Under the pieces are notes generated by a model. That model was given only the letters and a program-made list of their open reading frames with translations, was not told the DNA's origin and searched no databases. From positions 1,674,001-1,738,000 of the forward strand of contig NZ_JBBKTU010000001.1 of the NCBI RefSeq assembly GCF_037892605.1: a stretch of DNA of 64,000 nucleotides. The letters run 5' to 3'. Every line of letters starts with the position of its first letter. Position 1 is the first letter of the stretch. Source of the stretch: Lacibacter sp. H407. Its GTDB lineage: Bacteria; Bacteroidota; Bacteroidia; Chitinophagales; Chitinophagaceae. The position numbers and the translations under genes were made by a program. Below are positions 1-64,000 of the stretch, piece by piece.

Positions 1-2
1 TG

Positions 3-116
3 TTGGAAAAATTAGACAGTACACAATCCTTTATTGATGGCGTAATGCAAAACATTACTGAACAGGAAGCCAAAGAACTGAACTGTCTGCTCGACAAAGT
101 GCGTGGTTCTGTTTAA
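3..116 (+). CDS. C-terminal end of a MarR-family regulator (partial)
   Basis: Only the last 37 codons lie in the window; the reading frame is open to the left edge and ends with TAA at 114-116. The visible tail (ITEQEAKELNCLLDKVRG) matches, residue for residue in its pattern, the C-terminal dimerisation helix of the complete MarR protein at 38170-38628 (ITEADAGLLNQLLEQIRAKE). That internal comparison is the basis of the call. The HTH part is outside the window, so the family is inferred, not proven. The next gene starts only 9 bases downstream, so the two may be co-transcribed. Confidence 0.55.
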   Translation: MEKLDSTQSFIDGVMQNITEQEAKELNCLLDKVRGSV

Positions 117-125
117 TTTCGGGGA

Positions 126-1331
126 ATGATGCGTGTTTCATTTCTTTTCATTTTTTTTATTGCCGCTGTTTGTTCAACAGCACAAACCAACCGTGAGTTC
201 AGAGCTGTTTGGATAGCCACCGTTGATAATATTGACTGGCCATCAAAAAAGGGCATTCCTGTTGATTCACAAAAGGCAGAGTTCATCCGTATTCTCGATC
301 TGCACAAAAGCAATGGGATGAATGCAGTGATCATGCAGGTGCGCCCCGCAACTGATGCATTTTATCCATCACCTTACGAACCCTGGAGCGAATGGTTGAG
401 TGGTGTACAAGGTAAACCACCTTCACCTTATTATGATCCATTGCAGTTTATGATCACGGAAACGCATAAACGAAATATGGAATTCCATGCATGGTGTAAT
501 CCTTATCGTGCCGATTTCAGCATTGGGAAAGCATCGATTGCTCCATTGCATATAACACGTCTGCATCCTCAATGGTTTTTAGACTATGGCGGTAAAAAAT
601 ATTTTGATCCAGGTAATAAAGAAGCACAGGCATTTGTAATAGAAGTGATCCGTGATATGACGGAACGTTATGATGTAGATGCCATTCACTTCGATGATTA
701 TTTTTATCCGTATCGGATCGCTGGAAAAGAGTTTCCGGATTCAGTTACGTATCAACAATATAAAAAGGGACTTGCAAAAGATGATTGGCGCAGAAGCAAT
801 GTTGATTCTGTAATTGTTGGGTTGAGCCGTATGATCAAACAAACAAAACCATGGGTGAAGTTTGGCATCAGTCCGTTTGGTGTATGGCGCAACAACGATA
901 GAGATCCGATGGGCAGTAATACAAAAGCCGGCCAAACGAACTACGATGATCTGTATGCAGATATTCTCTTGTGGTTAAAAAAAGATTGGATCGATTATGT
1001 GGCACCGCAACTCTATTGGGAATTTGGGCACAAAGCAGCGCCATATGAAGTGTTGATCGATTGGTGGAGCAAACACAGTTATGGCAAGCATTGTTATATT
1101 GGCCTTGGCATCTATCGTGCAGGCAGCAGTGATGTTTGGAAAGACAGCACACTGATCCCACGCCAGATTGAACTGCTTCGTAATACGCCCAATATACAGG
1201 GGATGATCTTTTTCAGCAGTAAATCGTTCAATAAAAATCCAAATGGCTGGAACGATAGTTTGCGATTGCATTACTTTAAAGAACCTGCACTGATCCCTGA
1301 GATGGAATGGATGAGTAAAAGAAATAGATGA
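126..1331 (+). CDS. Secreted family 10-like glycosidase (GHL10/DUF187, YngK type)
   Basis: A 401-residue exported protein with an N-terminal hydrophobic signal peptide ending near residue 19 (CSTAQ). It carries the hallmark start of GHL10 (glycosyl hydrolase-like 10) proteins, FRAVWIATVDNIDWPS at about residues 25-40, followed by a TIM-barrel-like sequence with FDDYFYPY near residues 188-195 and APQLYWEFG near 295. Family members are thought to hydrolyse polysaccharide or peptidoglycan-derived glycans outside the cytoplasm; the substrate cannot be read from sequence. The start has two adjacent ATG codons (126 and 129). It lies directly behind the MarR-like gene and ends at a strong terminator shared with the convergent lipoprotein gene. 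Confidence 0.85.
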   Translation: MMRVSFLFIFFIAAVCSTAQTNREFRAVWIATVDNIDWPSKKGIPVDSQKAEFIRILDLHKSNGMNAVIMQVRPATDAFYPSPYEPWSEWLSGVQGKPPSPYYDPLQFMITETHKRNMEFHAWCNPYRADFSIGKASIAPLHITRLHPQWFLDYGGKKYFDPGNKEAQAFVIEVIRDMTERYDVDAIHFDDYFYPYRIAGKEFPDSVTYQQYKKGLAKDDWRRSNVDSVIVGLSRMIKQTKPWVKFGISPFGVWRNNDRDPMGSNTKAGQTNYDDLYADILLWLKKDWIDYVAPQLYWEFGHKAAPYEVLIDWWSKHSYGKHCYIGLGIYRAGSSDVWKDSTLIPRQIELLRNTPNIQGMIFFSSKSFNKNPNGWNDSLRLHYFKEPALIPEMEWMSKRNR

Positions 1332-1340
1332 ACAGCATAA

Positions 1341-1372
1341 AAAAAACCGGAAGAGTAATCTTCCGGTTTTTT
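1341..1372. terminator. Bidirectional rho-independent terminator
   Basis: A perfect 14-base stem (AAAAAACCGGAAGA and its complement) closes on a GTAA loop. It serves both convergent genes, because each strand presents a run of T after the hairpin. Confidence 0.9.
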
Positions 1373-1391
1373 AGTATTTACAAGTAGATTT

Positions 1392-2390
1392 TTATTCGCA
1401 ATGGTAGAGCGTGATCCAATTGCCAATGCGACCTGCAGCAGCAGCCACATCTTTATTCTTCCAATTCTTCAGATTTGAAGGAGTCAGTTTTGGTAAACTG
1501 CTTAACCAATCTTCAACAATTTGAACATCGGCCCAAACAGAAGCAGTTGGTAAAACATTGTCAGCGCTGAGCTTAATTGCCGCAACCTGTAAAAATGCTT
1601 TTTTAGTATCAGCAATACCACCCGCATTTGATGAGTTCCAGATCGCTTTCCCTTCTGCCTGGGTGTAATGATGTCCGCCAATAGTTACATTGCCGTCATC
1701 GGCACCATTTACATCGGGCCAAACCAAGTTTGGTTTTGCAAACCAGTAACCTTGACTAAAGCTGCAACCTTCCAATGGGCCTTCGGGTTTGCACGCAAAA
1801 CCAGGGAAGCAGAATGTACCACAACCTGAGTTTCCACCACTCTTATAATAAGCAGTAGCAGCAGGGTTTACCAATACATCAATATCGATGGTTAAGCTAT
1901 AATATGTTTTTGCTGAGCCAGATGTACCAACATCAAACTTCACAACATTATCAGTAATATTACAACCTGTGTTTGGCAATGATGGATCGGGTACAAATGT
2001 TGGCGTAAATGGAGTCCAGTCAACATTGTTGGTGCTCGTAGCGCCGCTTACAACATTGTCAAATGTTACACAGCTTCCCAATGTAATATCCCAATGACTC
2101 AGATTCTGGATGGTACCATTGGAGCCATTTCCGGGATTGGGGTTTTGTACACTCCATACCCAAGTGTAAGTTCCATTACCATTGTTGGTAACAGACTCTA
2201 ATATTACTTTGTAAGGACCCACACAATCCGATTGTCCTTCGACAGGCAAGGTGGTGGTAATAGCAGCGGCAGAAGACTCACTAAGAAGTGCTGCATTGTT
2301 GTTTTTAGTTTCGGGTTTCAACTCATTACTCTTCTCACATCCAACAAACAGGGATAAAGCAACAGCTGAAAAAAACAGAATTTTTTTCAT
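1392..2390 (-). CDS. Lipoprotein with a cysteine-rich, tryptophan-rich C-terminal domain, function unknown
   Basis: The start chosen is the ATG at 2390, because the protein then opens with a lipoprotein signal (MKKILFFSAVALSLFVGC, lipobox LFVG|C). The longer frame to 2516 would bury this signal behind 42 unlikely residues. The mature protein is about 315 residues. The central part is beta-rich and resembles secreted adhesin-like or choice-of-anchor modules. The last 95 residues begin CSFSQGYWFAKPN and continue with a glycine-rich VTIGGHHYTQAEG segment, ending in a Trp/Cys-containing tail; I recall similar tails on secreted Bacteroidota proteins but know no function. Probably displayed on the cell surface. 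Confidence 0.75.
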   Translation of the reverse strand: MKKILFFSAVALSLFVGCEKSNELKPETKNNNAALLSESSAAAITTTLPVEGQSDCVGPYKVILESVTNNGNGTYTWVWSVQNPNPGNGSNGTIQNLSHWDITLGSCVTFDNVVSGATSTNNVDWTPFTPTFVPDPSLPNTGCNITDNVVKFDVGTSGSAKTYYSLTIDIDVLVNPAATAYYKSGGNSGCGTFCFPGFACKPEGPLEGCSFSQGYWFAKPNLVWPDVNGADDGNVTIGGHHYTQAEGKAIWNSSNAGGIADTKKAFLQVAAIKLSADNVLPTASVWADVQIVEDWLSSLPKLTPSNLKNWKNKDVAAAAGRIGNWITLYHCE

Positions 2391-2576
2391 TTTTGATAGT
2401 TTAAATAATAGATAAAGATTGGCCCTGATAGGAGGTAGATATTTCAGGGGATTTGGACGGAGTGAGTGCAAGATAGTAATTTCCGCAACAATAGTAAAAC
2501 AGTTTCCTTTTAACATTTTTCAGCATATGCTGTAAGTTCACTCGTTAACTTTAGCACGTACATCAAATACACACAC

Positions 2577-3305
2577 ATGGTTAACCCGAATGAGATCAAG
2601 TTTTTAGAAGGCCCCCAAAGCCGTTGGCGTGAATTTAAGTTTGCGTGGAAAGTATTACTGGAATTTATTAAAGGTTATCGCAGCCTTGCATTTGTAGGGC
2701 CTTGCGTGACCATTTTTGGATCGGCACGTTACAACGAAGGGCATGAGTATTATGAACTCACAAGAAAAGTAGGTGCCGAAGTTGCGAAGATGGGTTTTAC
2801 AGTGATGACGGGCGGTGGACCCGGTTTAATGGAAGCAGCGAATCGTGGGGCGAAAGAAGTAGGGGGCAGAAGTGTGGGTTGCAATATCGTGTTGCCATTT
2901 GAACAAAACCCCAATCCCTATTTGGATCGCTGGGTAGATATCCGATATTTTTTTGTACGCAAAACATTGCTCATTAAATATTCTTATGCCTTCATTTGTA
3001 TGCCCGGAGGTTTTGGTACGTTAGATGAGTTGTTTGAATCCATCACACTCATTCAAACAAAAATGATCAAGGATTTTCCGGTGATCGTGATTGGTGTCGA
3101 TTTTCATAAAGAAATTGTGGAGCATGTGCGATTGATGAAGGAACGGGGAACCATTTCGCCCGAAGATGATCAGTTGTTTTTTGTAACCGATTCCATTGAA
3201 GAAGCCATGCAGGTGCTGCGTATCAAAAGCATCAAGCGATTTGATCTGCGTCATGAAAAGCAAAAGCCTTTTACTTTTCTCTTTGAGCGTAAAAACTGGA
3301 AGTAA
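2577..3305 (+). CDS. LOG/TIGR00730-family nucleotide phosphoribohydrolase
   Basis: A 242-residue cytoplasmic Rossmann-fold protein of the lysine decarboxylase-like LOG family. It shows the two diagnostic motifs: GGGPGLMEA at residues 79-87 and PGGFGTLDE at 143-151. Members hydrolyse the N-glycosidic bond of nucleoside 5-prime monophosphates, including cytokinin precursors; the older label lysine decarboxylase is misleading. Here the natural substrate is unknown and it is probably a nucleotide-salvage or housekeeping enzyme. It is divergent from the lipoprotein gene at 2390. The spacer holds the perfect palindrome CAGCATATGCTG (2521-2532) and a near-consensus -7 element TAACTTTA at 2546-2553. 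Confidence 0.88.
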   Translation: MVNPNEIKFLEGPQSRWREFKFAWKVLLEFIKGYRSLAFVGPCVTIFGSARYNEGHEYYELTRKVGAEVAKMGFTVMTGGGPGLMEAANRGAKEVGGRSVGCNIVLPFEQNPNPYLDRWVDIRYFFVRKTLLIKYSYAFICMPGGFGTLDELFESITLIQTKMIKDFPVIVIGVDFHKEIVEHVRLMKERGTISPEDDQLFFVTDSIEEAMQVLRIKSIKRFDLRHEKQKPFTFLFERKNWK

Positions 3306-3346
3306 CGGTTATGTATACATGCTGAAATAAAATCACCGCTTTTACA

Positions 3347-4441
3347 TTACCTTTTTACAAGCGACTTAACAGTTGATGTTACTATTTCTTCGTGGAGATG
3401 AAATGTTGCATCGTTAAACGGCTGCTTGTATGGAAACGAAGCTGCAATAGATAATGCATTTGCAAGTGCAAATTCCTGTTGTGAAAGAAATGGAAAGATG
3501 GATTGCTCTTGCATATAAGCAGCCAGGTATTCCTGTTCGGGCTGACCGGGGGTTGGAATAAGAATTGCTTTTTTCTGCAGGCGGGTAAGATCCATCAATG
3601 TTGTATAGCCGCTTCTGCAAATAATCAATTTGGCTGATGCAATTGCTTCCTGTAATTGATGTGCCTGTAAGTGATTGTGAACGGTAATGTTTGAAGGTGT
3701 AACAAGTGTTGTTGTGTTGTTTGGTAACCCACGTACAAATAATACTGTACCGTTGAATGCTAGTAATTGTTCCAGCAATTTGGATTCAAGAACGGTTCGT
3801 TGTGGCTCTGGTCCAGATAGTAAAACCATCAACTCATATTGTTGTGTAACCGTTGTTGGGTGCAAACGTGAAACCAGCCCGATATACGTTGGATGAATGA
3901 TGGGTTTTGATGGATGTGATAATTCCCCCGCCAGGTTTTCCTTACCCGCTTCATCCGGCACCCACACTGTTGTAAAGTGTTTCATATACCTGCTATGCTG
4001 TTGTTGCAACAAGCGGTTGATCCATTTTCCTTTGCCCGAATGAATGAGCAGTTGATGGGTGATGTAAATACAAGCCACTTGTTTGTTCCAAAACCCGGGA
4101 CGGTTATCGCTGATGATGAGATCAAATTGTTCCTGCTGCAAGAATTTGTTCAGCCATTGGTGCTCATAGTTCATACTGCGTAGAATACCGGGTAATTGGC
4201 GAAGCATGCTGCCAACCAATGACGAACCTTTACTATAACGAATACCATAACCTTGCAGTTGAACGATGCGGAGATTGGGAAATTCAGCTGCCAGCAATGC
4301 GGCTACAGCTCCATCGGCAGCCAGCACAACTTCACAACCTTGCTGCTGAAACGCCCTGATCAAGGGAATACAACGGGTGGCGTGCCCCAGCCCCCAATCG
4401 AGGGGAGCCATCAAAATCCGTGTACTTTTATGACCATTCAT
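3347..4441 (-). CDS. Glycosyltransferase, MurG/UDP-glycosyltransferase (GT-B) type
   Basis: A 364-residue GT-B glycosyltransferase. The N-terminal acceptor domain has the DWGLGHATRC loop at residues 15-24, typical of family 28/MurG-like enzymes. The C-terminal donor domain has CRSGYTTLMD at 275-284 and PTPGQPEQE at 296-304, the sugar-nucleotide binding region. No transmembrane segment is evident, so it probably acts at the inner face of the cytoplasmic membrane. The acceptor and donor are not identifiable. It converges on the LOG gene (41 bases between stops) and is divergent from the small lipoprotein gene. Confidence 0.8.
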   Translation of the reverse strand: MNGHKSTRILMAPLDWGLGHATRCIPLIRAFQQQGCEVVLAADGAVAALLAAEFPNLRIVQLQGYGIRYSKGSSLVGSMLRQLPGILRSMNYEHQWLNKFLQQEQFDLIISDNRPGFWNKQVACIYITHQLLIHSGKGKWINRLLQQQHSRYMKHFTTVWVPDEAGKENLAGELSHPSKPIIHPTYIGLVSRLHPTTVTQQYELMVLLSGPEPQRTVLESKLLEQLLAFNGTVLFVRGLPNNTTTLVTPSNITVHNHLQAHQLQEAIASAKLIICRSGYTTLMDLTRLQKKAILIPTPGQPEQEYLAAYMQEQSIFPFLSQQEFALANALSIAASFPYKQPFNDATFHLHEEIVTSTVKSLVKR

Positions 4442-4538
4442 CGCAGAAATAACAATAATTGTGACGGAAAGTAGTTATTTTAGAAATCACGTCTTAAACA
4501 ATTGTCCAATGATCCGAAAAAAAATTGTGAGTTTGCAT

Positions 4539-4667
4539 ATGCAGCGTTCAACGAAGTATAGTTTTCTTTTGTTAGTAGTTGTGATAATGCTGTTGGGAAG
4601 CGGTTGCAGTGCCTCGAAAAAAAGTAATTGCGGTTGTCCCAACAAAAAAGGAATGGTGGGTTATTAA
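4539..4667 (+). CDS. Tiny cysteine-rich lipoprotein (42 residues)
   Basis: With the ATG at 4539 the protein is 42 residues: a basic start, a hydrophobic stretch, lipobox LLGSG|C, then a mature peptide of about 20 residues containing CGCPNKKG. Upstream in-frame ATGs at 4461 and 4509 would add residues with no signal character, so 4539 is preferred. A possible -7 element TGAGTTTG (4528-4535) ends four bases before this ATG, which would make the message leaderless; its spacing to an upstream TTG is longer than usual. Function unknown; the two close Cys in the mature part might bind a metal or form a disulfide. It is followed 15 bases later by another small orphan gene. Confidence 0.55.
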   Translation: MQRSTKYSFLLLVVVIMLLGSGCSASKKSNCGCPNKKGMVGY

Positions 4668-4682
4668 AAATTGCTGTCTGTT

Positions 4683-4934
4683 ATGAAGAGGAATAAGCGG
4701 AGAGATTTACTTGTTCTGCTAAACAATGAACACCGGAGCCAGGAGGCTATTGACCATGAAGTTGAATGGTTACATGATGTATTATATCATGTGGAAGAGT
4801 TAGAAAATTTCTGCAAAGCTCATGAACTCATTGATCTCAACCGTTACCGTATCATAACCCGCACAGGCCTTGTAAAAAAAGCCGTTCTTCGGAAAGATTT
4901 CAAAGCATTTGAATTTATCAGCAATAAGAATTGA
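4683..4934 (+). CDS. Small hypothetical protein (83 residues)
   Basis: I do not recognise this family. From the ATG at 4683 the protein is 83 residues, charged and apparently all-helical, with no signal or membrane segment. Its middle (EAIDHEVEWLHDVLYHVEEL) is amphipathic and could pair with a partner or itself. An in-frame start four codons earlier (4671) is possible. It sits just behind the tiny lipoprotein gene and is convergent with manC. The stop is followed at 4952-4965 by two copies of the heptamer TAATTCC, one of several stop-rich heptamer tails in this window. Confidence 0.5.
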   Translation: MKRNKRRDLLVLLNNEHRSQEAIDHEVEWLHDVLYHVEELENFCKAHELIDLNRYRIITRTGLVKKAVLRKDFKAFEFISNKN

Positions 4935-5003
4935 GCGTGGGCATTACCGACTAATTCCTAATTCCTTGATGTGTTGAACCGATATGATTGGAGCAAATAA
5001 CTC

Positions 5004-6086
5004 TTACAAAAATTTATCTCCAATATTCCGTTTCACTTCTGCCACGTATTCTTTGATCTCCTGTTCTTTTTCTTTTTTGCAGATCAGTAATACATCTTTG
5101 GTATCTACCACAATAAAATCATCAAGTCCCTGCAATAACACCAGTTTCTTATTGTCAGCATGCACCACATTCTTGGTAGCATCAATGATCATTACATGTT
5201 TGCCGGCCACTGCATTACCAAAATAATCCTTCTCCATATTTTCATAAGCACTGTTCCAGGTACCGAGGTCGCTCCATCCAAATGACGATGGCATCACATA
5301 CACATTGTCTGCTTTTTCCATCACACCATAATCGATCGAAATATTGGTACACTGCGGATAAATGCGATCGACTGCTTCCTGTTCTTTTGGCGTATTGAAG
5401 AATTCTTTTTCAGCAACAAATAATTCGTTGATCTCCGGTAAAAATTTTTCAAAGGCTTTTAGAATATTCTTCACCTTCCACACAAATATGCCGGCGTTCC
5501 ATAAAAAATCGCCGCTGGCAAGAAATGTTTTTGCCAGTTCCAGGTTTGGTTTCTCGGTAAATGTTTTCACTTTGTACACACTGTCGGCCACCGGCATTGC
5601 TTCGTGTTGAATATAACCATAGCCTGTATTGGCATAGGTTGGCTTAATGCCTAAAGTTACCAATGCGTTGATGCTGTTTACAAAATCAAACGCTTCTGTA
5701 CACACTTTGGTAAAAGCAGGTGCATCAAGGATCAAATGATCGGCCGGTGCACAGATCAGCAATCCATCGGGATTGATCAACTGCAGTTTATGTGTAATAT
5801 AGGCAATACAGGGTGCTGTGTTTTTGCGTGACGGTTCGCACAGAATATTTTCTGCAGGAAGATTGGGTAGTTGTTCCCTTACAATATGTGCGTACTCGGT
5901 AGCCGTTACCACATAAATATTTTCGTTAGGAATAAATTGCAGGTATCGATCGTACGTGCCCTGGATCAAGGTGCGCCCTGTATGCAGAATATCTAAAAAC
6001 TGTTTTGGAAAAGCCGTACGGCTCATGGGCCAAAAACGACTGCCGATTCCACCGGCCATAATGGCCACATAGTGATTCTTGTTCAT
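5004..6086 (-). CDS. manC: Mannose-1-phosphate guanylyltransferase
   Basis: A 360-residue single-domain sugar nucleotidyltransferase that makes GDP-mannose from GTP and mannose 1-phosphate, feeding surface polysaccharide or glycoprotein synthesis in the cytoplasm. The signature AGGIGSRFWPMSR is at residues 11-23, with the lysine-containing FPKQF just after it, and a PADH segment near 115. It lacks the C-terminal phosphomannose isomerase domain of bifunctional enzymes, as is usual for about 360-residue forms. It is transcribed behind kdsD, another sugar-phosphate enzyme, across an 82-base spacer filled with short tandem repeats. Confidence 0.93.
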   Translation of the reverse strand: MNKNHYVAIMAGGIGSRFWPMSRTAFPKQFLDILHTGRTLIQGTYDRYLQFIPNENIYVVTATEYAHIVREQLPNLPAENILCEPSRKNTAPCIAYITHKLQLINPDGLLICAPADHLILDAPAFTKVCTEAFDFVNSINALVTLGIKPTYANTGYGYIQHEAMPVADSVYKVKTFTEKPNLELAKTFLASGDFLWNAGIFVWKVKNILKAFEKFLPEINELFVAEKEFFNTPKEQEAVDRIYPQCTNISIDYGVMEKADNVYVMPSSFGWSDLGTWNSAYENMEKDYFGNAVAGKHVMIIDATKNVVHADNKKLVLLQGLDDFIVVDTKDVLLICKKEKEQEIKEYVAEVKRNIGDKFL

Positions 6087-6090
6087 GGTG

Positions 6091-6166
6091 AGTAGTGAGT
6101 CGTGATAGTGAGTCGTGATAGTGAGTTTTGTATTTACTGCTCACCATTCACCATTCACCATTCACT
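6091..6166. repeat. Short tandem repeats between kdsD and manC
   Basis: Two repeat tracts fill the intra-operon spacer. At 6091-6127 the + strand reads GTGAGTA, GTGAGTC, then GTGATA-GTGAGTC units (13-base period, about 2.5 copies). At 6139-6166 the heptamer CACCATT occurs about three times. On the coding (minus) strand the second tract reads GTGAATG repeated and therefore puts TGA in every frame just after the kdsD stop. Copy number could vary by slippage. Confidence 0.85.
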
Positions 6167-6168
6167 TT

Positions 6169-7143
6169 TTATATCAAACCTTCTTTAATTAAATCGTGCA
6201 AATGTATAACTCCCAGATATTGTTTGTTGTTAACAACCAGTAATTGACTGATATTATTTTCACGCATCAGTTCCATGGCGTCAATGGCCAACGCATCGCC
6301 TTCGATTGTTTTAGGGTTGATGCTCATAATAGCTGATGCCGCTACTGCATCCAACGGGTTGTTTTTTTCCAACATCCGGCGCAGATCTCCGTCGGTAATT
6401 ACGCCGAGCAATTCATCATTTGCACCCACCACTGCAGTAGCGCCCAATCGCTTTTTTGAAATTTCCACGATCACTTCTTTGAGAGAAGCAGTTGCCGTAA
6501 CTTTTGGTTGCTCATTATGAATATAGAGGTCAGCTACCCGTAAATAAAGTTTCTTGCCCAGTGCTCCGCCAGGATGGAACTTGGCAAAATCCTCACTTTT
6601 AAATCCACGTAATTCCATTAAGGCCACGGCCAATGCATCACCCATCACCATTTGTGCGGTAGTGCTGCTGGTGGGTGCGAGGTTGTTGGGGCATGCTTCC
6701 TGGCTTACAGTTGTATTGAGTACGAAATCACTTTGCTTGGCCAGATACGATTCCGTGTTACCCACCATACCAACGACTTGGTTGCCGAAATTCTTTACCA
6801 ATTGCGTAAGCACTTTGATCTCAGGGCTTTCGCCGCTTTTGCTGATGATCATTACTACATCGTGGCTGAGGATCATCCCCAGATCGCCATGAATGGCCTC
6901 GGCTGCATGCATATAAACGGCCGGGGTGCCCGTAGAATTAAGCGTTGCCACGATCTTTTGGGCAATTACGGCACTTTTACCAATGCCGCTTACAATTACC
7001 CTGCCCTTGGCTTCCAGGATCACTTTGCATATACGGGTGAAATCGTCGGTTAGCTGATTGGCTAAACCTTCAATGGCCCCCGCCTCCAAAACAATTGTGC
7101 GGCGGGCTGTTTCTAATGGATCGATATGTTGTTCTGCTGCCAT
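6169..7143 (-). CDS. kdsD: Arabinose-5-phosphate isomerase (KpsF/GutQ family), SIS plus two CBS domains
   Basis: A 324-residue cytoplasmic enzyme that interconverts ribulose 5-phosphate and arabinose 5-phosphate, the first step towards Kdo for lipopolysaccharide. The SIS sugar isomerase domain covers about residues 30-180, with GIGKSAVIAQKI and the serine-rich SKSGESPE loop. Two CBS domains follow (about 200-260 and 268-324), which is the standard architecture and length. It heads a two-gene unit with manC. The minus-strand -7 element TAGGTTTG (7158-7151) ends about 4-7 bases before the ATG, so the transcript would be almost leaderless. Confidence 0.92.
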   Translation of the reverse strand: MAAEQHIDPLETARRTIVLEAGAIEGLANQLTDDFTRICKVILEAKGRVIVSGIGKSAVIAQKIVATLNSTGTPAVYMHAAEAIHGDLGMILSHDVVMIISKSGESPEIKVLTQLVKNFGNQVVGMVGNTESYLAKQSDFVLNTTVSQEACPNNLAPTSSTTAQMVMGDALAVALMELRGFKSEDFAKFHPGGALGKKLYLRVADLYIHNEQPKVTATASLKEVIVEISKKRLGATAVVGANDELLGVITDGDLRRMLEKNNPLDAVAASAIMSINPKTIEGDALAIDAMELMRENNISQLLVVNNKQYLGVIHLHDLIKEGLI

Positions 7144-7150
7144 GGCGGGG

Positions 7151-7180
7151 CAAACCTACTTTAAATCAGCAGAATAGAAA
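7151..7180 (-). promoter_or_regulatory. Predicted kdsD-manC promoter
   Basis: On the minus strand a perfect -7 element TAGGTTTG (7158-7151) follows a weak -33 TTTC (7180-7177) after 18 bases. Its G lies 8 bases from the ATG at 7143, predicting a leader of only about 4 bases. Confidence 0.5.
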
Positions 7181-7355
7181 AGAAGGAGGGCCAGAAATGC
7201 GAAAACCCTTTTGCTGGCGGGTGCTTTGTGCAAATCTCACAGCACATATATTGTAAAAAAGAACTATCTTCTCAATCGGACTTTTTTAGCAGGAATTTGA
7301 CGAATGGCATGGTGCCGAACGCCCTGATTTCAGTAACTTCGTGCCCCTTTCCAGA

Positions 7356-7374
7356 AAAGTACGGTCCGTACTTT
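7356..7374. promoter_or_regulatory. 19-bp perfect palindrome upstream of recQ, operator candidate
   Basis: AAAGTACGG-T-CCGTACTTT is a perfect 9-base inverted repeat with one central base, 62 bases before the recQ ATG. The size and form suit a dimeric regulator such as HxlR or MarR, but none is encoded nearby. The rest of the 7181-7435 spacer shows no gene I can support. Confidence 0.45.
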
Positions 7375-7435
7375 CTTATACAACTTGCTTACGAAAGTCC
7401 AGTTTGTAAAACCAAAGAGTGAAGGAAATAAAGTG

Positions 7436-9768
7436 ATGACAACAGTTAAGAAAAAAGCTCCGCAGCAGGGAGTTAAAACAAACAGCAAAACAAAAGAATC
7501 CGCCAGTAAAACTGCCCGACAATCAGGTAGTGCAACCGTAAAATCAAACGGCAAACAATCAACCGCCATGAAAACAGGGGTTGATCTTTATGCTGCTCTC
7601 AACGAACATTTTGGATTCGATGCCTTTAAAGGCACTCAGGAAGCTGTGATTACCAACTTGCTGGCCGGTAATGATACGTTTGTGATCATGCCAACGGGTG
7701 GTGGTAAAAGTTTGTGTTACCAACTGCCTGCATTGGTATGTGAGGGGTGGCCATTATTGTGAGTCCGTTGATCGCACTCATGAAGAACCAGGTGGATCTT
7801 GTACGCAGTTATAGCAGCAAAGATGATGTGGCGCATTTTCTCAACTCTACATTAACCAAAAAAGAGATCAAGGAAGTGCATGATGATCTGCTCGCCGGTA
7901 AAACAAAGATGCTGTATGTAGCACCGGAAACATTGACCAAGCAGGATAATCTTGAATTTTTCAGCGATCTGAATATTTCTTTTTTTGCAGTGGATGAGGC
8001 GCATTGTATTAGTGAGTGGGGACATGATTTCCGTCCTGAATATCGCCGATTGAAAGAAATGATGGATCAGATCAATCCAGACATTCCAATCATTGCATTA
8101 ACTGCCACAGCAACGCCAAAAGTACAAAGCGATATTGTGAAGAACCTTGGATTGCGTGAACCGGAGATTTTTATATCGTCGTTTAACAGAGGCAATCTTT
8201 ATTATGAAATTCAACCCAAGATCAAGAAAGATCAAACGGTAAAACATATTGTGAAGTTTATTTCACAAAACAAAGGCAAGAGCGGCATCATTTACACACT
8301 CAACCGCAAAACAACTGAAGAACTGGCCGATATGTTGATGGCCAACGGTATTAAAGCCGTTGCTTATCATGCAGGTTTTGATGGGAAAGTGAGAGCAGAT
8401 AAACAAGATCAGTTTTTGAATGAAGATGTACAAGTGATCGTTGCCACCATTGCGTTCGGAATGGGAATTGATAAACCAGATATCCGTTTTGTGATCCACT
8501 TCAATATTCCCAAGAGCATTGAGAATTATTACCAGGAAACAGGACGTGCAGGCCGTGATGGCATGGAAGGAAAATGTATCCTGTACTATTCGCACAAAGA
8601 TGTGAGCAAGCTCGAACATTTGATGCGTGATAAGCCCCTAAGCGAACGTGAAGTAACTGCACAAATGATCCAGGAAACCGTTGCGTTTGCCGAAAGTTCC
8701 GTTTGTCGTAGAAAAATATTGCTGCATTATTTTGGTGAAGAATATACACAGGAGAACTGTGGTAACTGTGACAACTGTTTGCATCCAAAAGAAAAGATCG
8801 AAGCAAAAGACGAAACGATCATTGCGTTGAAAGCCATCAAAGCATTGGGCGAGCGTTTTGCTACTGAATATGTAATACCCGTGATCATGGGACGGTTAAC
8901 ACCACAGATCCAGATGTACCGCCACGATCAGCTTTCAGAATTTGGAAGCGGTAAAGAAAAAGATGCGCATTTCTGGAACTCATTGATCCGGCAATTATTA
9001 TTGAATGGGTTGATCCAGAAAGACATTGAAGAATATGGTTTGCTGAAGATGACAAAGGTTGGTGAAGCATTTCTGAAGAAGCCGAAGAGTTTCAAAATTG
9101 TACTTAATAATTTATACGAAGAAGCTACTGCCGATGATGATGAAGGAGCCGATGCAGGTGGCGGCGGGTTGGCGTCAGATGATAAGTTGTTTGAATTGCT
9201 GAAAGAATTACGTCAGAAAGAAGCGAAGAAAAAAGGGTTACCTCCGTTTGTGATCTTCCTTGAGAATTCGTTGCTTGATATGGCTACGCTTTATCCAACT
9301 ACATTGGAAGAATTGGAAAAATGCCAGGGCGTAAGTAAGGGCAAATCGATTCGTTACGGCAAACCTTTTGTGGAATTGGTAGCGAAGTATGTTGAGGAAC
9401 ATGAGATCGAGAAGCCCGATGAGTTTGTGATGAAAAGTGTGGTGAATAAGAGCGGCAACAAAGTATACCTCATTCAAAATGTTGACAAACGTATTCCACT
9501 CGAAACCATTGCCAAGAACAAAGGCTGGCGCATGGATGAAATGCTGGAGGAGATGGAAACCATTGCTGCCAGCGGCACCAAACTCCGCCTTGATTATGCC
9601 ATTGATGAATGGCTCGATGAATACGAACAGGAAGAGATCATTGATTATTTTAAGACCTGTAGCACCAGCGATTTAAAGATTGCGCAGCAAGAACTGGAAG
9701 ACGGTGGTTACAACTGGGAGCAGCTGAAGATTATGCGGATCAAGTTTTTGAGTGAATACGGGATGTAA
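7436..9768 (+). pseudogene. recQ: RecQ ATP-dependent DNA helicase gene with a single-base frameshift
   Basis: Two overlapping frames together make one complete RecQ. The first (ATG 7436, preceded by GAAGGAAATAAAG) runs through a basic Ser/Lys-rich leader and the Walker A motif MPTGGGKSLCYQLPAL, then stops at 7762. The second, open from 7747, continues at once with IIVSPLIALMKNQVD, the DEAH box (VDEAHCISEWGHDFRPEY), the helicase C domain, the four-cysteine zinc site (CRRK...CGNCDNC), an RQC winged helix and an HRDC domain. The break lies in the run GAGGGGTGG (7742-7750): one more G would restore the frame. All other motifs are intact, so decay is very recent, or the base is a homopolymer sequencing error. 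RecQ unwinds DNA during recombination and fork repair. Confidence 0.85.
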
Positions 9769-9783
9769 GTTCGGAGGGCAAGC

Positions 9784-9835
9784 TGATAGTGTTTAGCCGA
9801 TAGCCGTTAGTGAACAGGCAATGGGCAATAGCCAA
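9784..9835 (+). repeat. Stop-rich quasi-heptamer repeat behind recQ
   Basis: Variants of GATAGCC/GTTAGTG/CAATAGCC recur at about 7-9 base spacing directly after the recQ stop, giving many TAG and TGA triplets in all frames. The same word family (TAGCC) recurs on the other strand at 30487-30512. Confidence 0.6.
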
Positions 9836-9869
9836 ATGAATTATGGGTTTGAAATAAAAGCTGCAAAGA

Positions 9870-9901
9870 TTTCGATATTAAAGCTCATTCTTCTATATTT
9901 G
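9870..9901 (+). promoter_or_regulatory. Predicted promoter of tRNA-Phe
   Basis: A perfect -7 element TATATTTG at 9894-9901 follows a weak -33 TTTC (9870-9873) after 20 bases. It lies 60 bases before the mature tRNA. Confidence 0.55.
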
Positions 9902-9961
9902 CAGCCCCGAAGCACAAAAGGAGGATAGGCTTCCACTTACCAAATGGCGTGTTTCAGGAAT

Positions 9962-10034
9962 GGTGCGGTAGCTCAGTCGGTAGAGCAAAGGACTGAAAAT
10001 CCTTGTGTCGCCGGTTCGATCCCGGCCCACACCA
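9962..10034 (+). tRNA. tRNA-Phe (anticodon GAA)
   Basis: A 73-base cloverleaf: D arm GCTC/GAGC, anticodon arm AAGGA-CTGAAAA-TCCTT, T arm GCCGG-TTCGATC-CCGGC and discriminator A. The acceptor stem GGTGCGG/CCACACC has one unpaired C-A at position 5-68 (9966 against 10029), which is unusual. CCA is not encoded. It is followed two bases later by its own terminator. Confidence 0.93.
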
Positions 10035-10036
10035 CG

Positions 10037-10063
10037 AGCCTCAACGAAAGTTGGGGCTTTTTT
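10037..10063 (+). terminator. Terminator of tRNA-Phe
   Basis: Stem AGCCTCAAC/GTTGGGGCT with a GAAA tetraloop, followed by six T. Confidence 0.9.
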
Positions 10064-10151
10064 ATTACAGCCGCAGGATGGGCACTGATTTACGCAGAAA
10101 GTTACGCCTCAACTAAAGTGAATCATAGGCAAAGTGAATGCTTTCGAAATA

Positions 10152-10916
10152 TCACAATCGCTGCTGTTCCAAATACTCCTTCAGCATCGCCTCGTGCAGT
10201 TCCTGCAAATTGGTACTGGTATAGGGTTGCCAGATATCCGTTAATCGGTTGTATACTTCGGTGGAATTCAGATCCGGAAATAATTTGTAATCGAACTTGC
10301 TGCTGTGCAGACTGATATAGCCAGGATAAAACCAGGCCTTTTGTAAACGGATGGCTTCTTCCAGTTTTTTTAAAATGAGCACTTTTCCCAAACTGTATTT
10401 TTTATACGCAGGATCGTAGATGCTCAGAATACCGGTGAGTGATGTTGCAGCTTCATCATAACAACCGGCAGCAATCAACTGTCCATTATCACGTAGTGTA
10501 AGTAACTGTGAGGGGAACACATTTTCGTTCCGGTCGCCGAGTAAATATGCCTTTGCAGAATCACTCATGTCAAAGTCAAGTTGCGAACGGTATCTTGTAT
10601 AGAGCTCTTCCAGTTCATCGGTGAAATGCAATGGCTCAATGGCGCAGCTGAATTGTTCACTTGCCAGCAACAATTTCCGGTTCTTTTTATTGTGTTGATA
10701 ATTTTCTAATCGATAACGCAGCCAGAACACCGCCTGGTATTCGTCCTCTTTTGAAATAAGATCAGTGGTGATCAGCATTTGATGGATACGGTACCAGCCT
10801 TTGCTCAAGTAGGCATCAAGCAGTTGAGGGTCCACCGATTCCGGATAAAAATGCTGATAATAGGTCATTGGATTGCAAGATAAAAAACGAACAGCATGAA
10901 TCTGCGTATTGGCCAA
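10152..10916 (-). CDS. Arginyl-tRNA--protein transferase-like (ATE/Bpt, GNAT fold)
   Basis: A 254-residue cytoplasmic protein resembling the bacterial branch of aminoacyl-tRNA-protein transferases. These attach Leu or Arg to the N terminus of proteins and so create degradation signals. The C-terminal half has the GNAT-like pattern seen in ATE: TGILSIYDPAYKKYSLGKVLILKKLEEA, then WFYPGYI. The N-terminal half has the CNPMTYYQHFYPES and LSKGWYRIHQ segments that correspond to the family's tyrosine/arginine-rich start, but a clear CxxC-type cluster is not seen. An internal ATG at residue 17 is an alternative start. It lies 11 bases behind the small gene at 10928 in the same direction. Confidence 0.6.
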   Translation of the reverse strand: MANTQIHAVRFLSCNPMTYYQHFYPESVDPQLLDAYLSKGWYRIHQMLITTDLISKEDEYQAVFWLRYRLENYQHNKKNRKLLLASEQFSCAIEPLHFTDELEELYTRYRSQLDFDMSDSAKAYLLGDRNENVFPSQLLTLRDNGQLIAAGCYDEAATSLTGILSIYDPAYKKYSLGKVLILKKLEEAIRLQKAWFYPGYISLHSSKFDYKLFPDLNSTEVYNRLTDIWQPYTSTNLQELHEAMLKEYLEQQRL

Positions 10917-10927
10917 TAACAGTCAGC

Positions 10928-11287
10928 TTATGATCCACAATCTGTATCAATTTCCAGCATCACAGTCACTTGCTCATTACCGGTTAGTTTGTAATCGGCA
11001 CTGTTCACACAAAATTCTTTAAGATTATGTGCAGTGTTATTGGTGCTGTTTGAATGGGGATGCAGTTGATAAGCTTCCGTAGTTGCAGCTGCATCTGTTA
11101 ACACAACACAATCGGGAGAAGCAGCGGTTTTGGAACGGTCGATGATCCGCCAGCCGATGTTCAGCGGAGGTTGAACGGGATCATTCGTGTTAAGCTGTTT
11201 ACTGAGAATATAGCCATTAACAAAGGCTCCGTTAATGAGCAGTTTCACTTCGGGTTGCTGAGCAGTAAGTTGTGCGATGAGGATCAT
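10928..11287 (-). CDS. Hypothetical protein, 119 residues
   Basis: I do not recognise this family. The protein starts MILIAQLTAQQPEV, which might be a very short export signal ending at AQ, but no clear signal peptide or lipobox is present. The remainder is polar with two Cys (CVNSADYK and the C-terminal DCGS). A regular alternation of hydrophobic residues suggests a beta-sandwich. It probably shares a transcript with the transferase-like gene 11 bases downstream. Upstream, a near-consensus -7 element TACTTTCG (minus strand, about 11300-11310) might drive it. Confidence 0.55.
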   Translation of the reverse strand: MILIAQLTAQQPEVKLLINGAFVNGYILSKQLNTNDPVQPPLNIGWRIIDRSKTAASPDCVVLTDAAATTEAYQLHPHSNSTNNTAHNLKEFCVNSADYKLTGNEQVTVMLEIDTDCGS

Positions 11288-11428
11288 GTATTTTTTTGAT
11301 ACGAAAGTAGAAGGGCACTTTGCAACCTATTTGTGAAGCGGATCCTTGCAATAGGATCATCGTTCCATTTCATTTAAATCAAACAAACTCCAACTTTCGT
11401 CGGGGTTTGCAGCAGTGAAAATTATTTT

Positions 11429-13852
11429 TTACTCGCATCCAATCGGCGCACCCGGCGGTGCTTCTTTATGCAATGTTGGTTTTGCATCTTTTGGATTCTT
11501 CATGCGCTCCAATGCCAATTGCAGGTGACCGGCATTAGTACCTGTTGCAGTTTTTGATTGCAACTCAATTTGCTTTTTGAGATCGCTCAATACTTTTTGC
11601 AGAACAGCACGAACAAGAAAAGAATTATTCTCATCAACAGATGATGCAAGCAAATACGTTAATAATACCTGCTCTGTTTGTTGCTGGATCAATGCTTCCA
11701 TTCCTGATCTGCGTGGCGCTTTCCATGTTTTATCGATCAGGGTCTGGATCATCTCCGTTACACCTAAGCCTCCATTTACTTCCTGCTGAACCATACGGCT
11801 CAACCGTTCGCTGTTGAATAAGAAGGAGAAGGGGAGATCAGCACCGGTTTCCGCAGGTGATAATTGATCGAATGATAAACCGGTACGTTTGCGGAATAAT
11901 TCTCTTGAACTGCCATAACCCGATGGTCGTGGTGGTATCAATGCAGCAATACGATCAGGTATCATCAATACTTTGGGATCAATACAATCAACAATTGCAT
12001 TTAGTGCTTTGCGTTGTTCTTCTTTCGGTAACATTTTTGTGATGAGTTGTCCATCGCCACGCAATGCATAATTATAATACATACCCCCCACAAGTTTGGT
12101 TGCTGCTTCAATTTGATAGCGATGATAAAAATATACAGGTACCAACGCATCTTCCAGCATCGCCATCGGCATACCAGGCACAATATTTTTTTCACCAAAC
12201 TGCTGCAATGCTTTGCTGCGCACTTTCATCACTTCTTTTAATTCGTCTGCAGCATGTACACCATTGTCCCACAAATGTGCCTGCGGATGTAATCCACCCG
12301 GAGCACGTGCATCCCGATCGCTGATGAATTGCAATCCTTTTTTATTTGCATCGATGATAATAGTATTCAAAGCATTTTTTTCATTGGTGCCTGCAGGAAA
12401 ATCCTGGTAACCCCATGTAACAGCCACTTTATCCCAATCACCAATTTTATCGTCATACACACTGGAGAAATCCATTTCACCATTTGCATTTACACGAATG
12501 GTTGGATGCGGATAATCCATTACACTTGCACGGTTGCTTACACTGGCCGCATAGTTGTGCATCAACCCAATGGTATGGCCAATTTCATGTGCTGACAATT
12601 GACGCAATCTTGCCAATGCTGCTTTCAACATTTGATCATTTGCAGGAATACCTGTTTCATAAGGCGATAACAAACCGGAGAAGATGAGATAATCCTGTCG
12701 CACACGTAATGAGCCAAGCGATACCTGTCCTTTAATAATTTCACCTGTGCGAGGATCAACAACAGAAGCTCCGTAACTCCAGCCACGTGTTGAACGATGC
12801 ACCCAATTGATCATGTTATAACGGATATCCATCGGGTCTGCACTATCCGGCAGAATACGCACATCAAATGCATTCACATAACCTGCTGCTTCAAAAGCCT
12901 GGTTCCACCATTTACCGCCATCGAGTAAAGCTGAACGTATGGGCTCCGGTGTTCCATTATCCAAATAATAAATGATCGGTTTTACAGCTTCGCTTTTTGC
13001 GGCTGATGGATTTTTCTTATTCAACCGGTGGCGGATGATATATTGCTTTTCGATGGGATCACTAACTGGTGATGCGTAATCGTAAAACGAAACAGGGATA
13101 TAACTGCTTCGTGGATCAAACAATCTTGGTTTATAATTATTATCGGGCAATTGCACCAATGAATGATGAATGCGAAGTGTGATCGCTTCTGTTGAAGGAG
13201 CAACTGATTGTACAAAATTGCCTACTTCACCATCGCTGTTGGTATAAGTAACGCTTACTTCGAGTTCTGAATTGAGTGGAAAATTTTTGGTGCGTGCAAG
13301 GTACATGGCACTGCGTGTTTTATCCAGCGCATAATTTCCCTGCCGCATCCGGCGGATAGTATTACTCACCTTCATTGCATCACGCATCAGAAAATCAGTT
13401 GCATCAACAAGAAATTTACCATTGCTTTCTGCTTCGGTAGTAAAACCCCACACTGTTGTTTGAGCGAAGGCCTGTTCTACTGCACGTTTCTCCGCTGCAT
13501 CATTCGACAATGCACGGTAGCTGTAATTGGGTTGAATGAGTAAGATCTTGCGCCCTACTTTATTGAACTTCACCACACGGTCTTCGCCCAACAAACCACG
13601 ATCAAGACCAATATCATTTGATCCTAAACCTGCAGGCAGCGAAACAACATATAAAAATTCTGTATCTAACTTGTCTATTTCCAGCCAAACCTTGCCTGTG
13701 TTTTCATCCCAGTAAAAATTAAAATACCCCTCGTACTTTTTCAGCCCTTTTGTCTTTTCTTCAATGGAAGAAAGTTCTTGTTTAGCGGCAGGTTGGTTCT
13801 GTGCTGTTGTAAAAAATGGTAACAGCAACAATAGTAAAATTGATTTTCTCAT
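11429..13852 (-). CDS. Exported zinc metalloprotease (DUF5117/DUF5118/DUF4953 family)
   Basis: An 807-residue exported protein with a signal peptide (LLLLLPFFTTAQ). The catalytic region carries the metzincin zinc motif HEIGHTIGLMH (HExxHxxGxxH) near residue 420, with a downstream MDYPHP that may supply the Met-turn. The N-terminal part (about 35-330) matches the DUF5118/DUF5117 arrangement of Bacteroidota metalloproteases and the C-terminal 300 residues correspond to DUF4953. It probably acts in the periplasm or at the surface on proteins or peptides; the substrate is unknown. The upstream region holds a long imperfect inverted repeat. Confidence 0.9.
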   Translation of the reverse strand: MRKSILLLLLLPFFTTAQNQPAAKQELSSIEEKTKGLKKYEGYFNFYWDENTGKVWLEIDKLDTEFLYVVSLPAGLGSNDIGLDRGLLGEDRVVKFNKVGRKILLIQPNYSYRALSNDAAEKRAVEQAFAQTTVWGFTTEAESNGKFLVDATDFLMRDAMKVSNTIRRMRQGNYALDKTRSAMYLARTKNFPLNSELEVSVTYTNSDGEVGNFVQSVAPSTEAITLRIHHSLVQLPDNNYKPRLFDPRSSYIPVSFYDYASPVSDPIEKQYIIRHRLNKKNPSAAKSEAVKPIIYYLDNGTPEPIRSALLDGGKWWNQAFEAAGYVNAFDVRILPDSADPMDIRYNMINWVHRSTRGWSYGASVVDPRTGEIIKGQVSLGSLRVRQDYLIFSGLLSPYETGIPANDQMLKAALARLRQLSAHEIGHTIGLMHNYAASVSNRASVMDYPHPTIRVNANGEMDFSSVYDDKIGDWDKVAVTWGYQDFPAGTNEKNALNTIIIDANKKGLQFISDRDARAPGGLHPQAHLWDNGVHAADELKEVMKVRSKALQQFGEKNIVPGMPMAMLEDALVPVYFYHRYQIEAATKLVGGMYYNYALRGDGQLITKMLPKEEQRKALNAIVDCIDPKVLMIPDRIAALIPPRPSGYGSSRELFRKRTGLSFDQLSPAETGADLPFSFLFNSERLSRMVQQEVNGGLGVTEMIQTLIDKTWKAPRRSGMEALIQQQTEQVLLTYLLASSVDENNSFLVRAVLQKVLSDLKKQIELQSKTATGTNAGHLQLALERMKNPKDAKPTLHKEAPPGAPIGCE

Positions 13853-13926
13853 ATGCAGTTGATTGATGCATACAAGTTACGGGATGAGCGTTAAGGAAAA
13901 AAAGGAATGTGATTAATGGTGGATTA

Positions 13927-14040
13927 CGTCATTCCGACGATAGAAGGAATCTCCACGACTCCCGTAGAAATGGGTTTAATCAATATGATTATTTTTTACA
14001 GACTTAGATTGCAGAGATGTCTCCTGTCGTAGACATGACG
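13927..14040. repeat. Long imperfect inverted repeat (intergenic palindromic element)
   Basis: The left arm 13927-13954 begins CGTCATTCCGACGATAGAAG and the right arm 14013-14040 is its imperfect complement, with 20 of 28 positions pairing by my alignment; 58 bases lie between. It fills most of the 271-base gap between the metalloprotease start and the next minus-strand gene's stop. It could fold as RNA or be a relic of a non-autonomous element. Confidence 0.7.
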
Positions 14041-14123
14041 GTTAAAGAGGTTTATGAATTGCAGAGAGTTTAAAATTCGGCCAGCTTGAACCCAAAAATG
14101 GAGACATAACTAAAAAAGTAAAA

Positions 14124-14360
14124 TCAGGATTGCATTTCTTCATCCTTCTTTTGCAACCTCCACCAACGCCAGCCAATAAAGCCAATGATAAGTAAAGGAG
14201 TGCTCATGAGATAGATAATAGCACCGTTCAGGGCCTTCGCTGGTTTTTCACCAAGTTGCGAAGCAGTCTTCGTACAGATCGAACACTGTGCTTCTGCATC
14301 AACGCCTGTAAACAGTAAGGCAATGGCTAAAAAAACGATCATCAATCCCCACTTTTTCAT
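14124..14360 (-). CDS. Small membrane protein with an exported CxxC motif
   Basis: Starting at the ATG at 14360 gives 78 residues: a signal-like hydrophobic N terminus ending GVDAEAQ, then CSICTKTASQLGEKPAKALNG, one transmembrane helix (IIYLMSTPLLIIGFIGW) and a short basic tail. The longer frame to 14492 adds 44 residues that hide the signal, so it is rejected. The CxxC would face the periplasm, where it could be redox-active or bind a metal. I recall similar short proteins in Bacteroidota but know no tested function. Divergent from the gene at 14519. Confidence 0.7.
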   Translation of the reverse strand: MKKWGLMIVFLAIALLFTGVDAEAQCSICTKTASQLGEKPAKALNGAIIYLMSTPLLIIGFIGWRWWRLQKKDEEMQS

Positions 14361-14518
14361 GTTCAAAGTTTGAATTGCAAAGTTAAGGGAAGAACCGGTA
14401 GGAAGAATCGGCAATCGCCAACACGTAAAAGGGCTCTTATACCAATGGGCGCAATCATTGCTGGATGGCGATAAAATGAGGGTATTAACCATTACCTTGT
14501 TATCAAACCCTTATCACC

Positions 14519-15034
14519 ATGAAGTATCTGCTTTTTCTTTTTGCTTCCGTAATAACAATACAGCTTACAGCACAAAAACCTTGCAGCGCCCCGGCTTACC
14601 GACAGTTTGATTTCTGGATCGGTGAATGGGATGTATTTGCTAAGAATGGCACAAAAGCTGGTGACAGTAAGATCAGCCTTATACTAGACAGTTGTATTGT
14701 GCTGGAAGAATGGACAAGTGCAAGCGTCAATCAAGGTGTTCGATATGCAGGCAAAAGTTTTAATACATGGAACAGAACAACAAAACAGTGGCAACAAACA
14801 TGGGTTGATAATGTGGGAGGAACTACTGAATATCTTGAAGGAAAATATGATGATCAAAAAATTATATTCCAGACAAACCCATTTTTGTTTTCAAAAGATA
14901 CAATGGCCATAAGAAGATTAACTTTTTTTAACCTGTCGGTCGATAAAGTACGGCAGTTTGGCGAAATAAGTAAAGACAAAGGTGTTACCTGGAATGCAGA
15001 ATTTGATCTTGAATACCGTCGCAGAAAAGGATGA
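14519..15034 (+). CDS. Exported DUF1579-like beta-barrel protein
   Basis: A 171-residue exported protein with a signal peptide ending LTAQ. The motif RQFDFWIGEWDVF at about residues 29-41 is typical of a large class of lipocalin-like proteins (DUF1579 and relatives) seen as small stand-alone genes. The rest alternates as expected for a beta-barrel, with several conserved-looking Trp residues. Ligand and role are unknown. It is the first gene of an eight-gene same-strand run to 19373 whose members are small and mostly unrelated, so the run is probably co-transcribed. Confidence 0.65.
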   Translation: MKYLLFLFASVITIQLTAQKPCSAPAYRQFDFWIGEWDVFAKNGTKAGDSKISLILDSCIVLEEWTSASVNQGVRYAGKSFNTWNRTTKQWQQTWVDNVGGTTEYLEGKYDDQKIIFQTNPFLFSKDTMAIRRLTFFNLSVDKVRQFGEISKDKGVTWNAEFDLEYRRRKG

Positions 15035-15085
15035 ATGGGGTAAATTTCTCTCATCTATTTCCGAACTTTAAGAAAAACCTTTATC

Positions 15086-15601
15086 ATGAACCGTAAATCA
15101 TTTCTGCAGAACGTAGCTGTTGGCAGCGGCATCATTGCTATTCCTTCAATGATACTTGCTCAGGAAACAAAGCCAATGCAACAAACAAAACCTGATCCAC
15201 TGCCTGCTGAAAAAGTAAAAGACTTTGTAAGTGCGGGTCACAATAATCTTGATAAGGTTAAAACTTTATTGACTGAATTTCCAACGCTCATCTATGCCAC
15301 ATGGGATCTGGGTGGTGGCGATTTTGAAACCGGATTGGAAGGTGCCGGACATGTGGGCAATAAAGACATCGCAAATTTTCTGATTGAAAAAGGAGCACGC
15401 ACCAATTTGTTTGTTCTCACGATGTTGGGTAAAACACAAATTGTAAAGGCATATATCGAAAGCTATCCTTCGTACCTTAATGCAAGAGGTCCGCATGGAT
15501 TTACATTATTGCATCATGCAAACAGAGGTGGTGAAGAAGCAAAAGAGTTGGTGGAATATTTACAAAGCAAAGGATTGAAAGAAACAAGAGCAGCATTATA
15601 A
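15086..15601 (+). CDS. Exported ankyrin-repeat protein
   Basis: A 171-residue protein starting MNRKSFLQNVAVGSGIIAIPSMILAQ, a signal of the MNRRxFLK type that resembles a Tat signal without the full twin arginine. About three ankyrin-like repeats follow (GHNNLDKVKTLLTEFP, GHVGNKDIANFLIEKGA, HGFTLLHHANRGGEEAKELVEYL). Ankyrin repeats bind partner proteins. Its TAA overlaps the next ATG (TAATG at 15599-15603), indicating translational coupling to the propeller protein that follows. Confidence 0.75.
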   Translation: MNRKSFLQNVAVGSGIIAIPSMILAQETKPMQQTKPDPLPAEKVKDFVSAGHNNLDKVKTLLTEFPTLIYATWDLGGGDFETGLEGAGHVGNKDIANFLIEKGARTNLFVLTMLGKTQIVKAYIESYPSYLNARGPHGFTLLHHANRGGEEAKELVEYLQSKGLKETRAAL

Positions 15602-16590
15602 TGAAGTATTATATAAATACAATTATGCGTGGGATTATAGTTCTCATTGTTAATATAACGATGAGCTTACAACTCGTTGCACAAAGCAAGGCTTCAGTTT
15701 TATTTTTTGATCAGTCTGCACCGGGCAATGAAGCAATGTTGTTTGCGCCCGGTATTGTATCAGACGAATTAAGCAACAGAGATATGGCGATTTCGCCGGC
15801 ATACGATGAGTTGTTGTACACGGTTCAATACCGGGGCGGCATGTTCAGCACCATATTGCATGCAGAAAAGAAAAATGGCAAATGGAGTAAACCGGCAGTA
15901 GCAAATTTTTCCGGACTTTATAATGATCTGGAGCCTGCGTTTTCACCCGATGGGAAAAAATTATACTTCGCTTCCAATCGTCCAATGCCCGGCACCTCTT
16001 CAAAAGATTACAACCTGTGGGTACTGTCAAAAGAAAATGGAAAGTGGAGTAATCCCGTTCCGTTACCTGAACCGGTGAACAGCATGGCCGATGAATTTTA
16101 TCCGTCAATCACAAAAAGCGGCAGCATTTATTTTACAAGAATGGTGAAAGAGAAAGGTGAGGATATTGTGTATTGCAAATGGAACAACAATGTATTTGAA
16201 CCCGCCATTAGTTTACCTGATGTGATCAATACCAGTGGCGATGAATTCAATGCGTTTGTTGATCCTGATGAGCAGTTTGTGATTTATACCGGCTACAAAC
16301 GAAAAGATGCCTTGGGAACAGGCGATCTCTACATCAGCAAAAAAAATGAACAGGACGAATGGATGGCATCTGTAAATCTTGGAACAGCAATTAACGGAGC
16401 CGGACTTACCTATTGCCCGTACATCAGCCCCGATAAAAAATATTTCTTTTTCAGCAGCAGCAGAAACAGCATCATTAAAACACCATTTGAAAAGAAGCAA
16501 ACCATAACGGAACTAAAACAACTCATCAACCAACCGTTGAATGGGTGGGACAATATTTACTGGATCGACGCATCTCAATTTTTTAAATAA
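15601..16590 (+). CDS. Exported PD40/TolB-like beta-propeller protein
   Basis: A 329-residue exported protein with a signal ending LQLVAQ. It contains several PD40 (WD40-like) strands: AISPAYDELLYT, AFSPDGKKLYFASNRP, YISPDKKYFFFSSSR. Such propellers bind proteins or peptides in the periplasm or at the surface; many stand alone without catalytic domains. No enzyme domain is visible. Translationally coupled to the ankyrin gene by a one-base overlap. The same ankyrin-then-propeller order recurs at 20841-22527. Confidence 0.75.
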   Translation: MKYYINTIMRGIIVLIVNITMSLQLVAQSKASVLFFDQSAPGNEAMLFAPGIVSDELSNRDMAISPAYDELLYTVQYRGGMFSTILHAEKKNGKWSKPAVANFSGLYNDLEPAFSPDGKKLYFASNRPMPGTSSKDYNLWVLSKENGKWSNPVPLPEPVNSMADEFYPSITKSGSIYFTRMVKEKGEDIVYCKWNNNVFEPAISLPDVINTSGDEFNAFVDPDEQFVIYTGYKRKDALGTGDLYISKKNEQDEWMASVNLGTAINGAGLTYCPYISPDKKYFFFSSSRNSIIKTPFEKKQTITELKQLINQPLNGWDNIYWIDASQFFK

Positions 16591-16607
16591 ACCTTAAAAC
16601 TTACAAC

Positions 16608-17006
16608 ATGGATAACGCAATCAGCTGGTTCGAAATTCCGGCAACCGACATTGACCGTGCACAAAAATTTTATGAAGCTGTATTTAACATTCAAATGCAG
16701 CCAATGGATTTTCAGGGTACAAAAATGCGAATGTTCCCAATTGATGATCCAATGAAAGGAATCGGCGGAACACTGGTGCAGGAAGGCACTAATTTCTACA
16801 AGCCATCTGCTACTGATGGTCCGTTGATCTATCTCAATGGCAACCCTGATGTACAGATCTTTCTTGACCGAATAGAAGGAGCGGGTGGTAAGATACTTGT
16901 TCCCAAAACAACGATCTCCGATGAATATGGCGATATGGCTGTGTTCTTAGATACAGAAGGTAATCGTATTGCCTTGCATAATATCCCTGAAAAATACAGA
17001 CAGTAA
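16608..17006 (+). CDS. VOC-superfamily (glyoxalase/bleomycin resistance fold) protein
   Basis: A 132-residue single VOC domain. It begins AISWFEIPATDIDRAQKFYEAVF, the typical first beta-alpha unit, and ends with YGDMAVFLDTEGNRIALH, the usual metal-side strand with a Glu. Small VOC proteins of this kind often handle reactive or xenobiotic compounds, but the substrate cannot be predicted. It is 17 bases behind the propeller gene and 9 bases before the DUF6265 gene. Confidence 0.85.
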   Translation: MDNAISWFEIPATDIDRAQKFYEAVFNIQMQPMDFQGTKMRMFPIDDPMKGIGGTLVQEGTNFYKPSATDGPLIYLNGNPDVQIFLDRIEGAGGKILVPKTTISDEYGDMAVFLDTEGNRIALHNIPEKYRQ

Positions 17007-17015
17007 ACAATACGT

Positions 17016-17501
17016 ATGAAAAAGAACAGCATTGCATTTCTACTGTTGGTTTCTGTTTGCAGTTTTTTACCTGATCTGTCGGGCATCACCGCAAATATGA
17101 AATCATTCAAATGGTTGCAGGGTTCCTGGCAAATGCAAACAAGGCGTGGCATCATCGTTGAAAAATGGGCCGTTGCTAACGACAGCACACTTGCAGGCGA
17201 AAGCATGATGACAGGTTCCGATGGAACAGAAATTCCGTTGGAAAAAATTCAACTGGCGTTTCGCAACGGTAGCTATTATTATATCCCGACTGTAAGAAAT
17301 CAGAACGGAGAGCAGCCGGTGGAATTTAAGATCACGTCATATAGCGAAACTGGTTTTGTAGCAGAAAATACACAACATGATTTTCCCAAACGTATCAGTT
17401 ATACATTGGTGAACAGCGATTCCATTCATGCAGTGATCGATGACGGTGCGGCCGCTCCCGTAAAAAAATCAAACTTTTATTATTCACGTAAAAAGGAGTG
17501 A
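17016..17501 (+). CDS. Exported DUF6265-like protein
   Basis: A 161-residue exported protein with an N-terminal hydrophobic segment (FLLLVSVCSFLPDLSG). The core FKWLQGSWQMQTRRGIIVEKWAV starting near residue 29 and the later PVEFKITSYSETGFVAENTQHDFPKRISY segment fit the lipocalin-like DUF6265/DUF1579 group. Binding partner unknown. Its 3-prime end overlaps the Shine-Dalgarno of the SRPBCC gene. Confidence 0.7.
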   Translation: MKKNSIAFLLLVSVCSFLPDLSGITANMKSFKWLQGSWQMQTRRGIIVEKWAVANDSTLAGESMMTGSDGTEIPLEKIQLAFRNGSYYYIPTVRNQNGEQPVEFKITSYSETGFVAENTQHDFPKRISYTLVNSDSIHAVIDDGAAAPVKKSNFYYSRKKE

Positions 17502-17503
17502 GC

Positions 17504-18007
17504 ATGTCTTCGTTCGATTGGAGTCGTTTTACAGTACGTATCAACATCCGTAATGCTACAACGCAACAGCTATACCGTGCCTGGGCTACCAGAACAGGTA
17601 TTGAGTACTGGTTCTTACGCATGAGTGAATATAAAAGAGCCAATGGCACTGTTTTGGCAGATGATGAATATGTACAAACGGGTGATAACTATCGCTGGCG
17701 CTGGTTTGGTTATAGCGATGAGGTAACGGAAACAGGAGAGATACTTGATTGCAACGGCATTGATTTTTTTAAATTCCGTTTTGGCAAAGCCGGCGATTGC
17801 AGCATTCGTATTTATGAAGAACAGAATGAAATGATCGTTGAATTACTGCAGGATAATATTCCAACCGATGAAAAAGCAAAAGAGCTATGGCATATTGGTT
17901 GCAAAACCGGCTGGACATTTTATCTCGCTAATCTGAAATCGATGTACGAAGGTGGTATCGACCTGCGGAATAAAAATGAACAATTGCAGGATATGATCAA
18001 CGCATGA
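17504..18007 (+). CDS. SRPBCC/AHSA1-domain protein
   Basis: A 167-residue START-like (AHSA1) domain: FTVRINIRNATTQQLYRAWATRTGIEYWF opens with the typical first strand and helix, and KTGWTFYLANLKSMYEGG ends with the long C-terminal helix. The start chosen is ATG 17504, because AAGGAG at 17493-17498 sits five bases upstream; the GTG at 17498 would overlap that site. A real Shine-Dalgarno is uncommon in this window. Probable ligand-binding or stress-linked protein. Its stop overlaps the next start by four bases (ATGA). Confidence 0.8.
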   Translation: MSSFDWSRFTVRINIRNATTQQLYRAWATRTGIEYWFLRMSEYKRANGTVLADDEYVQTGDNYRWRWFGYSDEVTETGEILDCNGIDFFKFRFGKAGDCSIRIYEEQNEMIVELLQDNIPTDEKAKELWHIGCKTGWTFYLANLKSMYEGGIDLRNKNEQLQDMINA

Positions 18008-18852
18008 ATAGAAACATGAGAAGAATGGATCGAATTGGTTTGTTGCTGCTTTGGCTTGTAACAACAAATATTGCATCGGCTCAATACGAGCAGTTGGATG
18101 GATTGTATTTTGAAGTGCCGGGTAAAAGCAATACCGATCAGAATTTTTTCAACCGTGATAATAAGATCTACACTGTAGGGAAAGAGTTTGTGTATTCGTA
18201 CAGGTTGTATCGTAACAGGCAATCAACACTTGTAACGGTACAGCAGAAAAACGATCCTCAAACAAAGAACTGGCGCTTCACCAACAGCAATATCGATTCG
18301 CTCACCATTCAACACCTGCGTTTTACTGTGCTTGATGGGTATGGTGGACTGGATCATTTGTTTCCCGATTACAGTCAAACCATTATTCAGCAAAAATATA
18401 CTGCGGTGAATGGCGAGATGTTATTTGATGGAACGACCGGCTTGATCGAAAATGAAAAAAACATCTGGCTGCATCCTTTCAGAGGAAAATATTTTTCCGT
18501 AACCGAGTTCAGTCCGTTCCCATACGTAAAACTGCCGTTGAAAGTAGGTACTAAATGGACTTGGCGCTTACCTGAAATTGATAGTCGCTGGTCCGATCCA
18601 CGCATTATTGAATACAAAGGAAAAGTAGAAGCCACATACAGTTACAAGATCGTTGATGAGAAAAATCTGAAAACAGCATTTGGTGTACTCTCCTGTTTTG
18701 TAATAGAGGCAGAAGCTGAAAACCGTATTGGCAAGAGTAAACTGAGAAGTTATTTTAATCCACAGTACGGATTTGTATTGCTGGAGTACACCAATATCGA
18801 CAAAAGCAAATTGATACTGGAGCTTGTTCAAATTAACCAAACGAAGAAATGA
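18004..18852 (+). CDS. Exported hypothetical protein (282 residues)
   Basis: I do not recognise a named family. The N terminus is a signal peptide after a basic start (MNRNMRRMDRIG, then LLLLWLVTTNIASAQ). The mature protein is beta-rich and aromatic-rich throughout, with no Cys lipobox, and may bind a hydrophobic ligand. Starts at 18016 or 18025 are possible, but 18004 gives the ATGA overlap with the upstream gene and the same overlap occurs at its own end with the DinB gene, so the three are translationally coupled. Confidence 0.65.
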   Translation: MNRNMRRMDRIGLLLLWLVTTNIASAQYEQLDGLYFEVPGKSNTDQNFFNRDNKIYTVGKEFVYSYRLYRNRQSTLVTVQQKNDPQTKNWRFTNSNIDSLTIQHLRFTVLDGYGGLDHLFPDYSQTIIQQKYTAVNGEMLFDGTTGLIENEKNIWLHPFRGKYFSVTEFSPFPYVKLPLKVGTKWTWRLPEIDSRWSDPRIIEYKGKVEATYSYKIVDEKNLKTAFGVLSCFVIEAEAENRIGKSKLRSYFNPQYGFVLLEYTNIDKSKLILELVQINQTKK

Positions 18853-19373
18853 AATTTGATAGAAAGAAGGCCGTTGAAATACTGGAACGCACGCCTCTTG
18901 TGTTAAATAGCTTGCTGCGTGAAGTAAGCGAAGAGTGGGTCATAAACAACGAAGGAGCTGATACCTTTTCGCCCTACGATGTAGTAGGCCATTTAATTCA
19001 TGGAGAAAAAACAGATTGGGTGGTGCGGGCTAAGATCATTTTGGAATATGGTGTAAATAAACCCTTCGACCCATACGACAGGTTTGCACAATTTGAGGAG
19101 AGCAAAGGCAAAAGCTTAGAGCAATTACTGGATGAGTTTGAAGCGATCCGAAAAGAAAATGTTGCGTGGCTGCAGGCAATTGAATTAACAGAAACTGATC
19201 TTGAGCGGAAAGGAATGCATCCTGTGTTGGGAGAGGTAACCTTACGGAATCTTTTATCAACCTGGGTGGTGCACGATCTTACTCATATCGCACAGATCAC
19301 AAGGGTAATGTCGAAACAGTATGTGGAAGAGATGGGGCCTTGGCCGCAATTTTTCAGGATACTCAGTTTCTGA
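18849..19373 (+). CDS. DinB-family protein
   Basis: A 174-residue four-helix-bundle protein of the DinB/YfiT-like superfamily. It shows FSPYDVVGHLIHGEKTDWV near residue 42 and a late VVHDLTHIAQITRVM, supplying the His residues that form the metal site in this superfamily. Members include metal-dependent thiol (bacillithiol or mycothiol) transferases; Bacteroidota have other thiols, so the cofactor is unknown. It is the last gene of the run that starts at 14519; the DNA after it is non-coding and repeat-like. Confidence 0.85.
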   Translation: MKFDRKKAVEILERTPLVLNSLLREVSEEWVINNEGADTFSPYDVVGHLIHGEKTDWVVRAKIILEYGVNKPFDPYDRFAQFEESKGKSLEQLLDEFEAIRKENVAWLQAIELTETDLERKGMHPVLGEVTLRNLLSTWVVHDLTHIAQITRVMSKQYVEEMGPWPQFFRILSF

Positions 19374-19936
19374 AAAGGAAAAGCTGATCGTAGAAACGAT
19401 TAGCCGATTGTTGGAATTCAGGTTTCAGGGGAAAATAGTTTCGCAGAACTGGTTTATCATCATCAGGAATATCCGGAAACTATGGCTTCATCGGTACGCA
19501 CCAAAACGGGTTCTCTTATGGCATATTGGTATAAGAATTTCGGGTAAACGACCTTTCTCAGAACTGTTGTGGTTTCAATGGGATTTGAGTAAACGCATAC
19601 AGATCAAAAACGGTTTTGGTTTGGATATTGAAAAGCACTTTGGATAAACGACTTTAAAAGAGCTCTTTTTGGTTTCAAGTGGGTTTTGGGTAAACGGTAC
19701 GGATCAAAAACAGGCTTTTCAAAAAGGAATAATTACTTGTAGATTTTGGGTAAACAGTTTTTCGTCGGGATCAATTCGTTATATATCGTCAGTTAGTAAG
19801 CTTTGTTATCGTCCGTATCATCATCGTTGTGGGTACAAAGTAACAACAGCAGCAGGCCGCCCACAATAGAACCTTATCGCATTACATTGTAATTGTTTCT
19901 AATAGTTTTTGTGTAGTAGAAATTCTATACCCACTG
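19374..19936. repeat. Non-coding stretch with degenerate repeats, about 0.56 kb
   Basis: No gene is supported here. Two imperfect copies of an approximately 90-base unit run from about 19540 to 19725: each has a GGTAAACG/GATAAACG word, then GGTTTCAA-TGGG, then AGTAAACGC or GGTAAACGG, and GATCAAAAAC. A third partial copy (TTTTGGGTAAACAG) is near 19743, and weaker similarity precedes them. Conceptual translation gives FQWDLSKRIQIKNGF and FKWVLGKRYGSKTGF, so this may be the wreck of a repeated coding unit. Confidence 0.55.
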
Positions 19937-19966
19937 TTTGGAGCCTAACCGTAAAACCTTAATTTG
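19937..19966 (+). promoter_or_regulatory. Predicted promoter of the second small-gene run
   Basis: TTTG at 19937-19940 and the near-consensus -7 TTAATTTG at 19959-19966 are 18 bases apart. The -7 element ends 28 bases before the DUF1801 start, fitting a normal leader. Confidence 0.55.
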
Positions 19967-19994
19967 TAGTTCATTTCAGTTAAAACGATCCATT

Positions 19995-20450
19995 ATGCAA
20001 TCAGCAGCAACTTCCCCGGCCGATTATATCGCTGAAATACCCGAAGAACGGCAGGCAGCTTTTAAAAAACTAAGAGCGGTGATCAAAAAAAACCTCTCAG
20101 CCGGTTTCAAGGAAATGATGGGTTATGGTATGCTCGGTTATGCCGTGCCGCATTCAAAATACCCCGCCGGCTATCATTGCAACCCAAAAGACCCTCTGCC
20201 ATTTATGGGCATTGCTTCGCAAAAGAATTTTATTGCCGTTTACCACATGGGTATCTATGCAAGCCCTGAGTTGCTGAAATGGTTTACCGCTGCTCATGCC
20301 AAAGCTTCTGCCAAAAAACTAGACATGGGTAAAAGCTGCATCCGTTACAAAAAGCCGGAGGATATTCCATTTGAACTCATTGGCGAACTCGCAGCTAAAA
20401 TGTCGGCCGATGAATGGATCGCTCTTTATGAACAAAAATTAAAGAAATAA
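19995..20450 (+). CDS. DUF1801 (YdhG/frataxin-fold) protein
   Basis: A 151-residue protein. The ATG at 19995 is chosen because it follows the predicted promoter; the longer frame to 19938 would begin inside it. It has the DUF1801 pattern: YIAEIPEERQAAFKKLRAVI, then the glycine-rich MMGYGMLGYAVP and the final helix ELAAKMSADEWIALYEQ. The fold is frataxin-like, and a role in iron or small-molecule handling has been suggested for relatives, but none is established here. First gene of a six-gene same-strand run to 24069. Confidence 0.85.
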   Translation: MQSAATSPADYIAEIPEERQAAFKKLRAVIKKNLSAGFKEMMGYGMLGYAVPHSKYPAGYHCNPKDPLPFMGIASQKNFIAVYHMGIYASPELLKWFTAAHAKASAKKLDMGKSCIRYKKPEDIPFELIGELAAKMSADEWIALYEQKLKK

Positions 20451-20453
20451 ACG

Positions 20454-20834
20454 ATGAAACAACTGTTTACAATTATCTGCCTCTTGTTTGCATTGCAGAT
20501 TGCTGCACAAGAAAAAACAAAAACACCCCAATGGCTGGGCATTCTTACGCTGGCCGATAAATACAAGGACGCAAAAAACTGGACCAAAACGGACGAGGGC
20601 ATTACCGGCGAACATTTTCAACGATTGCTCAAACTGAAAAGTGAAGGCGTCATCATTCTTGCAGGCCGAACACAATTGGAGTTGAACGACCCCGGCATGA
20701 TGGGCCTTGTGATCTTTTATGCGAAAGATGAAAAAGAAGCTATGCAGTTGATGCAGGATGATCCAGCAGTGAAAAACAAGATCATGCTGGCTAAAGTTGT
20801 ACCTTATGGCGTAGCGGTGAATAAATGCGAATAG
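20454..20834 (+). CDS. Exported YciI-like protein
   Basis: A 126-residue protein with a signal peptide (LFTIICLLFALQIAAQ) followed by a YciI/dimeric ferredoxin-like domain: EHFQRLLKLKSEGVIILAGRT and a GLVIFYAKDEKEAMQLMQDDPAV segment, where family members place their active-site His/Asp. An exported version of YciI is less common than the cytoplasmic one. Three bases separate it from the DUF1801 stop, so it is in the same operon. Confidence 0.75.
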   Translation: MKQLFTIICLLFALQIAAQEKTKTPQWLGILTLADKYKDAKNWTKTDEGITGEHFQRLLKLKSEGVIILAGRTQLELNDPGMMGLVIFYAKDEKEAMQLMQDDPAVKNKIMLAKVVPYGVAVNKCE

Positions 20835-20840
20835 CAAATC

Positions 20841-21587
20841 ATGCATGTTCCGGAAGACGATATTATTACGTTACTTGAACTACATGCTGTAGATGGCATC
20901 CGCAATTGCTTTGCACATGGGCTTGATGCAAATAGTTTGCACAATGATCAACCGCTTATTTATGAACTGCTGAGTGAGTACACACGCTCTCCCCGTTTTA
21001 ACGATTGTGTAAAAGCATTTGTTGACGCTGGTTTGATGTTCGACGACAGAGCTTTACTTGCTGTGTTGTTGAATGATGCAGTAATGCTGGAAGAAGAAAT
21101 TAAAAAAGATCCATCGATTCCTTCAAAGCGAATTTCGTTCCGTGCAGCTTACACACCGCTTGAAGAAGTTACACTATTACATGTGTGTGCCGAGTTTAAT
21201 CATGTGGCCTGTGCTGAAGTGTTGGTAAAACATGGAGCTGATGTGAATGCCGCAGCAGGTACTGATGAATTTGGCTTTGGTGCACAAACACCCATCTTTC
21301 ATACGGTGAATCAGAATAATCATCAATCAAAAGAGATGATGCATTTTCTGTTGGAGCATGGGGCAAAGCTGGATATAACCGTGAAAGGAGTTATCTGGGG
21401 AAAGAGTTACCCATGGGAAACATTGTTGCCATCAGTCAATCCGATCAGTTATGCGATGATGGGATTGTTGCCGCAGATGCACCGCAATGAAAAAACCATT
21501 CATGAAGTGGTTTCACTTTTGTTGAAGCATCAATACGATATCGATTATACGTCTGTTAATGTTCCAAACAAGTATCTCAATTCCTGA
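20841..21587 (+). CDS. Ankyrin-repeat protein (cytoplasmic)
   Basis: A 248-residue protein without signal peptide. It contains at least three ankyrin-like units, clearest at VTLLHVCAEFNHVACAEVLVKHGADVNAA and SKEMMHFLLEHGAKLDI. It is longer than, and not exported like, the ankyrin protein at 15086. Probable protein-binding scaffold. It lies 6 bases after the YciI gene and 4 bases before the propeller gene. Confidence 0.75.
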   Translation: MHVPEDDIITLLELHAVDGIRNCFAHGLDANSLHNDQPLIYELLSEYTRSPRFNDCVKAFVDAGLMFDDRALLAVLLNDAVMLEEEIKKDPSIPSKRISFRAAYTPLEEVTLLHVCAEFNHVACAEVLVKHGADVNAAAGTDEFGFGAQTPIFHTVNQNNHQSKEMMHFLLEHGAKLDITVKGVIWGKSYPWETLLPSVNPISYAMMGLLPQMHRNEKTIHEVVSLLLKHQYDIDYTSVNVPNKYLNS

Positions 21588-21591
21588 TCGC

Positions 21592-22527
21592 ATGAAAAAG
21601 TTTGTTTCAATTGTATATCTCTTATTCGTTGCAGTAATTGCTTTCGCACAATCCGCCAATTATAAAATTGTTTACAATGTATTGGAAGATCGTGAAAAGG
21701 ATAATTACGAAGTGTACAGCATGAACATGGATGGAACAGGAAAGAAAAATCTCACCAATACTCCCGGTGTGGAGTGGGTATATTATGCTTACGGAAACAA
21801 AGTGTATTACATCAGTGATATTGATACCTGTCACCGTTGCTATTTCTTGTACGAGATGGATGCAGATGGAAATAACAAAAGAAAAGTCAGTGATCTGCAA
21901 CTTGAAGACAGTTGGATGGGCAGCCGAAACAAAGGGACAGAGATGATCGTTACCGGACGTGTTGGCAAACTTCGCCAGCAGTTATTTCTTATTGGTATTA
22001 AAACGGGAAAGTATCAGCAACTAAGCAACGATACGGTTTCATACAAATCTGATCCTATCTTTCTCCCTACAGGTAATGAAATTGTGTTACGCTATCGCCC
22101 TGATCGTAACCTCCGGCAAACAGTTCCCGACGAATTGTGGTTGCTTGATGACAAGGCACAACCCATTCGTCAACTCACTAACTTTCCGAAAGCCGATACA
22201 ACAACCCCCTGGTTTGAATATCATGCAGGTCCTCCTCAATGGAACAGCAAGCATCAGCTCATCAGTTATATGTCAAGGCAAAACAAACAAACACAGATCT
22301 ATGCCATCAGTCCTGATGGTAAAAAACAATGGCAATTAACCAAAGGCGAATTAAGCAGTGGCTGGCATGCGTGGAGCGATGATGGTGAATGGATGGTCAT
22401 GGATAAATCAACAAACGAAGGAAAGAATTTTGATATTTATCTCATGCATTACACAACAGGAAAGATCACACGGCTTACTGATGATGTGAAAACAGAACAG
22501 GCACCGGTTATTGTAAAAAAGGATTAA
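21592..22527 (+). CDS. Exported TolB/PD40 beta-propeller protein
   Basis: From ATG 21592 the protein is 311 residues, with a signal peptide (MKKFVSIVYLLFVAVIAFAQ). The alternative start at 21559 adds residues that hide this signal. Propeller strands are visible at YEVYSMNMDGTGKKNLT, LYEMDADGNNKRKVS, IYAISPDGKKQWQLT and FDIYLMHYTTGKITRLT, the classic TolB-type pattern. Probably periplasmic, binding a protein partner. It follows the ankyrin gene as in the first run at 15086-16590. Confidence 0.85.
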   Translation: MKKFVSIVYLLFVAVIAFAQSANYKIVYNVLEDREKDNYEVYSMNMDGTGKKNLTNTPGVEWVYYAYGNKVYYISDIDTCHRCYFLYEMDADGNNKRKVSDLQLEDSWMGSRNKGTEMIVTGRVGKLRQQLFLIGIKTGKYQQLSNDTVSYKSDPIFLPTGNEIVLRYRPDRNLRQTVPDELWLLDDKAQPIRQLTNFPKADTTTPWFEYHAGPPQWNSKHQLISYMSRQNKQTQIYAISPDGKKQWQLTKGELSSGWHAWSDDGEWMVMDKSTNEGKNFDIYLMHYTTGKITRLTDDVKTEQAPVIVKKD

Positions 22528-22622
22528 CTGTTTTATACGATACAACCGCCTGTCATAAATTACTTTCCTGTTTGCTGATAGAGTTCTAACTTCTATTTAT
22601 TCTTCACACAAAAACTTGTGTT

Positions 22623-23501
22623 ATGAACCGACTTATCATCATCCTTATCGCATCATTGTTTCTTTCAGCAGAAACAAAAGCAAAAGAACCACCGATGCTG
22701 ATTACAGCAGAATGGCTCAACGATAATATCAACAATCCTGAATTTGTATTGCTGCAGGTAAATTTTCTAAGACTCGATTATGAAAAGGAACATATCAAAG
22801 GTGCCCGTTTATTATGGCCCGATTGGTTGGCAGCAAATTCTCCTGATGGAAATTTCAATCCACCAGATGCAAAAGAAGCAACCAAAGTATTACAACAACT
22901 TGGCGTCAATAAAAATTCAAAAGTCATTCTTTATCATACCAAAGGCGAAGTAACTGTCACCGCACGTATGTTTGTTACATTGGAATATCTCGGCTTGGCA
23001 GGAAGAGTATATTATCTCAATGGTGGATTAGAAGCCTGGAAGAAAACCGGCTATCCTGTAACAAGTGAATTGCCTGTAATTAAGAAAGGTGATTTTGTTG
23101 CAAGTATCAATCAGGTATTGGTTGATAAAGATTATGTATTAAGATCATTACAATCACCATCGGCTGTTGTGGTTGATGCACGAATGAAACGTTTTTATGA
23201 TGGCGACCCGACAGGTAATCCAAGAGATGGACATATCACCGGCGCAAAAAATATTCCCTATCCTGACCTGCTTGATTCAAGTTTTCAATTTAAACATATC
23301 GATCAGCTCACCGGTTATTTTCAACCAGTAGTGCCCGATAAGAAAACAGAAATCGTAACTTATTGTTTCATTGGACAAACAGCAAGTGTAGTGTACATGG
23401 CAGGTAGGTTCCTGGGATATAACATGAAAGTATATGATGGATCCATGCAGGAATGGAGCCGGTTAGAGAATTTGCCAATGGAAAAAACAAAAAAGGATTA
23501 A
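22623..23501 (+). CDS. Exported two-domain rhodanese (sulfurtransferase)
   Basis: A 292-residue protein with a signal peptide and two rhodanese domains. The N-terminal domain (about 25-155) lacks the active cysteine; the C-terminal domain has it in TYCFIGQTAS near residue 248. The loop CFIGQT resembles the CxxGxT loop of thiosulfate/3-mercaptopyruvate sulfurtransferases. It would transfer sulfane sulfur, here probably in the periplasm. The 95 bases upstream hold no other gene. It precedes the second DinB gene by 34 bases. Confidence 0.88.
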   Translation: MNRLIIILIASLFLSAETKAKEPPMLITAEWLNDNINNPEFVLLQVNFLRLDYEKEHIKGARLLWPDWLAANSPDGNFNPPDAKEATKVLQQLGVNKNSKVILYHTKGEVTVTARMFVTLEYLGLAGRVYYLNGGLEAWKKTGYPVTSELPVIKKGDFVASINQVLVDKDYVLRSLQSPSAVVVDARMKRFYDGDPTGNPRDGHITGAKNIPYPDLLDSSFQFKHIDQLTGYFQPVVPDKKTEIVTYCFIGQTASVVYMAGRFLGYNMKVYDGSMQEWSRLENLPMEKTKKD

Positions 23502-23535
23502 CGATTTTCAATACACTAAAACCAAACTGAACAAA

Positions 23536-24069
23536 ATGAGAAAACAATTACTGATGCTTGTTGTAATTCTGCTTGCAGCTTTTACCAGCAAAGCACAACT
23601 GGCAGATTCCATCAAAGCATATTACATCAAAGATTGGGAACGTGCAAAAGCATACAGCAAAGAATACCTTGATGCAATGCCGAAAGACAAATACAATTTC
23701 CGTGCACAAGACAGCATCCGCACATTCGCCCAACAAATGCTGCATCTTTCACAAGGCATTGTTGGTTTTATAGCAAATGGCACAGGTGCGCAACGTATTT
23801 CATTTGGGCAAAACCTGGAGCAGCGTACAACAGCACAATCAGCCGATTCCGTACTGTATTTTGTAACGACGAGTTATGATTATGCCATTGAAAACATCCG
23901 TAATATGGATGTAACGAAATTAACCGAAACAGCAGGACGTGGTAATTTTATGTTTTCTCGATTGGTTTGGTTGAATAAAGCATTTGAACATCAAACACAT
24001 CATCGTGGACAAACCACTATCTACATTCGTCTCGTTGGCATTAAGCCGCCGAATGAAAAATTATTCTAA
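23536..24069 (+). CDS. Exported DinB-family protein
   Basis: A 177-residue protein with a signal peptide (LLMLVVILLAAFTSKAQ) and a DinB four-helix bundle. The C-terminal FEHQTHHRGQTTIYIRLVGIKPP is the standard DinB signature with a paired His that binds metal together with an upstream His (MLHLSQGIV). Export is unusual for this superfamily. It ends the second small-gene run and is followed by a perfect hairpin and then a terminator. Confidence 0.85.
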   Translation: MRKQLLMLVVILLAAFTSKAQLADSIKAYYIKDWERAKAYSKEYLDAMPKDKYNFRAQDSIRTFAQQMLHLSQGIVGFIANGTGAQRISFGQNLEQRTTAQSADSVLYFVTTSYDYAIENIRNMDVTKLTETAGRGNFMFSRLVWLNKAFEHQTHHRGQTTIYIRLVGIKPPNEKLF

Positions 24070-24081
24070 ATCGTTCATACT

Positions 24082-24140
24082 GGGTTGCCAACCTTAAATC
24101 TTCATGTCAATTTCTTTAAAAGAATGAAGGTTGGCAACCC
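24082..24140. repeat. Perfect 14-bp inverted repeat
   Basis: GGGTTGCCAACCTT (24082-24095) and its exact complement (24127-24140) flank a 31-base loop that also contains a nested CTTCAT/ATGAAG pair. It has no T run after it, so it is more likely an RNA-stabilising hairpin or relic element than a terminator. Confidence 0.75.
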
Positions 24141-24155
24141 TATTTTACCAATGGA

Positions 24156-24186
24156 AAAGTTGATCATGCACATGGTCAACTTTTTT
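24156..24186 (+). terminator. Terminator of the second small-gene run
   Basis: Stem AAAAGTTGATCA/TGGTCAACTTTT (one G-T pair) followed by TTTTTT, after the DinB gene. Confidence 0.8.
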
Positions 24187-24221
24187 ATTACCTTTCTTAT
24201 CCATTTTCAAAACCAACTGTT

Positions 24222-27200
24222 ATGTGTAAACGTAAACTTTTCAGCAGTCTCTTACTGCTCACCATCTGCATTGCTGTAACCGCACAAAAGAAAACAACAA
24301 CTCCACCAAAGGAAGAACCGAAAGATGCATTCAACAGCGGATTGCTGAGTGGCATGCAGTTCAGAAGTGTAGGGCCTGCTATTACATCGGGTCGTATTGC
24401 GGATATTGCTGTGAACCCAAAAAACCACAGTGAGTATTATGTTGCAGCGGCAGCAGGTGGTGTTTGGAAAACAACGAATGCCGGTGTTACGTATTCGCCC
24501 ATTTTTGATGGTGAAGGCTCATTTGCCATTGGGTGTTTGGCAATTGATCCAACAAACACGAATGTTGTTTGGGTAGGTAGTGGTGAAAACAATAATCAAC
24601 GTGTGGTTGGTTATGGCGATGGTTTGTACAAATCAGAAGATGGTGGAAAAAGTTTCAAGAATGTCGGTTTAAAAAATTCAGAACATATTGGTCGCATTGC
24701 AATCGATCCAACAAATGGTGACATTGTTTATGTAGCAGCTTACGGCCCTGTCTGGAACAGTGGTGGTGAACGTGGTATTTATAAAACAACTGATGGCGGT
24801 AAAACATGGAAACAGGTATTGAATGTAAGTGAGCATACGGGTTTTAATGAAGTGATGGTTGATCCACGTCATCCAAACATTGTATATGCAGCAGCACATC
24901 AACGTCAGCGGAAAGTGTTTACTTATATTGGTGGTGGGCCTGAATCAGCTTTATATAAAAGTACAGACGGCGGTGCAACCTGGAACAAGATAATGAGCGG
25001 ATTGCCTGCAGGTGATCTTGGAAGAATAGGTTTAAATTATTCGCCTGTTAACCCTGATGTGTTGTATTGTGTAGTGGAAGCAACAGAAGGAAAAGGTGGT
25101 GTGTTTAAAAGCATTGATCGTGGTGCAAGCTGGGAAAAACAAAGCAGCTATTCAACTTCGGGTAACTACTACCAGAAAATATACTGTGACCCGAAAGACA
25201 TCAATAAAGTATTTGTCATCAATGTTTACTTCGGCGTAAGTAAAGATGGTGGGAAGAATTTTTCTATTCTCGGTGAAAAGAATAAACACATCGACAACCA
25301 TGTGATCTGGATCAATCCAAAAAATACAGAACATTATTTAGTTGGTTGCGATGGTGGTGTGTATGAAAGTTTTGATAGTGGTGAGAACTGGAACTTTAAA
25401 GCCAATCTTCCTGTAACACAGTTTTACAAAGTAGCAACCGATAATGCATTCCCGTTCTATCATATTCACGGTGGTACACAGGATAACTTTAGTCTGGGTG
25501 GACCATCACGTACATTAAGTGCCAATGGTATCTTTAATTCTGATTGGTACTTCACAAGTTTAGGTGATGGCTATGAATCACAGATCGATCAAAGCAATCC
25601 TGATATTGTTTACTCACAGGCACAGTATGGTGCATTAACACGTTACGATAAAAAGAGCGGTGAATATTTATTTATTCAACCACAAGAGCCAGAGGGCGAA
25701 GCGTATCGCTGGAATTGGGATGCACCATTGGTGATCTCGAAATATGATAACAAACGTCTTTATCATGGAGCGAATAAAATATTCAGAACAGATGACCGAG
25801 GCAGCACATGGAAAGTGATCAGTCCTGATCTTACAAGACAGATCGATCGTAACAAATTACCGGTGATGGGTAAAGTGTGGAGCATGGATGCGGTGGCAAA
25901 AAATGGTTCAACAGATATTTATGGCAACATCACTACCATCGCAGAATCGAAGTTTGATGAGAATACGATCTATGTTGGTACTGATGATGGTTTGATACAG
26001 GTTACAACTGATGGCGGCAACAACTGGATGAAGATTGATAATATAGCCGGTGTACCAGAACGTACCTATGTAAATCATATCATCACATCACAACACGATA
26101 AGAATGTGGCGTATGTCACCTTCAATCATCATCGCTATGGTGATTTTCATCCCTACGTTTATAAAACAAGTGATGGCGGTAAAACATGGAAAGCTATTAC
26201 CAATAACTTACCGGAGAGAGGAACATCGTATACAATTGCAGAAGATCATGTAAACAAAGACTTGTTGTTTGTTGGTACTGAGTTTGGTTTGTTTGTAAGT
26301 ATTGATGGTGGCTCAAAATGGGTGCAGATGAAAGCAGGCTTACCAACCATTGCCGTGAAAGACCTTGAAATTCAAAAAAGAGAGAACGATCTAATTCTTG
26401 CAACATTCGGTCGTGGCTTTTATGTGTTAGATGACTATACACCTTTACGCAATTTGAAAAAAGAAGACCTCGATAAACAAGCAGTGATCTTCCCGGTAAA
26501 AGATGCGTGGATGTTTATTCAATCGCAACCATTGGGTGTAAGAGGCAAAGGTTTCCAGGGCGAAAGTTTCTTTACCACACCTAATCCAAAAGTTGGTGCG
26601 GTGTTTACCTATTATCTGAAAGATGACATCAAAACAATTAAAGAAAAACGCAGAGCAGCAGAAGCTGAAAAAATAAAGAAAGGCGAAGCACCTGTTTATC
26701 CTTCACCGGATTCACTTCGTTTGGAAGATGAGCAACCTGCTCCGCATTTGTTATTTACTGTTACCGATGAAGCAGGTAATGTTGTTCGTCGTTTAAAAGC
26801 TCCTGCAAAAAAAGGACTGAAACGAATCGTGTGGGATTTCCGTACTTCTCCTTTTGGCCCAATTGACTTTACACCGTTTGATGAATCAAACGCTTTCAGT
26901 TCTCCTGACCAGGGTTATTTTGCTTTGCCCGGAACTTACAAAGTTTCATTGAGCAAGTTTGAAGATGGGGTTTATAGCGATCTCACTGAACCACAAACGT
27001 TCAAAGCAATGACGTTGAACACAGCTACACTTCCTGCAACTGATAAAAAAACATTGGATGAATTCAGTAAAAAGATTGGAGAGTTGAGTCGTGTTGTTGC
27101 AGCAACTGATCAATACCGTGGTGAGTTGGTAAATAAAGTGCGTTACTTAAAACAAGCGATCATTGAAACACCCAAGCAATCTCTTGATCTATCAAAAGCT

Positions 27201-27515
27201 TTGCAGGATGTTGAAAAACGGTTGACTGCAGTGAACCGTCAACTGAATGGTGATGCATCGGTTGCAAGAAGAGAGTTTGAAACAACACCATCTATCAACG
27301 GACGTATTGGTTATGTGATCGGCTCGTTGTGGAATACAACTGCTGCGCCAACACAAACCCAACTCAACTCTTATCAAATTGCGGCGAAGCAATTCACACC
27401 TGTTTACAATGAGATCAAAGCCATTGCAACAGAAGTAAAACGATTGGAAGATATTTTAGAAAAGAATGGTGCGCCTTATACACCGGGAAGAATGCCGGAG
27501 TGGAAAGGGTTGTGA
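24222..27515 (+). CDS. Exported sortilin/BNR-repeat beta-propeller protein (VPS10-like)
   Basis: A 1097-residue exported protein with a signal peptide (LLLTICIAVTAQ). The first about 750 residues carry many BNR/Asp-box style repeats with the S-x-D-G-G-x-x-W pattern (SEDGGKSFKN, TTDGGKTWKQ, STDGGATWNK, TSDGGKTWKA, SIDGGSKWVQ), forming one or two large propellers as in VPS10/sortilin-like proteins. The C-terminal part (about 830-1097) has a FlgD-like VTDEAGNVVRRLKAP strand segment and a helical tail. Bacteroidota members are often called glycosyl hydrolases, but no active site is evident. Ends at a very strong terminator. Confidence 0.85.
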   Translation: MCKRKLFSSLLLLTICIAVTAQKKTTTPPKEEPKDAFNSGLLSGMQFRSVGPAITSGRIADIAVNPKNHSEYYVAAAAGGVWKTTNAGVTYSPIFDGEGSFAIGCLAIDPTNTNVVWVGSGENNNQRVVGYGDGLYKSEDGGKSFKNVGLKNSEHIGRIAIDPTNGDIVYVAAYGPVWNSGGERGIYKTTDGGKTWKQVLNVSEHTGFNEVMVDPRHPNIVYAAAHQRQRKVFTYIGGGPESALYKSTDGGATWNKIMSGLPAGDLGRIGLNYSPVNPDVLYCVVEATEGKGGVFKSIDRGASWEKQSSYSTSGNYYQKIYCDPKDINKVFVINVYFGVSKDGGKNFSILGEKNKHIDNHVIWINPKNTEHYLVGCDGGVYESFDSGENWNFKANLPVTQFYKVATDNAFPFYHIHGGTQDNFSLGGPSRTLSANGIFNSDWYFTSLGDGYESQIDQSNPDIVYSQAQYGALTRYDKKSGEYLFIQPQEPEGEAYRWNWDAPLVISKYDNKRLYHGANKIFRTDDRGSTWKVISPDLTRQIDRNKLPVMGKVWSMDAVAKNGSTDIYGNITTIAESKFDENTIYVGTDDGLIQVTTDGGNNWMKIDNIAGVPERTYVNHIITSQHDKNVAYVTFNHHRYGDFHPYVYKTSDGGKTWKAITNNLPERGTSYTIAEDHVNKDLLFVGTEFGLFVSIDGGSKWVQMKAGLPTIAVKDLEIQKRENDLILATFGRGFYVLDDYTPLRNLKKEDLDKQAVIFPVKDAWMFIQSQPLGVRGKGFQGESFFTTPNPKVGAVFTYYLKDDIKTIKEKRRAAEAEKIKKGEAPVYPSPDSLRLEDEQPAPHLLFTVTDEAGNVVRRLKAPAKKGLKRIVWDFRTSPFGPIDFTPFDESNAFSSPDQGYFALPGTYKVSLSKFEDGVYSDLTEPQTFKAMTLNTATLPATDKKTLDEFSKKIGELSRVVAATDQYRGELVNKVRYLKQAIIETPKQSLDLSKALQDVEKRLTAVNRQLNGDASVARREFETTPSINGRIGYVIGSLWNTTAAPTQTQLNSYQIAAKQFTPVYNEIKAIATEVKRLEDILEKNGAPYTPGRMPEWKGL

Positions 27516-27562
27516 TAAAGTCACAGATAACGCATATTCTACGGATTTACACAAATTAAATA

Positions 27563-27600
27563 ACAGAACAGCCGCTTTTACAAAAGCGGCTGTTCTGTTT
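27563..27600 (+). terminator. Strong hairpin terminator
   Basis: A perfect 17-base stem (ACAGAACAGCCGCTTTT and complement) around a two-base loop, after the BNR protein gene. Confidence 0.85.
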
Positions 27601-27672
27601 ACAGGTAGCTAAAGCTCATCTCTCCTGATTGGGTTAAAAAATGAATCGAAAAAAAATCCGGATGAAATAAGA

Positions 27673-27699
27673 TTGAAAAACTGAAAACACCTATTTTTG
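27673..27699 (+). promoter_or_regulatory. Predicted promoter of tRNA-Asn
   Basis: Perfect -7 TATTTTTG at 27692-27699 with TTG at 27673-27675 (16-base gap). A small CCCC-GAAA-GGGG hairpin lies in the short leader. Confidence 0.6.
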
Positions 27700-27720
27700 C
27701 AACCCCGAAAGGGGAAGTAT

Positions 27721-27794
27721 TCCTCCTTAGCTCAGTTGGTTAGAGCATCTGACTGTTAATCAGAGGGTCTCAGGTTCAAGTCCTGAAGGGGGAG
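27721..27794 (+). tRNA. tRNA-Asn (anticodon GTT)
   Basis: A 74-base cloverleaf with acceptor TCCTCCT/AGGGGGA, D arm GCTC/GAGC, anticodon arm TCTGA-CTGTTAA-TCAGA, T arm TCAGG-TTCAAGT-CCTGA and discriminator G. The two bases CA follow, but CCA is not encoded. Confidence 0.95.
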
Positions 27795-27802
27795 CAGCAG
27801 CA

Positions 27803-27832
27803 AAGCGTTACGGTTATCGTGACGCTTTTTTT
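27803..27832 (+). terminator. Terminator of tRNA-Asn
   Basis: Stem AAGCGTTACG/CGTGACGCTT (one G-T pair) followed by a T run. Confidence 0.88.
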
Positions 27833-27957
27833 ATTGACCAAATGTTGCCTAATCGATAGCTGAAATAGGTGAGCAGTCCGCTCATGGCTTCCATCTGTGT
27901 TCCTCTGTGTCCATCCGTGGCCAGCCAACTATCTGCCGACAGGCAGGTTCGTGGCTC

Positions 27958-28320
27958 TCATCGAAACAACCCAAAAAACGAACTCTCTTCCAGGCCAATG
28001 TAAATACCATCGGCTCTCGTTTCAACTGGGTACGTTTTGAGGTAATACCCTTCGCCACTGGTATTGCGGCCATTGCTAAGGTTGAATTTATAGCGGTGCA
28101 ACGGACAAACAATATTGCCCAACGCATCCACAAAACCATCCGCCAAATGGCCACCGGCATGCGGACATTTATGCGCACACGCAAATACGTCCGCCTCTTT
28201 TTTTGCCAGGCAAATTGTTTTGCCTTTGACAATGAGCTCACACAACTGGTTATCTTCCCAAGGCAATTCTTGGGCTGATTCAGCAATTTTATGCCAGCTG
28301 TATTTTTTATCGGCAGCCAT
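27958..28320 (-). CDS. Rieske [2Fe-2S] ferredoxin-type protein
   Basis: A 120-residue stand-alone Rieske domain. The cluster ligands are CPH at residues 52-54 and CPLH at 72-75, spaced as in NirD- and dioxygenase-type Rieske ferredoxins. There is no membrane anchor, so it is a soluble cytoplasmic electron carrier; its partner is unknown. Its ATG overlaps the hflX stop by one base (TAATG), so it is translated from the hflX transcript. Between its stop and the tRNA-Asn terminator (27833-27957) I see only repeat-like words such as CTGCCGACAGGCAGG. Confidence 0.9.
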   Translation of the reverse strand: MAADKKYSWHKIAESAQELPWEDNQLCELIVKGKTICLAKKEADVFACAHKCPHAGGHLADGFVDALGNIVCPLHRYKFNLSNGRNTSGEGYYLKTYPVETRADGIYIGLEESSFFGLFR

Positions 28321-29510
28321 TAATACAAAAACTCTGATTTGTAAGGGTAACGTATTTTGTAGATGGTACGTACCTGCTCAAGAATACGTTCACGTAACTC
28401 GGCAATATTTCGTTTTTCAATAGCAGACACAAATACGCAGTTGCCCTGTGTATCATTTTCCCAACGTTCTTTTAGTTCTTTGAGAATGGTTTCTTTGATA
28501 TCATCACCCAGCCATTCATCGAAATGTTTTTCTTCATACAGATCCATTTTGTTGAAAATGGTCACCACCGGTTTGTCGTGGCATTTCAGGTCCTGTAAGG
28601 TTTTGTTCACCACATTGATCTGGTCTTCATATTGCGGATGCGAAATATCCACCACATGCAGCAACACATCACTTTCACGCACTTCATCCAATGTGCTTTT
28701 AAAACTTTCAACAAGGTGATGCGGCAATTTGCGTATGAACCCAACAGTATCGCTTAATAAAAAAGGTGTGTTTTCAAACACCACTTTACTGGTGGTGGTG
28801 TCCAGAGTCGCAAAGAGTTTATTCTCTGCAAACACTTCACGTTTGGCAAGGGTATTCATAAGTGTACTCTTACCTACGTTGGTATAACCTACCAGTGCCA
28901 CACGAATAAATTCACCACGATCTTTTCGTTGTGTGAACGACTGTTTATCAATTTCGGCCAGCCGTTTCCGCAATAACGAGATCTTATCTTTTACAATACG
29001 ACGATCGGTTTCAATCTCCGTTTCACCCGGTCCTCTTGTACCCACACCGCCCCCTTGGCGTTCAAGATGTTTCCACATCCCTTTCAGTCGGGGAAGAATA
29101 TATTGGTATTGCGCCAGCTCCACTTGAGTCTTGGCTTGTGCTGTTTGTGCACGGCGGGCAAAAATGTCGAGGATCAGATCACTGCGGTCGATGGTATAAA
29201 TGCCCAGCTCTTTTTCAATATTCATAATCTGCGAACCCGTCAATTCATCATCAAAAATGATGAGGGAGATGTCTTTTTCTTCCACATACTTTTTGATCTC
29301 CTGCAATTTGCCTTTCCCCACAAATGTTTTACTATCGGGATGTGCGAGCTTTTGTACAAACCGTTTGATGGTAACAGCGCCGGCTGTTTCAGCCAGGAAC
29401 GCCAGCTCATCCAGGTATTCCTGTACTTGTAATTCGGTTTGCGATTTTGTTACTACGCCTACAATAATGGCCCGTTCTTCTTGTTGTATCTCTTGTTTAC
29501 GATCAATCAC
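28320..29510 (-). CDS. hflX: GTPase HflX
   Basis: A 396-residue ribosome-associated GTPase. The N-terminal HflX domain ends with the glycine-rich loop GGGVGTRGPGE at residues 153-163. The G domain follows: G1 GYTNVGKST at 208-216, G3 DTVGF near 255, G4 NKMD near 317 and a SAIEK G5 region. HflX splits stalled ribosomes, for example after heat stress. A good promoter lies 20 bases upstream and the Rieske gene is coupled downstream. Confidence 0.95.
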   Translation of the reverse strand: MIDRKQEIQQEERAIIVGVVTKSQTELQVQEYLDELAFLAETAGAVTIKRFVQKLAHPDSKTFVGKGKLQEIKKYVEEKDISLIIFDDELTGSQIMNIEKELGIYTIDRSDLILDIFARRAQTAQAKTQVELAQYQYILPRLKGMWKHLERQGGGVGTRGPGETEIETDRRIVKDKISLLRKRLAEIDKQSFTQRKDRGEFIRVALVGYTNVGKSTLMNTLAKREVFAENKLFATLDTTTSKVVFENTPFLLSDTVGFIRKLPHHLVESFKSTLDEVRESDVLLHVVDISHPQYEDQINVVNKTLQDLKCHDKPVVTIFNKMDLYEEKHFDEWLGDDIKETILKELKERWENDTQGNCVFVSAIEKRNIAELRERILEQVRTIYKIRYPYKSEFLY

Positions 29511-29530
29511 TTGGTATAAAATTCAGTTGG

Positions 29531-29563
29531 TAAAGGTAGAATAAGTTAGCGGCTGTGTACAAA
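29531..29563 (-). promoter_or_regulatory. Predicted hflX promoter
   Basis: On the minus strand TTTG (29563-29560), 21 bases, then TACCTTTA (29538-29531). The predicted leader is about 17 bases. The -33 touches the terminator of the gene upstream, a very compact arrangement. Confidence 0.6.
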
Positions 29564-29595
29564 GAAAAAGCGGATGATCATTCCATCATCCGCTT
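29561..29595 (-). terminator. Terminator of the outer-membrane protein gene
   Basis: Perfect 11-base stem AAGCGGATGAT/ATCATCCGCTT with a six-base loop; on the minus strand it is followed by TTTCTTTG. Confidence 0.85.
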
Positions 29596-29617
29596 GCAGT
29601 ATAAAAAGTTCGGTGAA

Positions 29618-30361
29618 TTATAAACCGGTTAATGTAATGCCCACGGTCAATGGACGGATCTGGCTCGGGCCTTGTCCTTCTTTGATCATATCATTGATTT
29701 GATATTGAGCAAAAAGTCCAAAATTACCCATACCAATACGTGCTGTAGCAGCCAATCGCAGGTTATTAAAATGTTTTTTATCTTTTTCTTTCAGCACATA
29801 GGCAGTGTTGCCATTGGCATCTGTTGTAAATCTTGTTTTATCATTCGCACTGATGATGGTACCTACTTTCACACCCAACGCAAACTTCAAACTCTTGTTT
29901 GGTTTCGTGGGGTCAACCATAAAACGTAATTCAACCGGAGCTTCCAAGTAAACTGTTGCCAGCTTCATTGATTTGTAGCGGTTCAATGTATCTCTGCCAA
30001 CATGTTTTGCAAATGTAAATCCGTTGCTGTTGATGATATTGAGATTACGGCCGGCGTCCTTATCAAAGTACATATTATCGGCACCCACACCTGCTCCCAA
30101 ACCAACGCTGAAACGGGGATCGAGTTTAAACGGAAAATCAAACGAGAAATAAGCATTCACCGTGCGTGCAAATCCTTTGGTAGCAATGCTATCCGGCTTT
30201 TGCATCCATTGAAGATAACCGATCTGGAAAATCAAATGATCTTTCGGACGGTTGCCGAGATCAACTTTTGACCAGTCTTTCTTTTTCTTTTTTTCGGTTT
30301 CCTGTGCAATAAGCGAAAAACCTGCTGTAAGGAATAATGTAAACAGTATTAGTTTCTTCAT
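29618..30361 (-). CDS. Outer-membrane beta-barrel protein (PorT-like)
   Basis: A 247-residue exported protein with a signal peptide (LILFTLFLTAGFSLIAQ). A short lysine-rich stretch (EKKKKKDW) follows the cleavage site. The rest alternates hydrophobic and polar residues with many aromatic girdle residues (NAYFSFDFPFKLDPRFSVGLGAGVG) and ends GITLTGL, as in eight-stranded outer-membrane barrels. The fold resembles PorT/OmpW-like proteins. The monocistronic gene has its own promoter, an operator-like dyad and a terminator. Confidence 0.75.
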   Translation of the reverse strand: MKKLILFTLFLTAGFSLIAQETEKKKKKDWSKVDLGNRPKDHLIFQIGYLQWMQKPDSIATKGFARTVNAYFSFDFPFKLDPRFSVGLGAGVGADNMYFDKDAGRNLNIINSNGFTFAKHVGRDTLNRYKSMKLATVYLEAPVELRFMVDPTKPNKSLKFALGVKVGTIISANDKTRFTTDANGNTAYVLKEKDKKHFNNLRLAATARIGMGNFGLFAQYQINDMIKEGQGPSQIRPLTVGITLTGL

Positions 30362-30374
30362 AATAGTAAAGAGG

Positions 30375-30403
30375 CAAATGTATTTGCTTATCGGTTAAGC
30401 AAA
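30375..30403 (-). promoter_or_regulatory. Promoter with a dyad filling the spacer
   Basis: Minus strand: TTTG (30403-30400), 17 bases, then perfect -7 TACATTTG (30382-30375). The perfect inverted repeat TTTGCTTA-TCGGT-TAAGCAAA (30383-30403) covers the -33 and the whole spacer, an ideal repressor site. Confidence 0.65.
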
Positions 30404-30439
30404 GGTTAAAGCCGTTGTTTAAAAATATTGCCGGTAAGT

Positions 30440-30512
30440 GAATCGTTCCGACTTCCCGTATCCCGGACTTCCGTCTTCCCGACTACCAACTACCGGCTAT
30501 TGGCTATCTCTT
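30440..30512 (-). repeat. Heptamer-periodic tail behind the CAT-anticodon tRNA
   Basis: Reading the minus strand downstream of the tRNA, TAGCCAA, TAGCCGG, TAGTTGG, TAGTCGG follow one another at exact 7-base period, then degrade into GGAAGxCGG words. Each unit begins with a TAG stop triplet. Confidence 0.7.
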
Positions 30513-30520
30513 GAAAAAAG

Positions 30521-30594
30521 TGGATCCTGTAGGATTTGAACCTACGACCCTCTGATTATGAGTCAGATGCTCTAACCGTCTGAGCTAAGGATCC
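30521..30594 (-). tRNA. tRNA with CAT anticodon (Ile2 or elongator Met)
   Basis: A 74-base cloverleaf on the minus strand: acceptor GGATCCT/AGGATCC, D arm GCTC/GAGC, anticodon arm TCTGA-CTCATAA-TCAGA, T arm GTAGG-TTCAAAT-CCTAC, discriminator A. The fully paired 1-72 excludes initiator tRNA. The acceptor and T arm look more like tRNA-Ile with lysidine-modified CAT than elongator Met, but I cannot settle this by eye. A T run follows the 3-prime end. Confidence 0.92.
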
Positions 30595-30611
30595 GGCCTT
30601 TTGGGCGGGGG

Positions 30612-30619
30612 CAAAGATA
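30612..30619 (-). promoter_or_regulatory. -7 element for the CAT-anticodon tRNA
   Basis: Perfect TATCTTTG on the minus strand, 18 bases upstream of the mature tRNA; no clear -33. Confidence 0.5.
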
Positions 30620-30746
30620 GAAAAATAGGCGTATCGTGCTGCTATAATTTCAAGGCTTCTTTTGAAATCAACTTTTCAGCTTTAAATAAGGAAAGAAAAT
30701 GCAATTACAGAGGTTGTAATTAACCATGGAAACGTTTCTTTGCAGT

Positions 30747-31361
30747 ATGCAAAGCATCCGTTCTGTAATATTCGATCTTGGCGGCGTATTACTCGATATT
30801 GATTTCAAGTTAACCGAAAAGGCATTTGAAGAAATTGGTGTTACAAATTTTCATCAGTTCTTCAACCAGTTTCATAGTAACGATTTATTCAAAAAACTGG
30901 AAACGGGAATGGAAGATGAATTGTTTTACCGGGATTTTCGTTCCGCCACCGGATTGCAACTGAGCAATGAACAAATAAGAGACGCCTGGAATGCCTTGCT
31001 GCTCGATTTCAGAACGGAGAGTATTGCATTGTTGCCAAAATTGAAAACCAAGTATCAATTATATCTGCTCAGCAATACCAACGAAATTCATTTGCAGGAA
31101 TTTCAGCGTCGGTATAGTTTACTGTCTCCACAATCTTCATTTGATGAATTGTTTGATGCGGCTTATTATTCGCATCGCATCGGGCATCGCAAACCCAACG
31201 CATCGGCTTTCGAATTTGTATTGGAAAAGCATGGGTTGGTTGCTGCAGAAACCCTGTTTATTGATGACAGCAGTAATAATATCGAAGCGGCACAGGCATT
31301 GGGGCTGCAAACAGTTCATTTGTTGCCGGGCATGAAGGTGGAGGAATTAGGACTGATTTAG
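30747..31361 (+). CDS. HAD-superfamily hydrolase (subfamily IA)
   Basis: A 204-residue HAD phosphatase. Motif I VIFDLGGVLLDID is at the N terminus, motif II LLSNTN near residue 109, and motif III/IV GHRKPNASAFEF...LFIDDSSNNIEAA near 150-185. Substrate is likely a small sugar or nucleotide phosphate. The ATG at 30747 is preferred to 30726, because TTG (30713-30715), 19 bases, TTTCTTTG (30735-30742) looks like its promoter and the earlier ATG would lie inside it; this makes the message leaderless. The ORF open from 30726 adds only seven residues. Confidence 0.85.
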   Translation: MQSIRSVIFDLGGVLLDIDFKLTEKAFEEIGVTNFHQFFNQFHSNDLFKKLETGMEDELFYRDFRSATGLQLSNEQIRDAWNALLLDFRTESIALLPKLKTKYQLYLLSNTNEIHLQEFQRRYSLLSPQSSFDELFDAAYYSHRIGHRKPNASAFEFVLEKHGLVAAETLFIDDSSNNIEAAQALGLQTVHLLPGMKVEELGLI

Positions 31362-31365
31362 GATG

Positions 31366-31487
31366 GATGATGGCTGACGTATGATTTCTGATATTGGAAT
31401 CTCCTTGTGCCTTTCAACTAGCCACTACCGGCTTGCCTTCCTTGAACCATGTATTTTCACTCATCACTGATTACTCATCACTCATCA
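31366..31487. repeat. Stop-rich short repeats between two convergent genes
   Basis: After the HAD stop the + strand has GATGATGGCTGACGTATGATTT and similar TGA words. On the minus strand, the tail of the DUF4834-like gene reads TGATGAG, TGATGAG, TAATCAG, TGATGAG at 7-base period (31487-31458); the first unit supplies that gene's own stop codon. Confidence 0.65.
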
Positions 31488-31721
31488 CTTCACCTCCTCA
31501 AACTCAATATAATCACCTTCTTTCAAAGAAGATTTTTCTTTTACCGGTTCGGGACGTTGCGAAGCAGCCTGCTGTTGCTGCTGTTCCTGCATGCGGGCCT
31601 GGAATTCGTTCATCTTGCTTTTCATATCCTTTGCTGCCCTTGTTACAGGTATAACAAATCTGAAAATAAAACGGATCACGAAAAAGATCAGTAATCCGTA
31701 AAGTAAATAACGTAGTAACAT
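31485..31721 (-). CDS. Small membrane protein, DUF4834-like
   Basis: A 78-residue protein: one N-terminal transmembrane helix (LLRYLLYGLLIFFVIRFIFRFVIP), then a charged helical cytoplasmic tail with a glutamine run and a conserved-looking acidic end (GDYIEFEEVK). This matches a small, widely kept Bacteroidota family (DUF4834-like) of unknown function. The stop codon TGA is the first unit of a TGATGAG heptamer array. It is divergent from the rimP operon, 175 bases away. Confidence 0.7.
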   Translation of the reverse strand: MLLRYLLYGLLIFFVIRFIFRFVIPVTRAAKDMKSKMNEFQARMQEQQQQQAASQRPEPVKEKSSLKEGDYIEFEEVK

Positions 31722-31804
31722 GATGCTGCAAAGATAAAATAAACCACATGTTTCAATTGTGAAGATTCTCCGAAAACCTTCCCCGTAAGTTCAGGCTAAA
31801 AAAA

Positions 31805-31836
31805 TTTTTCCATTCATTGCTATTATCATACATTTG
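31805..31836 (+). promoter_or_regulatory. Promoter of rimP-nusA-infB
   Basis: Perfect -7 TACATTTG (31829-31836) with TTTTTC (31805-31810) 18 bases upstream. The predicted start near 31840 gives a leader of about 57 bases. Confidence 0.6.
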
Positions 31837-31858
31837 CGGCGGACAAAAGAAACAGTGG

Positions 31859-31881
31859 AAGGGAACGGAAAACGTTCCCTT
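31859..31881 (+). promoter_or_regulatory. Leader hairpin before rimP
   Basis: Perfect 9-base stem AAGGGAACG/CGTTCCCTT around a GAAAA loop, inside the short rimP leader and 15 bases before the ATG. There is a short T-rich tail (TCTTTATTTC), so it could be an attenuator or a protein-binding hairpin that controls the operon. Confidence 0.65.
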
Positions 31882-31896
31882 CTTTATTTCACCTAC

Positions 31897-32370
31897 ATGA
31901 ACTTAGAGCAAAAAACAGACAGTATACGGCAGTTAATTGAAGAGATCATCAGCGTGGATGCAGATTGTTTCCTGGTAGATGTAAAGCTCAAACCGGGTAA
32001 CAATATTCAGGTATTTGTAGATGCAGATGCAGGGTTGCCCATCAGCCGGTGCATTGGTTACAACAGAGCCTTGTACAAACAGATCGAAGAAAAAGCCTTG
32101 TTCAACGATGGCGATTTTTCACTGGAAGTGTCATCGCCGGGTTTGGAAGAACCGTTAAAACTCGTTCGCCAATACAGCAAAAATATCGGCCGGCTGGTAG
32201 AAGTAGTGATGAAAGACGGGGTTAAAGTAGTCGGCAAATTAGTATCAGCATCAGCGGAGGAAGTAGAGGTGGAAGAAACAAAAGGCAAAGGAAAAAAGCA
32301 GGAAGTGATACAACACAAGCTTGCTTATGCAGATATTAAATCAACTAAAATTCAAATTGTATTTAACTGA
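31897..32370 (+). CDS. rimP: Ribosome maturation factor RimP
   Basis: A 157-residue protein needed for 30S subunit maturation. The ATG at 31897 is chosen, since the longer frame begins inside the promoter. The N-terminal domain contains CFLVDVKLKPGNNIQVFVDADAGLPISRCIGYNRAL, and the central DGDFSLEVSSPGLEEPLKLVRQY is the RimP signature. The C-terminal SH3-like domain ends KLAYADIKSTKIQIVF, the expected strand. First gene of the conserved rimP-nusA-infB operon. Confidence 0.95.
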   Translation: MNLEQKTDSIRQLIEEIISVDADCFLVDVKLKPGNNIQVFVDADAGLPISRCIGYNRALYKQIEEKALFNDGDFSLEVSSPGLEEPLKLVRQYSKNIGRLVEVVMKDGVKVVGKLVSASAEEVEVEETKGKGKKQEVIQHKLAYADIKSTKIQIVFN

Positions 32371-32419
32371 TTACGGTTGCTAAAAATTAACCAACCGGAA
32401 TGTTTTAAAAAAATGTGTT

Positions 32420-33667
32420 ATGGCAAGTATCAACCTTATTGAAAGTTTCCAGGAGTTTAAGGATGCGGAAAATATCGACCGCCCCACGATGATGAAAGTG
32501 CTGGAAGATGTATTTAAAACATTGCTTCGTAAGAAATATGGCAGTGATGATAACTTTGACGTGATCGTGAATACGGAGAAGGGTGATCTGGAGATCATGC
32601 GTCGTCGTACCATTGTAGAAGATGGACAAGTAGAAGATCCGTTGGCACAGATTGCTTATACCGATGCCGTAAAGATCGAGCCCGACTATGAAGTGGGTGA
32701 AGAATTATATGAAGATGTAGATATTCATGATTTCGGCCGCCGTGCTATCCTTGCCGCCAAGCAGACATTGGCGAGCCGTATTGGTGATTTGAAGAAGAAT
32801 GTATTGGTACAAAAATATTCTGACCGTATTGGTGAAATTCTGAGTGCAGAAGTGTACCAGGTATGGAAAAAAGAAGTGTTGTTGCTCGATGAAGAAGGAA
32901 ACGAATTGTTGTTGCCAAAAAGCGAACAGATTCCACAGGACTACTTTAAAAAAGGCGAAAACATCCGTGCGGTTATTAAGAAAGTAGAATTAAAAAATAA
33001 CGCACCGGTAATCATCTTATCAAGAACAAGTCCATTATTCCTGGCGAAATTGCTGGAAATTGAAGTGCCGGAAATTTTTGACGGTTTGATTGTGATCAGA
33101 AAAATTGTGCGTGAACCGGGAGAAAGAGCGAAAGTTGCAGTAGAAAGCTTCGACGATCGTATTGACCCGGTAGGAGCTTGTGTGGGGATGAAGGGTAGCC
33201 GTATTCATGGAATTGTACGTGAATTGAAGAATGAGAATATTGACGTGATCAATTACACGTCAAATATTAACCTGCTCATTCAACGTTCACTTACACCTGC
33301 CAAGATCACCAGCATGGATATTGACCAGGAAGCAAAACATGTAGAAGTATATTTAAAACCCGACCAGGTATCGTTAGCCATTGGTAAACGAGGTGTAAAT
33401 ATTAAACTTGCATGCGAGTTAACCGGTTATGAAATTGATGTGTATCGTGATACAGAAGAAGAAACCAACGAGTTCGATATTGATCTGGATGAATTTACAG
33501 ACGAAATTGAAGGTTGGGTAATTGATGAGTTGAAGCGCATTGGTTGCGATACAGCCCGCAGTGTGCTCGACTTAACAGCAGAAGAATTGGAACGCCGTAC
33601 AGATCTGGAAAAAGAAACCATCACAGAAGTACGCCGTGTATTAAAAGAAGAATTTGAACAGGAATAA
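32420..33667 (+). CDS. nusA: Transcription termination/antitermination factor NusA
   Basis: A 415-residue NusA: an N-terminal RNA-polymerase binding domain (about 1-130), an S1 domain (about 135-200), then two KH domains (GACVGMKGSRIHGIVRELKNENIDVI at about 253-278, and SLAIGKRGVNIKLACELTGYEIDV at about 318-341). A short acidic tail containing a helix-hairpin-helix-like segment (VIDELKRIGCDTARSVLDL) completes it. NusA modulates pausing, termination and rRNA antitermination. It is 49 bases after rimP and 86 bases before infB. Confidence 0.95.
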   Translation: MASINLIESFQEFKDAENIDRPTMMKVLEDVFKTLLRKKYGSDDNFDVIVNTEKGDLEIMRRRTIVEDGQVEDPLAQIAYTDAVKIEPDYEVGEELYEDVDIHDFGRRAILAAKQTLASRIGDLKKNVLVQKYSDRIGEILSAEVYQVWKKEVLLLDEEGNELLLPKSEQIPQDYFKKGENIRAVIKKVELKNNAPVIILSRTSPLFLAKLLEIEVPEIFDGLIVIRKIVREPGERAKVAVESFDDRIDPVGACVGMKGSRIHGIVRELKNENIDVINYTSNINLLIQRSLTPAKITSMDIDQEAKHVEVYLKPDQVSLAIGKRGVNIKLACELTGYEIDVYRDTEEETNEFDIDLDEFTDEIEGWVIDELKRIGCDTARSVLDLTAEELERRTDLEKETITEVRRVLKEEFEQE

Positions 33668-33753
33668 CCTTGAGTGGTTATTGGGATCGATATATTTAAA
33701 CAATTAAACAAGATATTCCCTGCCTGCTCCGGCAAGGATGAGGGAAGGAAATT

Positions 33754-36639
33754 ATGTCAGAAAGTAATACACCACGTTTGATGGCTGCTGCCAAGGAGTT
33801 TAATATTGGTAAGGATACCCTTATTGACTTTTTGGTGGGAAAAGGGTTCAGTAAAGATGATCTGAAACCAACTGCAAAGCTTACAGAAGGCATGTACCGT
33901 TCGCTGCAGGCAGAATTCTCATCCGATAAACTGGCGAAAGCAAAAAGTGATCAGATCGAGATTCCGAAAGGCGGCATGGCAGACCTCAAGAAAAAGAAAG
34001 AAGAAGAAGATCTTTCGATCAGGAAGGAAGTAAAGAAGGTTGTTGTAAAAGAAGAGCCGAAGGTAGAGGAAGTAAAGCCGGTTGAAGTGGTTGTGCCCGA
34101 ACCTCCCGTTGTGGTGGTGGCGGTTGAAGAGCCAAAGGTAGAGGAAGTGAAACCTGTTGAAGTGGTTGCAGTACCGGAACCTGAGGTTACAAAAATTGAA
34201 GCTCCTGAAGTTGAAGGTCCAAAAGTTGTGGCCAAGATCGATCTTGATAAGATCGATTCGTCTACCCGCCCTAAAAAGGTAGAGAAGAAGAAAAAAGAAG
34301 AGCCAAAGCAGGAAGAACCTGAAGTAGTGAAGGAAGAAGAGAAAGTCGTTGTACAACCAATCGTGGAGCAGGAAGCAGAAGTTGAGGAAGATGAAGATGT
34401 TGTTATCGAAAATATCAAGGCTGATAAATTAGAGGGTCCGAAAATTCTTGGTAAAATAGAACTGCCGGTTAATTCTGAAACAAGACCAAAACCTGTTACA
34501 GATAAAGAAAAGCGGAAACGCAAACGTATTCCGATCGATAAGAAAACAGGTCCGGGTCAACAGTCAGGAAGTGGCCAGCAAGCTGGCGCAACGCCTCCGG
34601 CAAGAACAGGTCCAACTATCGGTATCCAACGTCGTGGCGATGCCCGACCAGGTGGCGGTACAGGTGGTAACCGGAACGATCGTGGTCGTGGTGCAGGTCC
34701 GGGTCGCAGAGAAGATAAAGTGATTGATGCAAAAGAGATCCAGGAAAAACTTCGTGAAACACAAGCCAAACTATCAGGTCAAGGCGGAAGAGGTAAGAGC
34801 TTAAAAGCGAAATACCGGAAGCTGAAGCGTGATGAAATGGCCGATAATATGCCGGAAGGTGGCGAAGACAACAAGCTGCAGGTTACCGAATTTATCAGTG
34901 CTGCCGAATTGGCCAGCTTGATGGATGTATCGGCAACCGATGTGGTGGCAAAATGTTTCAGCCTCGGTATGATGGTGTCGATCAACCAACGTTTGGATGC
35001 GGAAGTAATTGAACTGGTTGCCGGTGAGTTTGGCTTTGAAGTTGAGTTTATCGACATGGAGAAGCAGGCCGAAATGGAGGAAGAGGACGACGACGATGAT
35101 GCAGACAGCCTGCAACCACGGGCTCCCATTGTTACCATCATGGGTCACGTAGATCATGGTAAAACATCGTTACTCGATTATATCCGTAATGCAAACGTAG
35201 TATCAGGCGAGGCCGGCGGTATTACCCAGCATATTGGTGCGTATGAAGTAACCAATGCAGCAGGTAAAAAGATCACGTTCCTTGATACACCCGGTCACGA
35301 AGCCTTTACAGCGATGCGTGCACGTGGTGCGAAAGTGACGGATATTGCAGTGATCGTAGTAGCGGCCGATGATGCGGTGATGCCACAAACAAAAGAGGCC
35401 ATCAGTCACGCACAGGCAGCAGGTGTGCCTATGATCTTTGCGGTGAATAAGATCGATAAAGACGGAGCTAATCCGCAAAAAATATACGAGCAGTTATCAC
35501 AAATGAATATTTTGGTGGAAGAGTGGGGCGGTAAATTCCAAAGCCAGGAACTCTCAGCTAAAAAAGGATTGAACATTGATAAACTGTTGGAAAAAATATC
35601 ATTTGAAGCTGAATTGCTTGACCTGAAAGCAAATCCCGATCGGGAAGGTACCGGTTCAATCATTGAAGCATCGTTGGACAAGGGACGTGGATACGTGGCA
35701 ACGATTCTGGTACAAAACGGAACACTTAAACAAGGTGATCTGATTGTATCGGGTCAGTACTACGGTCGTATCAAAGCCATGTTTAACGAACGTAACCAAC
35801 GGGTTGAAAAAGCAGGTCCTTCAACGGCTGTACAAATCCTCGGTTTGAATGGTGCACCGCAGGCGGGTGAGAAGTTTAAAGTGTATGAAGATGAAGCCGA
35901 AGCAAAAGAAATTGCCGGTCGTCGTGCACAGATCCTCCGTGAGCAAGGTATCAGAACCAAGAAACATATTACACTCGATGAAATTGGTCGTCGTTTGGCA
36001 CTGGGTAACTTTAAAGAACTCAACCTCATCATCAAAGGTGACGTGGATGGTTCGGTAGAAGCCTTGACCGATTCATTACAGAAGTTATCAACGGAAGAAA
36101 TTGCAGTGAACGTAGTTCATAAAGCAGTTGGTCAGATCTCTGAAGCGGATGTAACATTGGCAAGTGCATCAGATGCGATCCTGATTGGTTTCAACGTTCG
36201 TCCATCGTTGCAGGCATCAAAACTTGCAGAACAGGAAGGCGTGGAGATCAAGAACTATTCCATCATCTACAATGCGATCGAAGAAGTGAAGAGTGCGATG
36301 GAAGGTTTATTGGAACCGAAGATCACGGAGAAAGAAGTTGCTACTGTTGAAATTCGTGAAGTGTACAAGTTTGATAAAGCAACCGTTGCCGGTTGTTATG
36401 TGTTGGATGGAAAGATGAAGCGTGATGCGAAAATCCGCCTCTTCCGTGATGGCGTATTGGTATATCCACGAACAGAAGGTGGTTTTGCAGAGTTGGGAAG
36501 TTTGAAACGCTTCAAAGACGATGCAAAAGAAGTTTCTTCCAACATGGAGTGTGGTTTAACCATCAAAAACTTCAGCGATCTCAACGTAGGCGATACCATT
36601 GTTGCGTTTGAAGAAGAAGAAGTGAAACGTACACTCTAA
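33754..36639 (+). CDS. infB: Translation initiation factor IF-2
   Basis: A 961-residue IF-2. An IF2_N module (about 5-55) is followed by a long Glu/Lys/Pro/Val-rich linker (about 65-280), then Gly/Arg-rich segments, a second IF2_N-like helix region (about 385-440), the G domain with GHVDHGKTS near 464, DTPGHEAF near 512 and NKIDKDG near 566, and domains II-IV to the end. IF-2 brings initiator tRNA to the 30S subunit. The repeated [14 protein letters not shown] linker units are the source of large antisense open frames that are not genes. Confidence 0.96.
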
Positions 36640-36676
36640 GCTTTGTGCTTACATAGAAACAGATTGTTAAAACAAC

Positions 36677-36703
36677 GATGGCCGTGCTCATAAGACGGCC
36701 ATC
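36677..36703 (+). terminator. Hairpin after infB
   Basis: Perfect 9-base stem GATGGCCGT/ACGGCCATC with a 9-base loop and a short T-rich tail; probably ends, at least partly, the rimP operon. Confidence 0.6.
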
Positions 36704-36708
36704 TCTAT

Positions 36709-36716
36709 TACTTTTG
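36709..36716 (+). promoter_or_regulatory. -7 element before the SurA-like gene
   Basis: Perfect TACTTTTG, 18 bases before the ATG, predicting a leader of about 14 bases. No TTG is seen at the -33 position. Confidence 0.45.
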
Positions 36717-36733
36717 ATACTCATCTCTTACAA

Positions 36734-38089
36734 ATGAATAAGTTATTTACCATTGTTGCAGTGTTGGCCGTTATGGCAGTGCAGGCGCAAACAAAGAAGG
36801 TCGTTGCTGATAAGATCATTGGTGTTGTTGGCGACAGGATCGTGTTGAAATCGGATATTGACAACCAGATCAATGATGCACGGAGCAAAGATTATGAATT
36901 GCCGCCCGATGCATCCTGCTATCTCATGCAGCAACTGATCATCAATAAAATGCTGGCGATTCAGGCTGAAAAAGATTCCTTACCGATCAGCGAAGAAGAG
37001 GTGGAAGCAGATGTAGACAATCGTCTCCGTTACTTTATCCAGCAGTATGGTTCCAAAGAAGTAATTGAGCAAATTACCGGTAAAACCATTTTTCAGTTTC
37101 GTGAAGAAATGCGGGAGCCGATCAAAGAAAGCAAACTTGCATCGGCAATGCGGAATAAGATCGTGGAGAATGTAAAGATCACACCAACTGAAGTAAGAGC
37201 TTATTTCAACCGGATACCAAAAGATAGTTTGGCTTTTTACGAAACAGAATTGGAGATCGGTGAAATTGTGGTGTATCCCAAAGCCGGTCGTGAAATGGAA
37301 GAATACGCACAGGACGAATTGAAAGAATTTAAACGCCAGGTGGAAGCAGGTACCAAGAAAATGGATTTCCTTGCATCGCAGTACAGTGATGATCCTGCTG
37401 CAAAAGAAAATGCCGGATTGTATGTGTTGAACAGGGGTGATAACCAATGGGATCCAACTTTTTTTAATACAGCAATGGCTTTGAAGGAGGGTCAGATTTC
37501 ACGTGTTATCAAATCGAAATTCGGATATCATATCATTCAATGCTTATCACGTAATGGAGATGAGGTAACCGTACGCCACATCTTGAAGATCCCTCGTATC
37601 AATGAATCGGATATCAATGATGCCATCAACAAACTCGATACAGTTCGTTCCAAACTCATTACCGGTGCTGTAAAGTTTGGTGAGGCCGTAAGTAAATATT
37701 CCGATGAAGAAAATTCAAAGTTTACAGCAGGAATTATGCGTGGACAAGATGGTACATCCATTGTAACTATCGACGAATTGGATAAGGATATGATTCCATT
37801 ACTTGAAAAATTAAAGCCGGGTGAATTCTCACAGCCATTTGCATTTACTGATCTGCGTGGTAAAAAAGGTGTTCGTTTAATTTACCTGATTGCCCGTACG
37901 GCTCCGCACCGTGAGAATATGGAAGATGATTACAGCAAACTTTCAGCAAGAGCATTGGAAGAGAAAAAAGAAAAAGAGCTGGAGAAGTGGTTCATTAAAA
38001 ACTCCAAAACCTTTTATGTGCAGATCGAAGATGAATACAAAGGTTGTGCACCCATGAAAGCCATTCTGCCAGAGCTTGTAAAAAACTAA
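36734..38089 (+). CDS. Periplasmic peptidyl-prolyl isomerase/chaperone, SurA-like
   Basis: A 451-residue exported protein with a signal peptide (VLAVMAVQAQ). It has a SurA N-terminal helical domain (about 30-165: IIGVVGDRIVLKSDIDNQI) and two PpiC parvulin domains (about 170-275, with LASQYSDDPAAKENAGLYVLNRG and FGYHIIQC; and about 280-385, with VRHILKIPRI and FGEAVSKYSDEENSK). SurA-type proteins escort outer-membrane proteins through the periplasm. It lies behind infB but has its own likely promoter and terminator. Confidence 0.9.
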   Translation: MNKLFTIVAVLAVMAVQAQTKKVVADKIIGVVGDRIVLKSDIDNQINDARSKDYELPPDASCYLMQQLIINKMLAIQAEKDSLPISEEEVEADVDNRLRYFIQQYGSKEVIEQITGKTIFQFREEMREPIKESKLASAMRNKIVENVKITPTEVRAYFNRIPKDSLAFYETELEIGEIVVYPKAGREMEEYAQDELKEFKRQVEAGTKKMDFLASQYSDDPAAKENAGLYVLNRGDNQWDPTFFNTAMALKEGQISRVIKSKFGYHIIQCLSRNGDEVTVRHILKIPRINESDINDAINKLDTVRSKLITGAVKFGEAVSKYSDEENSKFTAGIMRGQDGTSIVTIDELDKDMIPLLEKLKPGEFSQPFAFTDLRGKKGVRLIYLIARTAPHRENMEDDYSKLSARALEEKKEKELEKWFIKNSKTFYVQIEDEYKGCAPMKAILPELVKN

Positions 38090-38106
38090 GAAATTGTGAA
38101 AAAAAG

Positions 38107-38132
38107 CCGTCGGTTCAAACCGGCGGTTTTTT
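38107..38132 (+). terminator. Terminator of the SurA-like gene
   Basis: Stem CCGTCGGT/ACCGGCGG (one G-T pair) with a TCAA-type loop, followed by TTTTTT. Confidence 0.85.
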
Positions 38133-38133
38133 G

Positions 38134-38165
38134 TTTGGAAAATTGCATGTATGTACATACATTTG
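38134..38165 (+). promoter_or_regulatory. marR promoter with overlapping operator 1
   Basis: TTTG (38134-38137), 20 bases, perfect -7 TACATTTG (38158-38165). The 16-base perfect palindrome ATGTATGTACATACAT (38147-38162) covers the spacer and half of the -7 element, so a bound dimer would block RNA polymerase. A copy of its core lies before the next gene. Confidence 0.8.
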
Positions 38166-38169
38166 CATA

Positions 38170-38628
38170 GTGAAACTGGAACAAGCAATACAAAGTGTGA
38201 ATTTTAAAAACGAAACCCATAAAGCGGGGCTGAATATATTATATACAGCCTGGTGGTTAAAGACCCTGATGAGCCGGGAGTTGAAAGACTTTGGCTTAAC
38301 GCATGAGCAATACAATGTACTGCGTATCCTTAAAGGTAAGTCACCCGATGAAATGTGTGTGAAGGATATTGCAGGTCGAATGATCGAAAAAAGCTCGAAT
38401 GTACCAAGGATCATTGATCGTTTGGTGCTGAAAAAGCTGGTGAAGAGAACCACTGATGCAAACGACAAAAGGCACACGGTAATGGCGTTAACAGGAGCCG
38501 GGTTAAATATCCTGGAACTGAGTACACAGCGGATCAACAATGTGTTTGATGCAACCCTTCAAATTACGGAAGCCGATGCGGGTTTGCTCAATCAGTTACT
38601 GGAGCAGATCAGGGCAAAAGAAAGTTGA
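38170..38628 (+). CDS. MarR-family transcriptional regulator
   Basis: A 152-residue MarR protein with a winged helix: FGLTHEQYNVLRILKG, the recognition helix region IAGRMIEKSSNVPRIIDRLVLKKLV, then the wing TTDANDKRHTVMALT. The start is the GTG at 38170, because the preceding in-frame codons have no family resemblance and KLEQAIQS...F matches the usual MarR opening in this phylum; a GTG at 38197 is the alternative. With the promoter ending at 38165 the message would start at about 38169. It has no Cys, so sensing is by ligand rather than thiol oxidation. Likely autorepressor and controller of the six genes that follow. Confidence 0.88.
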   Translation: MKLEQAIQSVNFKNETHKAGLNILYTAWWLKTLMSRELKDFGLTHEQYNVLRILKGKSPDEMCVKDIAGRMIEKSSNVPRIIDRLVLKKLVKRTTDANDKRHTVMALTGAGLNILELSTQRINNVFDATLQITEADAGLLNQLLEQIRAKES

Positions 38629-38645
38629 TATTTTTTTAAACAAAT

Positions 38646-38663
38646 ACATGTATGTACATGTAA
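38646..38663 (+). promoter_or_regulatory. Operator 2, before the pirin operon
   Basis: TACATGTATGTACATGTA shares the 12-mer ATGTATGTACAT (38648-38659) with operator 1. TTG at 38625-38627 and TACATGTA at 38646-38653 (18-base gap) form a plausible promoter that the operator overlaps in the same way as at marR. Confidence 0.75.
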
Positions 38664-38676
38664 TAAATAAGAAGTC

Positions 38677-39390
38677 ATGAAAGCAGTAATTCATAAAGCA
38701 GCAACAAGGGGCCACGCCAATCACGGCTGGCTCAACAGCTACCATAGTTTCAGCTTTGCCGGTTATTACAACCCTGAGCGGATCCATTTTGGTGCACTCC
38801 GTGTATTGAATGATGATTCGGTAGCAGCAGGTATGGGCTTTGGTACACATCCACACGATAACATGGAAATTATTTCCATTCCGTTAAGTGGAGATTTGAA
38901 ACACAAAGACAGCATGGGTACAGAAGCAACCATCAAGCAAGGCGATATACAGGTGATGAGTGCAGGCACAGGTATTTCACACAGTGAAATGAATGCTAAC
39001 AAAGACAAAGAGGTAAAATTTTTACAGATATGGGTTTTCCCAAACAGGAAAAATGTGCAGCCACGTTACGGACAAATTACGTTGGATGAAAACAAAATGA
39101 AGAACAATCTACTGCAGGTGCTTAGTCCAAACGCAGATGATGAAGGCGTATGGATCCACCAGGATGCATGGTTCAGTTTAGGAAATCTGGATAAAGGCTT
39201 TGCAACCGATTATAAACTGAAAGGAACAAATACCGGGGTATATGCTTTTGTACTGGAAGGCGATGTAACCATCAATGGTGAAGCGCTTAACAAAAGAGAT
39301 GGTCTCGGTATCAGCGAAACAGATACACTCAACATTACAGCAGATTCTGATGCAAGATTACTACTGATGGAAGTACCCATGCTCAACTAA
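38677..39390 (+). CDS. Pirin-family protein (YhhW type)
   Basis: A 237-residue bicupin of the pirin family. The N-terminal cupin has the metal ligands in FGTHPHDNMEIISI and GTGISHSEMN (His-His-His-Glu). The opening SYHSFSFAGYYNP is typical of the YhhW/quercetin dioxygenase-like branch. Pirins of this type can oxidise flavonols or related electron-rich aromatics and are often induced by oxidative or electrophile stress. First structural gene behind operator 2; paralogous to the pirin at 41254. Confidence 0.92.
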   Translation: MKAVIHKAATRGHANHGWLNSYHSFSFAGYYNPERIHFGALRVLNDDSVAAGMGFGTHPHDNMEIISIPLSGDLKHKDSMGTEATIKQGDIQVMSAGTGISHSEMNANKDKEVKFLQIWVFPNRKNVQPRYGQITLDENKMKNNLLQVLSPNADDEGVWIHQDAWFSLGNLDKGFATDYKLKGTNTGVYAFVLEGDVTINGEALNKRDGLGISETDTLNITADSDARLLLMEVPMLN

Positions 39391-39438
39391 ACGTTTAAAT
39401 CAACAATTCATAAAAACAAAAATCTAAACACAAACAAA

Positions 39439-39960
39439 ATGGCAACGTACAAAATTGACGCATCGCACAGTGACATTATCTTCAAGGTAAAACACCTGAT
39501 GATCACGACCGTAACAGGACAATTCAAAAGCTTTGATGCTACATTATCTGCTGATGCAGAAGATTTCAGTGATGCAGTAGTAACCTTTACTGCAGATATC
39601 AATAGTGTAGATACACGCAGCGAACAAAGAGATACACATCTGAAAAGTGACGACTTTTTTGCTGCAGAAAAATATCCTGAATTAAAGTTTGTTTCTACAT
39701 CAGTTAGTAAGAAAGATGACGGGTTGGTTTTGAAAGGTGATCTTACGATCCGTGATGTAACAAAACCAGTTGAATTGAAAGCAGATTTCAATGGTGTAGT
39801 AGTTGATCCTTGGGGACAAACAAAAGTAGGTTTTGAAGCAGAAGGAAAAATCAAGCGTAAAGAATTTGGTTTAGGCTGGGATGCTGTAACTGAAGCTGGT
39901 GGTGTGGTAGTAAGTGATGATGTGAAACTCCAGTTCCACGTTCAGTTTGTAAAGCAATAA
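39439..39960 (+). CDS. YceI-family protein (cytoplasmic form)
   Basis: A 173-residue lipocalin-like YceI domain: YKIDASHSDIIFKVKHLMITTVTGQFKSFDATL, then VDTRSEQRDTHLKSDDFF and ITKPVELKADFNG-type strands (RDVTKPVELKADF). The family binds isoprenoid quinones or other long lipids. There is no signal peptide, which differs from the periplasmic E. coli YceI. It is followed directly by a short hairpin that may reduce expression of the downstream genes. Confidence 0.93.
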   Translation: MATYKIDASHSDIIFKVKHLMITTVTGQFKSFDATLSADAEDFSDAVVTFTADINSVDTRSEQRDTHLKSDDFFAAEKYPELKFVSTSVSKKDDGLVLKGDLTIRDVTKPVELKADFNGVVVDPWGQTKVGFEAEGKIKRKEFGLGWDAVTEAGGVVVSDDVKLQFHVQFVKQ

Positions 39961-39962
39961 TG

Positions 39963-39983
39963 AAAACGGGCAACGCCCGTTTT
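39963..39983 (+). terminator. Hairpin inside the pirin operon (attenuator candidate)
   Basis: Perfect 9-base stem AAAACGGGC/GCCCGTTTT with a three-base loop, 2 bases after the YceI stop and 18 bases before the next ATG. The run of T is part of the stem, so read-through is likely. Confidence 0.65.
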
Positions 39984-40001
39984 AAAAAGCAATCGTAAAA
40001 C

Positions 40002-40862
40002 ATGAAACAGATCAGGTATACAAGGAAAGCGGCTCCTGCTCATATGGTAGGCGACGGGTTTAAAGTAAGAACATTTATTTCTTCGGCGATGTGGAAGGAC
40101 ATGAGCCCTTTCCTGATGCTTGATTACATTGAACCTACAGAATATTTACCTACCGATCATCCCCGTGGCGTGGATGTGCATCCGCATAAAGGATTTGAAA
40201 CAGTGAGTATTTTATGGGAAGGTGCATTGGCACATGAAGACAGCAGCGGTGGTAAAGGCAAAATTTTTGCAGGAGATGTACAATGGATGACAGCCGGTGC
40301 TGGTATTCTTCACAAAGAATTTCATGAAGAAGAGTTTAGTAAGAAAGGTGGGGTATTGCATGGTGCCCAGCTTTGGGTAAATCTTCCTTCAAAAAATAAA
40401 TCAACAGCACCTGCTTACCAGGACATCCGTTCGAACAATATTCCCGAGATACAAATCGGAGAAGACAAAGGAAAGATCCGCATCATTGCCGGAGAAATGA
40501 ATGGGATAAAGGGTCCTGCGAATACATTCACTCGTATTAACATTTTTGATGCACATGCGAAAGCAGATGCATCATTTGATCTGAATGTTGTGGATGGCGA
40601 TCATACAACACTGCTTGTTTTGAAAGGAACTGTTCTTATCAATGATGACAAAACAGCACGTGAAGGTGAAATGCTGGTATTTGAGAATACCGGAGAGAAC
40701 ATTCATATTCAAACAAACAATGAAACACACTTGTTATTACTAAGTGGCGAACCGATCACAGAACCGGTAGCAGCTTATGGTCCGTTTGTAATGAATACAC
40801 AGCAGGAAATTATGCAGGCGATCGATGATTACAATGCCGGTAAATTTGGGCATCTTAATTAA
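40002..40862 (+). CDS. Pirin-family protein (classical length)
   Basis: A 286-residue pirin with the standard N-terminal cupin: VDVHPHKGFETVSILWEG and AGAGILHKEFHEEEF supply the iron ligands. The C-terminal cupin (about 180-270) is also complete, ending before MQAIDDYNAGKFG, the usual pirin tail. It is more distant from the two shorter pirins of this operon. The likely role is oxidation of reactive aromatics or redox sensing. Six bases separate it from the OsmC gene. Confidence 0.94.
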   Translation: MKQIRYTRKAAPAHMVGDGFKVRTFISSAMWKDMSPFLMLDYIEPTEYLPTDHPRGVDVHPHKGFETVSILWEGALAHEDSSGGKGKIFAGDVQWMTAGAGILHKEFHEEEFSKKGGVLHGAQLWVNLPSKNKSTAPAYQDIRSNNIPEIQIGEDKGKIRIIAGEMNGIKGPANTFTRINIFDAHAKADASFDLNVVDGDHTTLLVLKGTVLINDDKTAREGEMLVFENTGENIHIQTNNETHLLLLSGEPITEPVAAYGPFVMNTQQEIMQAIDDYNAGKFGHLN

Positions 40863-40867
40863 TACAA

Positions 40868-41248
40868 ATGATCAACTCATTCATTGGCGTAGAAAAATAC
40901 AAAGTAACACATAGCAATGGCCGTCACCAGTTTTATGCTGATGAACCGGTTGACAAAGGAGGAATGGATACTGCGCCAACACCTGATGAGTTGTTAGAAT
41001 CAGCATTGGCCAGTTGCACCTTAGTTACCTTACGAATGTACACCGATCATAAGCAATGGAATGTAGGAGCAATTGATATTTCTGTTTTATTGAAACGTGA
41101 AGAAGGCAAAACCATCATCACAAGGAAATTGAAATTTCAACATCCACTAACTAATGAACAACAACAGCGTTTGATCCAGGTTGCCAAAAATTGCCCGGTA
41201 TCAAAAACATTGGGAGCGGCATCGGAATTAAACGTACAGATCAACTAA
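40868..41248 (+). CDS. OsmC-family peroxiredoxin
   Basis: A 126-residue OsmC/Ohr-fold protein. The two expected redox cysteines are present: Cys50 in ALASCTLVTLRMY and Cys109 in KNCPVSKTLG. The PTPDELL stretch before the first Cys is typical. It would reduce organic hydroperoxides in the cytoplasm using a thiol donor. Six bases after the pirin stop and six bases before the next pirin start, so it is firmly inside the operon. Confidence 0.93.
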   Translation: MINSFIGVEKYKVTHSNGRHQFYADEPVDKGGMDTAPTPDELLESALASCTLVTLRMYTDHKQWNVGAIDISVLLKREEGKTIITRKLKFQHPLTNEQQQRLIQVAKNCPVSKTLGAASELNVQIN

Positions 41249-41253
41249 AATAT

Positions 41254-41964
41254 ATGCAACATATTTTATTCAACGGTTCGGAAAGAGGAGTGAAAGATAT
41301 TGGTTGGTTGAAAAGCAATTTCACGTTTTCATTTTCATCTTATTATAATCCATCGAAGAATGGATTTGGTTTATTGAAAGTGTTCAACGATGATTTTGTG
41401 GAAGCCGGCAAAGGCTTCGGCTTGCATCCACATCAGAATATGGAGATTATCAGCATTATGCTGAACGGACAAATGAATCACAAAGACAGTCTGGGTTATG
41501 CGGATGTAGTGGAAAAAGACTGGGTGCAGATCATGAGCGCCGGTAGCGGATTACGACATGAAGAATACAACGTAGGAACCGATGAAGTGAATTTTCTGCA
41601 GATATGGATCGAACCCAAGCTGCAAAATATCAACCCACGTTATCAAAGAAGAAATTTTCCAAAAGATCAACGGAAGAATCAATTGGTAACGGTGGTGAGT
41701 AATGAAGAAGGGCAGCAACATTGCTGGATCAATCAGAATGCAAAGCTCAGTCTCGGTTGGTTTGAAGCAGAGAAGTCGGTTACTTATCAATTCAATCCTG
41801 TGAATAAAGGTATTTTTGTATTTCTGATGGAAGGCGAAGCCGAAGTAAACGGCATCAAAATTGGCAGAAGAGATGCAGTGGGCTTGTGGGAAACTGAACA
41901 AGTGGAGCTCCGGTTTGTAAAAGAAACAGAATTCATCATCATTGAAGCACCAATCAATCATTAA
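41254..41964 (+). CDS. Pirin-family protein (second YhhW type)
   Basis: A 236-residue pirin, a close paralogue of the protein at 38677: GLHPHQNMEIISIM and GSGLRHEEYN carry the metal ligands, and the opening NFTFSFSSYYNP corresponds to SYHSFSFAGYYNP. ATG 41254 is chosen; the frame open from 41191 runs back over the OsmC gene. The divergence from the first copy (for example in the second cupin) suggests a different substrate rather than a fresh duplication. Confidence 0.9.
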   Translation: MQHILFNGSERGVKDIGWLKSNFTFSFSSYYNPSKNGFGLLKVFNDDFVEAGKGFGLHPHQNMEIISIMLNGQMNHKDSLGYADVVEKDWVQIMSAGSGLRHEEYNVGTDEVNFLQIWIEPKLQNINPRYQRRNFPKDQRKNQLVTVVSNEEGQQHCWINQNAKLSLGWFEAEKSVTYQFNPVNKGIFVFLMEGEAEVNGIKIGRRDAVGLWETEQVELRFVKETEFIIIEAPINH

Positions 41965-41967
41965 AAA

Positions 41968-42525
41968 ATGAACATCGAAATAATAGCAGGCAGCCCCAGA
42001 GAGAATAGTGTAACTCATCGTGTGGCATTGTTCCTCAAAAAAATATTAACGGAACGTACTTCACATACGGTCAACATCATTGACGTTCGGGAGTGGGAAC
42101 TTCCTTTGCTTCAAAATGTGTTTGTATCAGTTGATGCAACACCGGAAGAGTTTAAGCCATTGAGCACCCGTATGTTCAATGCACATGCATTTATACTGGC
42201 TACTCCGGAGTACAATGGAACGTATACATCGGCCATGAAAAATTTGCTGGATCATTATCCTAAGCAAAGTCACAAGGCGTTTGGAATTGTTACAGCCAGC
42301 CCGGGTATGATGGGCGGCATCAGGGCCACACAGCAAATGCAGCTGTTGATCAATGCATTATTCGGTATTGCCAGTCCACATATGTTAGTGATTGGCGGTG
42401 TTGATAAGAAATTTGATTCGGACGGAAACCTGCTCGATGAAGCTTTTCAAAAGAATGTAGACATTTTTATACGTGAATTTTTATGGCTGGCGGAGAGTCT
42501 TCATCCCGAAACGGTCCTTAATTAA
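41968..42525 (+). CDS. NAD(P)H-dependent FMN reductase / quinone reductase
   Basis: A 185-residue flavodoxin-like oxidoreductase of the NADPH-dependent FMN reductase family. GSPRENSVTHRVA near the N terminus is the phosphate loop, and TPEYNGTYTSAMKNLLDHYP at about 73-92 is the family hallmark that binds the isoalloxazine ring. It would reduce quinones, azo compounds or chromate by two electrons, avoiding semiquinone formation. Three bases after the pirin stop; last gene of the MarR-pirin operon. Confidence 0.93.
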   Translation: MNIEIIAGSPRENSVTHRVALFLKKILTERTSHTVNIIDVREWELPLLQNVFVSVDATPEEFKPLSTRMFNAHAFILATPEYNGTYTSAMKNLLDHYPKQSHKAFGIVTASPGMMGGIRATQQMQLLINALFGIASPHMLVIGGVDKKFDSDGNLLDEAFQKNVDIFIREFLWLAESLHPETVLN

Positions 42526-42549
42526 TGCAGTAATGTTGGCATTGATTCT

Positions 42550-42557
42550 TACCTTTG
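42550..42557 (+). promoter_or_regulatory. -7 element before the amidophosphoribosyltransferase-like gene
   Basis: Perfect TACCTTTG, 49 bases before the ATG; no TTG at a good -33 distance. Confidence 0.45.
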
Positions 42558-42606
42558 CGCCTTCATCGGCCAAAGTGGAAACCGAGGTCGACTTCTCACA
42601 ACAATC

Positions 42607-44454
42607 ATGAGCGACGAAATAAAACACGAATGCGGCTTGGCCTTCATTCGTTTACGCAAACCCTTCTCTCATTACCAGAAACAATATGGCTCGGTGCTGT
42701 ATGGCCTTAACAAGCTGTACCTGCTCATGGAAAAGCAACACAACCGTGGGCAAGACGGTGCAGGTATTGCAGCCGTTAAACTGGATGTAGAACCAGGTTA
42801 TCCTTTTCTCCATCGGTTACGCAGCAGTGCAAATCAACCCATCGCCGATCTGTTTTTTAAAGTAGGGCAGGAAGTGCAGGAGCTGGAAAAATACCAGCCC
42901 GATATCAAGCAACACGCCGGTTTAATGAAAGGTCATTTGCCTTTTTTAGGTGAGTTGATGCTGGGGCATCTTCGCTACGGCACACAGGGAAAAAACAATG
43001 TAGAATTCTGTCATCCCTTTATCAAACGCAATACACATTCTTCACGCAACCTGGCATTGGCAGGCAATTTCAATCTGGTAAATACCGATGAGCTGTTTAA
43101 TCTCATTAATATTGATCCGGGTGAATTTCAAAAGCAAAGCGATCTGGCAGCAATGATGGAAGTAGTGCATCATTTTCTGGTAAAGGAAGATGAGCGTGAT
43201 CCGAATAATCCTTCTATCACAAATGTGTTGAGAAAAGCAACACCGTTGTTTGATGGCGGATACACTATTGGTGGAATGACGGGAAACGGAGCCAGCTTTG
43301 TAATGCGTGATGCACATGGTATTCGTCCGGCTTATTATTATGTAGATAATGAAGTGATCGTTGCAGCAAGTGAGCGTGCAGCCATTCGTACAACATTTAA
43401 CGTTGGCGAAAATGAAGTGTTGGAATTGATGCCGGGACAGGCATTGATCGTAGAAGCAGATGGCAGCTATCACATTGATCAGATACTGGAACCGAAAGAA
43501 CGCAGAGCCTGTTCGTTCGAACGTATTTATTTCAGTAGAGGAAGCGATGAAAAAATTTATCGTGAGCGCATTACACTTGGTCACAAATTAAGCAAACGTA
43601 TACTTGAGCATATTGATTACGATTTGAAGAATACCATCTTCTCCTATATTCCCAATACAGCTGAAGTGGCATTTTATGGTTTGGTAAAAGGGATGGAAGA
43701 ATATCTCAACCAGATCAAAGTGCAACGGATCATGAGCTGGGGGAAAGATTTTGATGAAGAGAAGTTGAACGAGATGATCACACGTAAGATCAGGCAGGAA
43801 AAAATTGCGATCAAAGATGTGAAGCTGCGTACGTTCATTACGGAAGACAGCAGCCGGAACGAAATGGTGCAGCACGTCTATGATATTACGTACGGCACGG
43901 TCAAGAAAGATGTAGATACATTGGTAGTGATCGATGATTCGATTGTACGTGGTACTACATTAAAAGAAAGTATTGTTCGGATGTTGGGTCGCCTTGGTCC
44001 AAAGAAAATTATTGTTGTATCAAGTGCGCCACAGATACGTTATCCCGATTGTTATGGTATTGATATGAGTAAGCTTGGCGATTTTGTTGCCTTCCGTGCA
44101 GCTATTGAATTGTTGAAAGAAAGAGGAATGACGGATGTAATTGATGAAGCCCATACCACCATCAAAGAAATGCAACGCAACAATCAATTGCATACGGAGA
44201 ATGTAGTGCGTCGTTTGTACAAACCATTTACAACAGAAGAGATCAGTGATAAAATTGCACAGTTAATTACACCGGCAGGATTTACCATTCCGGTACAGGT
44301 CATCTACCAAAACATAGAAGATCTGCATGCCAGTTGCCCCACTAATACAGGCGATTGGTATTTTACCGGCAACTATCCAACTCCCGGCGGTAACAGAGTA
44401 TGTAACAAAGCCCTTTTAAATTACCTCGATGGTAAAAATGTGAGAGGTTATTAA
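42607..44454 (+). CDS. Amidophosphoribosyltransferase-like protein (PurF paralogue)
   Basis: A 615-residue protein with an N-terminal glutamine amidotransferase (Ntn) domain and a C-terminal phosphoribosyltransferase domain. Cys9 in HECGLAF would be the catalytic nucleophile after removal of eight residues, and RGQDGAGIAA follows. The PRPP-binding loop VVIDDSIVRGTTLKES is near residues 440-455. At 615 residues it is clearly longer than normal PurF (about 470-510) and has extra sequence around 45-110. It may be a second, Bacteroidota-specific form with a modified role in purine synthesis rather than the sole PurF. Confidence 0.85.
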   Translation: MSDEIKHECGLAFIRLRKPFSHYQKQYGSVLYGLNKLYLLMEKQHNRGQDGAGIAAVKLDVEPGYPFLHRLRSSANQPIADLFFKVGQEVQELEKYQPDIKQHAGLMKGHLPFLGELMLGHLRYGTQGKNNVEFCHPFIKRNTHSSRNLALAGNFNLVNTDELFNLINIDPGEFQKQSDLAAMMEVVHHFLVKEDERDPNNPSITNVLRKATPLFDGGYTIGGMTGNGASFVMRDAHGIRPAYYYVDNEVIVAASERAAIRTTFNVGENEVLELMPGQALIVEADGSYHIDQILEPKERRACSFERIYFSRGSDEKIYRERITLGHKLSKRILEHIDYDLKNTIFSYIPNTAEVAFYGLVKGMEEYLNQIKVQRIMSWGKDFDEEKLNEMITRKIRQEKIAIKDVKLRTFITEDSSRNEMVQHVYDITYGTVKKDVDTLVVIDDSIVRGTTLKESIVRMLGRLGPKKIIVVSSAPQIRYPDCYGIDMSKLGDFVAFRAAIELLKERGMTDVIDEAHTTIKEMQRNNQLHTENVVRRLYKPFTTEEISDKIAQLITPAGFTIPVQVIYQNIEDLHASCPTNTGDWYFTGNYPTPGGNRVCNKALLNYLDGKNVRGY

Positions 44455-44557
44455 AATAACAAACTACAGGCAACGATTTGGCTGAATTTTTGCTGCGTAG
44501 TGTGTGCCCGTCTTTAAAATTCTATTTAAACCGAACCGGGAAAATACTTTAAGAGAG

Positions 44558-44584
44558 CCATCTGAATATTCAGGTGGTTTTTTT
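44558..44584 (+). terminator. Terminator of the PurF-like gene
   Basis: Stem CCATCTGAA/TTCAGGTGG (one T-G pair) followed by seven T. Confidence 0.88.
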
Positions 44585-44614
44585 GTTGCTATTTCTTACT
44601 TTCATTGAAATGAA

Positions 44615-44701
44615 TTACCCATAAAAATTATCCCTGCCCGGCTTTGTCTTTCAGGCGGGGAACGAACTTGGACCAGTAGTGATGATAATTTTTGTGGGTA
44701 A
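44615..44701. repeat. 87-bp hairpin element with 18-bp terminal inverted repeats
   Basis: TTACCCATAAAAATTATC (44615-44632) pairs with 44684-44701 at 17 of 18 positions, the exception being a G-T pair. A nested TCCCTGCC/GGCGGGGA hairpin lies inside. No target-site duplication is obvious. It fills the gap before sixA. It resembles a MITE or a structured intergenic RNA element; no transposase is near. Confidence 0.75.
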
Positions 44702-44734
44702 ACTATGTGGCTGAAATCAAATATTAATGAATAC

Positions 44735-45226
44735 ATGAAATCGCTCCTTCTCATTCGCCACGCTAAAAGCAGTTGGGATAATCCGATGCAGAACGACTTT
44801 GACAGGCCGTTGAATGCAAGAGGATTAAAAGATGCACCGATGATAGCGGAACGGTTGATAGAGCGGAAGATAAAGATTGATGCCTTTATCAGCAGCCCGG
44901 CAAAACGGGCCAAACAAACCTGCGAACTGTTTATGCAAGTGTTTAAAAAAGACGCAGGAAGTATGATCCTCCAATCACAATTATATCTTGCGCAGCCAGA
45001 AGTTTTTTTGCAGACCATCAAACAACTGCCGGCTGGCATTTCACATGCCGCAATCTTTTCGCACAACAATGGTATTACTGAGTTTGCGAATACATTGTCA
45101 GCCACACAGGTTGACAATATGCCTACCTGTTCAGTATTTGCAGTTCATATCCCTATTGAAAATTGGAGCGATTTTACAAAGGCCAAAAAGGAATTCTGGT
45201 TTTTTGATTATCCGAAACTGGTGTAA
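44735..45226 (+). CDS. sixA: SixA-like phosphohistidine phosphatase
   Basis: A 163-residue histidine phosphatase. The RHAKS motif starts at Arg8-His9 (LLLIRHAKSSW), the second catalytic His is in AIFSHNNGI, and SSPAKRAKQT is the SixA-type phosphate loop. ATG 44735 is chosen over 44705, which would start inside the 87-bp element's flank. SixA removes phosphate from histidine in phosphotransfer proteins in the cytoplasm. It converges with the lipoprotein gene, with only two bases between stop codons. Confidence 0.88.
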   Translation: MKSLLLIRHAKSSWDNPMQNDFDRPLNARGLKDAPMIAERLIERKIKIDAFISSPAKRAKQTCELFMQVFKKDAGSMILQSQLYLAQPEVFLQTIKQLPAGISHAAIFSHNNGITEFANTLSATQVDNMPTCSVFAVHIPIENWSDFTKAKKEFWFFDYPKLV

Positions 45227-45228
45227 CG

Positions 45229-45627
45229 CTACAGCTTGGTAAACTGCAATTCTTTTGTAACATTCACACGGTCGTTGTGAAATAATACCTGTTTGGGGTT
45301 GAGTAATTCATTGTGCCACAGCTGACTGATGTAAATCAATTCCAGTTCAGGGGTATTAATCGTTAAAGTAAATGTATCGCCAGCCGGGTTCTCCTCCCAC
45401 GTACCTGTATAAGTATCTGTTCCATCTGTTACTTGCAGGGTTTTATCGCTGCTGAATGTAAACCGCCAAGGGGAAAACAAATAGGTAAGGTTACTGCCAT
45501 TGTCCTTAAAAAGCGAAACACGCCAAGTACCGTTTGTAAGAATATTTTGGAGAGGTGGCGTATCCTGCGGTTTACGGCAACCGATAAGTACCGTAATGAG
45601 GATGACGCAAAATACAAGCTTCTTCAT
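45229..45627 (-). CDS. Lipocalin-like lipoprotein
   Basis: A 132-residue lipoprotein with lipobox VLIG|C near residue 17. The mature part has TNGTWRVSLFKDNGSNLTYLF and YTGTWEENPAGDTFTLTI, the usual strands of small lipocalin-like Bacteroidota lipoproteins. Probably anchored in the outer membrane; ligand unknown. It starts 70 bases before a terminator that serves the convergent amidohydrolase operon. Confidence 0.75.
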   Translation of the reverse strand: MKKLVFCVILITVLIGCRKPQDTPPLQNILTNGTWRVSLFKDNGSNLTYLFSPWRFTFSSDKTLQVTDGTDTYTGTWEENPAGDTFTLTINTPELELIYISQLWHNELLNPKQVLFHNDRVNVTKELQFTKL

Positions 45628-45696
45628 GGTGAGGTTAGAGATTTTGGTGATGTGAAGATATAAACGATTTTTTAGTGCTCATAATATACGAAATAA

Positions 45697-45725
45697 AAAA
45701 GGTTGCCGATTTACGGCAACCTTTT
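45697..45725 (-). terminator. Terminator of the amidohydrolase operon
   Basis: Perfect 12-base stem AAAAGGTTGCCG/CGGCAACCTTTT with a five-base loop and a T-rich continuation on the minus strand. Confidence 0.88.
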
Positions 45726-45743
45726 CAAGCATAAGGGGATTCC

Positions 45744-47051
45744 TTATTTTATCCCATACTTGTATTTGTAACGTTCATTGAGCTGTTTGTGTTTATCATC
45801 AAGGCTCACCTGACGGCCCTGGATAAACGCATACGTAACAATGCTTGATCTCATATCAAGAATATCGCCTTCACTGATCACAATGTTGGCATCTTTTCCC
45901 ACTTCGATCGAACCGGTGATGTTGTCGATACCCAGAATTTTGGCTGCATTGAGGGTAATAGAACTTAATGCCTGTTCTTTTGTGATGCCGTAACCGGCAG
46001 CCGTACCTGCATTAAATGGAAGATTACGACCTCTTGTTTGTCCATCTCCATCGTTGATGGCGTACAGCACACCAGCATCCTGCAAATAAGTAGCTGATTT
46101 GTAAGGAAGGTCCACATCATCGTCGGTCATAGTTGGTAACGCATGGCGTTCAGCAAGAATCACAGCGATATTGTTTTGTTTCAACAAGTCTGCTATTTGC
46201 CAGCTTTCACTGCCACCAACGATCACCACATCAAAACCAAACTCTTTTGCAAAATCAATAGCAACCAGCATTTCTTTTACAATGTCACAATGCACAAACA
46301 GTTTTTGTTTTTTGTCAAACAAACCTTTTGTTGCCTCAAACTTTAAATTGGTTTTAGCATGTGTTGATTCTTTATGATAGGCTTTTGCCTGCTGAAAAAA
46401 CTGTTTGATCTCTTCTACACGGTTCAGGGCTTCTTTAACCTGGTCTGCAGTGCTTCTGCTTTCAGCTTGTCCAAGAAATGCAGCAAAGCGGCTGGGACGT
46501 GGTAACAAGCTGGGCATGTTCATATGTATTTGTCCATCGGCTTTATAGGTGGCATCTTCCCAGTTCCATGCATCCAGTTGCACAACGGTAGATGAACCGC
46601 TGATAGTAGCTCCTTGTGGAACAACATTTGCAAACAATACACCGTTGCTGCGTAATGTGCCAATTACTTTTGAATCGGAGTTGTACGCCACAATTGAACG
46701 GATGTTTGGATTGTAAAGGCCCAGCTCAGTATGATCAACGGTTGCACGTACGCTGTTTACCTCAACTAAGCCGAGTTGCGATACAGATAAAATAAGACCG
46801 GGATAAACATGTTTCCCTTTTGCATCGATCACTTTGCCTCCGGCAGGCGGATTGCTTTGACCAACTGCTTTTATTTTTCCATTTTCAAATGTTACAAAGC
46901 CATTTGTAATAACCGTTCCGTTACCTACATGTATGGTAGCATTTGTAATCGTGATCGTTTCTGTTTGTGCTTTTGCCGGGTAAACGGTTTCCTGCGAAAC
47001 GGCAAGAATGCTCACGAGTAAAAGTTGTATACTAAATATTATTTTCTTCAT
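45744..47051 (-). CDS. Exported amidohydrolase-like protein with a degenerate metal site
   Basis: A 435-residue exported protein with a signal peptide (LLLVSILAVSQ). It has the composite beta-sandwich of imidazolonepropionase-like amidohydrolases (ITITNATIHVGNGTVITNGFVTFENGKI) and the C-terminal GSIEVGKDANIVISEGDIL. However, where active members have HxH after strand 1 it has YPGLILSVSQLG, and the usual later His and Asp residues are also not evident. It may therefore have lost metal catalysis and act as a partner of the larger protein encoded 11 bases upstream. Confidence 0.82.
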   Translation of the reverse strand: MKKIIFSIQLLLVSILAVSQETVYPAKAQTETITITNATIHVGNGTVITNGFVTFENGKIKAVGQSNPPAGGKVIDAKGKHVYPGLILSVSQLGLVEVNSVRATVDHTELGLYNPNIRSIVAYNSDSKVIGTLRSNGVLFANVVPQGATISGSSTVVQLDAWNWEDATYKADGQIHMNMPSLLPRPSRFAAFLGQAESRSTADQVKEALNRVEEIKQFFQQAKAYHKESTHAKTNLKFEATKGLFDKKQKLFVHCDIVKEMLVAIDFAKEFGFDVVIVGGSESWQIADLLKQNNIAVILAERHALPTMTDDDVDLPYKSATYLQDAGVLYAINDGDGQTRGRNLPFNAGTAAGYGITKEQALSSITLNAAKILGIDNITGSIEVGKDANIVISEGDILDMRSSIVTYAFIQGRQVSLDDKHKQLNERYKYKYGIK

Positions 47052-47062
47052 TGTCGTAAATT

Positions 47063-50000
47063 TTATTGGTTACCGTTTTGATCCACTTCATCTGCATCAA
47101 CCACTAACAAACCATGGCTGTGATTATGATCACTGCAGGTGTGCATGATCTCCATACTTGGTGCAAACGGAACAGTTGGTGAACCGGCTCTTTTTTCGCC
47201 GATCATTTTTGCCATCAATCGTGCACGCTCTTTGGCAATATCTAAACGAAGCTGTTTGTCTTTTTCACGATCGTAGTACACAATACCATCTACGATTGTT
47301 TTTTCAGCTTTTGCATAAATGCTTAACGGATGATCGCTCCATAAAACAATATCTGCATCTTTTCCTACTTTGATACTTCCTACTCTGTCGTCAACATGCA
47401 GCATTTTTGCAGGATTCAACGTAACCATTTTCAAGGCATCTTCTTCACTCATACCACCATACTTTACACTCTTCGCTGCTTCATGATTCAGGTGACGGGC
47501 CATTTCTGCATCATCAGAATTAATAGCAACGTTTACACCCACTTTGTGCATGATAGATGCGTTGTACGCCATTGCATCAACTACTTCCATTTTATAATTC
47601 CACCAATCGCTGAAGGTTGAAGCGGCAGCACCATGTTCTTTCATTTTATCAGCTACTTTATAACCTTCCAGAATGTGTGTGAATGTATTTAATGTAAAAC
47701 CAAAACGATCAGCCACACGAAGCATGTCGGTGATCTCACTCTGCACATAGGAGTGACAGGTAATGAAACGTTTTTTATTCATGATCTCAACCAATGCATC
47801 CAATTCCAGATCACGACGTGGAGCAACTGCTTTTGTGTTTTTCTTCTTTTCGTCATCATACTTTTTCCAAGCAGCTTCATAATCTTTTGCACGGGTAAAC
47901 GCATCTGTCAACACCTGGCTTACACCCATCCGTGAATCAGGGAAACGATTGTTTTGAGTAGAACCGGAACGTTTTACATTTTCACCCAATGCAAATTTGA
48001 TAAAGCCTGTCCAGTTTTGGAACTTCAATCCTTCATCATTTGCACCCCAACGTAGTTTGATCAGTTGCGTTTGTCCACCAATCGTATTGGCAGAACCATG
48101 CAGAATATGTGAAGAGGTAACACCACCGCTCAACTGGCGATAAATATTGATGTCTTCGGGATTGAGATTATCAGCAATACGAACTTCAGATGTAACACTT
48201 TGTCCGCCTTCGTTGATTGAACCCGCAGCAATATGTGAATGTTCATCGATAATACCTGCAGTAACATGTTTGCCTGTACCATCAACTACTTTTGCACCTG
48301 CATCACTCAGATTTTTTCCAACAGCAGCGATCTTTCCGTTTTTGATCAGCACATCTGTATTTTGTAAAATGCCTTCTTTCTCATTGGTCCATACAGTTGC
48401 ATTCTTAATTAAAATGGTTTCCTGTTTTGGCATTTCTGTAAAGCCATAACCATTAAATGGATAAGGAACATCACCAAGTTTAGGTGTTACTTTCGGACGG
48501 GTATTGTCAGGTTTGGCTACTGCTTCTTTATTGTAAACAGCGGTCCATGTAAAGCGATTGCCTTTTGCATCATCACCTACACCACTCCATAAATTGCCAT
48601 TGGCAATACCACTCAAGCGGATATTTGTACGACTGCCTTTTGCATCTGGGAAATTAAGTTTCACCTGTTTGCCGTCAAACGTAAAGCGACCTGTTAGTGT
48701 ATCGCCTGCAATTACATTGGCGCTTGTGCTGCTGGCAACATCTAGTGTATATGTTTTTGCAGCACCAGGCATATTTACAGTTAATGTATAAACACCTTTT
48801 ACATCGTTCCATAATTCTTCCTTCACTGTATACTTTTCACCCTGTACCCAGTTCTGATGGATCACAGTTTTTTCAGAAAAGATGGGGCCAGAGGTAACGA
48901 GGAAGTTGGCTACTTTACCTGTTTCAATACTTCCTACCATATCATACACACCTAAAAGGGTAGCGGGAATTTTTGTTAATGCTTCCAGCGCTTTTGTTTC
49001 ACTTAAACCATATTCGATCGCTTTGCGAAGATTGGCCATAAACTGGCGTGCATCACGCAAATCGGAAGTAGTTAAGCAAAAGTTGATACCTGCTTTTTCA
49101 AACATGGCCGCATTGGCTGGTGCCATTTCCCAATGTTTCATATCGCCCAAAGCCACAAAACGTGCATCATGCGGATCTTCAATATCCATAGCGGCAGGAT
49201 AATTCAATGGGAGAATGAAAGTAGCTTTAGTGCCGGCCATTTCATTGATGCGTTGGTATTCGTTACCACCTGCTTTCATGATATACTGTACGCCAAATTC
49301 ATCTCCGATCTTATCGGCACGTACAACTGCCCATTTATCATTGGCTTCAAATATCTGCGGAAGATTTTGATGCTCGTTCCAAAAACGAAGCGAAAGATTT
49401 ACACCTTCAGAAAGAGGATTGTTCTTGTACCATTGCGCATCAATAAACGATTGACGGAGCAATGCAATAGAACCCATAATGGAACCGGGATACGATTGTG
49501 TAGACGTTCCTTTGTTGAATGAATAGTGAGCCGATGCTTTTTCTTTCAGCACCGCTTTGTTGTCACTTCCATCAGCTAACGACACAAATACACCGGTACC
49601 ACGTGCAATACCATCACGCTGGTGTGTGAGCACCGCACCGAATCCGTTATCACGCAAAGCTTTTCCTTTTGTGTTATCGGCTGTAAAAATTCGTACGCCT
49701 TGCACATCGGTGCGAATGGCCTGGTTCCAGCCATAGGCTCCTTTTTGATTCGAAGCAATTTGCGCAGGAGCGTTAAAGTTGAAGCCACCTTGCTGACGTT
49801 GCGGTGCAGCAATACCGTAATCGGCATAGGCATCCACAAACGATGGGTAGATGTACTTGCCTTTACAATCGATCACCACTGCATCGGCAGGGATACTTAC
49901 ACTTGTTCCAACGGCAATAATTTTCCCGTCTTTAATTACAAGTGTAGCGTTGTTGATTGTAGTAGACGCATCTTTTACAATTGTTGCGTTGGTAAAAGCG

Positions 50001-50107
50001 AAAGAGCCGCTGCGGGGGTCGGCTACGCCGTTTACAGGAAATGTTTCCTGTGCCCTGGATAATGCTGATACCAGCAATAGCCAGGAAAAGAGGACTAATC
50101 TTCTCAT
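47063..50107 (-). CDS. Exported tandem amidohydrolase (1014 residues), second domain active-looking
   Basis: A 1014-residue exported protein made of two amidohydrolase modules. The first (about 25-440) starts with the sandwich FTNATIVKDASTTINNATLVIKDGKIIAVG but has YPSFVDAYADYG in place of the HxH motif. The second (about 570-990) has GIIDEHSHIAAG with intact HxH, a later CHSYVQSE, THILEGYK and NSDD, and ends GSIKVGKDADIVLWSDHPL. Such proteins probably cleave cyclic amides or dipeptide-like compounds outside the cytoplasm. Operon with the smaller degenerate amidohydrolase downstream. Confidence 0.87.
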   Translation of the reverse strand: MRRLVLFSWLLLVSALSRAQETFPVNGVADPRSGSFAFTNATIVKDASTTINNATLVIKDGKIIAVGTSVSIPADAVVIDCKGKYIYPSFVDAYADYGIAAPQRQQGGFNFNAPAQIASNQKGAYGWNQAIRTDVQGVRIFTADNTKGKALRDNGFGAVLTHQRDGIARGTGVFVSLADGSDNKAVLKEKASAHYSFNKGTSTQSYPGSIMGSIALLRQSFIDAQWYKNNPLSEGVNLSLRFWNEHQNLPQIFEANDKWAVVRADKIGDEFGVQYIMKAGGNEYQRINEMAGTKATFILPLNYPAAMDIEDPHDARFVALGDMKHWEMAPANAAMFEKAGINFCLTTSDLRDARQFMANLRKAIEYGLSETKALEALTKIPATLLGVYDMVGSIETGKVANFLVTSGPIFSEKTVIHQNWVQGEKYTVKEELWNDVKGVYTLTVNMPGAAKTYTLDVASSTSANVIAGDTLTGRFTFDGKQVKLNFPDAKGSRTNIRLSGIANGNLWSGVGDDAKGNRFTWTAVYNKEAVAKPDNTRPKVTPKLGDVPYPFNGYGFTEMPKQETILIKNATVWTNEKEGILQNTDVLIKNGKIAAVGKNLSDAGAKVVDGTGKHVTAGIIDEHSHIAAGSINEGGQSVTSEVRIADNLNPEDINIYRQLSGGVTSSHILHGSANTIGGQTQLIKLRWGANDEGLKFQNWTGFIKFALGENVKRSGSTQNNRFPDSRMGVSQVLTDAFTRAKDYEAAWKKYDDEKKKNTKAVAPRRDLELDALVEIMNKKRFITCHSYVQSEITDMLRVADRFGFTLNTFTHILEGYKVADKMKEHGAAASTFSDWWNYKMEVVDAMAYNASIMHKVGVNVAINSDDAEMARHLNHEAAKSVKYGGMSEEDALKMVTLNPAKMLHVDDRVGSIKVGKDADIVLWSDHPLSIYAKAEKTIVDGIVYYDREKDKQLRLDIAKERARLMAKMIGEKRAGSPTVPFAPSMEIMHTCSDHNHSHGLLVVDADEVDQNGNQ

Positions 50108-50408
50108 GCTGTAGTTGATTTTTTTTGAAATGAAGGGCTTAAGGTAAGGGAAAATACAAATCAGAAAAGGAAGATTGGATGAGTGGGAGAATTTTGTTTT
50201 TAATTGTAAGATTGTAAGCGGATGAAGTTCAAAATTCTTTTTATTTTACTGTTTAAGCTTTTTACTTTAAATTAAAGTCTGATATGATTCCTTATCCTGT
50301 TGCAGTAATATGTCTACAAAAACTGTAAAGTTTACCGCTTTCTAAATACATTTTGTACTACAAAGGCGATAAGGGTATTGTTTTACTTTTGTACTGTATC
50401 CAATATTA
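50108..50408. other. Intergenic region between divergent amidohydrolase and kinase genes
   Basis: A 301-base AT-rich spacer without a gene. It contains a perfect -7 element TACTTTTG at 50384-50391 that would start the kinase transcript about 14 bases before its ATG. A loose inverted motif (TACATTTTGTAC, near 50347-50358) lies upstream. I see no convincing promoter for the minus-strand gene. Confidence 0.5.
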
Positions 50409-53400
50409 ATGAATAGTATTGCCCTTATACCCGAAACCTTCGAATTGAGCCAACACCTGTACTATGTACTGGTAAAGGCAGATGGCTTCTATGCAATGGC
50501 AAATCCTCATTTTTTGAATCGGTTTGGTTTACAGACAGAGGCAATGCAAAAGATACCTGCATTCAGCAGGGTACATCCCGCCGACAGGGTGGAATGCAAA
50601 GACGCACTTGAATTTTGCAGTAACGAACCCGGGAAAAGCATTTCAATTGATTTTCGTAAACCGGATTCATCAGGTAATTACATATCCACAAAGTGGGAGT
50701 TTACAGGTATTGAAAGAGACGAAGACGAAGAGCTTTACATACAGTGTGTGGGTTACGATACCATGCAAGAATTTGCCGGAAAAGAAGAATTGGCTTCGTT
50801 CAAAACGCAGATGACAACGAAAGAAGAAATGTATCAGGAGCTCCTGTCAAACGGAGTAGATGTGTTTTTTCTTACGAATAAAAAGAATGAGATCAGCTAT
50901 TGCTCTTCGAACATTACAAAAGTATTTGGGTATTCAACCGAAGATTTGATTGGCAAAAATGGATTTGAATTTGTACATCCCGATGATCTTCAGATAGCCA
51001 TCAATGCGTTCGAGAGTGAAATGCAGAATCCCGATCAGAATCAATCGGTTGATATACGCTTCAGAAAAAAAGATGGAAGTTGGTTATGGACAGAGGCAAA
51101 AGGTAAAAATCTGTTTGGCAATCCGCATATACAGTCCATGCTGCTCAATCTGAATGAGATTTCTTTGCGCAAGCAATCGGAGGATGCGTTAAAGGAGAGT
51201 GAATTGCGGTATAAATCATTTTTTAATCAACTGCCTCTTCCGCTCTTTATTATAAGTAACGATCATAAGAAAATTATTGATGTAAATGAATATGCTGTTC
51301 AGCGCTACGGGTACACACTCGATGAGTTTCTGAATCTGACATTTTGTGATCTCTTTACAGGCTCTTTTACATGCGAAGAAATTAATACGATTTATGCTGA
51401 AGGGAAAGTAACCGGACATAAAACAAAGCAAGGCGAAAAATTATTGGTTACCATTGCCCGGCATGAGATCGTATATTCTAATTTGAATGCTTATTTGATG
51501 CAGGTTACCGACGTAACAGAAACGCATCGTACCAAACAGGAAGATGAATTGGGTTTTGAGGTGTCGGAAATTCTTATTCAACCCAACCCGTTACACGTAA
51601 ACCTGAAAAACGCATTAAGCAAAATCAGAAGCTTTGCAGGTTGGAAGCTCGCAGAATTATGGATGCCAAGTTACGACGGCATGTATCTTACCTGCCAGGT
51701 AGCAGATGTTGAAAGTAATGAAGCAGATGAGTTGATCTTACATTTCATTAGCCAAACAAACGATACGGATTATCCGATATCAACTTATATAAATCAGGCA
51801 GAGCATATTTCGAATAAGCCTTATTGGATAGAAGATATTGTGAGCAGTGAATTTAAATTTAAACGCAAAGAAGCTGCTTTGTCAGCAGGTTTTCAATCAG
51901 CATTAGCGGTGCCGGTAATGAGTGATGAGCGTATGATCTGTTGTTTTTTCTTTTTGAATATACAGCCAAAAAAATACAATCGCAACGAAGGCAATCTCAT
52001 CAGCATTCTTGGAAAATTGTTTGGTGCCGAGATCGATAAACGAAGAAACAGTTTAATGCTCGATCAGTTTTTTCTGATCAGCAAAGATATTCTTACAATA
52101 GCCGGACTTGATGGGCGCTACAAACGTGTAAATCCTGCTTTTATAGAATTTAGCGGCTACTCTTCACAAGAGGCAAAAGATATTCATCCACTTAGTTATG
52201 TGCATGATTATGATAAGCCCGCTGTATTAGAAAAATTAACGGAGTTAAGCACAGGTGTAGCTGTTCCTTATTTTGAAAACAGAATTGTAACTAAATCAGG
52301 CGAAACAAAATGGATCGCATGGACTGCAACACCATTGTTAAGCGAAGGCATTGTGATCGCATCGCATCGTGATATTACAGCACAAAAAGAAGCAGCCGAA
52401 GCGTTGCAGATCAGTAATGAACGCTATGAATTTATAAAGAGAGCAGCCAATGAGGCTATTTGGGATTACGACCTTGTAAGAAAAGCAATTGTTCGCAGTA
52501 ACGGTTATAAGGTATTGTTTGGGTATGATACGGATCAGGAACATTCTGATCTTAATTTCTGGGAATCAAAACTTCATCCGCAGGATCGTGAACGTGTAAT
52601 GCATGAACTGCATGCGTTCCTTAGTCAATCCGTTTCGAACCAATGGCAATGTGAATACAGGTTTTTGAAAAGTGATGGTAACTATGCATTTGTGATGGAC
52701 AAGGGGTATCTTATTGTTGATAAAGATCAGTTACCAATTCGCCTTGTTGGATCGATGCAGGATATAACAGAGCAAAAAGAATTTGCTGAGAAACTGAAAA
52801 TCAGTAACGAGCGGTATGAGTTGGTAACAAAGGCAACCAATGAAGCTATCTGGGATCTTGATCTTGAAATAAACAATATGACCTGGAGCGAAGGTTATCG
52901 CATACTGTTTGGTCATGGCTTTGAAGATGCAGATCAGGGATTGGATTTTTGGGAAGCAAATATTCATCCCGATGAAAGAGTAGCCGTGATCGATAGCTTC
53001 AATTTATTCCTGCAACAGCATACAACGCCGCATTGGGAAAGTGAATATCGCTTTTGCAGAAAAGATGGATCGTATGCCAATGTACTTGACAAAGGCTACA
53101 TGATCTTTAACAACAAAGGAAAGCCGGTACGTATAGTAGGTGCCATGCGTGATATAACAGAACGTAAAAAACTGGAAAAAGAATTGATGCTGAAAGAACG
53201 CAGCCGTCAGTTCCAGATAGCGCAGGCCGCTGTATTTGCACAGGAGAAAGAACGGGCTGAGATAGGCAAAGAGTTACATGATAATATTGGTCAGTTGTTA
53301 ACTACTACCAAACTTTATCTCGAAATGTTGAAGAATAAACAGGCCGATTCGGATGAATTGATTGACCGTGGTACCAAGCACATCAATACAATTATTACCG

Positions 53401-53849
53401 AAGTAAGAAATCTTTCACGCTCATTGGTACCTACCAGTATCAACGATCTGGGTTTGGTTGAATCGTTAAATGATCTGATGGGCAGTATCAGGGCGTTAGG
53501 AAGTTTTGAGTTACAGTTCTACGCTACCAATACAATTGAAGATCGCATGGATGCGAATGTAAAGCTCACTATTTATCGTATTTTACAGGAACAGCTGAAT
53601 AATATTGTTCGGCACGCAGAAGCAACGAAAGTGTCAGTGGAAATGTTCCAGGAAGAAAACAAGGTGTACCTTTTCATCGCCGACAATGGAAAAGGGTTCG
53701 ATCTTAGAACAGTTAAAAAAGGGCAAGGTCTTATTAATATAAAAAGCCGTGCAGAGTTACAGGAGGGTTCATTAGAAATATTGACAACTCCCGGCCACGG
53801 TTGCAAATTGGTTATTCAAATTCCTATTAATATTTTAAAAACTACATGA
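50409..53849 (+). CDS. Multi-PAS/GAF sensor histidine kinase (HisKA_3, NarL-type)
   Basis: A 1146-residue soluble sensor kinase. By similarity of repeats, PAS/PAC modules lie at about 15-125, 145-260, 265-375, 550-665, 670-785 and 800-920. A GAF-like domain is at about 390-540 (QSALAVPVMSDERMICCFFF). The HisKA_3 dimerisation domain has the phospho-acceptor in EIGKELHDNIGQLL near residue 956, and the ATPase domain has LNNIVRHAEAT, ADNGKGFD and GQGLINI. No transmembrane helix is evident, so signals are probably cytoplasmic (redox, gases or small molecules). Overlaps its regulator by four bases (ATGA). Confidence 0.93.
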   Translation: MNSIALIPETFELSQHLYYVLVKADGFYAMANPHFLNRFGLQTEAMQKIPAFSRVHPADRVECKDALEFCSNEPGKSISIDFRKPDSSGNYISTKWEFTGIERDEDEELYIQCVGYDTMQEFAGKEELASFKTQMTTKEEMYQELLSNGVDVFFLTNKKNEISYCSSNITKVFGYSTEDLIGKNGFEFVHPDDLQIAINAFESEMQNPDQNQSVDIRFRKKDGSWLWTEAKGKNLFGNPHIQSMLLNLNEISLRKQSEDALKESELRYKSFFNQLPLPLFIISNDHKKIIDVNEYAVQRYGYTLDEFLNLTFCDLFTGSFTCEEINTIYAEGKVTGHKTKQGEKLLVTIARHEIVYSNLNAYLMQVTDVTETHRTKQEDELGFEVSEILIQPNPLHVNLKNALSKIRSFAGWKLAELWMPSYDGMYLTCQVADVESNEADELILHFISQTNDTDYPISTYINQAEHISNKPYWIEDIVSSEFKFKRKEAALSAGFQSALAVPVMSDERMICCFFFLNIQPKKYNRNEGNLISILGKLFGAEIDKRRNSLMLDQFFLISKDILTIAGLDGRYKRVNPAFIEFSGYSSQEAKDIHPLSYVHDYDKPAVLEKLTELSTGVAVPYFENRIVTKSGETKWIAWTATPLLSEGIVIASHRDITAQKEAAEALQISNERYEFIKRAANEAIWDYDLVRKAIVRSNGYKVLFGYDTDQEHSDLNFWESKLHPQDRERVMHELHAFLSQSVSNQWQCEYRFLKSDGNYAFVMDKGYLIVDKDQLPIRLVGSMQDITEQKEFAEKLKISNERYELVTKATNEAIWDLDLEINNMTWSEGYRILFGHGFEDADQGLDFWEANIHPDERVAVIDSFNLFLQQHTTPHWESEYRFCRKDGSYANVLDKGYMIFNNKGKPVRIVGAMRDITERKKLEKELMLKERSRQFQIAQAAVFAQEKERAEIGKELHDNIGQLLTTTKLYLEMLKNKQADSDELIDRGTKHINTIITEVRNLSRSLVPTSINDLGLVESLNDLMGSIRALGSFELQFYATNTIEDRMDANVKLTIYRILQEQLNNIVRHAEATKVSVEMFQEENKVYLFIADNGKGFDLRTVKKGQGLINIKSRAELQEGSLEILTTPGHGCKLVIQIPINILKTT

Positions 53850-54487
53850 TGATGGAAAAAATTACTGTACTAATTGCTGATGATCATAAACTGATCCGTG
53901 AAACCTGGAGTTTCATTTTAAACAGCGATGCACGATTTTCGGTTGTTGCACAGTGCAGCAATGGTGAGGAGGCAATTGAGATGGCACAAAAACTTCGTCC
54001 GAAAATTGCATTACTGGATATCAATATGGCACCCATGAATGGAATTGAAGCAACGGAACAGATCCGTAAGTTTTCACCTTCAACTAAAATTATTGGTGTA
54101 TCCATGCACTCGCAACCAGCTTATGTAAAGAAGCTGTTGAAACTGGGAGCTATGGGTTATGTAACCAAAAATTCTCCGCAGCAGGAAATGTTTGATGCTA
54201 TTGCAGCAGTGCACGAAGGCAAACGTTATATCTGCGCAGAAGTAAAAACCATTTTGAGCGAACAGATCTTTGAAGAAGAAAGTACAGGCGCCAACACACT
54301 TTCGTCCCGTGAGCTGGATGTGATCAAACACATTAAAGAAGGGCTTTCATCAAAAGAAATTTCAACACAGCTTAATATTTCCCTGAAAACGGTGGAAGTA
54401 CATCGCCACAATATTCTGAAGAAGCTGAACCTGAAAAACAGTGCAGCATTGGTGAATTATATTAATTCATCCGGGTTAGTGATCTAA
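53846..54487 (+). CDS. NarL/LuxR-family response regulator
   Basis: A 213-residue regulator: receiver domain with DDH at 12-14, phospho-acceptor Asp58 in ALLDINMAPMNG and Lys109-like VTKNSPQQE; then a LuxR-type HTH (LSSRELDVIKHIKEGLSSKEISTQLNISLKTVEVHRHNILKKL). It is the partner of the kinase encoded immediately upstream, whose HisKA_3 domain is the kind that pairs with NarL regulators. Targets are unknown; the two genes share an ATGA overlap and a terminator. Confidence 0.95.
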   Translation: MMMEKITVLIADDHKLIRETWSFILNSDARFSVVAQCSNGEEAIEMAQKLRPKIALLDINMAPMNGIEATEQIRKFSPSTKIIGVSMHSQPAYVKKLLKLGAMGYVTKNSPQQEMFDAIAAVHEGKRYICAEVKTILSEQIFEEESTGANTLSSRELDVIKHIKEGLSSKEISTQLNISLKTVEVHRHNILKKLNLKNSAALVNYINSSGLVI

Positions 54488-54508
54488 GCTTACTTATCTA
54501 CAATATAG

Positions 54509-54536
54509 AAGGGGTTGCAAAGGCAGCCCTTTTTTA
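54509..54536 (+). terminator. Terminator of the PAS kinase operon
   Basis: Stem AAGGGGTTGC/GCAGCCCTT (one G-T pair) followed by TTTTTT. Confidence 0.85.
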
Positions 54537-54600
54537 TTGCAGCCAGAACCGGCAGATTGTTTTTCTTTGTACTAATTCAGCACAAAGAAAATCAAAACAC

Positions 54601-55089
54601 ATGGCAGTTCGCATCTTCATTACCGGCGGCACATTCGATAAAGAATACAACGAAATTACCGGTCAGCTTTTTTTTAAAGACACACACATGCACGATCTGC
54701 TGGAAATGGGCCGTTGCCATGTGCCGGTTGAAATACGTACATTAATGATGGTGGACAGTCTTGAAATGACCAATGAGGACCGTGACTTGATCGTTCATCA
54801 ATGTATCCAGTGCGATGAAGACAAGATCATCATTACACATGGTACAGATACAATGAGTGAAACTGCAAAAGTAATTGCACAAAAAGTGACTGGTAAAACT
54901 GTGGTGCTTACAGGTGCTATGATTCCCATTAAGTTTGGTAGTAGCGATGGTTTATTTAACCTCGGCAGTGCGTTGGCCTTTGCACAATCGTTACCGCATG
55001 GGGTGTATGTGGCCATGAATGGACGTTACTTCAATTGGGATAATGTGCGCAAAAACAAACAAACAGGCATGTTTGAAGAAGTGAAATAA
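54601..55089 (+). CDS. Stand-alone asparaginase N-terminal domain protein
   Basis: A 162-residue protein matching only the N-terminal domain of L-asparaginase. The two catalytic threonine motifs are present: ITGGTFDK (Thr11) and ITHGTDTM (second Thr at 82), with the lysine-bearing LTGAMIP after them. Full asparaginases are about 330 residues; single-domain versions form a recognised group and this gene has a clean stop, so it is not simply truncated. Activity on asparagine is unproven. The -7-like TTTCTTTG at 54562-54569 may be its promoter. Confidence 0.85.
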   Translation: MAVRIFITGGTFDKEYNEITGQLFFKDTHMHDLLEMGRCHVPVEIRTLMMVDSLEMTNEDRDLIVHQCIQCDEDKIIITHGTDTMSETAKVIAQKVTGKTVVLTGAMIPIKFGSSDGLFNLGSALAFAQSLPHGVYVAMNGRYFNWDNVRKNKQTGMFEEVK

Positions 55090-55123
55090 TTATTCACTGA
55101 TATGTTTAAAAGCTACACTCCGT

Positions 55124-56734
55124 TTAATCTTTCTTCTCCAATGTTGGATAAGTAATACCCAACTGTTCTAAGTATGTATTGTATTTAGAAGGATCATAAT
55201 AATACTTCTTCAGCTGTGGCCTGAACTGTTCCATAATTTTTGTATTGAGAAAAGTTGCAGGAGGCGTATTCTTCTCAACAAATGGAATGTACTTCACATC
55301 TTTTGTTTGCACATTGTTGTGATAGTCCCATGCATCTGCAATGATCTTTGGATTGGTGAGCATATCAATTAACGTTGATGCAAGCACTTTACTTCCGTTT
55401 ACAACACCCTTGTGTGCAATAGGCGTTGCCATGGCAATACCATCGGCCCAGTTATGACCCGGTGTACCAGGAATATTGGAAGGATAGCGTAACACAACCG
55501 TTGGCACATTCCAGGCAATATCAGCAATATCATCACTACCACTGCCCCAAGAGAATTGCACGGGTCCGTTTAATGTATCAAGCTTTAAAGCCAACCCATC
55601 AATTGCATTTCCACGTTGATCTTTCTTAGGTGCACTCACTAATTTTTGCACAGCTCTTGCCAATGCCTGATCATCGTTGCTCCATGTGGGCAAGCCAACT
55701 GTTTTAATATTTTTATACATGGCTTCTGCAATGGACTTGTTGAAATGACCGGGCCATGCGGTTCCGAGTAAACGATGTTTTACAGTTGTATTCGTCATCA
55801 TGGCTGCACCATTGGCAATGCGGATACCATCATCATACATTGCTTTGATATCTTCGTATGTACGTTCACGGAAATAATACCATACAGCTGCTTTCGACGG
55901 AACAACATTCGGCTGATCGCCACCGTCAGTAACTACATAATGCGAACGTTGTGTTGGTTTGAGATGCTCCCGTTTGTAGTTCCATCCAATATTCATCAAT
56001 TCAACTGCATCCAAAGCACTTTTACCACGCCATGGTGCACCCGCAGAATGTGCAGAGCTTCCTTCAAACTGAAATTCAACGGACACTAATCCATTATTAC
56101 CGGCATCGCCCCAACTCACCCCCAGGTTGTTTCCAACATGTGTAAAGATGCAGGCATCAACATTCTTAAATAGCCCATCACGGATATACCATGCTTTGCT
56201 TCCAACCAGTTCTTCAGCAATACCGGGCCATATCATTAAGGTGCCGGGTAACTTTTCACGCTCCATAATTTTCTTTACTTCAATCGCTGAAAGAATTACC
56301 AATGGTAAACCGGAATTATGTCCTTCACCATGTCCCGGCGCATCTTCTACAATCGGACTCTTGTAAGCAACACCCGGTTTTTGCGATGCTTTTGGAATAC
56401 AATCCACGTCACTGCCTAATGCAATGAATGGTTTGCCGTTTCCCCATTTAGCAATCCATGCAGTAGGCATACCTGAAACTCCACGTTCAATGGTAAATCC
56501 ATTCTGCTCTAAAATTTTTGTGAGATAAGCACTGGTTTCAGTTTCCTGAAAACCAAGCTCAGCAAAACTGAACACCATATCAACCATTACCTGTGCATCT
56601 TTTGCTTTGCCATCAACAGCAGCCATTACTTCTTTTTTCCATGCATCTGCTTTTGTTTGAGGAATGGGTTTTGTTTGTGCAATTAATGTGGAAGTAAATA
56701 AAAGAGAAAGAAAGCTGGTAAGTATTGTTCTCAT
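55124..56734 (-). CDS. Exported M20-family amidohydrolase (AbgB/aminobenzoyl-glutamate hydrolase-like)
   Basis: A 536-residue exported metallopeptidase with a signal peptide (FLSLLFTSTLIAQ). The metal site region reads LGSDVDCIP...PIVEDAPGHGEGHNSG, an M20D pattern in which the common GHACGHD or GHGCGHN is GHGEGHN, so the cysteine is replaced by Glu. HVGNNLGVSWGDAG and HSAGAPWRGKSALDAVELM mark the remaining catalytic and dimerisation segments. Likely hydrolyses N-acyl amino acids or aminobenzoyl-glutamate type amides in the periplasm. Confidence 0.88.
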   Translation of the reverse strand: MRTILTSFLSLLFTSTLIAQTKPIPQTKADAWKKEVMAAVDGKAKDAQVMVDMVFSFAELGFQETETSAYLTKILEQNGFTIERGVSGMPTAWIAKWGNGKPFIALGSDVDCIPKASQKPGVAYKSPIVEDAPGHGEGHNSGLPLVILSAIEVKKIMEREKLPGTLMIWPGIAEELVGSKAWYIRDGLFKNVDACIFTHVGNNLGVSWGDAGNNGLVSVEFQFEGSSAHSAGAPWRGKSALDAVELMNIGWNYKREHLKPTQRSHYVVTDGGDQPNVVPSKAAVWYYFRERTYEDIKAMYDDGIRIANGAAMMTNTTVKHRLLGTAWPGHFNKSIAEAMYKNIKTVGLPTWSNDDQALARAVQKLVSAPKKDQRGNAIDGLALKLDTLNGPVQFSWGSGSDDIADIAWNVPTVVLRYPSNIPGTPGHNWADGIAMATPIAHKGVVNGSKVLASTLIDMLTNPKIIADAWDYHNNVQTKDVKYIPFVEKNTPPATFLNTKIMEQFRPQLKKYYYDPSKYNTYLEQLGITYPTLEKKD

Positions 56735-56773
56735 GCTGATTGGTTTTGGTATGATGAAGTAAATGAATGAATA

Positions 56774-57331
56774 CTAATTAAGATGTGCCATTCCCGCTTC
56801 TTTGATTTTTCCTTCAATGGGTGCAAAGAAAGAAGTGATCTGTTTAAAATCGGCTGCTTCGTCGTTTGAAGGATGAATGAGTGGGCCATAGATCACTTGT
56901 TTATTTTTAAAATCAAAACCCACTAACTGGATAGGAACATTTGCTTCTTTCGCTATGTAATAGAACCCTGTACGCAGCTTTTCAACTTTCTTTCTTGTTC
57001 CTTCGGGACTCATGGCAATGCGGAACACATCATTCTGTTTAAATTTATCAGCTACTTGCGATACCATTCCTTGCGATGAAGAACGATCAACAGGCGTGCC
57101 GCCCAATGCACGAAAAAACCAGCCGAACGCACCGTCAAACAATTCTTTTTTGCCAAGGAAATACGCTTTAGGAATGGGCGTAACATAGCGTGCTGCCAAG
57201 CCAACTACAATATCCCATGCACTGGTATGTGGCCCAACTGCTATTACCATTTTCGGTATATGATTTGGGAATGTTCCGTTTATTTTCCATCCGTTTATTT
57301 TCCACCAAAGCGAAGTGATCCAGCCAACCAT
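56774..57331 (-). CDS. 1-acylglycerol-3-phosphate acyltransferase-like protein
   Basis: A 185-residue PlsC-type acyltransferase. The HxxxxD catalytic motif is His35-Asp40 (GPHTSAWD), and the phosphate-binding motif is EGTR at 110-113 (SPEGTRKKVEKLRTG). The ATG at 57331 is preferred to the TTG-initiated extension to 57379. The short length and lack of several membrane helices fit the sub-family often annotated as 1-acyl-sn-glycerol-3-phosphate acyltransferase in Bacteroidota; it may acylate phospholipid or aminolipid precursors at the inner membrane. Confidence 0.85.
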   Translation of the reverse strand: MVGWITSLWWKINGWKINGTFPNHIPKMVIAVGPHTSAWDIVVGLAARYVTPIPKAYFLGKKELFDGAFGWFFRALGGTPVDRSSSQGMVSQVADKFKQNDVFRIAMSPEGTRKKVEKLRTGFYYIAKEANVPIQLVGFDFKNKQVIYGPLIHPSNDEAADFKQITSFFAPIEGKIKEAGMAHLN

Positions 57332-57394
57332 ACAATGCGATTTAGTGAGAAAAGGTAGGTTGAAATTTGGAAGCAACAAAAACTTAATGCAAGA

Positions 57395-58114
57395 TCAGGT
57401 TAGTGATTTGAGTACTTGCTGGCGGTACAATCTGCCAATGGGAATCTCTGTTTTTCCAATATTGATGAGTTCGCTGGTAAACGAATGAATAGATGCTGCC
57501 GAAACAATAAACGAACGATGCGTACGAATGAACTTCTGTTCCGGCAACATCGCTTCTACTGAACTGATGGATTGTTTGGTGATAATGGTTTCATTGCCTG
57601 TTACCACTTTCACATAATCTTTCATGCTTTCGATATAAAGAATATCGGAGAGCAATACTTTCATCATCTTTCTGTCGGCACGGAAATAAACAAACGCATC
57701 TTTGTGTTCGGGTTCAACAATTGAACGTTCCGTTGTGTTGCGTGTTGCAGTTTGTTGATACGCTTTATTCACTGCTTTCAAAAAACGATCGAAGCGGATC
57801 GGTTTTAATAAGTAATCCATTACATCCAACTCATAACTTTCCAATGCATATTCCGGATGCGCAGTGGTAAAAATTACTTTTGGCGGATGCGATAATGTTT
57901 TTATAAAATCGGTGCCGGACAATTGCGGCATGCGTATATCAAGAAAAATAAGGTCAACGGTATATTGCTGTAAAAAACTGATCGCCTGGATGGCATTGCC
58001 ACATTCGCCCGACAGTTGCAGCATCGGCGTATCTGCAATGTACTGTTTGATGATATCTCGTGCCGGCGGTTCATCATCAACAATCAAACAACGTATCAAC
58101 GTTTGGTCATGCAT
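57395..58114 (-). CDS. LytTR-family response regulator
   Basis: A 239-residue regulator from ATG 58114 (an ATG at 58132 would add six residues): receiver domain with DDEPPARD near 13-20 and Asp59 in LIFLDIRMP, then a LytTR DNA-binding domain (AFVYFRADRKMMKVLLSDILYIESMKDYVKVVTG, IRTHRSFIV). LytTR proteins bind pairs of 9-base direct repeats. The start overlaps the end of the LytS-type kinase gene, so the two are co-translated. A matching site lies upstream of the kinase gene at 59325-59354. Confidence 0.94.
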   Translation of the reverse strand: MHDQTLIRCLIVDDEPPARDIIKQYIADTPMLQLSGECGNAIQAISFLQQYTVDLIFLDIRMPQLSGTDFIKTLSHPPKVIFTTAHPEYALESYELDVMDYLLKPIRFDRFLKAVNKAYQQTATRNTTERSIVEPEHKDAFVYFRADRKMMKVLLSDILYIESMKDYVKVVTGNETIITKQSISSVEAMLPEQKFIRTHRSFIVSAASIHSFTSELINIGKTEIPIGRLYRQQVLKSLT

Positions 58115-59270
58115 GGGCAACGGTTCTTTCATTAGTTAAAACAGTTGTTGAAGAAACAGGTAATAATTCCAGTTCTGCTTTCAGATTCACAATAAAAACA
58201 TCCGGTTCATTAATGATCTGTAATTCATGTTTACCGGGATATAGCAGACGAAGTCGTTCCTGTACATTTTTCAATCCAATACCTGTTGGATGCATTTCAT
58301 TTGTTTGTATTTTTCCATTCAGCAGTTTCATATGAAGCAGATTGTCGTTGATGCTGATGTGTAAACTCACCCACGGATGTTCAAGCATTGTACTGGCGCC
58401 ATGTTTAAAACAATTTTCTACAAATGGTAACAATAATAATGGTGCAATTGAATATCTGTTGGCATTCGTTGGCAGATCAATTGTTACTTCCAGTTTGTTG
58501 CCGTAGCGGAGTTTTTCCAATTCAATGTAGTCGCTAATCATTTTCAGCTCTTTGCCTAATGAAACCTGTTGCTGATTACCCTCATATAAAATGTAACGTA
58601 ACATATCCGATAATTCCATCAGCATTTTGGAAGCAACAGGAGAGCTGTTGCGTGTATGCGAATAAATATTATTGAGCGTATTGAATAAAAAATGTGGATG
58701 TATCTGTGCTTTCAACACCTCTAACTGTGCTTCCATATTTTCTTTTTGCAGAATCAGGTTACGCTGTTCTTTTACATACCAGTGTTTCATTAGTTTGATA
58801 GCGGCTGCAATGCCTCCAATGGTAATACCTCCACGTAAACCGGCCAGTAACCCTAAATAGATGGAAAGTCCGATGCCACCCCTTCGGATATTGCTGATAT
58901 AGTCAGCCCCCATAATTTGCTCACGAACCCACTCAATAATTGTTAGTGAAAGAAAAGCGGCCATTCCCGATGTAATCAGAAAAAGCAACACAACCCATAC
59001 AACGGTATCAAGATATTTTTGTTTGAGTAAATATCTCGGTATCACAAAATATGCAAGTGAATACGACAGGAAAATATGCGGGACTAAATAGATAAACGAT
59101 TCGATAGATGATGACAGTAAACGTAGTGGGTAAGAATAACCGCTGCGTACCGCTACAAACGAATACAAAAAACCCTGGAATATCCACCAGAATGCCCAGA
59201 AACAGATGTGTCTTGAAAGCCGGTACCTACGTTCGTCCGAAAAAATAAAGGGATATTTTTCGATCATCAT
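58107..59270 (-). CDS. LytS/YehU-type membrane histidine kinase
   Basis: A 387-residue kinase with about four N-terminal membrane segments (for example CFWAFWWIFQGFLYSFVAV, YLVPHIFLSYSLAYFVI, TVVWVVLLFLITSGMAAFLSL and a glycine-rich LGLLAGLRGGITIGGIAAAI), then the His_kinase domain: phospho-acceptor His193 in QIHPHFLFNTLNNI and the ATPase loop IGLKNVQERLRLLY. It has no extracellular sensor domain, so the membrane part itself is likely to sense. Partner of the LytTR regulator downstream. Confidence 0.94.
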   Translation of the reverse strand: MMIEKYPFIFSDERRYRLSRHICFWAFWWIFQGFLYSFVAVRSGYSYPLRLLSSSIESFIYLVPHIFLSYSLAYFVIPRYLLKQKYLDTVVWVVLLFLITSGMAAFLSLTIIEWVREQIMGADYISNIRRGGIGLSIYLGLLAGLRGGITIGGIAAAIKLMKHWYVKEQRNLILQKENMEAQLEVLKAQIHPHFLFNTLNNIYSHTRNSSPVASKMLMELSDMLRYILYEGNQQQVSLGKELKMISDYIELEKLRYGNKLEVTIDLPTNANRYSIAPLLLLPFVENCFKHGASTMLEHPWVSLHISINDNLLHMKLLNGKIQTNEMHPTGIGLKNVQERLRLLYPGKHELQIINEPDVFIVNLKAELELLPVSSTTVLTNERTVAHA

Positions 59271-59324
59271 GCTTAAAGTTACATAGCTCTTTACGCAATA
59301 CGAAGTGATTGTACCTGTTCATCG

Positions 59325-59354
59325 ATAAACAGTCTTATTCAGTCGATAAACGGT
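59325..59354 (-). promoter_or_regulatory. LytTR-type direct repeat upstream of the LytS/LytT pair
   Basis: On the minus strand ACCGTTTAT (59354-59346), 12 bases, ACTGTTTAT (59333-59325). The published LytTR pattern is two direct copies of [TA][AC][CA]GTTN[AG][TG] 12-13 bases apart; copy 1 fits fully and copy 2 misses one position. It is 55-84 bases before the kinase ATG, suiting autoactivation. Confidence 0.75.
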
Positions 59355-59370
59355 TTTGAGCGTTGATGGA

Positions 59371-59400
59371 GAAAGGTGCCCTCGGCACCTTTCTTTTTTT
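59371..59400 (+). terminator. Plus-strand terminator without a plus-strand gene
   Basis: Perfect 10-base stem GAAAGGTGCC/GGCACCTTTC with a CTC loop and seven T, reading on the + strand. No + strand gene precedes it; the minus strand has no T run, so it is a poor terminator for the gene at 59403. Confidence 0.75.
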
Positions 59401-59402
59401 CG

Positions 59403-59759
59403 TTAGTTTTTTCGGAAGATAGACGCAATAATTTTCTCGTCTTTTATTGCAAGTTCACCCCGTTCGTATGTTGCAATGGCTTGCTCCAATGCCCGTTTCA
59501 AACGCATCTTCACTTTTGTGCGTTTGATGTTGAGGGCTACATTTTTCACTTCTTCCTCGTACACCAGGTCGTTCTGCAGATTGTAAAAATAAACAACTGC
59601 TTCTTTGGGTTGTTTCACATTGCTCTTGATCACCCAATATCCTTTTTCGGATACAAAACGAGGTGTACTAGGTTGAACGGTTTCTTCCTGCGCAAATGCC
59701 GTTACACTGCAACAGATTAAGAAGGCGGCAAGAAGGAAATTCTTCAAATTGTTAAGCAT
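59403..59759 (-). CDS. Small exported protein of unknown function
   Basis: From ATG 59759 the protein is 118 residues with a signal peptide (LLAAFLICCSVTAFAQ). The longer frame to 59867 adds residues before the signal and is rejected. The mature part has GYWVIKSNVKQPKEAVVYFYNLQNDLVYEEEV, a beta-hairpin pattern I have seen in Bacteroidota periplasmic proteins of unknown role, and a basic helical tail (TKVKMRLKRALEQAIATY). Monocistronic. The 271-base region up to the pckG promoter holds no gene I can support. Confidence 0.65.
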   Translation of the reverse strand: MLNNLKNFLLAAFLICCSVTAFAQEETVQPSTPRFVSEKGYWVIKSNVKQPKEAVVYFYNLQNDLVYEEEVKNVALNIKRTKVKMRLKRALEQAIATYERGELAIKDEKIIASIFRKN

Positions 59760-60030
59760 GATAAAAAGGTTTAATGATGAATCGTTTGATGACTGTAAAA
59801 TTATTACTGTGCAAAACTGAAAAAACAGGAAGTAGACAAGCCACATCAATGCGACGGCAGATTTCATTTTCTAATCGACGAAAGCAGTTGAGCGTTTTTT
59901 GGCATTGTTTGCTTGCTGAACTGAACGTTCATCTATTTATTGACTGTTTATGGTCAAATTTCCAATGAATGATACAGATTGGACAGCACACTTACTTGAG
60001 TCATATTTTAAGAATTGCAATAGAATTTAC

Positions 60031-60060
60031 TTGCGATATCTAAATCGAATATTATGTTTG
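60031..60060 (+). promoter_or_regulatory. pckG promoter
   Basis: TTG (60031-60033), 19 bases, perfect -7 TATGTTTG (60053-60060). The ATG at 60054 lies inside it, so translation must start later. Confidence 0.75.
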
Positions 60061-60083
60061 TCGCATCAAAACCCCGCAAAAAA

Positions 60084-61913
60084 ATGATTGCTCCTAACAA
60101 AACAGAATTAAAAGAGTGGGTTCATAGAATGGAAGAACATTTCCAGCCCGCCAATGTACACTGGTGCACAGGTTCACAGGAAGAATATGATGAGCTTTGT
60201 CAACAATTAGTTGATAAAGGAACCTTCATTAAACTGAATCCCGAAAAGCGACCGAACAGCTTTGCCTGCTTCAGTGATCCAAGCGATGTGGCCCGTGTGG
60301 AAGACCGCACGTTTATTTGTAGTACACGGAAACAGGATGCTGGTCCCACGAATAACTGGATGGAACCATCCGAAATGAAACATATCCTCGAAGACATTAC
60401 GAAAGGAAGTATGCACGGCCGAACCATGTATGTGATCCCGTTTTGTATGGGCCCCGTTGGTTCATCGCTTTCCCGTTATGGTGTGCAGATAACCGATAGT
60501 GAATATGTAGTGGTGAACATGCGCATTATGACACGCATGGGTGATGACGTGCTGAAACATATCAATGGTGAATGGGTGAAATGTATGCATACACTTGGTG
60601 CGCCATTGCAGGAGGGAGAACAGGATGTAAAATGGCCCTGCAATCCAACTGTAAAATATATTTCACATTTTCCTGAAGAGCGTTTGATCATTTCATATGG
60701 CAGTGGTTATGGTGGCAATGCATTGCTTGGAAAAAAATGTTTTGCCTTGCGTATTGCAACGGTGATGGGTCGAGACCAGGGATGGCTTGCCGAACACATG
60801 TTGCTGATGGGTGTAGAAAATCCACAGAAAGAAAAAACATATATCGCTGCTGCTTTTCCAAGTGCTTGCGGTAAAACAAATTTTGCCATGATGATCCCGC
60901 CGAAAGAATTGGATGGCTGGAAGATCACAACCGTTGGTGATGATATTGCATGGATTCACAAAGGTGAAGATGGAAAATTATATGCTATCAATCCGGAAGC
61001 AGGTTATTTTGGAGTGGCACCGGGCACTAATGAAAAAACAAATCCCAATGCCATGGCCAGCATTAAGGCCAACACCATTTTTACAAATGTTGCTGTTACA
61101 AAAGATGGTGATATTTGGTGGGAAGGGATGACGAAAGAAGTACCCGATGGCTTGACTGACTGGCATGGAAAACCATACGATAAAAACAGTGGAAAGCCAG
61201 CAGCACATCCGAATGCTCGGTTTACTGCACCATCCAATCAAAACCCGGCAATTGATTCCGAATGGAATAATCCAAACGGAGTAATTGTTTCAGCTTTTGT
61301 ATTTGGTGGAAGAAGAAGCACTGCTGTTCCATTGGTCTATCAATCGTTCAACTGGAATTTTGGTGTCTACCTCGCTGCAACAATGGGTAGTGAAATGACG
61401 GCCGCTGCATTTGGCGAGTTAGGAAAAGTAAGAAGAGATCCGTTTGCGATGTTACCATTCCTTGGTTATCATATGGGCGATTATTTCAACCATTGGTTAC
61501 AGTTTGGTCGTGACCTTCCCAACGCACCTCGCATTTTTGGTGTGAACTGGTTTCGCAAAAATGAGAAAGGAGAATTTATGTGGCCCGGCTTTGGTGAAAA
61601 CATGCGTGTGCTGAAATGGATCGTTGAACGATGCAGCGGAAAAGCAAGTGCTGTTGAATGCCCCATTGGATGGCGGCCACGTTACCGTGACCTTGATTGG
61701 AACGGTTTGGGATTTGATCAATTTAAACGTGAAGAATTTCATGAACTGCAGCGGATTGATTCTGAATTATGGAAACAGGAGTTGCTGGGACATGAAGAAC
61801 TCTTTGAAAAACTATATGATCGTTTACCGAAAGAGTTTTTATTCATGCGGCAGTTATTGTTGAGCGCTTTGTGGCGTTCGCCCAATGAAATGCTGGCACC
61901 GGAACAGCATTAA
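60084..61913 (+). CDS. pckG: Phosphoenolpyruvate carboxykinase (GTP)
   Basis: A 609-residue GTP-dependent PEPCK, which turns oxaloacetate and GTP into PEP, GDP and CO2 for gluconeogenesis. The P-loop [14 protein letters not shown] is at about residues 257-270. The active-site Cys is part of it, and [18 protein letters not shown] near 410 and [15 protein letters not shown] near 205 are further family signatures. The ATG at 60084 is chosen because the promoter's -7 element covers the ATG at 60054. The predicted leader is about 20 bases. Confidence 0.96.
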
Positions 61914-61917
61914 TAAT

Positions 61918-61944
61918 AAAGAGCCACTCAACGAGTGGCTCTTT
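61918..61944. terminator. Bidirectional terminator between pckG and the TonB receptor
   Basis: Perfect 12-base stem AAAGAGCCACTC/GAGTGGCTCTTT with an AAC loop and A/T-rich flanks on both sides. Confidence 0.88.
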
Positions 61945-61979
61945 ATTTAAAGTATGATGAAGCATAATGCTGAATGCAT

Positions 61980-64000
61980 CTACAGGTTGAATTTCAAACC
62001 TCCGTTAATTACAAAACCATCCAGTGGTGCATACACATCACGGAAAACGGGATTGTTGATGGAACCGGTGTAAATACTGTCGAAACGTGTTTGTCTTGTA
62101 TCAAGAAAATTTTCAAAGTTGATATAGATTGAAAATTTCTCCCACAAACGTTCCACCATAAAACCGGTGATCCAATAAGCTCTGCCGGTGCTTCCGTCGG
62201 TCAATTGTTGTTTATCGAAATAGTAAGCTTCCAAACCGGCTTTCCATTTTTCTTCTACTTCATACATCAATACGGCATTAATGCGGTTACGTGCAGTAAG
62301 TGGATTTACACGTTTGTTATTGCCTTCATGTATTTCAGTATCTGTAAACGTGTAACCAAGAAAGAGTTTAAAATCTTTATAACCCAATTTGATGTTTGTT
62401 TCAATACCTCTTGTATCAATATGGCCGCTGCTGTTTACAAATACATAATTGAAACCACTGGTGCCGGTAAGTAATAATGGATCGTTGATGCGTGTATAAA
62501 AGAATAGTTGGTTGATGTTGAAACTGATCTCATCAAACAATTTTGTTTTGTAGTTAACATCTGCATTAAAACCATAGCTTCTTTCCAGTTTATTGTTGTC
62601 GCTGATTGGCAGCACCTGTCTGTATTGGATCCGTTCACTCTCTTCTGTAAAGATCGTTGGCGCTTTATAACCCATACCGCCACCAATACGTGAAGTGAAC
62701 GATTCGGATGGTTTTAGTAAAACAGCTACACGTGGTAAAAAGGCAAAGCCATAGTTTGTTACATAATCGCCACGTACACCACTTTCAATATGCAGCCATT
62801 CGTTTGCCTTGAACGTGTTTTGTACAAATGCGCCAACGGTGTTTTGTTGAAAGTTGCGTGCCGGAAAATTGCTGTAAGGACGTTCTTCAAAATTTTCGTT
62901 CCATAGATTCATTCCCGCTACCCATTCAGCTATTTCTCCACGACGGGAATAACTGGCTTCCGTAAAACTGTTCAACTGCCGGCCTTCAAACACATAACCC
63001 GGCGAACTGAGTTGTCTGTTAAAATAACTTACACTTTGTTTAACGTTGAAATGACTGTGTTCGCCAAAATCGTGATCGATCGATAGCTGCGACGACAACC
63101 GTTCTGATTTATTTTTTTCAAAGTATCCTGAGCTTGTATTTTCCTTGATATAATCCATATTGCCACCTAACCGGTTTTCAATGCCGGCATTGATGCGCCA
63201 AACAATGGTCGTTTTATCAGATGGATAGAAAAACAAACTAGGATTAACCGTATAGCGTTGAAATTCGGGAATAGCTGATAGATTAATATCTGCCGGATCA
63301 TAGGCCACGTTACTGTTGCGTGATGTAAAAATGGTGAGCCCGAATTTCCTGAAGCGCTGACCATAAAACATGTTTACATCCAACCCTAAGGCATTTGTGC
63401 CATTGAGATGAAACTTCAACTCACGGTCAGCAGTAGGTGTTTTTGAGATCAGGTTCACCAAACCTGCAATGGCACCACCACCATACAATGTGGAGGCAGC
63501 GCCTTTGATCACTTCCACCTGTTTCAGATCAAGCGGCGGAATTTGTAACAAACCCAATCCGCTGGCAGCTCCGTTAAATAAGGGAAATCCATCTTTCAAC
63601 AGTTGCGTGTAGCGTCCATCCAAACCCTGTATGCGAATAGATGCATTGGCTGATGTGGCAGATGTTTGTTGTGTTTGTATACCTGTGCTTTCATTGAGCA
63701 GCATACGAATGTCGCCCGGTTTCATATTCGCTTTTTCATCCAGCTCTTCACCGGCAATAAACTCTACCCTGGTAGGAATGTTTTGAAAGGTTCTTGTGCT
63801 GCGTGTAGAGGTGATGATGATCTCTTCTTCTTCCCCTTCTTCAGCTTCGAGCAAAATGCTGAGCGGCCCGCTCGTTGGTATTGTTACGTTTGCCTTTGTT
63901 GTTTCATAACCAACATACGATACTTCAACTGTATAATCTCCTTGTGCCAAATTACTGAAGGTGGCTGTACCGGTGCTGTCGGTAACAGTTGATTGTTTTG
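61980..64000 (-). CDS. TonB-dependent outer-membrane receptor (5-prime end beyond window)
   Basis: The frame stays open to the window edge, so at least the signal peptide is missing. Reading in from the edge, the visible N terminus is the end of a carboxypeptidase-like regulatory domain (TATFSNLAQGDYTVEVSYVGYET). It is followed by a Glu-rich linker, a plug domain (IPTRVEFIAGEELDEKANMKPGDIRMLLNESTGI, IRIQGLDGRYTQLLKDGFPLFNG, VIKGAASTLYGGGAIAGLVNLISK) and a 22-stranded barrel ending FVINGGLKFNL. It imports a ligand, perhaps an iron chelate or vitamin, using TonB energy. No SusD follows, which argues against glycan import. Confidence 0.93.
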   Translation of the reverse strand, partial: KQSTVTDSTGTATFSNLAQGDYTVEVSYVGYETTKANVTIPTSGPLSILLEAEEGEEEEIIITSTRSTRTFQNIPTRVEFIAGEELDEKANMKPGDIRMLLNESTGIQTQQTSATSANASIRIQGLDGRYTQLLKDGFPLFNGAASGLGLLQIPPLDLKQVEVIKGAASTLYGGGAIAGLVNLISKTPTADRELKFHLNGTNALGLDVNMFYGQRFRKFGLTIFTSRNSNVAYDPADINLSAIPEFQRYTVNPSLFFYPSDKTTIVWRINAGIENRLGGNMDYIKENTSSGYFEKNKSERLSSQLSIDHDFGEHSHFNVKQSVSYFNRQLSSPGYVFEGRQLNSFTEASYSRRGEIAEWVAGMNLWNENFEERPYSNFPARNFQQNTVGAFVQNTFKANEWLHIESGVRGDYVTNYGFAFLPRVAVLLKPSESFTSRIGGGMGYKAPTIFTEESERIQYRQVLPISDNNKLERSYGFNADVNYKTKLFDEISFNINQLFFYTRINDPLLLTGTSGFNYVFVNSSGHIDTRGIETNIKLGYKDFKLFLGYTFTDTEIHEGNNKRVNPLTARNRINAVLMYEVEEKWKAGLEAYYFDKQQLTDGSTGRAYWITGFMVERLWEKFSIYINFENFLDTRQTRFDSIYTGSINNPVFRDVYAPLDGFVINGGLKFNL

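Follow-up and report, generated by a model that had tools for sequence, protein, structure and literature searches.

MhqR of Staphylococcus and Bacillus, a MarR-family repressor, controls the small detoxification operon to which its gene belongs (mhqRED), and its operator is reported as TATCTCGAA-ATCGAAATA. In Escherichia coli, hydroquinone is reported to induce the pirin YhhW and the pirin-like YhaK, a yhaK mutant is described as accumulating the inducer made from DNT, and the regulon of YhaJ is given as yqjF, ybiJ, yhaK, yhhW and ygiD. Roadblocks formed by a DNA-bound protein downstream of the promoter have been described for LacI, PurR, CcpA and CodY. RNA polymerase I is described as halting 15 bp ahead of its roadblock site, within a T-rich stretch, and with Reb1 and TTF1 the T-rich stretch lies just upstream of the site (PMC5031710, PMC4349456, PMC11304471, PMC12893000, PMC7366714, PMC9723704, PMC10310618, PMC11014978, PMC9098449, PMC12366685, PMC4132739).

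Here we describe a seven-gene operon of Lacibacter sp. H407 (Bacteroidota, Chitinophagaceae), whose nearest named relative is Lacibacter luteus; the operon lies within a stretch of 64,000 nucleotides, referred to as the window (contig NZ_JBBKTU010000001.1, positions 1,674,001 to 1,738,000; coordinates below count from its first base). Like mhqRED it is headed by the gene of a MarR-family repressor of the same fold, but it differs in a second operator located after that gene, in an invariant cysteine of the repressor and in its pirin and YceI cargo; its sites are TACATGTAYRTACATGTA-like and do not match the operator sequence reported for MhqR. YhaJ is described as a LysR-type regulator required for induction that acts on several promoters, whereas here a MarR-type candidate repressor faces one operon. 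Among the open-access papers listed by the literature searches, none describes such an operon in its title or the opening of its abstract.

All seven genes are located on the + strand and are separated by gaps of 48, 48, 41, 5, 5 and 3 bases; the original prediction of this order was borne out by the sequence and the open reading frames, and Pfam agrees with every name. The marR gene (38170..38628, GTG start) encodes a repressor of 152 amino acids. It is followed by a pirin of the YhhW/quercetinase branch (38677..39390; HPH 58-60, HxE 102-104), whose best PDB sequence match is YhhW itself (1tq5, E 2e-59), and by a YceI-like protein (39439..39960) that contains no cysteine, has no signal peptide recognisable by eye and matches TT1927b (1wub, E 1e-35) and polyisoprenoid-binding proteins. 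The second pirin (40002..40862; HPH 60-62, HxE 104-106) belongs to the classical branch (7te5, E 3e-95). An OsmC-like protein with Cys50 and Cys109 (40868..41248; matched by two PDB entries at E 2e-12 and 6e-5), a third pirin (41254..41964, ATG start; HPH 58-60, HxE 102-104) and a member of the NADPH-dependent FMN reductase family with an azoreductase/quinone-reductase-like flavodoxin fold (41968..42525) complete the operon; the last of these matches an FMN-dependent NADPH-quinone reductase (7f76, E 6e-11) and an FMN-dependent NADPH-azoreductase (3gfq, E 1e-10). Two pirin branches are indeed present, the first and third proteins combining the Pirin and Pirin_C_2 domains and the second Pirin and Pirin_C. 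The HxH...HxE residues of pirin and quercetinase cupins are metal ligands, and Pfam and motif inspection find the cupin domain with this motif in all three pirins. The cargo is of the kinds linked to quinone and electrophile defence, as had been claimed, and by analogy with MhqR and YhaJ quinone defence is a plausible role for the operon.

Conservation was analysed in a discovery set of 55 close MarR orthologs, from which L077 with its truncated marR was left out, and in a held-out set of 63 loci. The latter derive from 80 named loci, themselves the best 80 of 584, after removal of 17 whose first 300 marR bases are identical to those of discovery loci; the held-out set still includes close relatives. 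Pooled, the sets contain 118 close loci, 112 with the first operator (op1) and 98 with the second (op2).

The repressor carries a MarR domain (PF01047, 34.5 bits against a cut-off of 24.6), and its AF2 model (pLDDT 91.6) matches the folds of MepR, MftR, HpaR, MhqR (9qdr) and 4-hydroxybenzoate-bound HosA in Foldseek. Its sole cysteine, Cys63, directly precedes helix 3 (residues 64-70) and is invariant in 118/118 close orthologs, whereas all 13 paralogs have Ser or Pro at this position. This pattern suggests that the repressor senses a thiol-reactive electrophile, with Cys63 as the best candidate site. Among the one-cysteine thiol sensors of the OhrR/SarZ/QsrR type, OhrR and QsrR have an N-terminal cysteine, and here the candidate is the invariant Cys63 ahead of helix 3; the NCBIfam OhrR model scores 32.1 bits, far under its cut-off of 200. 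Independently of what happens at op2, it is quite possible, at somewhat less than an even chance, that an aromatic or quinone ligand is instead bound in the usual MarR pocket and that Cys63 is structural. MhqR is reported to sense quinones through a pocket including F11, F39, E43 and H111, and the presence of MhqR, HpaR and ligand-bound HosA among the fold matches is in keeping with such a mode; the conservation of the only cysteine and its absence from the paralogs speak against it. Pure pocket sensing is one option beside thiol sensing, for an invariant Cys63 marks the clade; the original proposal was that an aromatic or quinone ligand is sensed.

The marR promoter is of the Bacteroidota sigma-A type (38135..38165, + strand), with TTTG at 38135-38138, a 19-base spacer and the -7 box TACATTTG at 38158-38165; in F. 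psychrophilum a box of the TAnnTTTG type is reported to span -12 to -5 (PMC9723704). The canonical TTTG-N19-TAnnTTTG arrangement encloses op1, the perfect palindrome ATGTATGTACATACAT at 38147..38162, which overlaps the -7 box as had been noted. A predicted operator is placed over the repressor's own promoter, as in MarR-family repressors. Its core occurs with up to one mismatch in 53/55 close orthologs and in 0/13 distant paralogs, and a matrix finds op1 in 59/63 held-out loci; it is missing in L048 and L051 of the discovery set and in held-out L165, L182 and L185, while L145 has just 8 bases upstream. A full TAnnTTTG box (6/6) overlaps the op1 20-mer in 111/112 op1 loci. The start codon follows 4 nt after the -7 box in 99/112 op1 loci (44/53 in the discovery set), so that the marR-operon transcript, with its predicted +1 at 38170, is predicted to be leaderless. 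A downstream start at GTG 38197 was rejected, because L3, E4, A6 and F12 are conserved in at least 90% and marR begins with ATG or GTG in every one of the 53 discovery loci that have op1.

The second operator, op2, is the 18-base near-palindrome TACATGTATGTACATGTA (38645..38662), about 24 nt past the marR stop, and its core is the recurrence of ATGTATGTACAT at 38648-38659. Searching the window for ATGTATGTACAT with up to one mismatch yields 4 matches, two of which are both strands of the op1 palindrome, against 0.52 expected; none of 100 shuffles reaches 4. A matrix built from op1 only recovers op2 in 41/55 orthologs of the discovery set, in 57/63 loci of the held-out set (missing in L170, L176 and L182-L185) and in 0/13 paralogs, and in the 686,068 bases of the discovery loci no site besides op1 and op2 scores 12 or more. 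With about 4 op2 changes on the MarR tree, this conservation partly reflects shared ancestry. The comparative data support the predicted existence of two conserved MarR-type operators, one of them over the marR promoter, and we infer that MarR binds both. Across the whole genome the 16-mer and the 18-mer pattern each occur once exactly. With up to 2 mismatches the 16-mer has 3 matches (op1 and two others) against 2 for the reversed-pattern control, and with up to 3 mismatches the 18-mer has 10, op1 and op2 included, against 16; near-exact patterns thus give no sign, in this genome, of the wider regulon that a scan was expected to define, the mismatch matches showing no clear excess over the control. 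Control by MarR would be local.

Cargo was counted in the 94 loci that extend 5 kb or more beyond the marR start, genes being labelled by their best tblastn matches to those of the window, which makes the pirin types approximate. The number of pirins ranges from 0 to 3, and YceI occurs in 86/94, the FMN reductase in 77/94 and OsmC in 16/94 loci. Three pirins are uncommon without being unique to this operon (13/94). Such variable cargo argues against an obligatory sequence of enzymes, and the fixed order of action once proposed is unlikely. The PurF-like gene that often comes next was set aside from the operon since TACCTTTG at 42550-42557 suggests a promoter of its own, and the name DoxX was dropped for a small membrane protein of some relatives (cluster c13), the one tested having no Pfam family. 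Overall op2 is found in 98/100 loci with pirin or FMN-reductase cargo and in 0/18 without, bearing in mind that L054 and L059 end less than 1.7 kb from the marR start, where cargo may be hidden. The exceptions are L176, which keeps the operon, and L042, which keeps YceI and the FMN reductase, both without op2 or a T-run.

That T-run, T7 in the window (38631..38637), begins right after the marR stop, and its last T lies 17 bases upstream of the op2 centre. A run, usually T7-T8, has its last base at -17 in 94/98 op2 loci. It is directional: the longest run reaches at least T7 to the left of op2 in 84/98 loci, while A7 occurs to the right in 1/98; at op1 a run of at least T7 is found in 12/112 loci. 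TTTTTT occurs within 22 nt of the marR stop in 87/98 loci with op2, in 0/20 close loci without it and in 12/214 of the other operon and neighbour genes. An intrinsic terminator at the end of marR is not generally supported, as a stable hairpin ahead of the T-run is mostly lacking: in 88 loci the 40-nt MFE has a median of -3.4 and a mean z of -0.80, with no consistent hairpin and z below -2 in 16/88, and the window itself gives -3.4 and z +0.37.

A spacing of -17 would be expected for a stalled bacterial polymerase, as is reported for the EcoRI Q111 roadblock. We tentatively propose, at slightly under an even chance, that MarR combines a block of initiation at op1 with an elongation roadblock at op2, both relieved by an electrophile. 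A MarR dimer at op1, between the -33 and -7 boxes and overlapping the latter, would stop initiation, whereby marR would repress itself. A second dimer at op2 would halt polymerases over the U7-U8 run, favouring release or backtracking, and leak transcription would yield marR mRNA rather than enzymes. An electrophile, most likely quinone-like, would modify or bind the repressor, with Cys63 as candidate site; both operators would then be freed, and the pirins, YceI, OsmC and FMN reductase made. Roadblocking, thiol sensing, a quinone as inducer and leaderless translation are all inferred. In contrast to the described roadblock systems, the site lies between repressor gene and cargo, has no consistent hairpin and is assigned its role from conservation. 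Ten of the 98 op2 loci have only T3-T4, many repressors are reported to be poor roadblocks, and for RNA polymerase I a T-rich run plus roadblock without a hairpin is reported not to terminate; all of these count against roadblocking, as do the exceptions L176 and L042. More doubtful, yet possible, is that op2 and T7-T8 form a hairpin-free, repressor-gated terminator at which the MarR that blocks initiation at op1 would also end elongation; the last T would roughly mark the stalled active site, and an inducer would turn on the two steps together.

It is unlikely, though less so than a mere aid to occupancy, that op2 belongs to another promoter, repressed by MarR, from which the enzyme genes are transcribed, the T-run serving as the -33 box and the -7 box being degenerate or read by an alternative sigma factor. 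TTT at -19 to -17 from op2 stands where the -33 box does with respect to op1, and the element may therefore have arisen from a promoter; TTT(G/A) at -19 to -16 matches the TTTG of op1 in position, G is present at -16 in 36/98, and alternative sigma motifs are reported in flavobacteria (PMC9723704). Against this, none of the 98 loci has a full sigma-A box TAnnTTTG in the 32 bases that follow the op2 centre, nor does any on the reverse strand (0/98 each), the best matches averaging 4.13/6, close to the 3.78 of shuffles (reverse strand 4.31 against 4.26); a sigma-A promoter at op2 is not supported. Sequence downstream of op2 is little conserved except for A-richness, and a -33 box needs no run of T7. 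That op2 merely aids MarR occupancy through bending, cooperativity or looping to op1 some 500 bp away is improbable: the two operators are alike and T/A tracts bend DNA, but the run is one-sided at a symmetric site, and op2 tracks the enzyme cargo, not marR. The core does recur ahead of the first pirin gene, without a recognisable sigma-A promoter; altogether the operon, its two operators and the type of cargo in the original prediction are supported, whereas a promoter at the second site is not visible and a fixed enzyme sequence is unlikely.

If the roadblock proposal is true, one protein would repress at two layers, initiation and elongation, the repressor would still be made while the cargo is silent, and bacteria would possess a counterpart of the terminators in which a T-rich stretch and a roadblock stop RNA polymerase I. 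A gene set whose roles are poorly known, that of pirins and YceI proteins, would gain a candidate residue for sensing as well as an operator motif and a boundary for its regulon, and would become testable by one inducer screen. The cassette is rare outside the clade, which speaks against the proposal: among 86 matches from other MarR families (26 that came with the loci and the 60 next in the list), a loose pattern detects a downstream palindrome at 12 loci; about 9 look real, and 5 have the exact -17 spacing, three of them from one genus.

The gene system behind the original prediction of a MarR-controlled operon proves to be both real and conserved when the marR locus is compared across relatives, and sequence, ORF and Pfam analyses agree with its account of the order, spacing and strand of the seven genes. 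The host organism belongs to the Chitinophagaceae, with Lacibacter luteus as the nearest named species by MarR comparison; three of the five places in its genome that carry pirin domains lie within the operon. Of the 147 family genomes, 68 have a MarR match (E ≤ 1e-25), and the 69 matches in all comprise 55 close orthologs including that of the window (the discovery set), one truncated close ortholog that was set aside (L077) and 13 distant paralogs. Together with 63 named held-out loci, drawn from the best 80 of 584, they provide 118 close loci. New are the association of the second predicted operator (op2) with the cargo genes, the T-run that keeps a fixed distance from op2 where no sigma-A promoter was recognised, a predicted leaderless marR and an invariant cysteine in MarR.

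The second operator (38645-38662, centred between 38653 and 38654) follows the stop codon of marR (38170-38628). A matrix built only from sites of the first operator (op1, 38147-38162, over the marR promoter) and run over the stretch 3′ of the marR stop recovered op2 with scores of 14.8-28.4 in 41 of the 55 discovery loci, in 57 of the 63 held-out loci from the best 80 of 584, and in none of the 13 distant paralogs (best score 0.6); no other site scored 12 or more in the 686,068 bases of the discovery loci. Of the 100 loci whose cargo includes pirin or FMN reductase, all but L042 and L176 have op2 (98 loci), and none of the 18 loci that lack such cargo has it. This distribution reflects few evolutionary events and not 118 independent ones, because it requires only about 4 changes on the MarR tree (shuffled mean 29.8), at least 2 of them forced by well-supported branches.

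Six of six positions of the -7 box (TAnnTTTG, the Bacteroidota sigma-A type) match at op1 in 111/112 loci, compared with 0/98 at op2, where the matches average 4.13 (shuffles: 3.78). The reverse strand at op2 likewise gives 0/98, with a mean of 4.31 (shuffles: 4.26). The recurring core is not borne out as part of a recognisable sigma-A promoter of the first pirin gene. What accompanies op2 instead is a T-run directly 3′ of the marR stop (38631-38637 on the plus strand in the window), confined to one side of the operator, with a longest run of at least 7 in 84, of 6 in 4 and of 3-4 in 10 of the 98 loci, and with its final T at -17 from the op2 centre in 94. TTTTTT occurs within 22 nt of the marR stop in 87/98 loci with op2 versus 0/20 close loci without it, in 1/13 distant paralogs over the same distance and at 12/214 other gene ends. 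The lack of a -7 box makes a second promoter at op2, with the T-run serving as the -33 box, less likely, yet this rival still stands because the minimal shared element is TTT at -19 to -17 and ten loci have only T3-T4.

Since the run is one-sided while a MarR dimer is symmetric, the run is more likely to be read by the polymerase. Taken together, these observations lead us to favour control of elongation, whereby MarR on op2 would halt the polymerase while it stands on the U-run. Work with EcoRI Q111 reportedly leads one to expect that a roadblock halts bacterial polymerase about 17 bases short of its centre. Pol I terminators, as portrayed in a portion of PMC12366685, are alike in having a T-rich stretch 15 bp ahead of the roadblock site, but differ in also needing a hairpin, whereas the RNA upstream of the window's T-run folds no better than shuffles (z +0.37).

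At the other end of marR, the 60 bases ahead of the gene include the core ATGTAYRTACAT (at most one mismatch) in 53/55 close orthologs, and the 100 bases ahead of it do so in 0/13 distant paralogs; the matrix score identified op1 in 59 of the 63 held-out loci from the best 80 of 584. The predicted overlap of the palindrome with the marR -7 element is conserved, TAnnTTTG overlapping the 20-base op1 site in 111/112 loci, with TT(T/G)G mostly 19-21 bases farther upstream (one locus may count more than once). The start codon begins exactly 4 nt past the box in 99/112 loci. By the Flavobacterium psychrophilum rule excerpted from PMC9723704, which places this box at -12 to -5, +1 would coincide with the start codon's first base, and marR is predicted to give a leaderless mRNA. 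Only a minority of the phylum's mRNAs are of this kind, given figures of 5.5% in the same excerpt and of about 3.7% of Bacteroides thetaiotaomicron mRNAs with a 5′ UTR below 10 nt in an excerpt of PMC7366714.

The sole cysteine of the window's MarR, Cys63, is kept in 118/118 close orthologs (the held-out part from the best 80 of 584), and 13/13 distant paralogs have Ser or Pro at this position; by plain counting rather than alignment, residue 63 is Cys only in L199, L200 and L256 among 86 other-family loci. An AF2 model (pLDDT 91.6) places it directly ahead of helix 64-70, at the N-cap. Because it adjoins the DNA-reading part, we infer that Cys63 makes a good candidate for release by a thiol-based mechanism, with pocket sensing, as described for MhqR in part of PMC12893000, a strong rival.

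Downstream of close-group marR genes stand combinations of pirin, pirin, YceI, OsmC or a small membrane protein, pirin and FMN reductase. Among the 94 loci that extend 5 kb or more from the start of marR, YceI occurs in 86, FMN reductase in 77, the pirin 1, 2 and 3 types in 63, 53 and 19, and OsmC in 16; three pirins are found in 13 loci, two in 36, one in 24 and none in 21. MarR, YceI and FMN reductase therefore form the core, the pirins being modular, and the proposal that the enzymes act in a fixed sequence is unsupported. Among PDB sequence matches, pirin 1 comes closest to YhhW and pirin 2 to classical pirin chains (one named YhaK), while FMN reductase resembles azoreductase/quinone reductase and YceI resembles TT1927b and polyisoprenoid-binding proteins; pirin 3 shares the Pfam domain make-up of pirin 1, all three pirins carry HxH and HxE motifs, and no signal peptide was seen by eye in YceI. 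Quinol/quinone handling is the likeliest role by analogy, because in Escherichia coli, according to part of PMC5031710, the promoters of the pirin gene yhhW and of yhaK are hydroquinone-induced in a YhaJ-dependent manner and a yhaK mutant builds up inducer. A small hydrophobic protein (cluster c13) follows YceI in six loci (e.g. L101, where it has 123 aa, L085 and L102); the one member tested matched no Pfam family at E ≤ 0.01. The orphan close ortholog L170 keeps op1 without op2 or any detected operon gene. In many relatives a PurF-like amidotransferase (in the window 42607-44454) and a histidine-phosphatase-family gene (in the window 44705-45226) lie downstream of FMN reductase (clusters c0, 35 members, and c1, 24 members; gap often 50-57 bases), and TACCTTTG at 42550-42557 suggests that the PurF-like gene may have its own promoter.

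MarR relatives (E ≤ 1e-28) occur in 172/395 phylum genomes. Outside the clade, 86 loci were examined (26 first ones, 17 with YceI within 1.5 kb flanks, and 60 further fetched), and 12 have a TGTN4ACA-kind palindrome within 60 nt past the marR stop. About nine are cassette-like (L200, L201, L205, L213, L214, L216, L217, L256 and L268), with T-runs (T3 to T8) that end between -15 and -20; the end is at -17 in five loci, and three of these (L214, L217, L268) belong to one genus. The layout is thus seen again with different operator sequences, though seldom. L199, L224 and L284 were judged chance matches. In the distant relative L256, whose residue 63 is likewise Cys by plain counting, a T8 run and then the palindrome TTGTTTGAACAA stand directly 3′ of the marR stop, with TTGTTACAACAA upstream, a possible independent instance of the layout with another operator. 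In L208, L210, L211 and L218-L224, from several other Bacteroidota families, YceI precedes marR on the shared strand rather than following it.
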